Program-made: the position numbers and the translations under genes
Shown here: in pieces, positions 1-64,000 of the stretch
How the letters are laid out: the number at the start of each line of letters is the position of its first letter
Position numbering within the stretch: the stretch's first letter is position 1
Origin: Phorcus lineatus
Lineage: Eukaryota; Mollusca; Gastropoda; Trochida; Trochidae
DNA length: 64,000 nt
Assembly (NCBI GenBank): GCA_921293015.1
Contig: OV121081.1
Location: forward strand, 73,177,022 to 73,241,021
Direction of reading: 5' to 3'
The notes under the pieces: model-generated
What the model saw: only the letters and a program-made list of their open reading frames with translations
Database searches by the model: none
What the model was told of the DNA's origin: nothing

Positions 1-113
1 ATCCGTTGTGATAAATTTATGACAAATTAGTACTCAGTCATTGCCCCTTGCATTTACAAATTGATAAAAAAACATCACATGTATATAATAAGCAATTAGG
101 ACTGCAACTACAA

Positions 114-310
114 AATTGTTAATTTTGCCATTCATTAGATTAAAAATTCTAAATAGTCACACATTTTTTTTTCCTATATATAGGTTGAAAGAAATGTTTA
201 TCAAAATAAACATGTACTTACATCGCATACGATAGAAGTTTTTAAAACATGTGCAATACATATATTAAAGTAATTCTAATTACAACCTGGCTAATTTGAC
301 TATTCAAATT
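114..310 (+). repeat. Dispersed direct repeat, copy 1
   Basis: About 200 bp that recurs in the same orientation at 2984-3190. Shared blocks include the stretch around 'taaaaattctaaatagtcac' and the one around 'gaaatgtttatcaaaat'. The copies differ by scattered substitutions and small indels. There is no coding potential or recognisable family. It may be an old interspersed repeat or part of a local segmental duplication. Confidence 0.7.
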
Positions 311-1964
311 TATACGTATGCGTGTTATAAAAAGTACCATATTTTCAAACTTTTCAATAACAAACCTACTTGTTTATATGACCTCTGTATACATTAAATA
401 GCAACAGTGAAAGACGATATGTCAATTAGGAAGGCATACATTCAGATACATGAGGTGTTCAATCTATCTTTCATTATTTTCACGATCAACTGTTTTCAAT
501 ATAACTGACGAGGAACAAAATAAACACATGCCGTTATAAGACAGTTACCACCGTTTACTGTCAGTTAAATAGGTTGTTAAAACCTATGATAAATACGATT
601 ATTGACGGAAAATAATATGTCTGGAAGTGGGTTTCGAACCTTAATAGAAAAAGGTTCTCAAAGCAAAAACTTTGACAGCAACAATTGGATAAGAGAAAAC
701 AAATGACAGGAATAACTCAGACTGCTTGCAGTGTTATCGACATTCCGGTATATCCTGCTGTGAATTTCTTATGATTCATGGAAAGAAGCAGTAATATACT
801 AAATATTTTGGCAAGAAATCAACGAATCAGGGAAAGGTAGCATCTCTAAACCAGCTCCTGAGATTTCTAAGGATACCGAAGTACTGATGCTAGATTCTGG
901 AGATAAGATAATTCAAAGGTTTCTTTTAAAGGTTGATCAAACTGAGCGCCACTGACTAATAGTTCGATCATTAAGTATATTTCAAAAGTAAATTTCGTAA
1001 CGTTGTTTCGGGTCGACTACGACATTTATTTATGTTTTAAGGTCAAAGGGGTTAGAGGGTTACTTTCTTTAGATCTTCAGACTATATGGTCCTTAAGGGA
1101 TCGGTCAGAACGCAGATAGAAAATACTAAAGTGTTAAGGACATTTTATGTGTTTTTCTATGTTTTGTGATTATTCTTAACAAACATGATAATTCATTAGC
1201 GACAGAAGGAAAAATTTCTTTTGTTTGTACTCGTCATATTTGGCAATGTTGCTATTGGCCTGATCTCGCACCTTATAAAGTTTTCATTCACATATGGGTC
1301 GAACCGACCGGAGAAGCGTTAAATAAGCCATTTGCAACTTCTAGAAGCATTCAAGATGTTAGAATCCCCAAATCTCTGAAGCAAAAAGTCAATTTTTTGT
1401 ATTTAAAAGAAAAACACACTTTGATATATCTCTATAAGATAAGATTAAAATGTTGCAACAATCTTTCTTTGAGCCTGCTTATAAGACTGATATCATTATA
1501 AACACTTTTGTCTTATCATTATACGGTCATTTCCACGTTGATTATCTGGGAAAACTTCATCGTTTGATAAACCTAATCTCTTAAATATGTACAAAGGATG
1601 TATTAAGCTTTACAAGCATTTACATAGCATTAGCATTGCTGCCGTGTTAAACAACCGTTTTTGGCCGAACACATTATGCCTACACTTTGAATATTGATAT
1701 ATATTATAAACTTACATATAAAAAGAATACGTTTAATTGTCGAAGATCAACAGATAAAGATTATCCATTAGCTGATGGAAGAGTGAAGTCTATGACATTA
1801 TAATTCAATTGAAATTGAATGACATCAATACACGGTATAATTATAACAATAAGTTGATATTAACGCTGATCAGATAGCTTGATTACCGTGCCCTTTAAAT
1901 TAATATTTGTATAAAAGTAATAAGAGTATCGATTTGAGTCAGAATGTATTGGAATCAATGAGAC
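311..1964. other. Non-coding AT-rich stretch
   Basis: No gene or repeat could be supported here. A 111-codon open stretch at 1166-1501 contains a WPDLAPYKVF segment that faintly recalls the SPDLAP motif of mariner transposases. Its surroundings do not align to a transposase, so it is not called. Confidence 0.4.
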
Positions 1965-2573
1965 TTGAATAGAATACGCTACCAGCGTTATGGTGCCAAT
2001 AAGGTAAGGTGTTGTTACTCGCCTTCATCTAAGATTAAATCTTTGCTCTATACCTATGGTTTTGGCTATATTTGGGAAGCCCAAAGTGTGGTTTTCCCGT
2101 CAACGTTTTTGGCAGAATTTGAATTTAGGTTAAAAGCTATTTATGAACAAAATTGGCATGCCGCTCTGCGGAATAGTTCTAAGATGTTTGTGTATTCCCA
2201 ATTTAAGGCTGTTTTCACCATTGAGCCATATTTGTTATCACTTAATCTTGATAAATTTCGAACAGTTTTAGCACGTTTCCGCTGTAGTTCTCATAATTTA
2301 AACATTGAAACGGGAAGGTATCATAATGTTCCTAGGAATCAAAGGATATGCACAATATGTAAGAGTGGTAATATTGAAAATGAATACCTTTTTTTACTTG
2401 TTTGTAAAGCTTACAGAAATCTTAGAAATCAGTTTATACCTCATAAGTACTTTGTTAACCCTTCAATACATAAATTCAACCTCTTGCTGTCCAGTTCTAA
2501 CAAGGAATTGATTAAACGTATTGCTATGTTTATTCTCTATGCGACTAATTATCGCAAATCTGTGGACCAATGA
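1965..2573 (+). mobile_element. Non-LTR retrotransposon, ORF2 C-terminal remnant
   Basis: An open frame of 202 residues looks like the extreme C-terminus of a LINE ORF2 protein, downstream of the reverse transcriptase. It shows the pattern YGFGYIWE, then RFRCSSHNLNIETGRY, then a zinc-knuckle-like segment (CTICKSGNIENEYLFLLVC). This arrangement is frequent at the end of CR1/Jockey-type LINEs in invertebrates. Just after the stop, 'tgtaccatgggcagatggcc' and AATAAA-like sequence resemble the short 3' UTR of these elements. Neither reverse transcriptase nor endonuclease coding is visible upstream, so this is a 5'-truncated copy. The initiator methionine is probably not a real start. The remaining frame is uninterrupted, which suggests moderate age. 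Confidence 0.8.
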
Positions 2574-2837
2574 TATGTACCATGGGCAGATGGCCTACAT
2601 GTACTTTAACGAAATAAACAATATATACTCGCCTTCATTGTCATTATTTTATTGCGCTACTGATGGTATATTGATACCATACTCTTTCTTAATTAATACA
2701 TAGATACATATGTAAGGGAGTCCCAAATCCAATATTGATATTCATATTTTTATTGTTATTTCATTGTGTCACAAAACATTTAACAGATGACATGTGCATC
2801 ATAACAGCATGTGTCTGTAATCATTCCGAAAATACAC

Positions 2838-3325
2838 TGACTGCTAGAGACAATTTTAATCTACGGGATGTGTAAGAATATTTAGTCACGACTGTTTTCG
2901 GTGTCTTATTAACTTTAGTATGACGTCGTTTGGGTTGAAGACAAAGTTTATATTCAAGAACGACTTTATATAACAGATATAATTGTTAATTTAAGTTTGC
3001 CATTCATCAAATAAAAATTCTAAATAGTCACAAATTTCTAGCCGTACGTTTTTCCGATGAACATGTTGAAAGAAATGTTTATCAAAATCAACATGTACTT
3101 ACATCATGTACGATAACAGTTTTTAAAACATGTGTAAAAAATATTTTAAAGTAATTCTAATTACGATCTGGCTAATTTGACAATTCAAATTGACTGCTAG
3201 AGACAATTTTAATCTACGGGATGTGTAAGAGTATTTAGTTACGACTGTTTTTGGTGTCTTATTAACTTTAGTATGACGTCGTTTGGGTCGAAGACAAAGT
3301 TGATATTCAGGAACGACTTATTATA
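2838..3325 (+). repeat. Local direct duplication, 353-bp spacing
   Basis: A ~135-bp block beginning 'tgactgctagagacaatttt' occurs at 2838-2972 and again at 3191-3325 with few differences. Between them lies the second copy (2984-3190) of the repeat at 114-310. The layout suggests a tandem duplication or a repeat carrying identical flanks. No coding function is seen. Confidence 0.85.
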
Positions 3326-4856
3326 TCTGTATCTCAACAGATGAAGTTTCTACATTTTAGAACTAATTTATGTTCTGAAGCACTATTCGTTTCTTATCAC
3401 GTTAAGCGGTAAGCGTTAATCGTTAACCGACTGTAGAAAATGTGTGTGTTATCAGGCACAACGGACTAGATAAAGCAAAACATCTTAAACTTATCTACAG
3501 AAAAAACTTTAATGCTTACTCGTTTTCTTAGCTTGTTATCACCTAAATGTATAAGAAAAAGATTATGTATGTACATGTATGATATTAGCAAACACGGTTT
3601 TACGAGATAAAAAACATATCTTTGATGGCCATAAAACGAAAGATATCAACTTAAAGAATGTAGTCGCATCTCAGTGTTATTAAGGCTCTTATTGACGCAG
3701 TCTGACTATAGGATAAACAATCAATCAACATTATAGGAGTTTATAAATCGATGCAGGGTGATGTTTAGGTTACTGATTTGCAATATTTTAGTCACTTTGA
3801 GAGTGTTATATCATTGTAGAGAGTGTGATAAAAAATACGACCTATCACATTATCACTTTGGTCACGTCACGTCGTTCTAACAGCGTCTCGAAATTAATGA
3901 TGTTAATTTTATGAATAAACATCCCTTCATGTGATAATGAGAATAATTCTAGTTCTTTTATTAAAAGTTAATTACGTCAGAGTGTGTCAATTAATCTTCT
4001 TTGTGTCATTTTTCACTAACAAAAAAAAGGACTGCTTTTATTTTGGGAACCACGATCTCTTAAATAAAAATCTCCCTTCTGATTGCCACGACTTAAGTTT
4101 GCACATAGTCACTTCTTAGTTTCTTTAGTATATTTATATTGTCACCTAAATATCAGAAGCTTGATATATATGTGATTTTATGTTCTATACCAATACTTGA
4201 ACTTTAACTTTGGCATTTCCTTACAATCAGTTTTAATCATCACAAACAGCATGAATTATCATGTGTCTTACTGTTTTTCTACAATTGTTGTTAATTAGTA
4301 ATTGACCTTTTTATACTGATTTTCCCTCAAATAGACATGGGTAAAATGCCAAGTAAACGTGATGGATGGTTTTACCTTACATGTTAGATTGCTCGATAGC
4401 ATATTCCCCTTCTTCCCACAAGTGCAGGGGAAAATACACAAACACACTACACGCATGACACAGGCTCCAGAATTTACAATATCATGTAAGTATATGTACA
4501 TGTAGCTATATAACATAAACAAGGTCATTAGTTGAATAACCAACTGGCCTTTCCTTCGTCTTCGTCTTATTGTAATCAAACTGAACCATGAAACTGTATA
4601 GTACAATTCTTCACTTTACCAATAACGTTAATATGCAATAAATTGACAGTAAAATCGGACACTATCAAAATTCCATCGATCAAATTCTTAACTGAAAAGA
4701 GAGGGAAAGATGTCTAACTCTAAATTCAGGTTTGCTGGACAGTCCATAAATGGACTATGCACACTTCAATACACTATTATCTCAGTGAAAGTCTTCTCGT
4801 TGTAACTATTAGGCAACAATATACAAGCTTAATTGTGACAGCCAAAAATGAATATT
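3326..4856. other. No recognisable feature
   Basis: AT-rich sequence with only short open stretches that resemble no family I know. I see nothing supportable here. Confidence 0.4.
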
Positions 4857-5162
4857 CAGGATGAGGTGAGGTGATTTAGTGTTTATAGCTGCTTTCAAGA
4901 GCATTTCACTTATATGACGACTGCTAGTATTATTTCTGGGAGAAAGACTATGTATTGCGGTGAAGCCTAGAAGCATCGGCTAAAACTAAGGAACAATGGG
5001 TGGTACTGCACTGAAATTCAGGGAAGCAATGCAACCAAACCGTACTGCGTGTAGAACAGTAATCGACTGTAGACAAAGCTGTCAAGCCATTGGCCGGATT
5101 CAAACCACTACCTTTTGATCCGATATGCAACGAGCTAATCACTGCGCTATCCCACCCCTGAA
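4857..5162 (-). mobile_element. tRNA-derived SINE (family 1), copy 1
   Basis: Read on the minus strand, this begins with a tRNA-like head. A box-A-like TAGCGCAGTGATTAG lies at 5135-5149 and a box-B-like GGTTTGAATCC at 5096-5106; together they form an RNA polymerase III internal promoter. The tRNA-unrelated body continues down to about 4857. Similar bodies occur at 7608-7895, 18060-18320 and 40669-40862, all in the same orientation. The family name is unknown to me. Small open frames inside are incidental. Confidence 0.8.
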
Positions 5163-5772
5163 TACTCTGACTGTTTTGCTGCATTTTGGACAAATGATTA
5201 ATAATTGACCTTGTGCGAATACAAACCCTTCGGATGTCAACTATAATGTAAAACCATGGAGACCTTTTTTTAAAAATAACCCACCAACTAGTTCATTGAA
5301 ACAACGAAACCTCAAGAATTTAATTACACTAGAGCGTGTTTGTATGAACATTTTACAACCCTTACAACCCTTATAGTGTTCAGATTGTCTTGTGTTCGTA
5401 TATTTATTCCTTTCGAGCAACAATATGAAATTCATTAATATAATGCATGCAAAATGCATTTTAAGCGTGAAGGTAGTTAGTTTCAACTCAAGACAGATAT
5501 TCCCAAAAGTAAATGAATTAACGTCTATTCAAAATACAATATAACACGATGTAATTAAACACTTAATATAAACGAGAAAACAAGCACAAGCGGATATTAC
5601 AACCTTGTTTGACTAGGTATTTGTTCAGCAAAGCAGTTAGATATATGACGAGAGTGTTTATTTGTAAATTAGACAAGTTTTCATCATGTTTCTAAACGCT
5701 ATTGACAAAATCCAGAAGTACAAGCCTATAATTTTGTTGAATCTAGGAGAAAAATCAATTCTGGTTAAGAAA
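5163..5772. other. No recognisable feature
   Basis: AT-rich sequence between the SINE and the poly-G tract. The short open frames have no family resemblance. Confidence 0.4.
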
Positions 5773-5799
5773 GGGGGGGGGGGGGGGGGGGGGGGGGGG
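5773..5799 (+). repeat. Poly(G) tract, 27 bases
   Basis: An uninterrupted run of 27 G, in principle able to form a G-quadruplex. The exact length may be uncertain because homopolymers are error-prone in assemblies. A second G-rich tract lies at 12857-12893. Confidence 0.95.
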
Positions 5800-5828
5800 C
5801 GTATGTTGTGAGGTTTTTTTTATCAAAC

Positions 5829-6322
5829 TTCAAACCGAGCTCGATTCGTACCGTAGAGCGATTCATCAAATGAAAAGAAGCTACAATATTCTTCACAGGT
5901 CACCACATTTCCTGCCATTTCTCCTCAACATGCTCAACCATGACACAAAATAAAGCTTTCTTGCCTGGCTTCCTAAAAGTTTCGAACAGTTGAATTATAG
6001 TAAACATGATTTTAGAGTAACATCCCTTCATTAGGTCCTGGTCGGTCCAATAGAGGTGATAGGTCGATCTATATATTTACATGAATATCGTAACCCTGAT
6101 GATATAGAAAATCTGTCTTCTGTTGATATGATCTTCAATGAAAAAAAAAGATAATGTGTATTTACAATTATTTAAGTGTATGTTTAGATATTTTTTATTA
6201 AAGCGTGTTCTTTGAAAATGGAACAGTACTGTTGTACCGTAGCAAGTGGAACCGGTCTGTACTGCTTTTTCAAATTGGTCATGTTGAAACTGACATTTGC
6301 TCGCAAGCTCGGTTTGAAATTC
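5829..6322. repeat. Possible MITE-like segment with 13-bp inverted ends
   Basis: The sequence 'ttcaaaccgagct' at about 5829-5841 has its inverse 'agctcggtttgaa' at about 6309-6321, ~480 bp apart. No target-site duplication is clear, and similarity ends right after the 13 bp. It could be a non-autonomous DNA transposon or chance. Confidence 0.3.
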
Positions 6323-7079
6323 AGAAATTCAATTTAGGTGTGAAAAATTGTCTACATACAACCCAAAAATAAAAAACAGAAACAGAACTGATTTATATCT
6401 TTATTGTATACTGTAATAAGTATGTTATTGTTCATAAGTTTAACATTGTATAAGATTGTTGTATTGTTTAGTGGGTCACACACACTTGTTTTGATAGTCT
6501 TAGCTGGCAGTGTCTAGAATCATCTGTTCTAGAATGTTCTATCTATTTCTTGCTTGCTAGAGTTGAATACTTCTGATTGGAGTTTGTCGTGGAACTTTAA
6601 AGAACATTCTAGAAGGTATCTAACCTGTATAAAGGCCGGCATTATAACTATTACTCATCTTGCTTCATTTTCATCATCATCATTTTCCGTGCCAATGTTT
6701 TTGGATACCTATAAAAGCCGGATTCATCTATCTCCTATCAAGACCCACTGACTGTTTTCTACATTCATCAACTGTGTGATTCATAAGGACTGGTGAATAT
6801 ATTTATTTAGCTAACTAGTGTGACTCATTTGATACTGTATTATAGCTTGTATTAGCTTGATATTGTAACCTTAAACACTTTATTTATTATTTGATTGATT
6901 AAATTGTAATTAATATACAATTGTCTTGTTATATTTTTCCAGTTTGACTAGGGACATTTTCCTATTCCAAATTCATTTGTAACAATACTCACTAGAATTC
7001 ACACAATTAACAAATATTTGAGCTGGTTTTTTTTAAATCATTAAACCCAAAGTCACATCAACTCACCTCATATTCCAAA
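6323..7079. other. No recognisable feature
   Basis: AT-rich sequence. One open stretch (6554-6751) shows no family features. Nothing else is supportable. Confidence 0.4.
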
Positions 7080-9298
7080 TTGTTTTCAAGATAAGATGTG
7101 CAAAGAAGTATTGCAATTCTGTTATATGATTTCTCCAATTGAGTGATGAAATGATCCAGACACACCAATTTCCTGCTCTTTGCAAACTTTAGGTTTCTAA
7201 CATAAGAAGCCAATAATTGAAGTGTCAAGATTTCCTACAGCTTTTTCATTGACATTTCATAACATAGCTGTTATTATTCGGAAACAATGATTTCTTTTAC
7301 GAGACCATGAAATTGTAATTGCATAGGGTTTCAAATATTCTTGTTCAGTGTTTAAGTCACTTAAATACAGAAGGCTCAAAAGATTTATATCAACTATGGC
7401 AAGTTTTCAAGAGAAAGAAAATGTATCTAAATTTGAGTACGAATATAATTACTTGTGGATTTTTTCCCATTATGCCTATCACTAAGGAAGTATAAAAATG
7501 TGAAACAAAAAGGTCATAATTTTAATAACCAAATGCTGTAAATGTTGTGTGTTACTTATATTGAGAGAAGTCTTTTCCTGGTGGTTTTTGACACTAAATG
7601 TTTGAGAGGTGAGTTGAGGTGATATGGGGTTTAACGACGCTTTCAAGGGAATTCCCTTACATCATGGTCGCTAGTATTATTGTAGAAAGAAAGCCTGCAA
7701 CACTAATGTGGCTATGCATTGGGTTGAAACCTGCGAGCAACGTCTGGAATTAGCGAAGCATACGTGGTACTGCGCTGAAATTCAGAGTAGCATTCCACCA
7801 AAACCTTACTGCACGTAGAACAGTGCTCTACTGCAGACAAAGTTACCGAGCATCTGACGGGAATTCAACCCAAGACCTCTTGTTTCGAAGCCGAACCCAA
7901 ATGTTTAGGGAAGATATTATACCTTATTGCTAAAAATGTGTTTTAGAGTATATATCTTACTATACAAAGTAATTGTAAATGTTTTATTTTATCATTACAC
8001 TATTGAAAGATACCACTTCAGGGTGGTAACAAATCTTTCACTCTCCTCGTGTAATGAACACGCACTTGTTCACAATCAAAACATGACAATTACGTCTTCT
8101 TTAGTCTTATTGACTTTCTTACATGACTTTAAAAGGCTCAATGATATGTCCTTTGTATCAAAAGTTGTACTTACGAACTTCTATTTGAGATAAACTATTG
8201 ATGTTTATAATGCTGTTATATAGAAATTCACTGAACCAGGTTTGGGGCGATATTTTTTACCTAATGCTCTTTATATTTTTTTCTAGATAACTCTGTTGCT
8301 GTCTGTCAGGGCGATAAATAACATCACAAGAAAAACATCATCACTGACATAAATCACGGGGAAAATGTTAACCTTCAATCAAAGGACCTTCTACACGATA
8401 TATTTCTATTCAAGTGAATTTCATATTCTACGATTAAAGCTCGCGAAGACAACAAGTAGAAAGACGCGACTCTTGTGTATACAGGAGTGATAGTCCAGGT
8501 AATGGTGAGAACACGATACAAAACCCTACTGTGTGGTGAACTTTATCCTAGACAATAAAACTGTTTTGCTATTCTCTAGACGAAAGCGTAGGTTGATGGC
8601 TTGCATTCAATAAATCTTTGGGATTCCAGCGTTTAAACGCAAATGTAGAGTCTCTACATCAATCATTAAAATAAAGAAATATGCATTTACATTATGGTTA
8701 AGATGTTTAATTCATATATATGTTGATAACAAATCACATACTATTTTATCATTGACAGTGCTTAAAGAACAGGTGACATTTCCTAGATAAATCAATGTCA
8801 AGGAAGACAAGCCCAGATCCTAACTTTATTTGTCTCCAAGCAGTAGGATCAACCGATGGGATTCAATTGTCCGTCAGAGGCATTCACAAAAGTTACATCT
8901 ACAATTTCAGACAAAACAAATTTGATATTCATTTAAACATATAAACAGCTAGTACCTCCAACGCAGAAGTTTGGATACTTACAGTCACTATAAAATATTC
9001 ATTTAGTGTCACTGGTTATCCTTCTAACACCACAAAAGGAAATAATTGCATATTAAACAATAACTGCAATAACTGGAGTGTGACATTTTGCCCACAGCGA
9101 TGGCATTTCTTCAACATATAATTTATGTTTTAACCTGAATTAATCTGTTCAATAAATGCAATGTATGCATTTGCATTAAAATTGATATCTATTTCAGAGT
9201 CTGTACACCAATTTGTAGTCCATTCAGATTGTGATATAAACTTTTCAAAACAAGAAACTTGACATTCATGCGAAATTGATTTTTTCGAAACGGGTCAA
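7080..9298. repeat. Segmental duplication, copy A (left part)
   Basis: Colinear with 30541-32800. Shared blocks include 'tttcctgctctttgcaaact' (around 7170 and 30630), 'gactcttgtgtatacagg' (8470 and 31810), the block around 'agacaataaaa' (8550 and 31900) and 'tttcagagtctg' (9192 and 32660). A third partial copy is at 41845-42540. Between blocks the copies diverge by substitutions and indels; for example, the SINE at 7608-7895 is absent from copy B. The similarity is interrupted at about 9300 by the Tc1-like insertion and resumes near 17030. Confidence 0.75.
7608..7895 (-). mobile_element. tRNA-derived SINE (family 1), copy 2
   Basis: Same body as the SINE at 4857-5162. Shared signatures include 'actgcgctgaaattcag' and 'gtagaacagt'. 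The tRNA-like head lies at the high-coordinate end ('gaattcaacccaagacctc' is a decayed box B). It is inserted within duplicated segment A and missing from the matching place in segment B, so it arrived after the duplication. Confidence 0.75.
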
Positions 9299-9541
9299 TT
9301 TTTTTCATGATACATACCTGTAATTTAAAGAAAGGCTTGCTCAAAAGTGTAAATTTACCAAAAACAATGGCCCAAAAAGTTTACGTTGTGTTCAGGGACG
9401 AAAACGAGCGATTCGTCCAAATGCATTTTCTGCCAAAGCACGTGCAGCATGGGATCATGAAGGTTTACATGCAGATGTATAAAAAGCCATATCAGCCGCA
9501 GTTCATTCAGACTACACAACATCGGTACAGCGACCTTAAGA

Positions 9542-10349
9542 ATGCCAAGACTGAACAGAACGCAACGCAACAACGCTATTGGCAGACTGCAAGCAGGAGC
9601 GACGCAGCGAGATGTTGCAACACACTTTGGCGTGTCCAGACAGACCATCTCTTCATTGTGGACCCGTTTCAACACCCGAAACAGCGTTGATGATAGGCCA
9701 AGGTCAGGCAGACCAAGGGTGACTACTCGGGCCCAAGATCGGTACATCCGACTGCTCCACCTTCGGGAACGCACCAGGACAGCAACGTCAACAACAACGC
9801 AGATACCAGGCCTGCGTCGAATTTCCGACCAAACGGTACGCAACAGGCTGAGAGAGGCTGGACTTTTTCACGACGACCGGTTGGACGTCCCGTTTAAACG
9901 CAACGTCATCTGGCGGAACGTCTCCAGTGGTGTCAACAGAGGATGAGATGGGCACGTGCAAGGTGGAGAACCGTTCTCTTCACTGATGAGTCCCGTTTTC
10001 TGCTTTGACGAAGTGATGGACGAGCACGTGTATACCGACGTCGTGGAGAACGTTATGCTGCTGTGTTCAGGAGGTTGTCCCATTTGGAGGTGGGAGTGTC
10101 ATGGTATGGGCCGGGATTCGTCACGGTGTTAGGGCACCCTTTGTGCATGTTGTGGGTAACCTCACAGGAGTACAGTATAGGGACTTGATCCTACAGCCTT
10201 ACGTTATTCCTCACGTCAACGTCCATTGTGGTCTCTTTCAGCAGGACAATGCTCAACCACATGTTACACGTGTTTGTCAAAACTTTTTACAGCGTAACAA
10301 TGTCCAGACATTGCCATGGCCAGCCAGGTCACCAGATTTGTCACCAATT
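9542..10349 (+). pseudogene. Tc1-like transposase, 5' part (interrupted)
   Basis: A cut-and-paste DD34E transposase of the Tc1 family. From MPRLNRTQRN it shows a helix-turn-helix (GATQRDVATHFGVSRQTISS), a GRPR AT-hook-like linker, a second DNA-binding region, the first catalytic Asp in FTDESRF (near 9990), and the second in QQDNAQPH (near 10245). The tail SPDLSPI ends at 10349. Three small indels break the frame, at about 9997, 10014 and 10065, so the gene is dead apart from its interruption. The final 42 codons, starting with the catalytic Glu, lie 5.6 kb away at 15932-16063, beyond an inserted transposon. Thirty-four residues separate the second Asp from that Glu. Confidence 0.93.
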
Positions 10350-10360
10350 CATGGTTCCGA
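10346..10360 (+). repeat. Left terminal inverted repeat with target-site duplication
   Basis: Flank AATT (10346-10349) followed by catggttccga. The right end reads tcggaaccatg then AATT (15931-15934). Because AATT is itself a palindrome, the duplication could be AT (2 bp, TIR 12 bp) or AATT (4 bp, TIR 11 bp). The inverse similarity stops after about 12 bp. Confidence 0.9.
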
Positions 10361-10386
10361 TGTGCTAATGAGTACCAGTATCTTAG

Positions 10387-10444
10387 CCAATCAGATATCA
10401 GCTCCGAGTTTGCCCGGCGCTGCGATTTGATTGGCGGCCACACT
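10387..10444 (+). promoter_or_regulatory. Two opposed CCAAT boxes upstream of transposase gene
   Basis: A CCAAT core in the context gccaatcag (10387-10391) and an inverted one in gattggcgg (10440-10444) lie about 127 and 74 bp upstream of the transposase start codon at 10518. Both contexts fit NF-Y sites, typical of TATA-less promoters. This is inference from motif and spacing only. Confidence 0.45.
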
Positions 10445-10517
10445 TGCATCACAAACAAATCGTTGTTATGCATTGTGATGCATCGGGAAAATGTAAAGTT
10501 TCAGCCTGTAATCCAAT

Positions 10518-13500
10518 ATGGTTCGTCGATGTGTCTGGGGGAGGTGTAATACAGATGAAAGGTATCGTGACAGATTGATAGGTGTGACACTTTTGCCATT
10601 CCCGAAGCCCAAGACAAATTTAGAGAAGTGTTTGAGGTGGATCAAGGCGTGCGGTAGACCACACGAGCAACTCAACGTCGACAAAATAAATGGCAACAGG
10701 AATAAGGTCGTCTGTTCCAAGGTAAGCAAAAAATCTGGAGAATTTTTAGATACAAAAATATACGTTTTGGCGTAGGAGAGGTAAACAGTAAACTCTACCG
10801 GCAGTTAGCTATGGGAGTAACTTTAGGCCTAGGCTGGTACCGTAACCGTGTACTTCACTAGGACTACTGCAGAAGGCCTACTTGTTGTTTATAATGTCAT
10901 ATGTTGTAAAAGGCTTCGTGTTTATGAGAAAGCATCAAGGAAAGAGGTAGATCTAAATGGAAATATCCGGTAAAATTTAAAATTAATGCATAGTATTTTA
11001 GAATAATGTATATCAATCAAATTTCACACTCTGAATGATTACATTGTAACATATTAAACATACTGTTTATGTGAACATATAAATGATAATTTACAATTGC
11101 AGAAAAATATTTTGTGAGTGTGTGAGAAAAGGCAAATCTAAAGTTCACATGGTTCACCTGTGTAGAACGTTTGGTGCATTTATTGTGTAAATAATTAAAT
11201 AAATAGTTTTGTATCACTGTCAATCATTTCATTTTTGTGTTTTGTATCACAGCATTTTGTTGGGGGAAATGGTCCAACAGAACAGTACCCAGATCCTCTA
11301 CCAGCTGATGGAAGTAAATGTACACCGAGTCGACCACTACCAAAAAAGAGATACCTCAGCTCAGATGAAAATGGCCCTGTGAAAAAGAAGTTAAAATATG
11401 TTCCCTTCAAAGAGATCACAGAGAAGTAAGAAACTGCCCTAGCATCATAGTTACATATATGCTTATACTTTGTACACTGTCGACTTGTAACTAAATAATT
11501 CAAATCTATTGAGGCGATGTATATCCCTGTTCATACATCCCTGTTCAAATCTTTTGGGATGAATAATTGCATGATGAACAAAAATCCTGTACGTTAACAG
11601 TAATCTGTATGTCTTGGATGGTGTCACCGAGGCTTTATAATATATATATCTGAGAATTCCTACAATTGAAAATAAAAACAACTCTTTTTTGAATAAGTTA
11701 ATTATCATAATATTTAATATAAGATTTTGAAGATCACATTGCATTTGTTAGGCAATCAATATTGACAATATATATTTGCAAAATGTCAAAACTGTTTATC
11801 ATCAAAAATGACATATGTAAATGTACATACATTGTAATTATCAATACATAGTTGTAATGTATCATTCCTATTTGGCTTATAGTAATAGTGCTACTTTGGT
11901 GGGGACTGATCACACATATGCGGGAGTCGGTTGTGGTCCTGTCACAGCTGTCCATGGGGAAACATCAACAACAGAAAGTTCTGTTCAAACACAACAAACT
12001 CGCAAAAGTCACAACCAGATATCATGAGTTGTCCTTGAATTTGGGCATAGTACATATGGGACTTTTTCAAATTCATGTCATGGTTATTACATTCTAAACA
12101 AAACCCAACAACTTCCTCACATGCTTTTTCTATGTCCATATTCCGAGCTGAATATGGACACTTTACCTCCAGAATTCCACTTTCTCCATTATCACAAACT
12201 TTTCCATCGGGTGATGCACCTAGAAAGTTAAAGTTATTGTTAATGATTAATCCACAGTCATGGATATGGCGTGAAGGGAATGTTTCCAAATATTTTGCCT
12301 TTGCTTGAGTTTCATGTTTTCTCCCATAATCTAGAGCAGGAGCAGATTTTTTTGTTCTGTTGAATACATCTTCTAAAAATGGAAGTGTTGGCTTGGCTTT
12401 TCTGTTCATTATTTTACCAAAGTTTGATGTGGTAAGTCGTACTTTTCTTTCTGAAAACCAGGTGTCTGAAAATATTTGACCTCTTGTATTTGTCTCTATT
12501 TCCTCAATGTCAGCTTTCTCCATGTGTCGGTTCAGAAATTTGTATTCCTCTGGCAATACTACAGGTGATTGTCTATGTACAGATGTATTGCCACATCCAG
12601 CTGATGTCGACAGGGGCACTGCCGCTTTAAGGTTTCTAGTCTGTAAATAAAAAAAATCAGCATTTATGATTTGCATACCCCAAAAACATAGGCCATCATT
12701 AAAAAAAATGTTTGTTTGTTTTCCCTGCCTACTATTCTAACATTAATCAAACTTTTTCAAAACAATTTTCATTTACCAAATTTAACACTTATAACAGTGA
12801 TGGAAAATTGTTAAGACTTTTTGTTTCCAAAATCCTATTGAGAGATATGAAAGTGAGGGGGGGGTGGGGGGGGGTGGGGGGGGGGGGGGGGGGTGTTTAC
12901 AACAAACAAATGTTTTTAATGATGATGACAAGCCTTATTATACAATATCATTTACAAAATTTTACATATTTACAGGGGTATCCTCCTTGGAAGTTCTAAC
13001 CATGACAGCTGAGATTGAGTCACTCAAAGCCAAGGTCGAGGAACAGGAGAACACCATTAATGAATTACAGCAAGCTGCCAACCAGACTGCCACCAGTGAC
13101 AACAAATGGTTCGGGGTACAATCAGTGCTTAACAACAAAACTAATCACACAGACCTGTTTAAACACTACACTGGGATCACGTATGTGCGATTTGTAGCTT
13201 TGCTGTCATTTCTTATCCCTGAAAACTTCAGTTTACAATTTGAGAAAGGGAGGAGTGACTTAAAGTCATTGTCAAATGAAGATGGTTTGTTTTTGACACT
13301 TACAAGATGTCGACGTGACTTTAGTCTAGCTGATCTAGCAATGAAATTTGGTCTAAAGCTCCAAACCGCTGGAGTTGTTTTCAATACTTGGCTTGACCAC
13401 ATGTATTTTAAGCTTGGTCAGTTGCCTCTTTGGCCACACAGAGATATACTTATAAACAAAATGCCCAAGGATTTCAAAAAGGATTATCCTACTACTTTGA

Positions 13501-14045
13501 TCATCATTGATGGAACTGAGCTTTTTACACAGTCTCCTTGTGCTCTTGGATTACAGAGTCAGTTTTATAGTGATTACAAGGGAAATACAACACTCAAAGG
13601 GTTAATTGGTTGCGATTCAAGAGGAACACTTCTATTTGTGTCAGAATTATTTTCTGGGTCTGTATCAGACAAAGTGATTACAGAAGAAAGTGGGTTTTAT
13701 GAGCTCTTGAAAAATCCAAAAATACAAGGATACGTTCAGGATGGTGATTCCATTATGGCTGATAAAGGGTTCACAATAGCTGATGAATTGGCGAAGTTAA
13801 ATCTAAACCTGAACATCCCCCCTTTTGTCCGCGGTGGAAAACAACTCACAAGTGGAGAAAGAAAGGAAACACAGAAGATTGCCAAACACAGGATTCACAT
13901 AGAGAGACTTATTGCTAAAGTTAAGAAAAATAAAATATTAAAAAGTTTAATCCCCACAAGTATGTTTTCAAGGATTAACAAAATATGGACAGTTTGTTGT
14001 CACCTTACTCTGTTTGAAGACGTTTTTGTCAAAGATAAAGAATGA
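10518..14045 (+). CDS. THAP-domain DDE transposase (four-exon model)
   Basis: Likely the DNA-binding and catalytic protein of the element. Exon 1 (10518-10721) starts MVRRCVWGRC. With exon 2 (11253-11425) it forms a THAP C2CH zinc finger: C5, C10, C66 and H69, plus W41, the PFPK segment and the following F70. Sites AAG|GTAAGC and CACAG|CAT join in phase. Exon 3 (11883-~12007) gives an acidic/TQ-rich linker with SSVQTQ. Exon 4 (12976-14045) begins after ttacag and encodes a coiled coil (TAEIESLKAKVEEQENTINE), a helix-rich region, then a DDE_Tnp_4 domain: D170 (IIIDGTE), D254 (MADKGF) and E301 (HIER), counted from the Met at 13002. Exons 1, 2 and 4 are well supported. The exon 3 donor (12008, aaaa|gtcaca) is weak but keeps phase, giving 523 residues in total. 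Alternatively the transposase is translated separately from 13002. Confidence 0.88.
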
Positions 14046-15858
14046 ACCAAAATTGTCAATGTCAGTTTGTATTTCCAAATAAGACTTTCACAATCATTAA
14101 AGGGAGATAATCATTTGATTGAATGAGGTAAATTTATTCACATATGTATAGTGAATTATTTTCATGTGTTTGGTAGATTTACATGTATATATATATTTTA
14201 CACTGTAAATATACTACAATGTACATACAATGTATCTATGAAATAATGAATCTCAATTCCTAAAGAAATTGTTTTTCTAAAGATAATACAAAATGTGTTG
14301 GCCTCAGAAAATGCAAATAAATTTATTTGATAATTTCAAAACATAAGTTTGGTGTTTTTTTTAATAATTGAAAAAAGAAGTTTTTTAAATTATTACTTGG
14401 ACTAGTACCTGATAAGAAAGTGATGATCCGATGGGAACATCTCCATACGGTGTGGATGTTGTTGGAATGTTGAATCTGGATGATGACAGCGTGTATTGTA
14501 GAGGGCTGCCAACAATCTCAGCAAGTTCCTGAAGTTCAGTGTCTTTTACAATCGGAATTCTGAAGTTAAACAAATTGATACAATTGTAGCAATTTAATGT
14601 ATGAATTATAATATGATAAAACTGGCTCTCACAAGATATATCATGAACAATGCTATGATATAATGCACATGATGTCACAGATATGATCTCACTGAGGTCA
14701 CTGCTCAAGGATGTTTTTGACAGTTTTGTGTTCAGATAATGACATATGTTTATTCTTTTACTGATAACATTTGGAGAATGATTTGAATTAATGCCCACAC
14801 GTCTCCTTATATCAACATGAGTTGATTAAAGTAAAAGATGTTCTGAATACTTACATCAATTCTTAATGATAAAATTGATATCAGAAGACATTTCATGATT
14901 TAGGTGAGATTATCTATTTAGTAATTATTACTTTTTTGGGCAATGAAATATAAGAGTTTATGAGAAAAGTAATTTTGGTATATTTATTTGTTTTCACACA
15001 TCTGAGAAAGAAAATTTACAAAAACAGATGAACTGAGAAGAACATTTCACAACACTTGCACACTTATAAAAATATTCATTTTCTACTTCACACAATTAAA
15101 TGAACAGGATATTTATCCTAAAAAACCCAGATTCTCATACATTTTTGACTGATTGGACATTGACAACTTACGGGTAGTTTTCATCCGGATGACAGATGAT
15201 CGGTTTTCTTTTTCTGTTACTAATGGACGTGCCACGACAATCTGGTTGATAGGTACTGGTTTGACCTTCTGCCCTCTAGGTACATTCCATTGTTGGGGGA
15301 CACTTGTACAGCTCTGATGCTGAGGAACACTGGTGTAGTTGTGTAGCTTGAGTCCTTGGACCGATTTCAGAAGTCCGACAATGTGTGAACAATGTCCATC
15401 ACTCCTGTCAAATACATAAATTTTTAATGCAACGATGATTTCATATGCAATGTGTACACTAACGTCTTATGTTCAGACGACGAAGAGCTGACATTTACAA
15501 GTATATGACAATGAAGTTTTGGATTTGTTTTATATAAAATTAAGTTCTCACACATGATTGCTTACCCAGCTATACAGCTGCAGTGTGATTCAGTCAGTTT
15601 ATCGTCGTTTGAGTTGATTTCGATGTGCAGACGATGTGGCAGCTCCGACTTCCTCATAGACCTCCAGCATTTGGCATCGACTCCTGTGGTGCTCTCATTT
15701 ACGATAGAAACGGAAATTTCGTGAATATATCCCTGAGTGAAGTAGTTCAACCCCTTCTGTTGAGCTTTAAGTGATAATTATTTGTGATTCGGTAAATAAC
15801 TCACAGAAATATTTTCGGGAATCTCTCTCAGTGAATCGGTGGTACCAGAGGTCGCCAT
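11942..15858 (-). CDS. SWIM zinc finger / YqaJ-type exonuclease
   Basis: The second protein of the element, probably acting on DNA ends or intermediates during transposition (inferred). Exon 1 is 15858-15805 (MATSGTTDSLRE). A 48-bp intron follows (gtgagt..cag). Exon 2 (15756-15566) and exon 3 (15404-15172) together create a SWIM finger, CSCIAGSDGHCSH, spanning their junction. Exon 4 is 14559-14409 and exon 5 is 12640-11942. Exon 5 holds the lambda-exonuclease/YqaJ core: the RLTTSNFGKI segment, YGRKHETQA (catalytic Glu), LGASPDG (Asp), ILEVKCP (ExK) and YYAQIQGQL. Exons 4 and 5 join in phase. Exons 3 and 4 do not (one base left, two needed). A 7-nt exon at 14861-14855 before a strong gtaagt would repair phase, giving 444 residues, but this is speculative. 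The C-terminus after CEFVVF is unlike what I expect and may be shortened. Confidence 0.88.
12857..12893 (+). repeat. G-rich tract within transposase intron
   Basis: Runs of 8, 9 and 18 G separated by single T, potentially G-quadruplex-forming. It lies ~80 bp upstream of the acceptor of the transposase catalytic exon, in the last intron. Open frames reading through it as poly-glycine are artefacts. Confidence 0.9.
14046..14408. other. Intron sequence between the two antisense genes
   Basis: AT-rich spacer after the transposase stop at 14043-14045. It contains aataaa at 14317-14322, a candidate polyadenylation signal for the plus gene. It lies within the last intron of the minus-strand nuclease gene. 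Confidence 0.5.
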
Positions 15859-15879
15859 CTTGTCATTAATGTGATGCGG

Positions 15880-15892
15880 AGCAACCGTTGCT
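15880..15892. promoter_or_regulatory. Subterminal perfect palindrome and GC box
   Basis: AGCAACCGTTGCT is a 13-bp perfect palindrome about 30 bp inside the right inverted repeat and 22 bp upstream of the nuclease start codon. It is followed by ggggggcgtggc (15893-15905), a GC/CACCC-type box. The start codon itself sits in an AAGATGGCG context resembling a YY1 site. The palindrome may bind the transposase or a host factor. I did not find it near the left end. Confidence 0.4.
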
Positions 15893-15919
15893 AAGGGGGG
15901 CGTGGCTTACGGAAGATTC

Positions 15920-15934
15920 TCGGAACCATGAATT
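15920..15934 (-). repeat. Right terminal inverted repeat with target-site duplication
   Basis: tcggaaccatga (15920-15931) is the exact inverse of 10349-10360. It is followed directly by the resumed Tc1 reading frame (attgagcat). Confidence 0.9.
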
Positions 15935-16063
15935 GAGCATTTCTGGGACGAACTGGATCGACGCGTGCGCAGTAGGAATCCACCACCCCAAACACTTCCA
16001 GGACTTCTTGCAGCTTTTCAGCACGATTGGCAGAACATTCCACAGCAAGGTTATCAACATTGA
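15932..16063 (+). pseudogene. Tc1-like transposase, 3' part (after insertion)
   Basis: Immediately right of the inserted element, the frame reads IEHFWDELDRRVRSRNPPPQ and continues to AFQHDWQNIP and a stop at 16061-16063. This is the standard Tc1 C-terminus including the third catalytic residue (Glu, codon 15935-15937). It joins in frame to SPDLSPI, which ends at 10349. The two pieces were therefore one gene before the insertion. I could not find the terminal inverted repeats of this Tc1 copy. Confidence 0.93.
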
Positions 16064-16270
16064 GTATCCGTTGACGAGATCACATTCACAAGTGAATATT
16101 AAAGCAGTCATCAGTTTGTCTGATGTGCTAATGATAAGTCTATTCGTCTAGTTTACTTTCGGTAAACTATTTCATAATTGCATTTAAGAGTTGATGACAA
16201 ATAAAGCAGTTCGCTGATATCCTGGCAGGTTGATATTATTCTGTCACTTTCCAAAAGGAGTAATTAAGAT
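16064..16270. other. Tc1 3' flank, end undefined
   Basis: Sequence after the Tc1 stop codon. It probably includes the element's 3' untranslated end, but I could not match an inverted repeat to the 5' side near 9300. Confidence 0.4.
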
Positions 16271-16424
16271 AATAAACAATTATTGACTTCAAGTGAGGTT
16301 GATCCAATGAGGAATCGACCTTGGACCTGTGATATTCACAGAGGCGAAGCCGAGGTGAATATCACAAGACCAAGGTCGATAAATCATTGGGTCAACCGAG
16401 TCTGAAGTCTATAATTGTTTTATT
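16271..16424. repeat. Foldback element, ~154 bp
   Basis: A near-complete long hairpin. The left arm from 16271 (aataaacaattattgacttc) pairs with the right arm ending at 16424. The innermost stem is gtgatattcac (16329-16339) against gtgaatatcac (16355-16365), around a 15-base loop agaggcgaagccgag. The arms match over most of ~65 bp with a few mismatches. It is likely a MITE-like or foldback repeat. It may be one of several; a related layout occurs at 57666-57782. Confidence 0.85.
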
Positions 16425-17029
16425 ATATGAAATAGGTCTTAAATTACAATTCTTCCGGTAGACTGGGATTTTCGAAATCTAGTTTTATCCACCGTAGGTG
16501 TTTGGATTGTTATATTAACCTCTCGCGATCCACACAGGCTGACATCGCCTGACGTCATTGCTGTCATGTGACCAAGTAGGCCAATCAGAAAGACGGAAAT
16601 AAACCATTCATATAATAAGCCAAGATATCTCTAAATAGTCTGGTCTATCCATAGGAATTAACTGTCCTTTAGATGCAGACATGTACATCAAATGTACTTT
16701 TTCAGGTAGAGCAGTTGACATTTAGCAGATAATTTGTGTAAACAACTGTATTTTCTATTGATCGTTTGAAAAAGCTAGTCATAATAACAAAATATTACTA
16801 ATACTGGAGATCCCTAGATTCATTTGCCCACTGAGATAACTTTTCTGTAACGTTGCAAACCATACCCAGCAACTGTGTATAGTTTCCTCTTAATCATTCT
16901 TGTTGAGTCATCGTTAAATATTCCAATACTCGTCATACATAAAAGTACAAAATTTTTGTGAAATCCAACATAAATTGATTTTCCAAATTTACAGAAAAGC
17001 TGCAGTTACAATAAATCTATAGTGATAAT
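16425..17029. other. No recognisable feature
   Basis: Non-coding sequence between the foldback and the point where similarity to segment B becomes clear again. It includes the poorly defined right edge of the insertion complex. Confidence 0.4.
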
Positions 17030-17850
17030 TAATTTCAGTTTGGTATGGATGAATTTTCCGTTCTTTTATAAATTAAGAGTGTCGCCATTGATGCTATTTT
17101 ATTACACAAAATGCAATGCAAACGAATATGAATTTAAACCAATAAACGGTGATAAATCGCAACAGCTAAAACGACAAAAGTGCGATCAAAAGTGAGATCA
17201 TTACATATTTTATTAATTAAACTTTTTCACGACACCTATAATTCCAGAACTCAGAGACCTCAAATTATCCACAAATACATGCACGTCTCTGCTTAAAAAG
17301 AAATCTCAAATTAGTTAAACACGGTAATATGTGTTTCTTTTAACTGTCCAGGAATTTGTAAATTTGTAGATAACTATTGAACTTTTTGCTTTGATGCCTA
17401 AATATTAGAGATAATATTTTCTTTTGGAAAGAACAAGATAGCAACACGCATGTACTAGCTTAATTGTTACTCAACCATGCTTGTGATGTGTATTATAACT
17501 AGAAAACGAAAAAAGGTGAAAAATATTCAAAGGTAAAAAATTAATAGATATATGCCATTTAAAAACAGACGGCGCATTCATGATTTGATATAAAAGCAAA
17601 CAGGAACGTCTGTCAAAGAATAATATGCTCAGTTTTTAGAGACTTGACATTTCCTTACTGTTTCTAATAAGGTTTCTTATCACAGCGAACTCACTATCTG
17701 CCTGGAGACGAGGTATGCATAATCAGCCGATTCAGAGATAGTGTTACTCTTTATGTCAAAAATGCTAAAAATAATCTTTGAAAATGCTGAATACTTATTC
17801 AGCCTCAACTGTTCAGTTCATAAATAATAAGAACTGTTTACATGTAGGAA
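17030..17850. repeat. Segmental duplication, copy A (after insertion)
   Basis: Resumes colinearity with 32870-33560. The best-conserved block is 'gcgaactcactatctg' through 'cataatcag'. Smaller shared blocks include 'gcataaataataa'-like sequence and 'tgtttacatgta'. In segment B the blocks equivalent to 9190 and 17030 are only about 230 bp apart. The intervening ~7.7 kb here is therefore inserted DNA (Tc1, ISL2EU-like, foldback). Confidence 0.75.
17686..17712 (+). other. Candidate 27-nt conserved exon
   Basis: ttcttatcacag|CGA...GAG|gtatgc encodes RTHYLPGDE. The matching place in segment B (33380-33406) keeps acceptor, donor and frame and encodes RTHYLSGDE; the single change is Pro to Ser. Conservation is higher here than in the flanks. 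This may be a microexon of an unidentified plus-strand gene, or another kind of constrained element. Confidence 0.4.
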
Positions 17851-18059
17851 TGGAAATAGCGTTATCTCTTTTTGAATGCAAAACATATAATATATAAAAC
17901 CATTTTGCTGTGATGTGAGAGCAGAAATGTCTTTTCCGCCACTCAATACCTTATCGTGGGGTAGTGGTTTGTACTATTTTAAGAGCTATGTACTGAATAT
18001 AGATCATGTGAAATAAAGTTTATTTTTATTATTAACTATAAGTACGTCAGTAAACTGAC

Positions 18060-18320
18060 TCTTAATGTTCCTCGGAATATTCTTCTCTTCTGGACTACAT
18101 ATTATAGAGACTTTCAAAGGGAGACGAAGTGTTCATCAGCTTGACGTAGCGAAATATGGTTGATACTGCGCTGAAACTATGTGAAGCATTGTACTCAAAC
18201 CTTACTGCATGTACAGCATGTTCTCTACTGCAGACTAAGTTTCCTAACCCCGGGCAGATTCGAACCCTGCACATTCTTGATCTGAAGCAAAATACGCTGG
18301 GTATTGCGATATCCTGACCC
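18060..18320 (-). mobile_element. tRNA-derived SINE (family 1), copy 3, decayed
   Basis: Shares 'gatactgcgctgaaa', 'aaaccttactgcatgta' and 'ctctactgcagac' with the copies at 4857 and 7608. It ends in a tRNA-like head (box B complement gattcgaaccc near 18250). The distal body is diverged. Confidence 0.7.
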
Positions 18321-21104
18321 AGACTTTGACCAGTTTTGAATTAAAGGTATTCATCCAATGTTAACTTTTCTAAGTTCAACTGATTTCAGCCAAACCTCCT
18401 TGATAATGCACATATATTTATCGTCAATGCAGCTTATATTCATCATCTAAATACTAAAACGTAATAATATTAATATGGTAATATTTCTTAATGACTATTC
18501 CTTCCACGCAGAGAAATTGTACAGGTATGTACGTATGGTCCTACTTCCCATGAAGACCTTGATGTCCATGGTGACAATTTAGAAACACTTTACATTTAAA
18601 TGCCGATAGAACGTCTTATTTAGAAAAAAGAAGAAGATCGTGGTGTTGTAGGGCTTCATGTTCAAATGCTTTTACATTTTATCATCAGGAAAATGGCTAA
18701 CTAGTCTTGAATGAAAACAATGAAGAATTTTTTTTTATTAAGATGAAAGGACTAAATGTCTTCTTATCTCTTTATTAAAACCGTCCTAGTAGGTACAATA
18801 ACATATAAAGGCCAAGGCAAAGTTTATACCTAGATAAGCAAGAACATAATTAAAGAAATTGTAGTCGTAGAGCGAGATTTCTAAAGTTTATCAAACATTT
18901 AGCACAGGGTATTACAAACCATTAAATCTGTCTTTTGGACCGTACTTGTGGTTGAGATGAACTCGTACGGTATGGCGTCCCTCTACGAACTAATTATCTT
19001 GTCATGATTGACACAGCGATTAGCGGTCGCCACCAAAACCCGAACCTGCAAATGATGTTTGGAAGAAGTGGATATGATGTATTTATGACGACTTAGGATT
19101 ACTTTTATCTTTGTAAAGACCAGCAATGGTAATTGGTAAAACAGTCTTGTCCAGGGTTTAAATTAAGATATTTTAGAACGTAAAAGTATTATGTATATCC
19201 TGTCATAAAAGTATAGAATTGATATGCTGTCGTATTGGCGAGGAGGATGCAGCCATCTTTCAAATGTTTAACTTGTGATACAACATTGAAAATATCAAGG
19301 GTGATTGTTGTCCCATGTTTTTCAAGGCCAACTTCTAACTGGAACAGTATCACAAAAGAGGAACGTTCGACAGAAAATATGCTTGGTCAAATCTTTTGGA
19401 CACCCTAAAACGTATAGACTTCTCCGCTTCCTATTTGTTGATGAGGGGTAGGTTTACTTTCCAAATACCTCACTTTGACTTGCTTTTAATTAAACCGAAC
19501 GATCTCAATGACCCATTTGCAAATGGCAGAGTGTGAAACATCCAGTACTGAGGGGACAAAATTACTACTATTAAACATCATATGTAAACAATTTTTTATC
19601 ATTGATAGGTGAAATTCGACCCCAATACATCCAATAAAGAAGAAAATCCAATGAATCTAATACAGAAGTAAATGGCTGTAAAAGATGTAAACCATAAAAC
19701 ATTTATGCCCCGAACGTTCATGAAGAAATAATATAATGATTTATTTATCAATAGTTGCAATTACAAAAATAAAAGATTACATCTTCACTTCGCGAATCTT
19801 GCTTTTAAGCGCCTGATGTTCTTATAGAAAAAGTTTTGGTTATACATTTTATGTGAACATTTGTAGAATCTTTACTTTACTCTTTACTACAATGAATGAT
19901 TGTATGAGATTTTCAATTCAAATATCACCCAAAACGAATATCTATTGTAACACTTTCGAATTTTGCACTCTCTATCAATATAGTAAACATATAACAATAG
20001 TTTAGATGTAAAACGGGTTAGCTACTTCCTAATATTGTCCAGGTTAAAATAAAATGCAGTGTTAATAATGGACACATTGATACATGATAAAATACAACAC
20101 AGTTACAAAACATTTCATGTTCTGTTGCACAGTAATTGAAATTACAGATTAATACTGCTTTAAAATCAATATTCGTATAACTCTGTCCATAACAAATACA
20201 AAATTATAAAGAGACATGGGGTCAAAGGGTTGGAGCTTTTACGAAATAGCCAGTACACCTTCATACACCTTACATTCAGTGATCTTCGACTCGGGAAGTA
20301 AAACAAATCTACAATAACCCTTATGCTAGAAATGATTGTATGTTTTACAACTCTAGATAATTCTTAATAAATTCGTCATAATGTGGAGAGGATTAAAAAG
20401 TTTATTCTTAGTGACGTTTAAAGGATCTTTTTCCATGCTGATCATGATCAGTATACCAATCAGACACCAAGGAATCTTCACCATTGTTTCACCATTAAAA
20501 ATGTTATTCGAACATACATACACACCAAGTTGATTTTGTAAGATGTGATAACGAAAAGTGTTTTTTTTTATCAAAACTATGTAAAACGATTAATTCAATT
20601 TCAATTGCATTTATTCCAAATGGATTCGATGGATTTAAACTTGTAACGTTTGTTCCAGGGTGAAACCTCTTCTTAAGTATGTATGTATATCAGAAAAAAC
20701 TTTTATCTACCCCTTACTGTTAAGAACTAAAGTAACCATTGTATAAAAGTGCATTGAAACTTTAAAAACAATTCACCTACTATAGCTGCAACTATTCTCT
20801 ACTTACTAGTTTTAAGCCAAGTATCCATTGTATACAATTTCATTGTAACTTGAAAACGATTCACCTAAAATAGTTGCAATTATTGTAAAATAATGTTCTT
20901 ATTAGCTACTTCAATTTTGAACTAACCAGTCAGTATTGAAAACAAAAACCAAAAACAACCAAAGCCTCTAAACATCAGTAATAAAGACTGTATGCCATAT
21001 CCGTGATGAGTGTGGCCATCCAAAGTCTTCTTTACTAAGGACCATCAAATGTTGTTCCTTGCTGCTAAAAGCGATACCAAAACCTTCTTTTGGTTCCTGG
21101 AAAG

Positions 21105-21149
<45 letters not shown>

Positions 21150-24100
21150 TTGGAATCGCCGTTTGGTAGTCACAAACTTACAAATGGCTAATGACATTGT
21201 TTTTTTCTTCAGTTTTCTACTTCAGTTACTCCATGCATGATTTAACCTTACAAATCACGAATGTCAGATGCTGTTTAATCAATAAGAATCCTTGGTCTTT
21301 TAATACAAATGTTGTATGGATTCTTAAAAATCAACATTTACATACCAAGCCATCTTCTTATAATTTTAGATTAAAGAATAAATATTTTGAATGTTTTTTC
21401 AAAGAATAAATGAATAAAATTCTTCGACCAACTTAATGACTAATTGTTCATTTCATCATGGTAACATTTGATAGGGTTATGTATTACCAATTCATGGCAT
21501 ATTCAATGAGAGGTCACGTAAAAGCGTGGATTGTATGTTTTGAAAATGATTTGAACTCGGACAACATTCATCATAGCCATACTGCTTAGATGAAAACATA
21601 TGATTGTCTCTTATTACACAACATGGAAAACCATTGGCTGTGTGTTTCGTTTTCTTAAATATAAATTCATTAAGCGTAAATTTTTAATAAAATCATATTT
21701 TCTGCAGACTGAATTTAAAACATTCTATTTGAAAATTGTACTTAACTCTCGGGTTTCTTTTCCGAAAAAATATTGTTAACACTGTCTTATGTAATGTGGA
21801 ATTTTATGGACAAACTAAAATCAATCATTACCTTAAAATATGATACAGACATTCTGTATCATTATATTCAGTTAGACATTTTGTCTAACCATTTTTAGAT
21901 GATAGGAAATATTTTAAAAATCGCTCTCCGGCTGCAAAGTGTATACAATTCATATACAACTAGCTACAATATGCTGATATTTGACATTATAAAATGTCAC
22001 GATAGATAGTCCTGATAGGCAGATGGGTATCATATTGTAGCACACAATCCTTAAATAAGACATGTTAGACCCGATCTCAAAAAGGTCAATTTCGTCAAAT
22101 ACGAACGAGTTTTCAATATTTGAAGTTATAAATTCTCGTTCTCGAAGCGCGTCGGGTACGAATTTTGACATCAGTCAACATAAACTCGACGGGAAGTTTT
22201 ATGCTAAGATTATATCGACCTACATTCCTTGAATTCACAACTGAAAATGATATGACATTAATTCAAGACAAATTTCTCTTGTATATAGAATGAACTATCA
22301 TCATAATACATTTTTTGAACTTTTTATATCAATTTTTTTTTACTGCAATGAAGATGAATGTGAATATAAAACGTACCTGATATAAAACTCGAGTATCTGG
22401 AAGTTGAAACTGGGAAGTTTTACATTAGTAATCGCATGCAAAATCTTTTACTGCTTATGCTACACCTACGAAAAACAGATCAAGATACCCCGTTTAACTC
22501 ATCAAAATTGTTCTTTGATGAAAAGTCTAATTCATAAACATACATACATAGCTAAATGAGACCGGAATGGTGTGCTTTTAAAAAAGTTCATATGAAAAAC
22601 GTCTTATCTTCATTAATGGAATGATAACAGCTTATAAGAGTAAAGTTAAAGACTTTTGTGAGAGGGTTATTCTTACTTGAATCACATATATGAAGTTGTA
22701 TTTAAATTTCGGAACATATAAAATACGGCCATGTTTTAATCAAAATGTTAATTGATGTTCAGGTTTTCTTGGCACTTTCATTCACACTAACTGAAAATTT
22801 AATCCAATGCCTTCATAAAAGTTAAACAATAATGCAAAATCTCAATATTTTCTATGTATAGTGTGTTTCATAATTGGCATTAATATTGAAATAGATACTA
22901 ATCAAAATTTGAAAAGGCTAAAATACATGTTTTCAACACATTTCAATCAAGCTTTCTTCGAAGTAGCAGTCTGTGGGTGATGATTTGTCATTATCAAGCA
23001 TCTGTTGAGTATAAAACTTTGCTAATGATATGATCAAAGAGGATAAAACAGACTATAATCAATGAACGTGATATGCCGAGACATAGGGACAATAACAACG
23101 TCTTTGAAATGTAAGTCCCATAAGAAGGAAATGTCAATAGAAGAGACATTTACACAAGTAAGTAACGATCATAAACGCTCCTAATAATAGGATTCAATTT
23201 GCAGAATGACGGTTATCGTTGTAATATGCACACTTTCCCAATAGTATTGTGATGTGTTTTCACATTTAAACAAAAGTTTGTCAGAAATCGAGAAGCTGAA
23301 GAATTTCAAAGCAAATACCCAATCACTCAAACAATACTCCAGGTGGAGACAGTCTGGCACATAAATTTGTTGATAAATACTGATGACAATATACTCTATA
23401 GGGGACATCATATCTGACATGTATTCTGTCTTAAAATTCGCATTTAAAATATAATATTCCCTTAAGTCAAACATAAAAGGAACCTGAAGTGAGCAGCCTG
23501 CTGTAGATTTTCTAATGTTAATAACATTATATTGCTTGCCTTGATAAAAGGCTTGTCATATCTGTTCACACGTTTTTACTCATTTAATATGCCATGAATT
23601 GGTAATACATAGTTCTGATAAGATGAACAATTGGTCATAAAGTTGGTCGATGTATTTTATTCATTTGGATTATTCTTTGAAAAAAACATCCTAAATCTTT
23701 AGTCTTTAATTTAAAATTATAAGATGATTTGGTCTGTAAGTGTAAATTTTTAAGAACTACTTCGGTTCTATGGGTATATGTCGGTGACTTCGCTATTATT
23801 ACTTGAATAAATACCTCGGTATTTGCAAATTATAATTGGACATCACTGATGCCAAAAGCTCTTCTTGAACATTGATTACAAATGTCATCTTCTTCACGTA
23901 TGCATTTTATGCAGATACGTATATATTTTGAGTCAGAGCCTGTTAGCAAATTTCTGACCCCCTACTTTACTTACCAAGATTGAAAGAGGGTTAATTAAGA
24001 TTGTGTTTGTTAAAAAAAAATGGTACATATATGCACCTGTGCTTTAAGTTGATGCAGACAAAGTGTGATGTGATTGTTATGATATTTTTATTTGCATGTT

Positions 24101-25900
24101 TTCATATTTGTGTAAAATACAAGCTAATGATTTCCATATTTCAAGATATAGTAATGTTCATGTCATGATTTTTATCAAAGACTTCTTGAACTTATAAATC
24201 GCATTATTTATTCAGTCTGAAAAATTTGCGCATTATTAATTCATTCCGAAAAATTAATTTTAAATTGATAATTATTGTCGATAGGAAAATTCACCTGTTC
24301 TTTTAAATTGATATGCAATCTTTTACCAAACACCTACCAAGGTAGGGACACAGCAATTTCGTTGCTGCCTGATCTTTATATCCAAACTATGTGGACACCA
24401 GTGGATGTCGAATTAACGGCTCTGTAGGGCATTTCATCAGAGGATTTCATCGCATTTCTCATTGTGCTGTCACTTCTCTTCTTTTCTTAGCTCTTTGCTC
24501 TTGCATTCTGAAAGAATGACTTCAAGATCACTGCCTAAGCTATGTTGCGATGACAAATTGTGCCCTTCATTCAATCAACTTTTACGCCACGCTACGTTCA
24601 TGAAAGAATTCTCCGTTCATCACAACATCTTTCACTTGCTAACCAAACACAATTTTACAACACCTTACCAGTGATCTAATATAAGTGGCGACTTCTCTTT
24701 CAACTCTTTAATTATAAGATAGATAGTTTTGTAAAATTTCCAGGATTCATTAACACCCAAAACTTTCATTTTAAACTGAATTCAAGTAATATCAAAAACG
24801 CAACTATTACAAAATGACGTTATATAGTTATTGAATATTTAAAAACACTTTTGTTGCATACCAACTTCCTAATAAAGAAGTTTGTGATGTTTTCAGTTTT
24901 TTCAGGAGGTATTGAATGGTAAAGAAATTTAGAAGTCTTATAATAGTAAACATTAGACAGTGTACAAAGAATAACAAGGAGTGCCACTCCCAACTTGTGC
25001 ATCTCACAATATTGACAGGGTCATATTAGATCGACTTAAACATTTACGATGCACTTTGAATAAACTGTAAGAAAACTCTACACTTTAATAATACAATTAT
25101 GACCAAAATTGGATAAGCATTAGAAATAAGGTGGCCACATGTAACAAGATGGCAAAATATGCCAAAGTTACTCAGATCGAAATATTTTAGTTACATAAAA
25201 ATAAATAACTATGAGAAAAGTATGTTATATCTACAGGTAAACCCAATAAAGAATAGAACAAAGACACCAGATAAATTTGAAGAGCTTGAATATTTGAAGA
25301 ATCAGAAAACTAGAATCATATGTCCTCATCAGTCAACATTATTTATCATTTCACTGGTATGTTCCTTTCATAAATTGCAGGTATTGAATATGACTCAAAA
25401 TTGGGGAAAATTTCAAATCAAAATGAAGAATTCATCAAAGTCATAATACAATAAGAGTTAAATAACCATATCTCTGTTTGTTAGTAGTTAAACTCAACAG
25501 TCCTCGATGACGAGGAAAGACAAAATCCTTTCATTAGTATTATCGATTTGATTTGCAAAACATTATTCCTGTTCATTTTTATTTGCACAAATGAAACAAT
25601 GTATACATCTGAAAGAACAGGAAATCATGAAATTGTTCACGTCTCCTCTTACCTGGCGCCCATGAACTGAAAATATACAACTGACTGAAAACGAGGATGA
25701 TGTAATAAAGAAAGTTTAATTAAACCTGTGTATAAAAATTTAAATGTTAAAAAATTTATTCACTTTCTTAACTAAAACACTTTTCATGTTATTGACTCTT
25801 GAAATCTCTTGATATAATGCGAGCAAACATTAAATTTTATTTCTTACATTTACACGGTAACTCATTTTATGTCCATAAGAATTTACCAAAATTATACAAT
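18321..25900. repeat. Segment A interior with scattered paralogous islands
   Basis: Mostly non-coding. Colinear islands shared with segment B include 18800-18925 with 33920-34010, 20190-20235 with 35225-35280, and 24700-24790 with 36100-36190 (shared 'tttgtaaaatttcc' and 'ggattcatt'). Longer open stretches at 21950-22171 and 23181-23474 (both minus) match no family I recognise and have no visible partner in segment B. I make no gene call. Confidence 0.5.
21109..21148 (+). repeat. (TA)n microsatellite
   Basis: About 20 uninterrupted TA dinucleotides. It sits in a region duplicated in segment B, but the matching microsatellite is not obvious there. Confidence 0.95.
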
Positions 25901-26640
25901 AGAGAACCTTATATGTCACGGAGCGTGTATAAACACGTTAGAATATAATAGTCTCACTTGCCAAATTCTAGGAAGAGCACATATTCCCTGAGTGTTCAAC
26001 AAAAATGATGATGTATTTTCACAGCAGTCTCAAGATCTCAAGGTTATGCAGCCATTATTCTTCAGGCCCAAAATTGGCTCGGTATAAATGTAGTCCACTA
26101 TTTCATGATATGAGTCCCTGCCACATACCTAAGTAATTTATTGATCCTGCCTTCAAGGGGATCTTTATTTGAGTAACTGTCGCATTCAAAATAGTTTTAA
26201 AACATTTAGGTATTTTTCATATTGCTAGCACTTACTGATACGGATAGTTTCTTGACAATAAATTAATTACGTAAATTCTTGTCCTCGCAACTCCAGAAAT
26301 AATCACAATATCAAACTGAAAGTAACATTTGAAAAGAACGTCAATCTGAAAGGGTAAATATCACTGTAAAACATTGGATAAATTTTACCAACTTATTTGA
26401 TATGTGCTTTTTATAATTTTCAACAAGATAATCAGGATAATAACTTTGATAATAACCTTGGCAAAGTGTAACAACATTTTTGACAGCCAGGAGAGTTGTT
26501 GATTGCACAGCGGGTTTAGATTTCAAGTGCACATGTTTCCTGGCACAGTTGTACAAAGGACGTCACTCACCTGGAAACATTGGTAATTCTACGGTTTATG
26601 AGTCATAGCAAACATGTTTATTCAACTTTCTTATATACAT
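25901..26640. repeat. Segment A conserved islands (two)
   Basis: Island 1 (about 25915-26090) matches 39221-39400, sharing 'cttgccaaattctaggaaga' and 'gcacatattccc'. Island 2 (about 26470-26640) matches both 39845-40020 and 56874-57035, sharing 'cagcgggtt', 'actcacctg' and a 'gagtca' block. On the minus strand island 2 contains a conserved (c)cag/gtgagt that could be a splice site. No frame stays open in all three copies. Confidence 0.65.
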
Positions 26641-27325
26641 TAAGAATTTAATCTTTTGTCATAATGGTCGATTTATTTTGAACGTCCATGTATGATATAT
26701 ATTGAAGTCAGGCAAATCATAGATTTCTTCCTCTTTTCTGTGACTTTGTTCAGCTGTTCGTATATTTTCTTGGCGCATTTTTCTGTTTAACAGTTTTGAT
26801 TTAATTACAATAAATTATATGGTTAACCTTGATGTACTGTCATGACAAGTCAATCCAGTCAGTACAAACTGTCAACAAAACTGAATGAAACCATTTCCAG
26901 AACCAAAAACAATTTACTTTATATAAAAGGCTGATGGTTAATCCATATTAAATGTCAACTTCAAGTTAAAACATATATAAAACAACTGTATAAGTGATAA
27001 CATAAATGGTGCAATCACTCTTATATAATCATATCTGTGACAATTTCTTATTTCTGTCTTTTTATCCCTTGAAATTTGAGACATATATTTTCGAGAAAAA
27101 TGCTTTGAGAATCTTATAGAAATTATGAAAAGTATCAACCCTTTTCCTTCAGCCGTTTTACAGGTTAAAGGGTAAGAGGTCTGATATTGATAACGCTAAA
27201 GAAATTGACGCAGTGTTGGTTATAAGAATGAACTATGAAACTTTGTATATATATAGTTGAGAATCATTCAAACATCATTTGTATGGAAACAAATCTAAAT
27301 TCTTTAAAGCAGAAAATCCAAAACA
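26641..27325. other. End of segment A, no gene
   Basis: Non-coding. A weak island at 27150-27230 resembles 40600-40660 ('gacgca..gttggttata'). Confidence 0.4.
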
Positions 27326-28223
27326 TCAATAGTCTTTAATAGTAATTGTTTTGGCAGGTTCCCCTTTTGCGACGAACGAAGAGACGGAGCGCCACGCCAC
27401 GATGAAAAGACTGTTTGGGCAATCTGTCCCCCTTCACTTGCAGCGCCACGTACAATTCTTGCAGTGTTGTCAGTTGACGTCGACGAACATGTTTCCCGAT
27501 CATATGTTCCAGACATGTTCTATAGGGGAAAGGTCAGGACTCATGGCTGGCGTATTGACAATATGATGACTTTGGTGGTAGTCATTTACGACACAAGCGC
27601 AGTGGGCATGGACATTATCATCTTGATAGATGAAACGTCTCATGGTACTAACGGTACCAGGATCTGAACACGGTTGTACACTCTAGTGACCCCTCCTGTC
27701 CGTTCTGCTAGTCATTGTGATACTTCCCTACACCATGATAATGCTGTAATGCTGTCTGACGTCAACGTTAGCGTGACGCTCAATTACACTCCAAACGCGA
27801 ACACGCCTGTCAGTGAAATCCTGAGTAAATCTGGATTCATCTGAGATCATTATACGCGACCATCGACAATTACCCCAATGTCTACGCTGCCTACACCAAT
27901 AACGCTTGTTTGCTGGCGAGTTTATGGAGGCACAGCACAGCACGTCGCACATGCAAATGGGCTGCTTGTAGCCAATTTTTTATCGTCTGGTGTGTAACGC
28001 TAATTCCTCTAACTTGGTTGGTATAAGTTTACAGAAAGCTGATTTGCCGTTTGTGCGATTGTATTTATTCTTCGCTTGTGTAGTGGCTCTTGGACGACCT
28101 GAACGAGGTTTATCCTCAACACTGGTTTTACACATTCAGCGTGTTGGCAACTGCTCGCTCTGTAGAATCCATTTGAAGCATACCAATAGCACGTAGACGT
28201 TGATCAAGTTGAAGACGTCTCAT
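27326..28223 (-). pseudogene. Tc1-like transposase pseudogene
   Basis: Read on minus from 28223 it starts MRRLQLDQRLRAIGMLQ, the N-terminal helix-turn-helix region of a Tc1 transposase, then loses the frame. An internal deletion removes much of the DNA-binding region. It continues with the first catalytic motif ISDESRFTQDFTDRRVRVW (about 27840), the second in FIYQDDNVHAHC (about 27630) and the third in SPDLSPIEHVW (about 27520), ending near 27326. All three acidic residues can be identified but they lie in different frames. It is a different lineage from the copy at 9.5 kb (about half of aligned motifs differ). Confidence 0.88.
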
Positions 28224-30540
28224 TGCACAATAATTATAAAGCAAATATATGCTTAACAGTAAATCTTATGCAGGAACCGATAAGAACGTATAGATGGATA
28301 GGATGGATTAAAATCTCTCTTTCAGATATTGAGCAAAATGATTTGGGAGAGAATGGAGAAGATTGATTGTCTAAAGTCCATTGTCGAACAGCAGTTGCTT
28401 ATAGTTGAGTCCTGTCTTATTGAATTGGCATTCAAAAACATAGATTACACTACCAGAACAAACAGAAATTTCGCAAAGTCAAATTCTGTTTATATAGCTG
28501 GACTATCATTATTCTGAACTCTTCTAATAGTTTACTTTGACGTAAACCACAGCGCATTGTTAGCTCTACTTATTACATTGCTATGTATATAGGAACTATC
28601 CGGGAGAAACAGTTGACTTTTAAAACCAAAATTAAATTGGAATTTTTCTTATATGATATATCAGATGAGTATTGGTATTCTAATATTCATTTAATCTATT
28701 CGTATCGAGTATCAGTTACTTATTGAAAGTCATCATATTTATTCAAAGACATTTTTAACGGAATATATTAAAGAACTATTATTGTATTCAATGTCTAATC
28801 AATATCGATCAAATGACACTTAATCTAATTGCCTTTTTTTCCTGAAGGTTTTTGTAGTTAACTCATTTAGTTTCTAATCAAGATATTAAAAAGATTATTC
28901 ACTTTTACAAGAGCAATTAAATTTCTACTTATTACCTTTTATACCAAGGTTAAAAATTTTGTTTGATTCTGTTAGGCTTCTATATTTCGAGAAACGCTGA
29001 CAGTGATAGACCAGTGGTTAGTAAAGGATCTTATGACCGAGCAATCTTTTTAGGGGGAGCAACCTAAACCTGGATGTTCCCTATTCATCCACAGTGCAAT
29101 TTGTCCTCTACACCTTTTATGGTTGAGGGAATAGGACCTCATCCGACTATAACGTCACATGTCACATAATTTGGGCAACAACATTTCAGCCTGGCTTATG
29201 AAAATAACTACCGTGTGATACTAAATTATTTCCAATATATTTCCTTTTGTGTTTGCGCATTGGGTGTAACCCCCAAACTCAAACCCGTTTATGGAAAAAA
29301 TATCCAGCATATGTCCACCATTTAAACATAACTATTTTTATTGATAAAACATAATCACTTTAGGTAACGATTTTGCTTAGCTTATTGTCATATAAAGAAT
29401 ATCTTTTAATGTTTACCCCATTTTATTCCCATTTAAAAGTACATTTTTTACTTAAACTAACTCCACATGTTGTGCTTTTTCTGCATTTCAGAGTTCATCT
29501 GATGGAATAGGCATTTGCATTCAAATCACAAGATGAAAACTGCCTGATGGTGTCATGTCTGCTGTGATTTTATCTACGACAATGGTATAACAGTTTTACT
29601 TTTTACTAGTCAGCTTTCGAAAGCCCAAGAGACGACAAAAAACGGGAAATATGATAGTAAGTGCTCACTTAAGTTAAGTTTGAGGTTGTGTTCTAAAACA
29701 AAATTTAAACTCATTTCAATGTAGAACTGATATTTTTGAAATTGATAAAGAAATGTGCATTTCATTCAAAGAGGGTTGCTTTTTCAGGATACAATTTATT
29801 CTGCATTTCTGAATACAAATTAAAAATTGGTTGAATTTAAATATACATAATTTTCAAGAAGATAATTTCAGTAGAATGTATGATTCGGAATCTAAAACTC
29901 AGAACGCAGCTTGAGTTGAGAATCTGTTGATAACTTTGTCACGGTTGAATGAATGTTACATTACGATAAGTACTCTCTTGAATTCACACATTAAATTATT
30001 ATTGATTGGTTATATAGATAATACCGTGATTTCGACAAATTCTATCTAACGAAGAAAGGAAATTTGAAAATTGAGCGAGTGAAATATCACAGAGACACAC
30101 ATCTAGTCTAAAGCAGAAGCATACTCATCATGTTTACCTTTGTAGGTAAGTTCTGTTAAAAAACCTTTGGTATACCCATATGAATGCTCAGGTACATAAG
30201 TATCATGTTCATAAAATATTTTAGACAGGATCCTTTATGGGATAGGATTTTATTTCATTAGTTTGAAGGTTTCTGGATATTGTCAATCAACCACCAAAAT
30301 GCTACACCTTTCTTCAATTAACTTTTTAAAGCAAAATTTTACTTTTTAATCAGTAAAAATAATGCATAAATGACATAAATGAAAGGCATTAGATGGCATA
30401 AGATGATGGATTCTTCTATAAACGGGTCGTTATCATAAACTGACGTTGCTGCACTCATGATTAAGTTCTGATCTAAGGTAACAAAATCCTAGGAAATAGC
30501 ATTTTGGCTATTGCACCGTAAATCTAATACTTCATGTTCC
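28224..30540. other. Spacer between segments A and B
   Basis: No repeat or gene could be supported. A tRNA-like string 'gaccagtggttag' near 29010 lacks a matching box B at proper spacing. Confidence 0.4.
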
Positions 30541-33379
30541 AACTTATTTTCTAAACAAGATGTGGAAGGCTATTCCTGTTATATGTTTTCCCCAATCGAG
30601 AGATAAAATGATACAGACACATCAATTTCCTGCTCTTTGCAAACTTTAGGTTTCTACCATAGTAACCACTGATTGAAGTGTCAAGATTTCCAAAAGTTTC
30701 TTCGATAACAAACATTGCCTAACACAGTTATTCTTTTCTGAGACCTTGAATTGATAATATGATATTAAATTTAGTAATTGTTAATTAGAGAAATATACAA
30801 ATAAATTTTGAGATGATTTTAGGATCTACTACTTCGGCTGACAGATATCAGTGTAGTCTGTCATAATTAAAGTTATTTTTGTCATTTTCAAAATAATCGA
30901 ATATCACCAATGAGCTGAAAAATTGTGAAATATACAGAATTCTTAGCTAAATGAAATTATGAAGGGTTACGTTGTCGTTTTCCTAAAATCACAAAGTCAT
31001 CAGTCACAAAAAGTTCGGTTGTCAGATCATTTCACAGACATGTATTACATCTATCACTGTGGATATAATACAAAGGGAAACAAAAGAGGCAAATATTTTA
31101 TCGATCATATGTTTTATGGTAAATATTATAAGATATATATATTGTGTTATATATTATCCTGTTGGTTTTGAACAGCAAATGTTTAAGGGGCAATATTGTT
31201 TTCATGATGGTACATTATAGCTTAAAAAGCCTATTCAAATCCTGATTACTTTAGATAATTTATAAAGGAATTGAAGATGTTATTCTCCACAATTATAATA
31301 ATGAAAGAAGAGGATGATCTCTAACAAACTTTAATGGTGATAACAATTTTTTCACCCTTCTAATGTAATTCATATGCACCTTTCAGAGTATAAACATGTC
31401 AAATAGGTCATCTATAGTTTTAACTGCGTTTCTGACATGACGTTAAAGGCATAGTGCATTGTCCTTTATAACCATCCGTTCTACTTACGAGCTTTTGTAT
31501 AAGATATTATAGAATATCACTGAACCAGGTTGAATTACAAATTGTTTACAAGTCCCTAGTTATATTTTTCTAGATAACTATATTGCTGCCTGTCTAGATC
31601 ATAAATAAAATCGATACAAATTAAAATCACAATAAGATCGCGTTTCTTGTTGATAATAAAATAGCTAAAAGACATCATCACTGTCATATATCACGGGAGA
31701 AATGTTAACATTTTGAAGTCAAATATCATTTGCCTAAAAAGTATCTTTTTTTTATCCGAGTCGATTTCATATTTCACAATTTAGCTCAAGCTCATACAGA
31801 CAGCAAGTAGAAAGACGAGACTCTTGTGTATACAGGGAGGATATTCCAGGAAATAGTGGTAGCACCTTCCAAAACCCTACTGTGCAGTGAACTTTCTGCT
31901 AGACAATAAAAGTGTTTTTGCTATTCCCGAGACGAAGGCGTAGGTTGTTTGGCTGGCATTCAATCAATTATTGCGATTCCAGCGTTTAAAGTCATACTCG
32001 ACTTCAACAAGAAGTCTCATTTTGAGCAAATACAGAGGATTTACAACAACCATTACAAGAAAAAGTTCATGTGGTTTCAGAGCACAGCTGCAATAAGTTT
32101 TCATCAGTTGAAACTTTCACTGAATTCAATATAAAAATTGTAGCGCTTACATTTTTTTGTTTTGATTCATAATATTTGATAGATCTATATTTCGTAAGTT
32201 ATTTTTTTATATGTATATTAAATCACATTATGATTGACAACCCTAAAAATCACAGTTTTCAAACAGGTTTTCCCACAGTGAAAGTTACCAGATAAATTAA
32301 TGTCAAGTATGGAGACGTTTTTAGATTTCCGTAAGCAAAACCTACAATTTCAGACAAAACATTCGAAATTCATTTGTGTGATAGTGTGTGTGTGTGTGTA
32401 AACTGTTTGTATTTCCAACCTAGAACTTTTGATACTTCCGAGTAACCATTAAATATTCATCTAGCTTTTTACTGGATCTCCTGAATTACCAAAAATGGAA
32501 AGATATGCATTTCATTGTCAATAATTATTTCAGATATGAACCTTCGGCCACAAAAATTACAATTTTTAAACGTTTAATGAATTTTTTTACCTGAAAGACC
32601 TGTCAAAGAAATGCATTGTTTGCATTGCAAATTCATTGACATTAACATTGATTTCTATTTCAGAGTCTGAACACCAGTTGTTAGATTGAGATTTAAATGT
32701 TGCTTTATCTTATTTCAACATAATCAACGTAAAGTTTTCCTTGACCATAACTCTTCATTCATCAAACCCGAGCCATTTCGTCGGGTAAAGTACTCATTTT
32801 CTCTGAAATTAAAAAATAAATAGTTTTCAAATTATGGAATTATGATGAATATTGTTAGATGTATGAGCGATAAAAAGTAATTTCAGTGAGTGATAGATGA
32901 ACTTTTTTTTTATAGCTTAAGATTGTCATCATTGATGATATTTCATAACACAAAATGCACATAAGCACATAAAATGACAAAAGTATTTATTTTCTGATAT
33001 TATTGTGAAATCTATACATATGAATTCAATGAGGCTTTTTACCAAATCAAACCTAGAAAGTTTGAATAATGATTTTCCACAAATTTCCTAATCCATGACA
33101 TTTGTGTTATTCGTTTGGGAAGAACAAGGTTGCAACAAGGATTTGGTAGCATTTTACGCTACCATGCCTGTGCTGTGTAAAATAGAACTGGAACAGGAAA
33201 ATAGAGGTTGTGAAACAATATATTTAAAGATAAAGAATATATAGAAAGAGGTTTCATTCAAACCCAAAGGCGCACTAGTTAATTGATATTAAAAAAACAA
33301 AGATGATCGTCTGTCATCAAGAAGCATGCTTAATTTTATTGGTTTGACATTTCCACAATCTAATGTTTTATTCTCTCAG

Positions 33380-33406
33380 CGAACTCACTATCTGTCTGGA
33401 GACGAG
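33380..33406 (+). other. Candidate 27-nt conserved exon, segment B copy
   Basis: attctctcag|CGA...GAG|gtatgc encodes RTHYLSGDE. It is the partner of 17686-17712, with a good pyrimidine-rich acceptor. Function unknown. Confidence 0.4.
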
Positions 33407-35660
33407 GTATGCATAATCAGCTGATTCAGTGATAATATTACTCATTTGTCAAGACGCTAAACATTATCTTTGAACATGTTGAATGTATATTCAGCTTCAT
33501 CTTGTCAGTGCATAAATAATAAAGAGTGTTTACATGTACGAATAGATATAGCAATTACACATATAAAGATCAAGTCAAAAACAGAGTTTAGTTATGCCAT
33601 GAGGACACAAATATCACTTTATATACGTGATAAATTTTAACATCGGCTGAGCTCATGGTCTTATCTGTGATGAAAAGGAATCATGTTCATTTAGATCATT
33701 TTCACATACCTTTTCCTGAATTGGATAAACAAAAGATTACGCAATTTATTTTTGAAAGATGCATGTACTGAAGATTACGTGAGTCATTCGCAAACCTGCT
33801 CTCTATCTGCCAATATGCCTTCCTTTTCGTCGTTTACCTCATCCTTTCGGTACCCTTTCTCCCTGAACTGTACCGTTACTTTAAGTTAATTATTATCCAT
33901 TGGTATTTAATAACTGTTAAGGTAAAAAATAACGACATAAGAACAGGTAAGTAAACGAGATTTAATTAGTTCATCAAACACCTTGTTACTGGCACAGCAT
34001 TACAAAATATGTGCCACAAAATGTGCCTGTTCAAATTCACATAGAAGTGATTTAAATACATTTTTGTTACCTTTTTGATACCTTTTTATAATGAGGAGTA
34101 GGTTTTATTCTGTGACTTTCATCTTGTTAAGCCATATGACGTCAATTACTTTTTTTGAAAGTGTCAAACTATGCGAACCTTGTACAAGCAGCATAGAACT
34201 ATGAACAACCTCTTCACGTCAATCATTTATTTTCAACTGCTGGTGCTGAAAGAGCTCTTTTTGAAATCATAATCCAAAATGGATAAACATTAGGAAAATA
34301 GGAGAAAATAAAATGTTTATATATGTTGTCATATCCGCAACATTTCGGAAAATGATAAAGGATATAATTCTAATTTACTCTAATTACTTCCAGAATTTTA
34401 CATTCTGACATCTTCCGTGTCAGTTCATGCTGGGGGTTAATTGTATGATTTTGTAGTATGTCTAAAGAGCTAGTAATATAACTGAAATATACAAAATCTT
34501 TAAGTTATTACCAGTGTAATAATAAAAATATCGTACCAAATCTTGTTAATAAAGACGAATTTATTCATCTACTTCTAATCTCCTTAAACCAAATCAGATC
34601 TTCTACGTTGTCCTCGCACACCTATTAGCAAACTATCATATATTGCAGTATCTAGTTACAGGGACATGTTTTTAAAAATAAAAGTATAGTTAACATCCGG
34701 AGTTGACAGCCTGGCACCTATTACTATAAACAAGTAGAGGGATGTATCGGGGTCATTTTTTTCAAAATGCCGTCGTCACATTTGTCTATTTAAATACATC
34801 GTATCCATCCAAATATGTTTCCATTCACATTGAGCTGTTACTAAAAAAACTCGGACAAGTACTTTTCTGTGCACGATATTCTTAAGTCAAAATATTGATC
34901 AAATTGCAAAAGGTCAAATGTCTGGCAGGCTATCATTTTTTCTCGATCTGAAACCTGATCCTAGAATCTTTTTTTCAGTAAAAACGTCCCTGTGTATGTA
35001 TCAACATGTGAACAGAAAACAATATCAGCTTTGTGTTAATAATTTCTATGTTAGGTTAATGATTAAAAGTATATACAGTGATTGTAATTGGATGGAAATA
35101 CATTGCCATTTCTAAAATTCAGTGACGATACGTAGCGTGTAAGGTCTCTTCACATGATCTGTTACAAAATGACTGAGTATATAGATTATCACTAAACAAT
35201 GTCAGATCTCTTGTCGTCAGCTTGCAAGCTATATCCAATACCCACACATAATAATAAAGAGACATTTAGGTGTAATAGCTAAACCTAAAAGGTATATACA
35301 CATACACACTCACCCACACACACACACTTTTGTTATAATACTAACAGCAGTTTTTAGATATGGACATAGTTAGGTGACATTAATTGCATTTAATTGTGGC
35401 TTGAAAAGTTTAATGAAATAATGTTCTTTCATCTTTCTCTTTTCATCGCTGTTTGACATGACTGTATAGAAGGGGAATATTTTTAAATTATCCCCGGCGC
35501 ATCTTTCTATATGCTTTATAATATATTATTTGTTACTGAGAAATTTGCCTTATCTAAAAATTTAAATTTTACGGAGAGTATCAGAAAGTGTATTCTTAGT
35601 GTCGGATGAAGAAAATCTTGTTCAGTTCCGATCATTATACTTATATAGTAGTGGCACGTG

Positions 35661-36021
35661 GTCCTGTGCGTAGCTCAGTTGACCGCTATCAGTGAAGTTC
35701 AGCAACATCTGGCGTGGCTCGCCGGATGGGTGGGTTACCCGATTGTTGCTGTATTAACTGAGAGTTCAAGGGTTATTCCCTGCTCCACACTGGTACACGA
35801 GCTGAGAAACTTGTGGTGTCTCCTTAAGCAAGGGACTTTATTCAAAATGTGCTTCTGTTCACCCAGCAGCACTAATTGTGTACCTGGTGTAGATTGTATT
35901 GGAGGTGACCTTTAAGCGCTTAATCGGCAGCTTGGGTTAGACCAGGGTAATAATGCAGGGAGCGCCTTGAGCATGCAATCTGTGTGGATATGTGCGCTAT
36001 ATAAATTCCCTATTATTATCA

Positions 36022-36052
<31 letters not shown>
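35661..36052 (+). mobile_element. tRNA-derived SINE (family 2) with (ATT)n tail
   Basis: A tRNA-like start (gcgtagctcagttg, box A-like, 35668-35681) is followed by a decayed box B. The conserved central part includes 'taagcaagggacttta', 'acccagcagc' and 'taatcggcagcttgggtt'. The 3' end has 'gagcgccttgagcatgcaat' and 'gtgcgctatataaattccct', then (ATT)n/(TTA)n to 36049. The GCGCTATATAAAT + (ATT)n tail is typical of SINEs thought to be mobilised by L2/CR1-type LINEs and is common in molluscs. It is inserted in segment B and absent from A and C at this place. Confidence 0.85.
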
Positions 36053-37318
36053 GACACAAGTCACGCCTCGTTTTACAGCCTATTCACTCTCCATTAACAA
36101 TTAGAAGATAAATAGTTGCGTTTGTAAAATTTCCGGGATTCATTGTTATTCAACACCCGCAAATTTAGTTTAAAACCGACGGCGTTCAACATAGGGTAAT
36201 TTTTTCGAATCGACCAATCAGAATCGAGGATACAACGAAGTCATGTTACAATTGTGTTCTAACAAACGTAAAAACCTGATTTCAATGATTTGGTAAATTC
36301 CCAATCTCATTGAAATGAAATCTAAATGCTCCACTACATTACGCGTTTAGATCTCACCAGACTCCGTTACGCGAGCCGTCAGGTTTGCCTCTGACATAAT
36401 TCAAATCAGCCAACCAGCGAGTTCGCCCCGTAGTCTAAGGTGCAGGCTAATTCTATTTCGCCTGTACGCTTTTCAGCACTCGAAATCGAACATTTCCGAT
36501 TGATTTCCGAATGTCGAACAGCCTAAATATCCAAATAAATGTATTTTATGTACTTTCAATTTACCCTAGCTCGGTTTGTTAGACAAAAAGTCAAATCGTG
36601 GTGTTATCTTTCAAATAGCAAACTCTTCATACCTCAACGTGATGCATAGTAGACGGGACAAATCCAAAATGCCTCTTCTGGAAACAGATACGTTGAATAG
36701 TTTGTAATAATCGTTGAGTAATTTTTAATTTCGTGAAACAAATTAACCATAAACATGTTGAGAAACGAAAACAACAAAAACATGTAGAAATACCAATAAG
36801 AGGTTTCTTGACTATTATTTATTAGCCATATGCGATGTACACATGCAATGTAATCTGCGTAACGTAGTGCAGCAATATTAGATTTTATTTTAATGAGATT
36901 GGTAATTTCCAACCCATTAGTGTAGTACCGTTTTACTTTCAAAAGTCATTTGAGTACATCTATGATCTTACAATAATTAAGACCAATACAAGTACTTGGT
37001 TCGAAGTTAGCTGCGTATTTAATGAAGTGTCAATAGCTCGTGTCGTTTTCAAATACTGTCGATAAGAAGTGAAACTGTGTTAGATGATTAATCTACAAAT
37101 ACCTTAGACAATAAATTCTTACAAAATCCAAACACTCAATACAGCATTTTCATATTTAATAGGTCGAATTAAACTTAAAGCAGTCTGAGACAACGATTAT
37201 AATAATAAGAAAGATTTTAGGGTATAACCAAGAGATTTTGACATGTTTTCAACGTACAATTACTTGGACGAAATACATATGCGTCAATATAGCATGGCAA
37301 AAGGCATAGTTATTACAT
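36053..37318. other. Segment B non-coding
   Basis: Contains the island 36095-36190 matching segment A. The 102-codon open stretch at 36634-36942 (minus) has no recognisable family. Confidence 0.4.
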
Positions 37319-37830
37319 TCAAATGTTGGGAGAAGACAATTCAACATCTTCAGAGAGAAACACAATTGTCAAGAATAAGATGACCATCTCAATTACTTTA
37401 CATTTTTTCTCAAAAAAATGAATTTCATCATTTCTCCTGGCGATATATTGTTCAATGCAAAATATATCTTTTAGCATATTTAGGAATATTGAGAAAGAAG
37501 GTTTGTTACCTTCGATGTTCATTACGAATATGTTTCGTTTAACTAAAAATATTATGTGATTTAGCAAGTGGTCGTCGTTGGCACAAAATAATATGTCTTG
37601 AGTTTGTATTTCGCAGGTTTCATTACGCAATCTTTTCACAAAGGAAGTGAATTCTTCCCAGAATAGTCTGACAACTGGGCATTCAATATAAACATAATAT
37701 ATTCTCACTTAAACCACATGGAGAACATACATCATTATCAAAAATTTTCATCTTCAATAAGTTTCTTTTAGTATAAATTATTCTATGAATAAACTTATAT
37801 TGGAATTCGAGAAGCTTTGTACCTTTGGAA
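37319..37830 (-). mobile_element. LINE ORF2 C-terminal remnant (L1/Tx1-like)
   Basis: On the minus strand a decayed reading starts near 37820 (LEFQYKFIHRIIYTKRNLLK, then a CSPCG zinc-ribbon-like pair). It continues in a second frame as YIECPVVRLFWEEFTSFVKR, then ILFCANDDHLLNHIIFLVKR and NKPSFSIFLNMLKDI, ending at 37319. The 'ECPVVRxFWEE' and 'LLAKxxIF' type pattern is typical of the C-terminal zf-RVT region of L1/Tx1-clade LINEs. At least one frameshift. No upstream reverse transcriptase. Confidence 0.75.
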
Positions 37831-39220
37831 CATTGTGCATATCTAAAAACATGTGCAGTTCCAATCTATAACATCATATTTGAACAATGCTAGTTATTTG
37901 AAATAATCACTAATCATTTACTGAAATGAAACAAGCAGATTTGTAAGTTTCAGACTAGAAAACAAATCAATAATATAAGTACTCCTAATAATGCCAGATA
38001 TTGTTAAGGCTGACAAACACGATCCTCGCAGTAACCCTTGACAATGAGATTATCTTAACATTAGTTCGAACAACGGTAATTCAATTCTGATCTCTTCCGA
38101 AGAAAGTGATGTTGAAAGTGCCGTGCTTTTAGCACCTTTCTTAGCTATCCATTACTTTGTGATATCGGCGGTACCAATGATGTTACCATACTGACGCAAT
38201 CAGTTTATTCTCTCATTGAAAGTGCAGTTATTCATACATATATGCATGATGTTGTCATTGACAATTGAATATAGATTGATGTTATATACTAACTTTAATA
38301 ATTGCCTATAAATGTCTGAGGCGATGGAGAAACATTATGCTCCTATCATAAGATTCATATTCATATTCTCACTAGAAAACATTTGGCATGTATTTGTGAA
38401 ACAATGGGTATCAACATGTAAAAAACTAAACAAATGATAAATAATATTCTCTTTGTCTTACCTCTGTTCAGCAGTTGTAAATCTTTAGAATTAAAACTAT
38501 ACCTAATGCACCTGTCTCAATTACATCAAGATGATTGTATCTATTTAATGTATTGCTTGATCGAAATATATTTCATTTATGAAAAGCAATCGTTAGCTAA
38601 CAGGCAATGTTTACATTAGTGTCCAGCTGCTGAAAAAAAAAATGTGAAATATCTTTTTCAGAAATGTTTAAATTGTCACAAATGTTCAACAGAGAACACA
38701 TATAGGCCAATTTTTTTTATCGTGTTAAGGATTCATATCTAGACACATAAGAGGTAAACATATTATGTATGCTGGAGAGAATTCTTGATAACCCAAATGA
38801 TACTTGGGTAAATTTGATTGAATTCAGATTTTTGTTTATTTCTGTAATGAAATATAAATAAAAAAAGTATATGATGGTTAATCTTTTGTTATATTTCACT
38901 TTATTTACACAACTATTCTGATGTGAAAATGTTTTGAGAAAAAGGATTTTGCATTTTCACCCCAGTTTTTTCAGAAAGGCATGATCAATCTGTTCAAGAA
39001 TGAATATGAAAATGATATCCAGGAATGTGATGGAAACATGATGATTCTCCATCTCCTCAAACAACGTTATTGAAGAAATATTAATTAAAGAGTCGAACTT
39101 AAGCAAACACCTATTTAAATTATATGTGAACAAACATTCAATTACTCATATTTCTGACATTTACAATGGAACTCCCGCTATGTCCCTATGGATTTGTCCC
39201 ATTTGTATAATAAAGAACCT
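37831..39220. other. Segment B non-coding
   Basis: AT-rich; no supportable feature. Confidence 0.4.
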
Positions 39221-40020
39221 AAAGAGTCACGGAGTGTGAAATAACAAGTTCAAGTATAAGAGTCTGACTTGCCAAATTCTAGGAAGAGCACATATTCCCC
39301 GAGCAATAAACAAAAATGTCGATATATTTTGACAGCAGTCTCGATTTCTAGAGGTTATGCGGCCCTTACTCTCGAGGCAGAGTATTTTGCGCGATATGAG
39401 AAATCTACACAACTTTCGGGCATCAGTCCTTATTACAGGACTTGCAAATAAATACCCAAGATATTGTTTTTAGTTGATTAGTATGTGTCACATGTAAAGT
39501 AGTATAATAAGTGGGGTTTTATATAGTGCAAAGTTAGCTTTAAATGATAAGGATAGTTTCCTGATTATTCAATTACTTAAAAACCTATCCATTCAAACGC
39601 AACAATTATCATAATTTCAAACTAAAAAAAAATCTGTTAAAAAGTGCAAACTGAAATGTTAAATGAAATAAATAAATATAAATAATAGATAATAAATATA
39701 GAAAAATAATAAATAAGATGAAATTTTAGAAGATCTAGCACTTTAATTCATGTGTACCATTGTCTAAACGATAATGAGGATCATAACATTGCATTTGATT
39801 AGATACTTTTGGCATAGTGTTCAAGCATTCACCTGTTCCGACTTCTGGCGGCCAGGAGAATTATTGATTTCTCAGCGGGTTCATATGCCAAACGCACATG
39901 TGTCCCGGGACAGTTTTACAAAGGATATGACTCACCTGTATGGAAACAGTTAATACTTTTATTGATTACAATTCGTGAGTCATAGCAGTTATGTTCATTC
40001 AACTCTGTAACACTCATTAA
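39221..40020. repeat. Segment B conserved islands (two)
   Basis: 39221-39400 matches segment A at 25915-26090. 39845-40020 matches A at 26470-26640 and C at 56874-57035. The second island keeps 'gggacagtttta', 'gactcacctg' and the minus-strand candidate splice site atacag/gtgagt. Confidence 0.65.
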
Positions 40021-40668
40021 TAATGCAAATACGAATTAACATATGGTTTTTAATAATGACCCAAAAATAGATAATGATAATTTCAAACCTTCTCTTGTAA
40101 TCTTGCATATTCAATAAATATTAAACACAGTTGAATAACAGATTTCCTGTGACGTTAACTATTTTGTTGGGGAAAATATTTTCTTTACAAGGTGTAACTT
40201 AAGGTGAAACTTAAAACTTTTACTTTACCACATATTTAAATAGTTGTATGTAACGCAATAAACGATAATGTTATGTCATGATTTGTTAATCAAGTCTGTC
40301 TATATTGGTAACATAACGGAATGAAACAACAACAAAATAATTAGTCGCATAATGCGTTGTAATTAGTATATATATTGTGTACAAATTATGACTTTGAAGT
40401 TTTATCATGGACACACCAACTGTACCAGTTACAACTTGATTAGTGCTATTACTATTACATAATATGATTCTTGATTTCTTATTTGTGTCTTTTTTTTAAT
40501 AAACATTGTATCATAAACTGCCAATGCAAAAAGTTTAACGGTGTCAAATGTACTATCATCTCTTTCCCTCTTCGTTTATTTTTGATGGTAATAGATTATA
40601 GTTCTAATATTAATAATGAAACAGAGACTGACGCAAGGTTGGTTATATAAATAACACATCTATCTTGT

Positions 40669-40862
40669 CTAAGTGAGTGATTGAGTTGATTTAGCGCCGC
40701 TTTCAAGATTATTAGACTTATATCGCTGCTGATAGTAGTATTGCAGGAAGAAAGCCCGCGACACCAATGTGGCTATGCATTGCGGTGAAACCTGCGAGCA
40801 TCGGCATGGCAACAGTCCTCTATTGCAGACAAATTGCCAAGCCCCTGGCGGGATATCTTGTC
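40669..40862 (-). mobile_element. tRNA-derived SINE (family 1), copy 4, truncated
   Basis: Shares 'gctttcaag', 'gaaagcc..gcgacacca', 'ggctatgcattg' and 'gcagacaaa' with the copy at 7608-7895. The middle segment and the tRNA head are missing; it stops at 'cctggcgggatatc'. Confidence 0.75.
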
Positions 40863-41039
40863 TAAGGCATCTACAAGAAAAACATCGATAGTCTTTTGTA
40901 GTATTGTTAATGTTTTTAATTTGTGTCAAATGAAATGAATTCTGAACAGCTGACATAAACTATTATTAAATCTTTCTTGAATAGAGTAACATACTTCAGA
41001 CAGTTTCGTATGCATTTCTTGTGAAAAGTAAAATATAAT

Positions 41040-41330
41040 TGACAGACAGAAGGACAAGCACAACCTTCTGCTCTGTTTACTAAAATAAGACACTTCTGAC
41101 AGATATACTTTCAATGTGGACAGAAGGAAATTGGAGCGTCTGAAAACCAGATCGATCACGTCTTTGTGATACTTCACCAGCCGAAGAGCATTCTTTCTTA
41201 CTTGCTACAATTTGAGAAGCTTTGAGATCGACATAGACAACTAGCATTAGTAAGTGCTAGAAAAACATAAATGACAGCAGTGAGAGTGAGTTCAGTCTTC
41301 TTCTTTGTTTCTTTAACCTGACACATTCCG
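41040..41330 (-). pseudogene. Broken paralog of the membrane-anchor exon at 63789-63998
   Basis: The sequence around 41098-41190 ('gtggacagaaggaaattgga') matches 63797-63890. On minus it reads KKQRRRLNSLSLLSFMFF then a stop, followed in shifted frames by a hydrophobic stretch and MKYHKDVIDLVFRR. This corresponds to VKYQKHLINLVFQ in the intact copy. A premature stop and at least two frameshifts make it non-functional. Confidence 0.6.
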
Positions 41331-41844
41331 AATTAAACTTAATCCAACTCTTTCCCATTAAATTTTTCCTCACGTATGTATACAGATTTAGCCATGTATG
41401 TGAAAGTACAAACTCGGATGGTGTTCCCAAACCTAAGTTATAAAGCAGGTTATCCAAGAAATTAACACAAGGAGTCGAGAAGAATTGACCTAATTATTTA
41501 TCGTAGTGTTGAGTGTGAACTTGTTAATTCAATTTATAGATTTGGAATGTATGATGGTTTTCAGTTAAACATTATTTTTTACAAATGAGTAATTCCGATG
41601 TTTCAGTACTTGAATATACAGTGAAACCATGTTAAAATTTGAACATACATGTAACTGACACAGTTTGAAAATATGTCTTTACAACATCATCAGTTATGTT
41701 TTATTGCTGTAATGAAATGACGAAGAGACTGTTGAACTGATGATATTGTTATGTTCATATTTCAAAAACATATGGCATGTTGCGACAACCGTACTTTCTA
41801 TATTCCATAAGTTATCCGCGTACAGACAGTTGGTTGAATAACGG

Positions 41845-42540
41845 GACCTTTGAGAATACAGGAAAGATATTGCAGGAAATAGAAAGAACACCTTTCAAAA
41901 ACCCTACTGTGCAGTTAACTTTATTCTAGACAATAAAACATTTGCTACTCCCGCGACAATACATCAAATCAACACCAGAAGTTCAACCCATATAAAATTG
42001 TCATCTGACGTGCATTTACAATATCTGTGAATGTTTGTTTTATGCATATTAATGTGCAAATAGCCTTTGGTAAGACGTTTATTTCGCGTTAAAACAATTA
42101 TCAAAATATAAATCAAACACAACTTTAAGAACTTGCTAGTAGAACATGTTTTCTTTAAGATACAGATATAACTATTTTTTTTAAAAAATGAAGTCAGTAA
42201 GTTTTAATTATAAAATTGCTTATTTAAGTAGGCTATCTGGTAATGAAAATTGAATGATGACTAATATATAAGTTATTGTATAGACAAGAAAAACATATTC
42301 TCTCTTAAAAACGCAGTTAAAGAATCCAGAAACAATTCCTCGCGGTGAGAGTAACCAGATATATCAATGTCAAGTATGAAGCAGTTATCCGATTCCCTGG
42401 GAGGTGGATATTACACTGTCACTTTCGACGTAAATAAGACAAGCACAGAACCTTTCTGTATCTGCATCTAAGTGGTCGGATTAACCGATGGGTTTCAATT
42501 GTCATTCAGATGCATACGTACCTGTTACTTGGTTCACACA
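41845..42540. repeat. Segmental duplication, copy C (left part)
   Basis: Matches segment B (31800-32360) and A (8440-8900). Shared blocks include 'aaaaccctactgtgcagt', 'ctagacaataaaa', 'gataaatcaatgtcaag'-like sequence and 'ccgatggg.ttcaattgtc'. It starts only ~550 bp after segment B ends, so B and C are head-to-tail. Confidence 0.7.
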
Positions 42541-45500
42541 CATAGTTGTTTAAAGGTACATTGTAAAAAATGTAAGTGTGAAAAAGTCCAGTTATCAGCA
42601 AATATAGGATACTAGAAGTATGAATAGTGTTATAAGATATTTATTTTTATAAGATAAGTTTTAGATATTACAGATTTAGACTATTTTCAATCAAGGCATA
42701 AAACAGCGTGTTCTTGTGATAACTGACAAGATAAGCGTGAAGATGAGTTTTGCTAGTGGTCTGTATCTATCGTAAAAATAAATCATAATTACATTCATAA
42801 GTTTTTATACCAATGAACGTTAATAGTTTAAACCAAATTTCTTCCAATGTTTTTAAGATTCTAACACCATATATTCGTCCATATACGAATTAAATGACTT
42901 AATAACATTTTTAGATAATTTAAAGTAAATATAGTTGGGAAACAGTTAACTCCCTAAAAAGAGAGCATTACGTGACTCCAAAAAACATTGCTACATCTTA
43001 CATGCCGCTGAGATTGTCATTTCATTATTTTTTTTGTACATTATATATATTTATAGATCTGTTTTGGTCTAGTATTCCAATACTTTTCTAATATAACCTC
43101 TAGGAAATCTATTAGGAATGATTACCCGCATCAATTACCCTGAAATCGTGGCATGACGTATCTACTGTAAGGTTTTGACATGATTTAACAACGTGTCTTG
43201 GCGTGTAAAACTCTCTAATTAAGCGTTTACAAAGATTTTAAACTTCTTTATCTTCAAAACAAAATGTGTTACGATGAGCTGAAAAGAATTATGAAGATTT
43301 GGTTAAGATGTGTTTAGTGTATTTAACATTATATCCCTGTTGCCAAGATCTGTTTCTCAGACGAACTACTTGAGAGTATAAATATGAGCTTGTGAGGACT
43401 AGAGAAGAGTGATATACGTCAGTAGGCACAGCTTGATGGTGGGAGAATAGGTGATATTGCACAAGCAGTGGGTGGTGCCGTTGATGAGGAAGTAACATGT
43501 GAGATGCTGAACCATTTCCTTTGAGATCTTGGGAGAAACTATCATATATAATTAGTTTCCTTATTAAACCTCGGAGCTTTTATCTTCCAAACTAGCTTCT
43601 AACAAATTCGGATATTTTTTCAAGTGAAATGTCTTTAGTGATGGGCAAGAAAAACTGGCTGAAACGGTCATGCTATTAATCTTGTATGAATGTTTTATCT
43701 TCTTCAGCTGTCCGGGTTAAGAAAAATAAATGAAAATAATACAGGTGTCTAATAAGAAATTTAATATTTATATAAGGATATGTTTGCTTTTGACTTAACC
43801 AGCACAGTTTCCAATTTAATATATTGTAAAATTTGTAAATGCGGACGTAGGCATTAACCTGAACATGTAGGATTGACTACTGTCAAGGTCGCCTGATTAA
43901 CAGAAAACTTGTGCTTTACAGTCTGAAAATGCGAGTTATGTTATTTATACTGGCTTCAGTAATTAGAATTTCATTTGCATTGAAACGTTTCTACCCTCAT
44001 CTTGTAGAGAAGAAGCGGACGAGATCTTCGTAGCTATATAGCTTATTATTGTAGTTATCTGATTTGGTAAGGGACCAGCTAAGGTAGCCTGTAAGACTAT
44101 AAGCTTTGGCTTTATCCAGAATATATATGAGAAATATATATATTGAAAAGTATATCCTTCGGATCCTTGTTTGTGGATGACTTCAGTTTCTTATTGTTGG
44201 CTGTTAAATGGTGAAAAACTTATGGTAAAGATGTAACTTTTTGTCAGAGGCCGAAAAAGATGACATGTGTAATGACATGTTCATTGGCATATGTTCCTTG
44301 ATGTAGAAGAGATGTCTGTTTGGGACCTTTTATTCCATAGATCATCTAGTAACAGCACAAAAGATCCATCGTCGACCTTCAACATGGCATGTTCAGCACG
44401 AAATACCAAAGTAATGATATGTAGACACCTGATGATGACACTGGTGTAATAGGAATATCTATTTTTGTCTTGCGTTTGCACTAAACATATGACATGTAAT
44501 CACATATTTATGAAACCCTTCTCACAACCTACTCCGGCCTAAAGCTCCATGAATAACACTTAGATGTTGATCCATGTCTTTTTCCATTGCTAAGAAGGAA
44601 ATGCCCAGGTATATGTACTCGTTCCTCAAATTGGGAATTTATGATTTATACTGCACAATTTTGATTTACATTCCTATTTAATCAATTCCTTAAAGGACAT
44701 TTGTGTCCTATTACATCATTTCCATATCATTTTTTAATCTAAGATTTTAGATCATCCGGCGGAAAGGGCTAAAAACAAGGCATGATATTCGTATACTAGA
44801 ACTTTTCCATTTCGGGTTTTTTTCTGAAACTAGAGAATGCGTGTTCTGTTCATGGGAACTATGTCACACTCTCAGTTACTGACAAGAGAGATATCTCCTG
44901 GTTAAGGTTCTCCTACCACTTGGCTGTTGTAGATTTCCCTACCAATCTGCCCATTTTAGTACCACAGGTACATGTAAGGATTCGAATTTCCTGTCTTGTT
45001 CATGTTGGTATGCTAGTCGTAAAATAGATTTTACATCTTCATAACATTTAACTTGAAGGAATGAATTTAAAATAAAGGAAAGGCTTAAGAATAAGCTTCA
45101 ATTAACAATGTGCTTGACCAATGATGCGACACTTATCAACAACAAAGTTGGTTATTGTCTCAAATACGCCTGATAAAGCAAAACTTTGTGTGTGTTGATT
45201 CCGTATTATATATCGATTATAGATTATCAATTCAAAGATAAACAGCCGATGCAAGCTTTTATCAGAAACAGGGATCCATAAGAAATAGAGGAGGAATGAC
45301 TACTTTATAAATGCCTGACGTGTGATGTTGTGATTCGGTCAATGATGTAATACCTATAAAAAGGACAAGGAGCTGAAATGACCAGACAATTTTTGTCTTT
45401 TTCGAAATCTCAATCCCATTTTCTTCACAGATTGATAGACGATATTTCACTCACATAAACAAAGACATGTTTGTGACATGTTTTCGAGAGAAAGTTACTG

Positions 45501-47510
45501 TATTAACATACGTTGAGTAAAAAATGGAACCCCGCATTCTTACGATAATGTAATTTTACTTCAAATTTTATTCAGTTTAATCATCTTCTTTGGCTTTCTT
45601 TAACCGCGAATTAAGTAGCAGATCCTGATGGCATAACATTGTGATCTCTACCTCTTCTCATTCTAGCACTTCCGGTCTAACGATGAACGGCTTTAAATCG
45701 GAAGATCACGCTTTTTGACTTTCAAAGAACCGATTTGTGACTTTCAAATAACCGGGCTTCATGATTCTGTGATCCTAGTACTTGCAGCACTTCAATTGCT
45801 TGCCATTTCTGCGCTGTCGTCAAGAACTGCCGGGTCGCGTTTTGACAACGAGACACGTTTTCTGTCAGCAAGCCTAATGTACCATTTGGGGCATAAAAAT
45901 CTCCTGAACGCATGATTTGTATCTCATGCAATCATGCTCAGTTAGCGTGGCAGACTATATATATTTTTCAAAAAGCTTAAGTTTTCTCAAGGCTTGTCAA
46001 GGTCATCTGCGTAAGAACAGCTTGTTGCTTCAATGTAATTTTTAAGATTCAAAATCTTATTTTTATTTAAAAATCTAACATTGAATTATCATGTCACATT
46101 TTACATAGTATTTGGCTCTGTAATTGTTTTAAATGATTATGTAAAAAAAGAAGTTGATGAAAGTTGTAAGGAAACGATTTGTCCTCGTTTCAAATGTGCG
46201 CGTCTTGAAAATGACTGTCAAGCTTCAGCCCTACCTACAGGAATACATGTATTGGTTTCTCTTTCATGAACTTTAAATCCTAAAACTGAGAATTCGGTTT
46301 GGTTCTTAATTTAGACTTGTACTCGGTGAATCGATCGGTATAAATTAGGCCTGATTTGTATAATTTTCTTACACCAAGTAAGTATGTGAAAATGCAGTGT
46401 TGAGCAATTGGGCTATGTTTATACAGAAAATGGAGGTTTTGACGGGTAAACATAAGTCGAAACAGTTCATTAAATGATCGAGAAAACGCTTCCTGTCAAC
46501 TTTTCTTGGCTGCTTTACCTGAAGATATGAAATAGTTGCATCTATCCTTAATTCTTGGCATTTTATTTGTAAAAGCTATATAATTGCCAAAGCATGAATG
46601 AATGACTAGGTTTTCTCAGCCAGCTCTTATGTAGGTAAATAATTCTAGAGAAACATCTATCTGCCGGAAGCTTCAACAAGGAGAGGCTGTTTGAGATGTT
46701 TTAATGTACAGAAATCTCTGAAATCATTTCATAACAATATATGTGTTTGATTAATATTTATGTTGCTGAAGTATTTTATAATCATGATCTCATATTTAAC
46801 GTTGATGGTGTAAAATGCAAATTAACATAGTGTTTACATTTACCAAAACTTTTTGAACAATAAATTAATCTGAATATAATTAGATTTTAAACATGTAAAC
46901 TGTTTAAGTTACTAATTTTGTTAAGAGTTTACGACGTCGTGTCATGCAATGAGCATTTTTCTACTTCATGATTTTGATCATTCCCTTTTATAAAACAGTA
47001 AAGGCCTTTTTGAGAAAGTTCGGGACATATTAGAGATTTCAATTCTAATTCACGCGATTTTTATATGCTTATAACTGCCGATTTTTATATGCATAAGTGC
47101 CCACTAACAAAATATATTGCAAGTTTTCCCCTTGTCATGAGTGCCAGTGATCGAGATTGTGGTGCCTCTCACATACATATGTCCTTTTTTAATCAGGGGT
47201 TTCGTATCTCCATATTTTCAATTAGACACTCATCAACATGCACTAGAAGCTCATTCCATATGCAATTTCAAATAAAAACACTATTTGCTGTAACTCAGAA
47301 TAATTTGACATCAATCCTGACCTTTCTGAGGCAGACGGAAATTGGCCAGTCTGGGTGTAAATCCATATAGGCAAGCCAGCTGTTTTGATATTGATTTCAG
47401 GCTGAGTTTATATAAGTTATTGTGAGTGATTGAATATATATATATATAATGTTCACGTGTAAACGCTATGTGGAGGTATACTATTTAGGTTTGTTATTTA
47501 TTCAGTTTGT
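42541..47510. other. Segment C non-coding
   Basis: AT-rich. A moderately GC-richer patch at 45660-45930 is open on both strands (66 and 69 codons), but neither translation resembles a known protein. No repeat recognised. Confidence 0.4.
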
Positions 47511-47520
47511 ATATCTATAT

Positions 47521-47690
47521 GTTACGAACAATCTGGGGTATATCACAATCTGCAGATTGTTCGAACAATCTGCAGATTGTTTGCTCACAATCTAGGAATT
47601 TCTAGATTGTTTAAACAATCTGCAGATTGTGCGACCTGAACAATCTGGGAATGATCAAAATCTGGGAATTTATGTTTTAGTAGTATTTTC
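47521..47690 (+). repeat. Left palindromic terminal module
   Basis: Contains several perfect palindromes (tgcagattgttcgaacaatctgca core; AACAATCTGCAGATTGTT) and ctaggaatttctag. It is inverted relative to 51955-52118. Strong cruciform or hairpin potential. Confidence 0.85.
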
Positions 47691-47756
47691 ATCATTATAA
47701 AATGGGAATTATTTAGCTTTTTAAGGTTTTTCTATTAAGCAAGTATAAGGATCGAT

Positions 47757-48570
47757 TCCTAGATTGTGATGAGCAATTAGCTTGTCTCTTTCTCAAAATG
47801 AGGGGGTATGGGGGCCGATTCCCAGATTGTGAAGGACTCTCAGCTCGTCTTTATGTCAAGGGTTGACTCCTAGATTGTGAAGGGCTCATAGCTCACCTTT
47901 ATTTAAACTGAGAGGGTATAGCAGTCGATTCTTAGATTGTGAAGGGCTCACAGCTCGCCTATAAATCAAACTGACACAGTATAGGGGCCGATTCCTAGAC
48001 TGTGAATGGCTCATAGCTCACCTTTAATTAAACTGACAGAATATAGGGGTCAATTCTCAGATTGTGAATGGCTCACATCTCGCCTATATGTCAAACTGAC
48101 GGAGTATAGGGGCCGATTCCTAGATTGTGAAGGGCTCACAACTCGCCTATATGTCAAACTGAGGGAGTATAGGGATCGATTCTCAGATTATGAAGGACTC
48201 ATAGCTCGCCTATAAATCAAACTGACGGAGTATAGAGGTCGATTCTCAGATTGTGAAGAGCTCACAACTCGCCTATATGTCAAAGTGAGGGAGTATAGGG
48301 GCCGTTTCCTAGATTGTGAAGGGTTCACCGCTCGCCTATAAGTCAAACTGAGGGGGTATAGGGGTTGATTCTCAGATTGTGAAGGGCTCACAGTTCGTCA
48401 ATTCTGAGATTGTGAAGGGCTCATAGCTCGCCTATATATGAAACTGAGAGGGTATAGGAGTCGATTCACAGATTGTGAAGGGCTCATAGCTTGCTATTTA
48501 TCAAACTGAGAGGGTATAAGAGTCGATTCTCAGATTGTGAAGGGCTCATAGGTCGTCTTTACGTCATATA
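47757..48570 (+). repeat. Left ~63-bp tandem array
   Basis: About 14 units, mostly 62-63 bp. Each has 'cagattgtgaagggctca', a gctcgcctatat-type middle, 'caaactgag' and 'gtataggggtcgattc'. One or two units are truncated. The same unit, inverted, forms the array at 50050-51860. Because 63 is a multiple of three, reading frames stay open over several units (minus strand 48188-48391), giving a 21-residue periodic peptide. I regard this as incidental. Confidence 0.92.
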
Positions 48571-50049
48571 TAATGGGGTATAGAAGCATGTTTACACAGA
48601 TGAAAATGGAAAATGAAGATGGAAAATGGCAGCATCATATTGAAAATATACTACGCAAAGCCAGTCCACTTATTGTTATTGTTGTTAGTAAATCCAGCCT
48701 GTTCTTGTGGAATTTAGTAAGAATAATTGCAAATATATATTTTCACCAATGCACTTGCATTGATATCTTAATCGTTTCATGTTTTTTTCAGGAGAAGCAT
48801 GCATTTATATAGGCATTTGCTGCCTGTTTGCTAATCCTTTTTGAATATATATATTCTGAATGTTGTGTATTACATGTTTTATGGAAATTGAATACTGTTT
48901 AAAGCACACAGAAGAAATTAGTTGTTTGCCACTCCCGTCACTATGGTCGCAGCACGGAGTAGAGACGATGTCATTATATGACTCTTCTTGCAGCGTAGTA
49001 AATAATCCACTCCATATCAAAATATTCTTAAAATATTGAATCATGAACAGATAATAAATAAATCAAATAAAACATTTCTTTCTAAAATTCACAAACCGAT
49101 ATAACGGAAACTATTAAAAACGTTACAGAAAAACATGTGTCAAAATGTTGACCATAGTGTGACCGAAGAGCAATTAAACATTTTACTCCAGTCATTTCAT
49201 TATTGCATAAGTATTTGCCCCATGATATCGTGCGATAGATAAACATCAAATTACAGAGAGGAAGTTAATGTGATTGTACGCGAATTTACGCGCAAGTCTG
49301 AGTAGAGACGCGACACAGTGACACGTTGCTTTGATAAGCAGACCCAGCTCGACATCTGGTCTAATTATTCACAACACAAAATGCTAACTGTTCGAGTATT
49401 ATAAATTTTATAAATTCATATATTTAGAAACTATTCATATACAAACTCAAAAGATTAAGTAACTTTCCGATTTATGCATCTTTCGTATAAAAACTTTCAA
49501 ACTCACGGTCAAGGAAAAAAATGAGGGAAAAAGGTAACATTATCAAGTTTCCATTATGAACAATAAATATAAGGATCAGAGTTTGTTGTCTTTGATTCTT
49601 TAAACTTTTTTTAGCATCACGAGACTATTTCCTTCATTGTACCTTGTAAGTGTAAGTGTCTATGCAAGTAATTCATACCAAAGGAGATTAGTGTTTTGTG
49701 TTGATACAGATGGTAATTATGCTCAATTAACCTAACTTCAGACAAATAAGCGAGAATGAAGAATTAAATTTCAGTGTAAATAACTTTTCAGATATTAAGT
49801 TTACTTTTCATAGTGAATTGTTATTTATTGATTTCCATATGCAAACGTTTTACACATATAAGAAATAATTCTTACTTCTACATAAATAGTAACACCCTCC
49901 AAACAGTGTTATACGGGTTACCGCAAACGATGATTAATGAAAATCTAAAATCGCATAATCGATATACAAATTTAGTTTTCTATCTCCCACATATTCACAA
50001 TATGTGTATTTAACCCTCTACTAGCTTAAAAAAACACAAAGACAAGCGC
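48571..50049. other. Spacer of the foldback element
   Basis: Single-copy AT-rich DNA between the inverted arrays. No transposase or other coding motif. The longest open stretches (48573-48812 plus, 48805-49044 minus) resemble nothing known. Confidence 0.5.
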
Positions 50050-51860
50050 AATGCCCTTCACAATCTAGGAAATCGACCCCTATAGTCCCTCAGCTTCACA
50101 ATCTGGAAATCGATCCCTATACTCCGTCAGTTTGATTTATAGGCAAGCTATGAGCCTTTCACAATCTGAAAATCGACCCACATACAATGACAGTTTGACA
50201 TTTAGGCGAGCTGTGAGCCCTTCACAATCTGAGAATAAATCCCTATACTCTCTCAGTTTGACATATAAACGCGCTGTGAGCCCTTCACAATCTATGAATC
50301 GGCCCCTATACTCCCTCAGTTTCACATAATGACGATATCTGAGCCCTTCACAATCTGAGAATCGACTTCTATTTCCTCTCAGTTTAAAAAAAGGTGAGCT
50401 ATGAGCCTTCACAATCTGAGAATGGATCCCTGTACTCTGACAGTTTGACATTCACGCGAGCTGTGAGCCCTTCACAATCTGAGAATGGACCCATATACTC
50501 CGTCAGTTTGACATATAGGGGCGCTGTGAGCCCTTCACAATCTAGGAATCGGCCCCTATATTCCCTCAGTTTGATTTATAGGCGGGCTATGAGCCCATCA
50601 CAATCTAAGAACCGACTGCTATACCCTCTCAGTTTAAATAAAAGTGAGCTATGAGCCTTCACAATCTGAGAATAGATCCTTTTACTCCCTCAGTTTGACA
50701 TATAGGGGCGCTGTGAGCCCTTCACAATCTAGGAATCGGCCCCTATATTCCCTCAGTTTCACATAATGACGATATCTGAGCACTTCGCAATCTGAGAATT
50801 GACCCCTATACCCTCTTAGTTTGATATAATGACGATCTGTAAACCCTTCACAATCTAGGAATCAATCCCTATACTCCGTCAGTTTGATATATAGGCGAGC
50901 GATGAGCCCTTCACAATCTAGGAATCGACCCATATACTCCCTCAGTTTGATTTATAGGCGGGCTATGAGCCCATCACAATCTGAGAATCGACTGCTATAC
51001 CCTCTCAGTTTAAATAAAAGTGAGCTATGAGCCTTCACAATCTGAGAATAGATCCCTATACTCCCTCAGTTTGACATATAAGCGAGCTATGAGCCCTTCA
51101 CAATCTAGGAATCGACCCATATACTCCCTCAGTTTGATTTATAGGCGGGCTATGAGCCCATCACAATCTAAGAACCGACTGCTATACCCTCTCAGTTTAA
51201 ATAAAAGTGAGCTATGAGCCTTCACAATCTGAGAATAGATCCTTTTACTCCCTCAGTTTGACATATAGGGGCGCTGTGAGCCCTTCACAATCTAGGAATC
51301 GGCCCCTATATTCCCTCAGTTTCACATAATGACGATATCTGAGCACTTCGCAATCTGAGAATTGACCCCTATACCCTCTTAGTTTGATATAATGACGATC
51401 TGTAAACCCTTCAAAAATCTAGGAATCAATCCCTATACTCCGTCAGTTTGATATATCGGCGAGCGATGAGCCCTTCACAATCTAGGAATCGACCCATATA
51501 CTCCCTCAGTTTGATTTATAGGCGGGCTATGAGCCCATCACAATCTGAGAATCGACTGCTATACCCTCTCAGTTTAAATAAAGGTGAGCTATGAGTCTTC
51601 ACAATCTGAGAATAGATCCCTATACTCCCTCAGTTTGACATATAAGCGAGCTGTGAGCCCTTCACAATCTAGGAATCGGCCCCTATATTCCCTCAGTTTC
51701 AAATAATGACGATATCTGAGCACTTCGCAATCTGAGAATCGACTTCTTTACCCTCTTAGTTTGATATAATGACGATCTGTAAGCCCTTCACAATCTGGGA
51801 ATCGATCCCTACACTCCGTCAGTTTGATATATAGGCGTGCCATGAACCTGTCACAATCTA
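50050..51860 (-). repeat. Right ~63-bp tandem array with higher-order repeats
   Basis: About 30 units in inverse orientation to the left array, each with 'gagcccttcacaatct', 'gaatcgacccctatact' and 'cctcagtttgaca'. A nine-unit block recurs with 563-bp spacing (for example 'aggaatcggcccctatattc' at 50731 and 51294, and again at 51671). This shows recent amplification by unequal exchange of multi-unit blocks. Confidence 0.92.
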
Positions 51861-51954
51861 TGGCAACTATTCTCCATCATTTGGATGCATACACAAATAA
51901 AAACCTAAATGAACTAAACAATTCTTATTTTATAATGCAAGATATACTACAAAC

Positions 51955-52118
51955 AAGCAAATTCCCAGATTGTGATCATTCCCCGATTGTTTAGGTCTCA
52001 CAATCTGCAGATTGTTTAAACAATCTAGGAATGAAAAAAATTCCTAGATTGTTCGAACAATCTGCAGATTGTGAGCGAACAATCTGCAGATTGTGATCAT
52101 TCCCAGATTGCACGGAAC
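51955..52118 (-). repeat. Right palindromic terminal module
   Basis: Inverse counterpart of 47521-47690, with AACAATCTGCAGATTG modules and cattcccagattg. Confidence 0.85.
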
Positions 52119-52122
52119 ATAT

Positions 52123-53440
52123 CTACTTATAATCAAACATCTTATGCTTTTTTGTCAGTTGCCTGAATAGGTTCAATGAAGAATCACTGCAGAATCAAGC
52201 GTTCTAAAACTTGCAAAAAGGTTGACTCATATGCATGTGTACCTACTTCAACCTTTAAGACATATATACTTAGAACCAATGTTTAATGCGTTGAAAATAA
52301 GGAAAAAACTTTCTGTTTGTGGCCCTATTCAAATGTTTCGATCCTTAGTGATTAGAAAATGAGACAGAAATACATATCTCATGCAACGTTTTAGAAAAAC
52401 AGATATACCGTCAAAACAGACAACGCAGAGGTCGATTTTAATTGGTCATGCCAATTGAAGACCTTTGTCTCAGTATAATTAATGGTTGAAACCTCTTCAT
52501 CACTGCACACTGTACGGCAGCAAAGCTAATCGGAGACGATATCATTAGATAAACAGTGGTCAGACGTCTACAGGCTCGCGCTGGACCTTACGGTAGATTT
52601 GGATTAAGGCCCGACAACTACCATAGATAGTCTGTTCACAGGATATGTAACCTACAGAAAAAATGTTGGATCACCTTTTAAGACAAAGACTTTCATTAAT
52701 GTCTCGTCAAAGATTGACAAACCATAACGCCTAATGGCATTCAATGTTCGGTAATTTTGATTACCTCTAGTCCGCTAAACAATAATATTTTGTTAACTAG
52801 ATAAAAATGAGATTTTCCCTGCAATCAACAAGTCAAATAACCAATAAATTTGGACCCAAAAGGAATTTGTTTTAACGTTGTTTTTTATTAAAAAAATGTA
52901 ACGATACAAAGTAATAATAATTATTGAAAAATGACTTATTGGGAGTGACCAATTTCCTTTATTGGGCATATAGTTGTAAATACAATTTAAACTTTCAGTT
53001 TCAGAGTGTAATTGAATATTCTAATGTATTCTATATTTTGACAAAATAATGTTCAATTAAAACCAAAGTGTGGAGAAGATCATTTGTTTTAAGTGTTTTC
53101 TTTTTTATCTCCAACTGTAGCAACAAGTTGATTTAATAATGCCATTTTATGTACTTTACTGTCATCTGATATAGCCTCGCGGGAGTCTCTAATTACATTC
53201 CATACCGTTTCTATCTATATGAATGTCATTGTGAAAAGCCCCTGTTTTGTCTGTTTCATTCCAAAATTGCTGGACCAGGGTATAAGACCGAATACCATAA
53301 GCCAGGATCTGATTTGAAGTGGAGCATAAAGTTTCGTCTTGGTATCTGACCGATCAAAATCTGGATTACTCTGTTTGACAAATCAAATTTTCAAAACCTT
53401 GCGCTATATCACATGAGTTATATAGCTGTTTCAAAGGTCT
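52123..53440. other. No recognisable feature
   Basis: AT-rich sequence right of the foldback element, with no supported gene or repeat. Confidence 0.4.
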
Positions 53441-53749
53441 ATGTTGACATATATAACCCTATCTTTGCCCGTAAATGTTTTTCATGGAAGCTGAAAAAAT
53501 CCATTCAAATACATGAGTTTCACATTCAAAAGCCTTATCTATATAGAATGTAAAACGCTTTTTAGTTCGAGAGATATGATCCGGAGAAAACACTATGTTG
53601 ACATATATAACGTTGTCATTTTGCCCGTAAATGTTTTTCATAGAAACTAAAAAAAATCCATTCACATATATGAGTTTCACCTTCAAAAGGCTTATCTATA
53701 TAGAATGTTAAAATCATTTTAGTTTGAGAGATATGATCCGGATAAAACA
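53441..53749 (+). repeat. Two-copy tandem duplication, 154-bp unit
   Basis: Units begin atgttgacatatataac at 53441 and 53595. They share 'gcccgtaaatgtttttcat', 'aaaatccattca', 'cttatctatatagaatgt' and 'gagagatatgatccgga'. Divergence is low. A minus-strand frame (53459-53686) is open over the duplication but looks incidental. Confidence 0.9.
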
Positions 53750-55429
53750 CTTGCTTAAAAAGTCCGTGTCTAAGAGATTTTTCAGAGGAAATAAAATAAT
53801 GAGTTTGGCATATTAGTCAAACCTTCGAAGTCGAAATCTGTAACAAGTTGAATAAAAAATAGCTTCAGCCTTACACATCTACGTCAATTGCAACATTAAA
53901 ACAATCACTTTATGATTATCCTTAATCTAGATATTCGGGAGCACTCTAATACATAAACAATATGCTGCTGTAGACGTCGTCAAAAGTCTTTGAAGTCTTG
54001 ACGAAGGGTTTCTATACCATCGTCCTTGAATAACGACTCGAGAGGAAAGTTTATATCAGGGCGGGGATGATTCTGCACTGTCATTATAAAACTTAATCGT
54101 TTCTCAGCTCTTTTCATTTACTCCTAAGCTCACCTTATTTCATGTTGACAGAAGATGGCAGTTGTTAACAAACGGGAAATAACTCGTCCTTTGCTTCAAT
54201 AAAGAATAAAATAGAAGTGCTATCACATACTGAAAGGTAGTGGATCGATGCTTGCTTGAATATTGTCATATTGATGAAGCTAAATTGGATTCCTTGGCTG
54301 ACCAAATACTCCAGACGAAATGTTCAGCACGCTATATTATATCTGACACGTGCTCTGTCTTTCCACTCTGATCTAAAATTAAATAAGCTCCAAAGTCAAC
54401 CTTAACATGGCGTCTTTGTCGTGATTTCTATTCGAGATAATACAATTGCTCTCCTTGATAACAGCTGCAGCTCAACACTTTCCACGTTTCAACTTAACCT
54501 TGTTATAGGGAGTATGGTTTACACTTAGTCGTGTCAATCTCTGACCGCGATAGATTGTGTGGCATGGTCAATTTGAACTTCACTCGATTGATAGGACAAA
54601 CAGTAAATTAGATTTATCATCTAAACCCTTTTCCTTACTAATTCTGAAATTTTCAGTCCACTGGGAATGAAAAGTATTGATTCAGAAATGATTAAGGCAT
54701 CAATTTATAATCATTACATTTGTAGTGAAGACATAAAAGCTGAATTTTTAAGTTCAACTTAAAGAATATTGCTGTTATTTTATTTTTTCGTTTCAAGGTT
54801 ACGATATTGGTTGACAAACTTTATAATATCTTATAATTTGTAGAACATAATTACTCAGTATTTTTACTACGTTTCTCTTTATCTATATATGTCTATATTT
54901 ATCAACCGGCTACGCTTCGAGAGATTTACAATGCTATTTCCATTTGCAACAGAAGTTTTTAACTATCAACGTGGCTAACATAGTACTTTTATACCATATC
55001 CTGGACACTACCTTCGATAAATCTTTTCTTTCACCCCTAACAGTGCCTTTGTATGCGTCCAATGTAAGTTAAAAACTACTTCAAACATTTATATATAGAA
55101 GTAGTCTGCAATGATTCCATTAGGTCGACAGCGTGGATTGGTTAGGATAGTATCAATACGAAATAATTTTATCATTTGCTTTTATGGATGTCTGTGACAT
55201 GTTGCGAGTCTACAACTGATTTTATCATCATTACAAAGTGACTCATGGTGTTAATGGTAATATGGTAAATACATTTTGGTCATAGTAAAATTGCTTTAAT
55301 GTCAATTTTTGACAAGAACTAAACTGATAAATTGTAAACAAAATTTATGATAATATCTTAAAAAATGCCTGAATTATTATTAGGTCTGCAGACGAAAGTC
55401 GTGAAGACCTACTGTTATCCTGATTATTA
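53750..55429. other. No recognisable feature
   Basis: Non-coding. Weak similarity between 54300-54360 and segment A near 23320-23435 ('atatctgaca.gt.ttctgtct') supports segment C colinearity. Confidence 0.35.
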
Positions 55430-56180
55430 TTATTATTTTCAACGATTTTGTTGCCGCTCTAGCTCTAAAACTGCTAATGCAAATTCAACGAAACTTCAGG
55501 CAAGGTAGCCTCTGGGCTGAAATTGATACAATTGAAATCGAATTTGCAATTTCGGTCTGCATTGCAGAGTTAGAGCCCCTTTTAATTTCGCAAATTAGCA
55601 TGGGCAACTTGCTTTAAAAGATGCCCATTAGCAATTACAACAAAAAAGTAAATCATGACGAATTTGTAGGTCACGTGCTTTAGACGCCATCTTGCTTTTA
55701 CTGCATTTTCAACATTTACGACCCATTGCATCTTTGAAAATCTTCTCCTCTGAAGTTACTTGCATGAAAGAGCTGAAACTTGTACATAATGCAGCTAGTG
55801 GATTGTCCTATTTAGGATACTCATCAGAATTGCGTAACACGAATACCTTTTTTCACAGTGACGATTCGAAATTGTCAAAAACTGCAAAATCGCCAGCTTC
55901 AAGGGCACATAACTCTAAAACTTAGATTTACAGGGTTTTTCAGGACAGCAAGACATTATTGTGATCTACCAGAATCAATAATAAAATCGATCGCGAACAG
56001 TCATTTCCGGTTGTTATGAAAGTTCAAAAATGCAAAATTTCAATTTGCAACAAATTAACATTGGGTCATTTTTCAAAATAAATCTAGAGACTTGCAAATA
56101 GGTTCAAAAGATGCGCATTTACAGGAAAGCAAATAAGTCAATCATGACGTATTCGTAGGTCACGTGCTTTAGCCGCCATT
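55430..56180 (+). repeat. Imperfect duplication ending in E-box / YY1-like motif
   Basis: Two similar stretches end in 'gtaggtcacgtgctttag' plus cgccat, at about 55665-55692 and 56155-56181, roughly 490 bp apart. Each is preceded by 'aaaagatg..cat' and 'aatcatgacg.att'. The motif pair CACGTG and GCCGCCAT/GACGCCATCTT (inverse of a YY1-type AAGATGGCG) resembles a promoter or transposon subterminal region. A (TTA)n run precedes copy 1. Confidence 0.6.
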
Positions 56181-56873
56181 TCCCCTTTTTGTGTGACTTT
56201 AAGTTCTGACATTCAAAACGGTAGTCAAAATGGTCTTTCAGACTTGACAATTGATCAATACAGAGCAGAGTACAAGACAGACTGCATCTTTTGAGAACAT
56301 ACGCGTCTGAAGACCGTCAGAATTGCCCACAAGGGGTAATACCACCCGAGAGACCAATACAATCATGGAGATATATTTTCACACATGTACAGTTTATGAG
56401 GTCTTTAATCCTGAAAAAATATTTTACTAAATATGAAATTAGTCCACATCTATTTTAGATTTTGCTGACTTGTACTTCAAAATCACTGCCTTGACCGTGA
56501 TAAATAATTGATTAGTAATATGCCAAGTTGGTGAGTTGGGGTTAAATATGTTTTCTACAATATATTAGATATTAAACAGGTGGATGACAATCATCCAAAA
56601 GAGAGTTTACAAATCAAGGAGAAAGGGATTGATAGGATAAGGGAACAGACAGAATGAAAGGCATCGTGAGAGATAGACAGGTTTTGGGTCCAGTGGTGGC
56701 ATTTGTTCAAACCGAAACTAAAATTAGTAGGACGTTTGAAATACTTTATATCTCAAGATAATATGCCAGAAACACTACCCTCCTACTTTAATTGTGATTC
56801 CTTACATTTGAATAATTATTAAGGATTTTGACATGCAACATATTATTCTTGGTGTTCACCTGTTTTGACTTCA

Positions 56874-57035
56874 ATTATATTGATTGCACAGCGGGTTCAC
56901 TTAATGAGCGCCCATGCATCCCGGGACAGTTTTACACAGACTATGACTCACCTGTTTGGAAACAACTATTGTTTTATATTGATTACAATTTCTGAGTCAC
57001 ATCAACATGTTGATTCGACTTTGTTAGTGATATTA
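56874..57035. repeat. Segment C conserved island
   Basis: Third copy of the island at 26470-26640 and 39845-40020. It keeps 'gattgcacagcgggttcac', 'cccgggacagttttacac', 'gactcacctgt' and 'gagtcaca'. It is closest to the segment B copy. Confidence 0.7.
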
Positions 57036-57665
57036 ACCGTTCCTTTCAATGTTTTTATCAGTAATACCCAAAAAGGTGAAATAACACGTTTTTGATACTA
57101 TTGATATATCGAAGTAATTGACAAATTAATGGATTGCTAGTTATATTTATTTATATATTTATATATAATTGGTGCGCGTACCATGCAAAGAATATATTTA
57201 GAGGTATGGCCCTTAACGCGTTTGACCCAGTACCTGAATGCGGTATCTCCGTGACCGTAAGAGCTACCGCAGCGGTACTATTAATGTTCCCGGAATTTGC
57301 ATAAATGTTGAACAAGTTGAGCCCAGACGAAAGTCATTCAAAATTCTACTGTGCATCTCACACTATTTCGTCCTTTCCATCTATCTCTTTCACTTTTCCT
57401 CCCTTCTCTGATATGTCTTTCTTTTTCTAATGGCAACATCCAAAAGTGCTGAACTACTGCTGACATATATAACATTAAACCCGTCTCACTCCCGAACTCC
57501 CGAAAGTAAAACAAAATATATCAACCATAACTCATATCTCAAAACAGTTCAAGCAATCGACATCTTATAGCATGGCAAATCCAAACGAAACAATTAAAGA
57601 CTCTTCTTCTGCTCTATTTACTACATGAAGACCACTATTACAAATGTAATGGATACTAAACGACC
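57036..57665. other. No recognisable feature
   Basis: Includes TTTATA-rich sequence near 57150 and a GC-richer patch at 57190-57300. No family recognised. Confidence 0.4.
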
Positions 57666-57782
57666 TTCAATTTAATAATATTTTTATCAAACGAGGTAAT
57701 GATTAAGTATAAAACGAGTGAAAGCGAGTTGGATACCAAAATCATTACCGATCGAGTTTAATAAAAGTAGTATTAAATTGAA
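57666..57782. repeat. Foldback element 2, ~117 bp
   Basis: The left arm ttcaatttaataatattttt (from 57666) with 'gaggtaatgatt' pairs with the right arm 'aatcattaccgatcgagttt' to 'attaaattgaa' (57782), around a loop containing 'gagtgaaagcgagttgga'. The layout is like 16271-16424. The loop wording (gagtgaaagcgag) parallels gaggcgaagccgag there. Confidence 0.75.
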
Positions 57783-57936
57783 GCAATTTGAGTATTCTGT
57801 TTATTACTTGACCTTAGTAATCAACCACACATTATTGTGACGTCATACGTGCAGCGGTATTACACTAGCTTAATATCACCGTAAGAATATTACACTGCAG
57901 TATCTTACACGGGCGAGTAATAAATAATTTTAATTT
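57783..57936. repeat. Adjacent inverted repeat with central CRE
   Basis: 57783-57812 (gcaatttgagtattctgttt) and 57907-57936 are imperfect inverses. The central part holds the palindrome tgacgtca (57839-57846), a cAMP-response-element-type site. It abuts foldback 2 directly, so both may be one composite element. Confidence 0.5.
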
Positions 57937-60604
57937 GCAAAGAAGGACTATATATCAAACCTTTGTTTTCTTTCTAACTTGCTATCATCTATAGTCTTTG
58001 AAACCGGCTACAGTAACTATCTTTAGTAAGTGCAAGCAAAATTGCATTGAATGTGGTTGGTATGGATGTAGACTACTTCCTTGTGTCTGTAATCTGACAT
58101 GGATCGATGATTAAATTCAAATCCATTCGGGTCTGTTTCATTTCAAGTCAGTTGATTAAAATATACCGTGTTCCGAAAAATACAAGTTTGAAACTATTAC
58201 CTCCTCTGGAATGCGAACTAAAATCCTGTGGAGGATTATCTGCATCCCTTTCGAAGAACAACCAGTAGTGTTATAACCAGAAGTTACGTTAACAATCAAG
58301 GTCTCCGGAAAACGAATTCGTTATCAGAAGCTAAAGGGAAGTCACGTCTTCTCTCAGCATGATAACTGCTAGGTTTTTTTTTGTACGCGACGATGTGATT
58401 GGTCTATTTATAACTAGGATTTGGCTGTTCTAACTGGTAGCAGAACATGCATAAGCGTCTTTACGAACTGTCGCCAGACCATGTGAAGAGAAAACAAATT
58501 AATGAGCTTGTATCCAGGTAGAGGCAGTACTTGACAGTTTAGTTTATACGGAATACTTTAGAAGGCAATTCAAGTCTTCCTATTGGTCCACGCTGGTGTA
58601 TATAATTCAAACATAACATAAAACACTTCAACGCTTATCAAAATCGATCTATGACCAGATAGTAGTACAACAACATATGTTCATATGAAATTTTTTTCAT
58701 AAGCAGGAAAGTTAAACATGACTTATGAAAAACGACTCTTTTCAGATATATGTTAAAATTGTGTTTCGTTAAAGAAAAATAGGAGGAATGCAATTTTTGT
58801 TCAGTATTCTAATGGTCTAATTTGTTTCGATTAGACTCGGTTGAAGCGTTAAGCAAGGTTGATCAATAGCTATCTACAACTATTCATTGCAGATCTAATC
58901 ATGTTGACGGTCCACTTGATCAAATCACTGTAATGTCTTCCTTTCAAGTGGACCAAGTCCAGCCGGTATCAAACCTCATCTTTGGGTGTTCTAAACATAT
59001 TCTAAACCAGACTTAATACCCCTGCAAATCCAAGTCATTAAGCAGCGTAAGATATAGCAAAATGATATCTTGATTGGGAATAGAAGGTTATTACTCGGCA
59101 ATAAAGTTGAAGGAAAGGTCAACCAATCCGGTGAGATTGGCTGATAACAATGGAATGACATGGTGGGTGTAGCTAAAAGGAAACAATGCAACGTAAATGT
59201 GATTTCAAATGTGTAAGACAGATTGCTTAATTTAAAGTTGAGATATTAATCCGATGTTATTCAATAGTAAATGCAAATTTCAGACATAAATTCTGTTGCA
59301 TCGCAAATAACAAAAAATTGTCTAGTACAACATATTACTCAAGGTCCTTTAAGTTAACGTTGGCAAATTATTTCAGATTACTAAGAGTTAATTGAGAATA
59401 AGAAGTAACAAACAAGCCAAATATAACAACTTATAATAACAAGTCGATTAGTATAAGTCAAAGAGTTAAATAAATAATACATTATCAAATGAATAACTTA
59501 ATGAATACGCCAATTAAGTTTTTTCACTTTGGCTAGCCATAAGATGATGATAGTTGACAGCAGATAAATTATGAATTCAATTATACCCAAGAGAGTACAC
59601 ATTATGAAGTACTCTGTAACAAAAAATCATTTTTATAAATAAACAGTATCATATTTTTTCTGGTATAATATAAATACATTGATAGAGTAAATAATAAAGC
59701 ATATGAATGACAACTTTTTATTCCAATTGTGTGACTGAGAAGATGACGTTACATTTTTATTTTCCTTTTCAATCACAGTCTTAATTATTACTCCAAAAGA
59801 TGTTAGTATTGCGATTTGAAAAATGTACCACTAGTGTTAAACTGCTATTACTGCGATGGGAAGAAATTTCATTGAAATATTTTCCCTTACTGCAAAATTA
59901 GATGACAAAGATGACTTTCCTTCCCATTCAACACTTGATGTCTTCTAATGTCAATATATATATAGTATCATAAAATATAAATCAATATGAAGTATGCATG
60001 GCACTACTATTACTACGATAGATGTATGGTTTTATTAAAGCAATAAACGTTTTCTTGAAAATAGTCATGTTACCTGAGTTTATTGTCAAAACTCTAAGTC
60101 TCTAAGACGTCGATTTTCTAATGGGCTATAGTGTTCAACATTTTTGATACCGGTCACGTCTCGCATTCCTCCAATCATTTTAAACAATTCGGTTAATGAT
60201 AGCATTTGTCTAAATAAGGAATCTTGCTGGTGATCGCCTGATAACATAGTCACGGAGAACAAGATGGTTTAAATATATCCAAAAATCAGCATTATCAGAC
60301 TGAAGCGGTACAGAGAAACTATTCTCTCATTTACAATACAATGACAGGGTAGGCGTTTGACCAACCAGGAGATGAACCAGGTTAGGTCTATCACATTTCA
60401 TAGTGTCTAAATCACTTAATATCTGTTCTTTGAGTCACACTCTTATCTCAGAAGATATGCGCTCTTTATACTAAGAATACTGGGTTCAAACATAAAGCTT
60501 TGGATAGCGTTTGAGATAATGATAGTTTGTTGTGTTTTTAAAACCTCTTTTACTACCAAACTAATGTCAGCCTTGTACTTTCGCAATAAATCAAATCAAA
60601 ACAT
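57937..60604. other. No recognisable feature
   Basis: AT-rich, non-coding by eye. A short hairpin (ggtccacttga / tcaagtggacc, about 58909-58954) is the only structure noted. Confidence 0.4.
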
Positions 60605-61650
60605 TGTATACGAGGGTAAGTGTTAAAAGTTCGGAACACGACATAGAAAACAAGTATCACTTCTTGTATTTCATTTTCAACATTTTATTCACTGACATCA
60701 ATACATTTGGACCAGCGATGTACCATTTCATTATGCCATTCTTGTGGAACTCTGCATCCTAGGTCTCGAGCAATCTCTCCACGGCTGCGGTTAGACTGTT
60801 GTTATCATCAAAAACTCGCCCACGTCAAAATGGGTCTTCAGTTTGGGGAAAAGGAAGTCCGGTAGTTGCCAAAGCATGGGAGTAGATGTGGAACAATTTC
60901 AAAGCCACACTCAGTCTCGGCAGTGACAGTAATATTTGCTGTTTGGACGGGAGCATTGTTCTGAAGGGGCAGCACAACTGTACTGAGCTTCCCTAACTGC
61001 TTGACTTTGATGGCTTAATTGTCTCAATTCATTAGCATAATATGTCCCGTTGATAGTTTTGCCCTTGTCCAAGTATTTATCATGATCATACCCTGGCTAT
61101 CCCTAAAACCCGAGGCCATCATCCTTCAATCAGATGAAACTTGCTTGAAATTGTTGGGTGTGGGGAACGGGCATGCTTCCACTGTTTTCACTGTTTTTGG
61201 TTCAAGGGTTAAAATGATGTACACACGTCTAATATGGTTAATCGTTTCAGGGAAGTATTCCTGTCTCACCTTAATCCAGCAAAAACTCATTTGAAATGTC
61301 CAGGCGTGTCTGTTTCAGGTCATCAGTTAACATTCCTGGCATCCATGTGAAGAACATCTGTCAGTATTGTGTACAAGGACCAAAACTAGAGTCAAGTGTA
61401 TCAGTTATGTGTTAAGTTGTCACACGTCTGTCTGCAAGCACCATGTCATGAACATCTTGGACACCACTGCAGGAGGTTTTTGGCTGACCAGACCTGGCAT
61501 CATCTTCAACACTCTGCAGGCCACGCTTAAAATAAGTAACCCACTTGGCGACTGTGGAGAATACAAGGGAGTCATCAATCAATGTATCGACCATGTCTTC
61601 GTGGATATCCTGTGCAGGCATCCCTTTTCGTGACATCTCGAAATATACTC
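60605..61650 (-). pseudogene. Mariner-family transposase pseudogene
   Basis: On minus it begins near 61636 (MPAQDIHEDMVDTL), then TVAKWVTYFKRGLQSVEDD and SGQP, the N-terminal DNA-binding half of a mariner transposase. Further down the strand come a decayed catalytic region with DDNAPVHTA (about 60950) and the C-terminal HRWSKCIDVSE (about 60700). Many stops and frameshifts are present. At the low-coordinate end 'acgagggtaagtgttaaaagttcg' (60612 onward) resembles a mariner terminal inverted repeat. The opposite end was not found. Confidence 0.85.
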
Positions 61651-63749
61651 TAGGGATGGATGCAATCTTTTGTCACTAGCGTCAGTAAAAAATTGCTTAA
61701 GTGGATTGACAGATTTGAGTGTATTTGAGATCCTATCTCTCATCATATTCAATGTTTAACGTTATGAAATATTGCAAATCTTTGTGCCTCTTTGTTTGTC
61801 ACATATAAACTTCATACACTGTCGATTCACCCTTTTTGCACTTCACTAGATAAGTTCAATCAAAGGCCGGATTTTTCTGTTAAGAGAAGATAATTAGGAT
61901 CGAAGTAGTCTAGAACGGGTTGAATCTGTGGCACACAAACTTGAGAATAACCAAATTGTCAAGTTTGTTAATGTCAATGTTGATTGATGAAGAAGAGCAG
62001 TGGTATCGAACATCACCCTCGAGTGCTTGTCTGATCACATTCTAATCCCTGAGGGTCAGTGCTAAGTATGAATAAGACACTGATTTCCAAACGGTATCAC
62101 CAAATATGCAGAACATGATTATAGCGTTTCTGTGTATAGAGGTACTTTTTAGGTCATCAAAAATAATCTAATAGGGAGAGAAAAGGTTTCATACTAATAT
62201 AACGCACGGCAAGTTTATGCTTTAAATTTTCAAGATATCAAAATAATGATTAGCAACTTAACTGAATTTTAAGCAATACACTTTAGATTTACTAAAATAT
62301 TCATCACATTATCTATCTGTATTAAACACATTTCTAAAACATGAAGCATGACAAATGGCGTACCACGTACAAATTTATCGTTTCTGATGCTTTCTCTCTG
62401 TTTCATCATATGTAATCTTCAGAAATGGAATTACCGTCAAATATTAGTGATAAGAGTTTTCTGACTTTTTGATACACACGTGTTCCTTTGATGTATTATA
62501 CGTTGTATTGTGGTGTTCACTACATCTACCTGATTAAAGAGTAAACATGAAGTCCGAAGGGTTTGTATGTTCACTGTTACCAACAGTTTTATATTCTGAA
62601 ACATTACAACAATTCAATCCATTCTTTTTTTAACGCAAATTAAAGTAGGTCGCCTGCGTTTATATTTCAAATGGTAGATGCATGTCATAATCGGTAGCTT
62701 TAGGGAGAAAATATTATTAATAAATATTATTATTATGTTCATAAAATGTATTTACGAAGTGGTAAAAGCATTTACATAAACTTTATGATAATATACTTCA
62801 TATTTTTAATGCGTTTTCAAGATGGTTTAAGAAGGGGTAAAGTATTGTCGTGACCTGTATATGAAAGCTTCAGGTCAGCCATGTCAGCCATTAAGTGTTC
62901 AAATTGAATTATGAGGTCATCTTATAAGTCAACAGTGATATGTAAAAACTGTCAAAGTATCGCTAGGACCTGAAAACGTATTTGATCACCAATATCAACA
63001 ATATCACATTAAACGGCAAATCAAACACAGTTTGAAAGATGACAACATTTGTTGAACAGGACGAAACCAACCAAAGATCCACATAATCAAAATGTCGGGC
63101 ATTCGAAATACTATTGTTACTCTGGAAATGGCTCAACATAATGTAACCTTCCACTCCTACGCAATACATGTTCTGTTAAACGCTTAAGAAAGAGATATTC
63201 AAGAGCCCTGCTTTTAGCACCATACAAGGAAATACATTTGACTGCCACATTCATGATCATGCAATTAAATTAATACACTCATATCATTTTTAATATGACT
63301 AACATTTACAAATCCTACACATTAACCTGTCTGTGAAAGCATTGTTATAAATAAAATATGTTTAAAGAGTCTGATTTTTATTTTTGTTGTCCTCATCTGA
63401 AGGTTAATGTTACCGCTGTTTCTTGCTTTTGCTGTAGAGATGATTAAAGAAGAGTTCAGAAGTTGGATGTGTTTTCATTGTTTCAGTTTTGAAATGGATG
63501 AAAGCGTGTTGCTTATTGCAATTTGAAACAAAGCTGGTATGTTATGTATCATCGATACTTATTACTTACTCTAACGTGCCATTTGTATTTATCTTTTGTA
63601 AACGTTTTATATGTGTATGTTTTAGAATGAAATTAACACGTTTATGGTGGCCTCCGTTAAAGCCATACACTAAAATACCGTTCCTAATCACCAACTGTTT
63701 TCCCATCACTTTCTAGGGTTTCGCCAAAAATAACTTGGACGATAACTGA
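61651..63749. other. No recognisable feature
   Basis: AT-rich DNA after the mariner remnant, with no supported gene or repeat. Confidence 0.4.
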
Positions 63750-63788
63750 AGGAAGATCATTCTTCCGCTCTATTTACCATATTAAGAC

Positions 63789-63998
63789 TCATCTGACAGA
63801 TATACTTCCAGCGTGGACAGAAGGAAATTGGAACGTCTGGAAAACCAGATTAATCAAGTGTTTTTGATACTTCACCAGCAGAACAGTTCCCTTTCTTTCG
63901 TTACCGTAGTAGAGGACTGTGAAACCGATCAAGACAAGTACCATTAAAACATATATCGTTGATTGCCAAACGCTGTAAGGCAGATATCTTCGTCTCTT
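63789..63998 (-). CDS. Partial type II membrane-anchor exon (edge of window)
   Basis: Open from the window edge on the minus strand: KRRRYLPYSVWQSTIYVLMV, then LVLIGFTVLYYGNERKG and a basic/hydrophobic tail ending FPSVHAGSISV before a stop at 63789-63791. A basic cytosolic start followed by a ~20-residue hydrophobic span and a stem fits a type II signal anchor, as in Golgi glycosyl- or sulfotransferases. No catalytic domain is visible, so the family is unknown. A conserved gaa|gtatatctg near 63803 could be the splice donor. The paralog at 41040-41330 is broken. The upstream start lies outside the window. Confidence 0.5.
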   Translation of the reverse strand, partial: KRRRYLPYSVWQSTIYVLMVLVLIGFTVLYYGNERKGTVLLVKYQKHLINLVFQTFQFPSVHAGSISVR

Positions 63999-64000
63999 GT

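Follow-up and report, generated by a model that had tools for sequence, protein, structure and literature searches.

Does the transposon at positions 10349..15931 of the window, the whole 64,000-nucleotide stretch of Phorcus lineatus DNA analysed here, still carry two complete genes, and how do genes on opposite strands share its 5583 bp? A sequence-only reading had described the locus as an apparently intact ISL2EU-like transposon with a THAP-DDE and a SWIM-YqaJ gene. We conclude with good confidence that it is a decayed, low-copy transposon of the ISL2EU group, sitting in a Tc1-like element, whose opposite-strand genes are predicted to be interleaved, in a layout that we read as derived in one clade.

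The borders of the element are well defined. Its perfect inverted ends are identical in six other copies; the 12-bp terminal repeats (left, TCATGGTTCCGA, 10349..10360 on the plus strand; right, 15920..15931 on the minus strand) belong to a 16-bp perfect inverted repeat. The repeats start with TCATGG in all 7 copies that keep both ends, and likewise in the sister families L050 and L051. The insertion site is a palindromic AATT, with an AT target site duplication at 10347..10348 and 15932..15933. AT flanks both ends in six of the seven two-ended copies, four of which show the full AATT, and copy L013 has no target duplication (TT/CA). A 4-bp duplication of AATT was considered and dropped on the evidence of copies L014 and L018. 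The host is a Tc1-like element that is interrupted at 10349 / 15931. Its joined flanks read ...SPDLSPIEHFWDELDRRVR..., and once joined they score 34.1 bits for DDE_3, up from 17.0 (cut-off 28.6). The empty site was present in all 40 scored paralogous places, as equal-length stretches with 96-97% identity to the joined flanks (239-241 of 255 bases). The genome search for sister copies and empty sites thus bears out both ends and the perfect repeats as the sequence-only reading had given them. The element would be a cut-and-paste DNA transposon whose insertion at AATT interrupted a Tc1-like element of high copy number.

On the plus strand, the transposase gene comprises four exons. Exon 1 (10518..10721) carries the C-x4-C part of the THAP domain (Pfam THAP 31.4 and 33.6 bits), and its splice site is conserved in L050 and L051. 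Exon 2 (11253..11425), with an acceptor conserved in L050-L052, completes the THAP motif with C-x2-H and continues into a basic stretch. Exon 3 (11883..11986) is truncated, a deletion having taken its 3' end together with the 5' splice site; in L013 the exon ends at GTAAGT. Exon 4 (12976..14045) is an open frame with HTH_Tnp_4 and DDE_Tnp_4 domains (the latter with 138.5 bits), and its DDE triad lies at D 13509-13511, D 13761-13763 and E 13902-13904. THAP, HTH_Tnp_4 and DDE_Tnp_4 all score above the Pfam cut-offs. In searches of the PDB the DDE exon had no convincing counterpart, and the THAP part had only weak matches, including 2jm3 at E 0.18.

The SWIM-YqaJ gene occupies the minus strand with five exons. 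Exon 1 (15805..15858) has its start codon at 15858. Exons 2 (15566..15756) and 3 (15172..15404) carry the CxC and CxH halves of a SWIM-like motif, exon 3 measuring 233 bp in the window and 234 bp in copies L012 and L013; the phase of exon 4 (14409..14559) matches that of exon 3 in these two copies, but not in the window. Exon 5 (11987..12640) encodes the YqaJ nuclease without its last 40 codons (Pfam YqaJ 56.6 bits, cut-off 22), with the residues E 12311-12313, D 12206-12208, E 12167-12169 and K 12161-12163. Comparison with the PDB places this exon in the lambda-exonuclease family (3syy, 1avq; also PHROG 434, RecE-like), with which it has the E, D, ExK pattern in common. It differs from that family in its link to a SWIM-like CxC..CxH motif and in being borne by a eukaryotic transposon. 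The Pfam SWIM model gave no match in the window at E up to 1 or up to 10; the CxC..CxH motif is visible by inspection, and similar motifs occur in L054 and L055. The two proteins that had been proposed are supported by the Pfam matches to THAP, DDE_Tnp_4 and YqaJ, all over cut-off. Of the catalytic and zinc-binding residues that had been called complete, the DDE triad and the nuclease E, D and ExK are confirmed by the domain comparisons; the CxC..CxH ligands of the SWIM-like motif are visible by inspection.

Is the element intact? The catalytic residues are kept, yet both genes of the window copy are damaged when judged by alignment with its sister copies. Compared to the five alignable copies (L012-L016), the window is without 212 bp after 11986. 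The junction (11986..11987) shows a 4-bp AAAC microhomology, and the deletion removes the last 40 YqaJ codons and leaves transposase exon 3 without its 5' splice site. A further copy, L018, keeps both ends but is silent on this stretch, its middle part being without a blastn match. The second lesion, a net loss of 1 bp between 15218 and 15219, shifts the SWIM-YqaJ frame; the reference here is L012 and L013, the two copies with a complete SWIM-YqaJ exon 3. An intact, potentially active autonomous copy would agree with the preserved ends and catalytic residues and the open DDE exon, but we give this reading hardly any credence. Both deletions are missing from L012 and L013, and on a simple matrix the best in-phase replacement donor (12008) reaches -0.3, where the exon 2 donor at 11426 reaches 7.0. 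Barring assembly errors, the alignment refutes the description as apparently intact. The lesions are not common to all genomic copies: in L012 and L013 both frames are open, with compatible phases across all five nuclease exons. The published standard for "potentially active" is that both frames are intact, and the window copy is damaged in both genes. Neither of them is flawless, since L013 is the copy without a target duplication and L012 has GTCAGT as its transposase exon 3 donor.

The sister copies also decided between gene models. Models built from the window alone had contained an odd SWIM-YqaJ acceptor or donor and the weak transposase donor at 12008; according to the sister copies, these misfits are lesions. 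An overlap of the YqaJ exon with the antisense transposase exon 3 was rejected as well. L013 keeps the two exons apart (1527-1645 vs 1720-2496), so the coding overlap is a product of the deletion. In the alignment with L012, L013, L015 and L016, minus-strand positions 11942..11986 do not belong to the native YqaJ and are antisense read-through of transposase exon 3. Finally, 124 bp at 14946-15069 were considered as an insertion in the window and rejected, as L018 matches across them; L012 and L013 have probably lost this segment.

The decayed element can be assigned to a known group. Within the PHIS superfamily (Han et al. 2015, PMC4482050), ISL2EU is described as duplicating the AT of an AATT target core (A|AT|T), and THAP and YqaJ are among its listed traits. 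This is in good agreement with the THAP-HTH-DDE transposase, the YqaJ nuclease and the target site found here, and supports the ISL2EU-like label of the sequence-only reading. The length of 5583 bp is close to the mean of about 4840 bp published for the group. Terminal repeats of the group "usually" start with GG (PMC4482050), compared to TCATGG here; GG is not an exclusive feature. PIF/Harbinger elements likewise encode a second protein beside a related DDE transposase, but have a TWA duplication and a Myb/SANT partner (PMC4482050) in place of an AT duplication and a YqaJ partner. Another candidate is Spy, a sister clade with a related DDE transposase and an AT-rich palindromic target, described as inserting at AAATTT without duplication (AAA|TTT) (PMC11304231). 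The TT...AA ends at AATT can indeed be written as an A/T insertion without duplication, and an AT duplication and a blunt insertion of TT..AA ends are indistinguishable from sequence. Spy, however, is described with a single transposase gene (PMC4482050) and no nuclease (PMC11304231), whereas the window element has two genes including YqaJ, and THAP and YqaJ are ISL2EU traits; we regard an assignment to Spy as very improbable. We found no sequences named as ISL2EU, Spy or Harbinger in the collections used. Single-protein searches, which find close relatives only, gave no relative of the DDE and YqaJ proteins in viral contigs and none of the DDE exon in genome contigs. A DNA search of phages and an Rfam search of the window were without a match, and protein searches of plasmids and phages returned distant transposases only (24-27% identity; 2 records and 1 record).

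With the ISL2EU assignment in place, we turn to the arrangement of the genes, on whose interleaving across opposite strands the earlier reading was silent. Intron 4 of the antisense SWIM-YqaJ gene encloses the DDE exon (transposase exon 4), and intron 3 of the transposase gene encloses the YqaJ exon (nuclease exon 5). Both genes are predicted to be spliced, each splice site having been read from the sequence. It could be argued that the minus strand holds two genes, YqaJ nested in a transposase intron and SWIM at the right end, which would be nesting and not interleaving. This would fit splice sites that are predictions and an intron of about 1.8 kb between exons 4 and 5 in the window. Against it, L012 and L013 have compatible phases from the first exon to the fifth, and families with about 57% identity in the transposase have conserved the last SWIM-YqaJ donor and acceptor. 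In addition, a convergent relative, C17:35.5M, has the SWIM and YqaJ matches within one 421-aa frame, which supports a single fused protein. We therefore consider two separate minus-strand genes improbable, and retain the interleaved pair.

The interleaved layout is also found in L050-L053, and most splice sites lie at homologous places in L050-L052. In the same genome, merging gave 110 DDE places. A YqaJ match lies within 5 kb of 72 of them, antisense in every case (72/72); for the other 38 no YqaJ was found nearby. YqaJ lies 3' of the transposase (tail-to-tail) in 49 pairs and 5', as in the window, in 22. The one remaining pair, C9:23986145, is a mispairing, since its YqaJ is 481 bp from another DDE. 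SWIM lies opposite YqaJ across the DDE in 17 of the 22 places in window order (17 of 23 with the mispairing counted); a SWIM match within 7 kb was found for 23 DDE places, always 3' and antisense (23/23). Places in the interleaved order reach down to 43% identity to the window: both layouts are present among paired places at 43-45%, and all 18 paired places with at least 46% identity follow the window order. The test of the clade is weak, with 65/30 support in a tree that includes only two other lineages and a very long outgroup branch. In our reading the layout is derived and marks a single, presumably monophyletic, ISL2EU clade in a genome with many tail-to-tail elements. A single relocation of the YqaJ exon to the other side of the DDE exon would convert one layout to the other. 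We found no account of an interleaved layout for such elements in the literature, and in the main text of PMC4482050 the words orientation, opposite, intron, antisense and convergent occur 0 times each.

Is the layout kept for a reason? It may be neutral, i.e., a rearrangement frozen in one ancestor, kept since both genes still splice and without effect of its own. For this we see roughly even chances: one block move suffices, and no analysis here points to an effect of the layout itself. Set against this is its persistence over deep divergence (43% identity upward) in elements with low dN/dS. Between the more distant pairs (two other interleaved families), dN/dS is 0.11-0.18 for DDE, 0.18-0.35 for YqaJ and 0.03-0.04 for the SWIM exon; close pairs range from 0.23 to 1.49, as is possible for decaying copies. 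What the low values show is that the genes are under selection; they do not show this of the layout. That the clade maintains an interlocked antisense pair for its effect, with double-stranded RNA as a built-in brake on transposition, appears rather unlikely to us.

From an undamaged copy, which we infer to be active, two proteins would be made from opposite-strand genes threaded through one another. A 521-aa THAP-HTH-DDE transposase (four exons, plus strand) would bind the ends, cut and join them, and a 468-aa SWIM-YqaJ protein (five exons, minus strand) would act as a lambda-exonuclease-like nuclease. As a tentative suggestion, the nuclease might resect the donor break 5'-3' and so steer repair to recopy the element from the sister or homologue. 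The earlier remark that the role of the nuclease is unproven agrees with PMC4482050, and the authors of PMC9179366 know of no proof of ISL2EU activity. Since two sister copies have both frames open, this role is testable.

For annotation, the locus carries a warning, as an exon-by-exon search takes the interleaved layout for divergent genes. In bivalve genome papers, YqaJ-domain genes are filed as endogenous viral elements (PMC7826175) or as recombinases (PMC10225492). At least three diverged families within this one genome have interleaved antisense genes. If the layout were maintained for its effect, either gene would be hard to lose without harming the other, and the 212-bp deletion of the window copy does hit both. 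Convergent transcription would then yield complementary pre-mRNAs, with the nuclease 3' UTR running antisense across transposase exon 3. Interleaved elements beside many tail-to-tail ones offer a natural comparison for whether layout bears on the upkeep and self-limitation of a transposon.

Here, we observe that the two genes of the ISL2EU-group element at 10349-15931 of the window, a THAP-HTH-DDE transposase on the plus strand and a SWIM-YqaJ nuclease on the minus strand, appear from their predicted exons to be interleaved. Along the plus strand, transposase exons 1-3 are followed by nuclease exon 5 (antisense), transposase exon 4 (DDE) and nuclease exons 4, 3, 2 and 1 (antisense). The order YqaJ(-), DDE(+), SWIM(-) is repeated in four related elements of the same genome, namely L050-L052, at 57% transposase identity, and L053, at 45%. 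At the comparable sites of L050-L052, splice sites are kept at homologous places: for the transposase, the donor of exon 1 (L050 and L051) and the acceptor of exon 2; for the nuclease, the donors of exons 2 and 4 and the acceptor of exon 5. The short first nuclease intron may be absent in these three elements, since a single unbroken match spans nuclease exons 1-2. Both THAP exons occur in L050 and L051 and exon 2 in L052; neither was found in L053. L051 is unsound, with a YqaJ match split over frames and Q for the catalytic E of the DDE domain.

Of the Pfam domains named in the sequence-only reading, three were recovered above their cut-offs: THAP (31.4 and 33.6 bits, cut-off 23.9) and DDE_Tnp_4 (137.6 and 138.5 bits, cut-off 24.8) on the plus strand, and YqaJ (56.6 bits, cut-off 22) on the minus strand. 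HTH_Tnp_4 (plus strand, 32.8 and 33.6 bits, cut-off 27) and Viral_alk_exo (minus strand, 31.4 bits, cut-off 20) matched as well. The fourth domain, SWIM, was not recovered by Pfam SWIM models in the window proteins; a SWIM-like CxC..CxH is visible by eye in the minus-strand gene. The catalytic residues are present, as had been claimed. The transposase D, D and E lie at 13509, 13761 and 13902, spaced by 83 and 46 residues, and the window YqaJ, aligned with its PDB matches (Exonuclease 3syy, E 3.7e-6; lambda exonuclease 1avq, E 0.018), retains the E, D and ExK that we take to be the active-site residues of lambda exonuclease. In PHROGs, it matches a RecE-like exonuclease.

Judged from its sequence, the window copy is damaged. 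The sequence-only reading had called it apparently intact, and comparison with further copies found in the genome (G000; 958 Mb, 74 contigs) contradicts this on two counts. First, the window lacks 212 bp after 11986 that L012, L013, L015 and L016 have, with a 4-bp AAAC microhomology at the deletion junction. In L013, this stretch contains the transposase exon 3 donor GTAAGT as well as the final 40 YqaJ codons with their stop. The native C-terminal stretch of YqaJ is conserved in L050, L052, L030-L032 and L034; the window YqaJ instead terminates in 14 residues that are the antisense reading of transposase exon 3. L018 is uninformative here, as blastn matches its two ends only. In L014, the stretch is enlarged to 709 bp by a further insertion, about 0.5 kb long and bounded by TAGGGGTG...CACCCCTA; it resembles a small non-autonomous element that lies within this ISL2EU copy. 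Second, SWIM-YqaJ exon 3 measures 233 bp in the window versus 234 in L012 and L013 (GTT-ACT versus GTTCTCT), and donor 15171 and acceptor 14559 are in phase with the longer exon and out of phase with the shorter. L012 and L013 carry 521-aa and 468-aa frames with no internal stops. In L014, the transposase frame is kept and SWIM-YqaJ exon 3 is mostly missing. The DDE exon is damaged in L015 and interrupted by stops in L016; L015 also has a stop in SWIM-YqaJ exon 2, and L016 is missing its right part. A G-rich run in transposase intron 3 (window ~12857-12893) is shorter by 15-21 bp in L012-L015.

The window family is small. The left-end DNA search gave at least 11 matches, corresponding to at least nine elements (two C12 matches are one element, and C1:7.57M, at 68%, is the sister family L051), and the right-end search at least seven. 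The window and L013 differ by 44 substitutions in 5434 aligned bases (0.81%), and L012 and L013 by 29 in 5629 (0.52%); the divergence of the window is 3.05% to L014 and 5.34% to L016.

The element measures 5583 bp, and its termini are TCATGGTTCCGA and the reverse complement, inside a 16-bp inverted repeat that is perfect, as first described. It interrupts a Tc1-like transposase frame, and the placement of its ends by this host sequence holds: joining the flanks with AATT retained once (...SPDLSPIEHFWDELDRRVR...) raises the DDE_3 score from 17.0 to 34.1 bits (Pfam cut-off 28.6). Among 981 first-look candidates for the 255-bp joined flank, 40 were scored, and 40 of 40, all paralogous places of the same genome, match at 96-97% identity over equal-length stretches of 239-241 bases. 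They are empty sites and suggest a high-copy host; the Tc1-like element (window ~9560-10349 and 15935-16060) seems very abundant in this genome. Both ends are present in seven copies, namely the window copy, L012-L016 and L018. Six are flanked by AT on both sides, the exception being L013 (TT and CA), and four of the six show a complete AATT core. This agrees with the target A|AT|T published for ISL2EU (PMC4482050). An AT duplication with T..A ends and a blunt insertion of TT..AA ends yield the same string and are therefore inseparable by sequence. Elsewhere in the window, a 63-bp tandem repeat forms two mutually inverted arrays about 1.5 kb apart (47860-48555 and 50094-51860), a 157-bp unit occurs in two tandem copies with 88% matches (53439-53751), and a 203-aa open stretch (1962-2573) looks, by eye only, like the terminal part of a reverse transcriptase from a retroelement.

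Genome-wide, at least 117 DDE matches (110 places once merged) and at least 150 YqaJ matches were found, both lower bounds with the best candidates scored. YqaJ lies within 5 kb of DDE at 72 of the 110 places, antisense in 72 of 72; 38 are unpaired. Counted as places, with family copies each counted singly and not as independent events, 23 have YqaJ on the 5' side (interleaved) and 49 on the 3' side (convergent, tail-to-tail). One of the 23, C9:23986145, was rejected as a mispairing, leaving 22. At 50% or more identity to the window DDE, 13 places are interleaved, none convergent and two unpaired; at 43-49%, nine, five and eight; below 43%, one (the mispairing), 44 and 28. The five convergent places of the middle band lie at 43-45%, and all 18 paired places at 46% or more are interleaved. 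The SWIM exon search gave 43 matches. SWIM is antisense on the 3' side at 17 of the 23 YqaJ-5' places and was not found at the other six, among them L014, which has lost most of this exon. Wherever a SWIM match lies within 7 kb of DDE, it is 3' and antisense (23 of 23). In the convergent element at C17:35.5M, SWIM and YqaJ matches are in phase within one 421-aa frame. Two near-identical convergent ISL2EU-type elements, L046 and L044 (C12:23076436 and C12:23086742), lie about 10 kb apart in opposite orientation.

A single origin of the interleaved layout is likely, because the interleaved rows group in the DDE tree and those aligned share a 9-residue stretch before the second D. The tree, built from 22 DDE rows plus a phage outgroup on a very long branch and containing only two other lineages, unites the 16 interleaved rows; support for this group is weak (65/30, and 70% of bootstrap trees). 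The stretch is present in L013, L050, L052, L030, L032 and L034 and absent from L043, L044 and L049, of which L044 is known to be convergent. For more distant pairs, dN/dS of DDE is 0.15-0.18 (L034 versus L030, L031, L032 and L035) and 0.16 and 0.11 (L050 versus L051 and L052). YqaJ gives 0.18-0.20 for the same L034 pairs and 0.35 for L050 versus L052, and the SWIM exon 0.04 and 0.03 (L050 versus L051 and L052). L051 versus L052 gives 0.40 for DDE and 0.12 for the SWIM exon. Among close pairs, the ratio varies between 0.23 and 1.49.

No description of interleaved ISL2EU genes was found in the literature searched, including passages of PMC9179366, PMC12730594, PMC11304231, PMC10225492 and PMC7826175. 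Elements of this kind are described mainly in Repbase Reports, which, like most subscription papers, lay outside the search and may contain an earlier notice. The 25 ISL2EU families of PMC4482050 are all from animals, and that paper gives the role of the second gene as unknown, in line with the sequence-only reading, which called it unproven.

By analogy with the established mechanism of DDE elements, THAP and HTH would bind the ends of this element, and its DDE domain would cut and join them. For the nuclease, the role that we favour, with low confidence, is 5'-3' resection of the donor break, which would promote the copying back of the element. The interleaving itself could hold the two genes together. 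It could also produce complementary RNA, because the first polyadenylation-like signal past the YqaJ stop in L013 sits at 1362, beyond transposase exon 3 (1527-1645).
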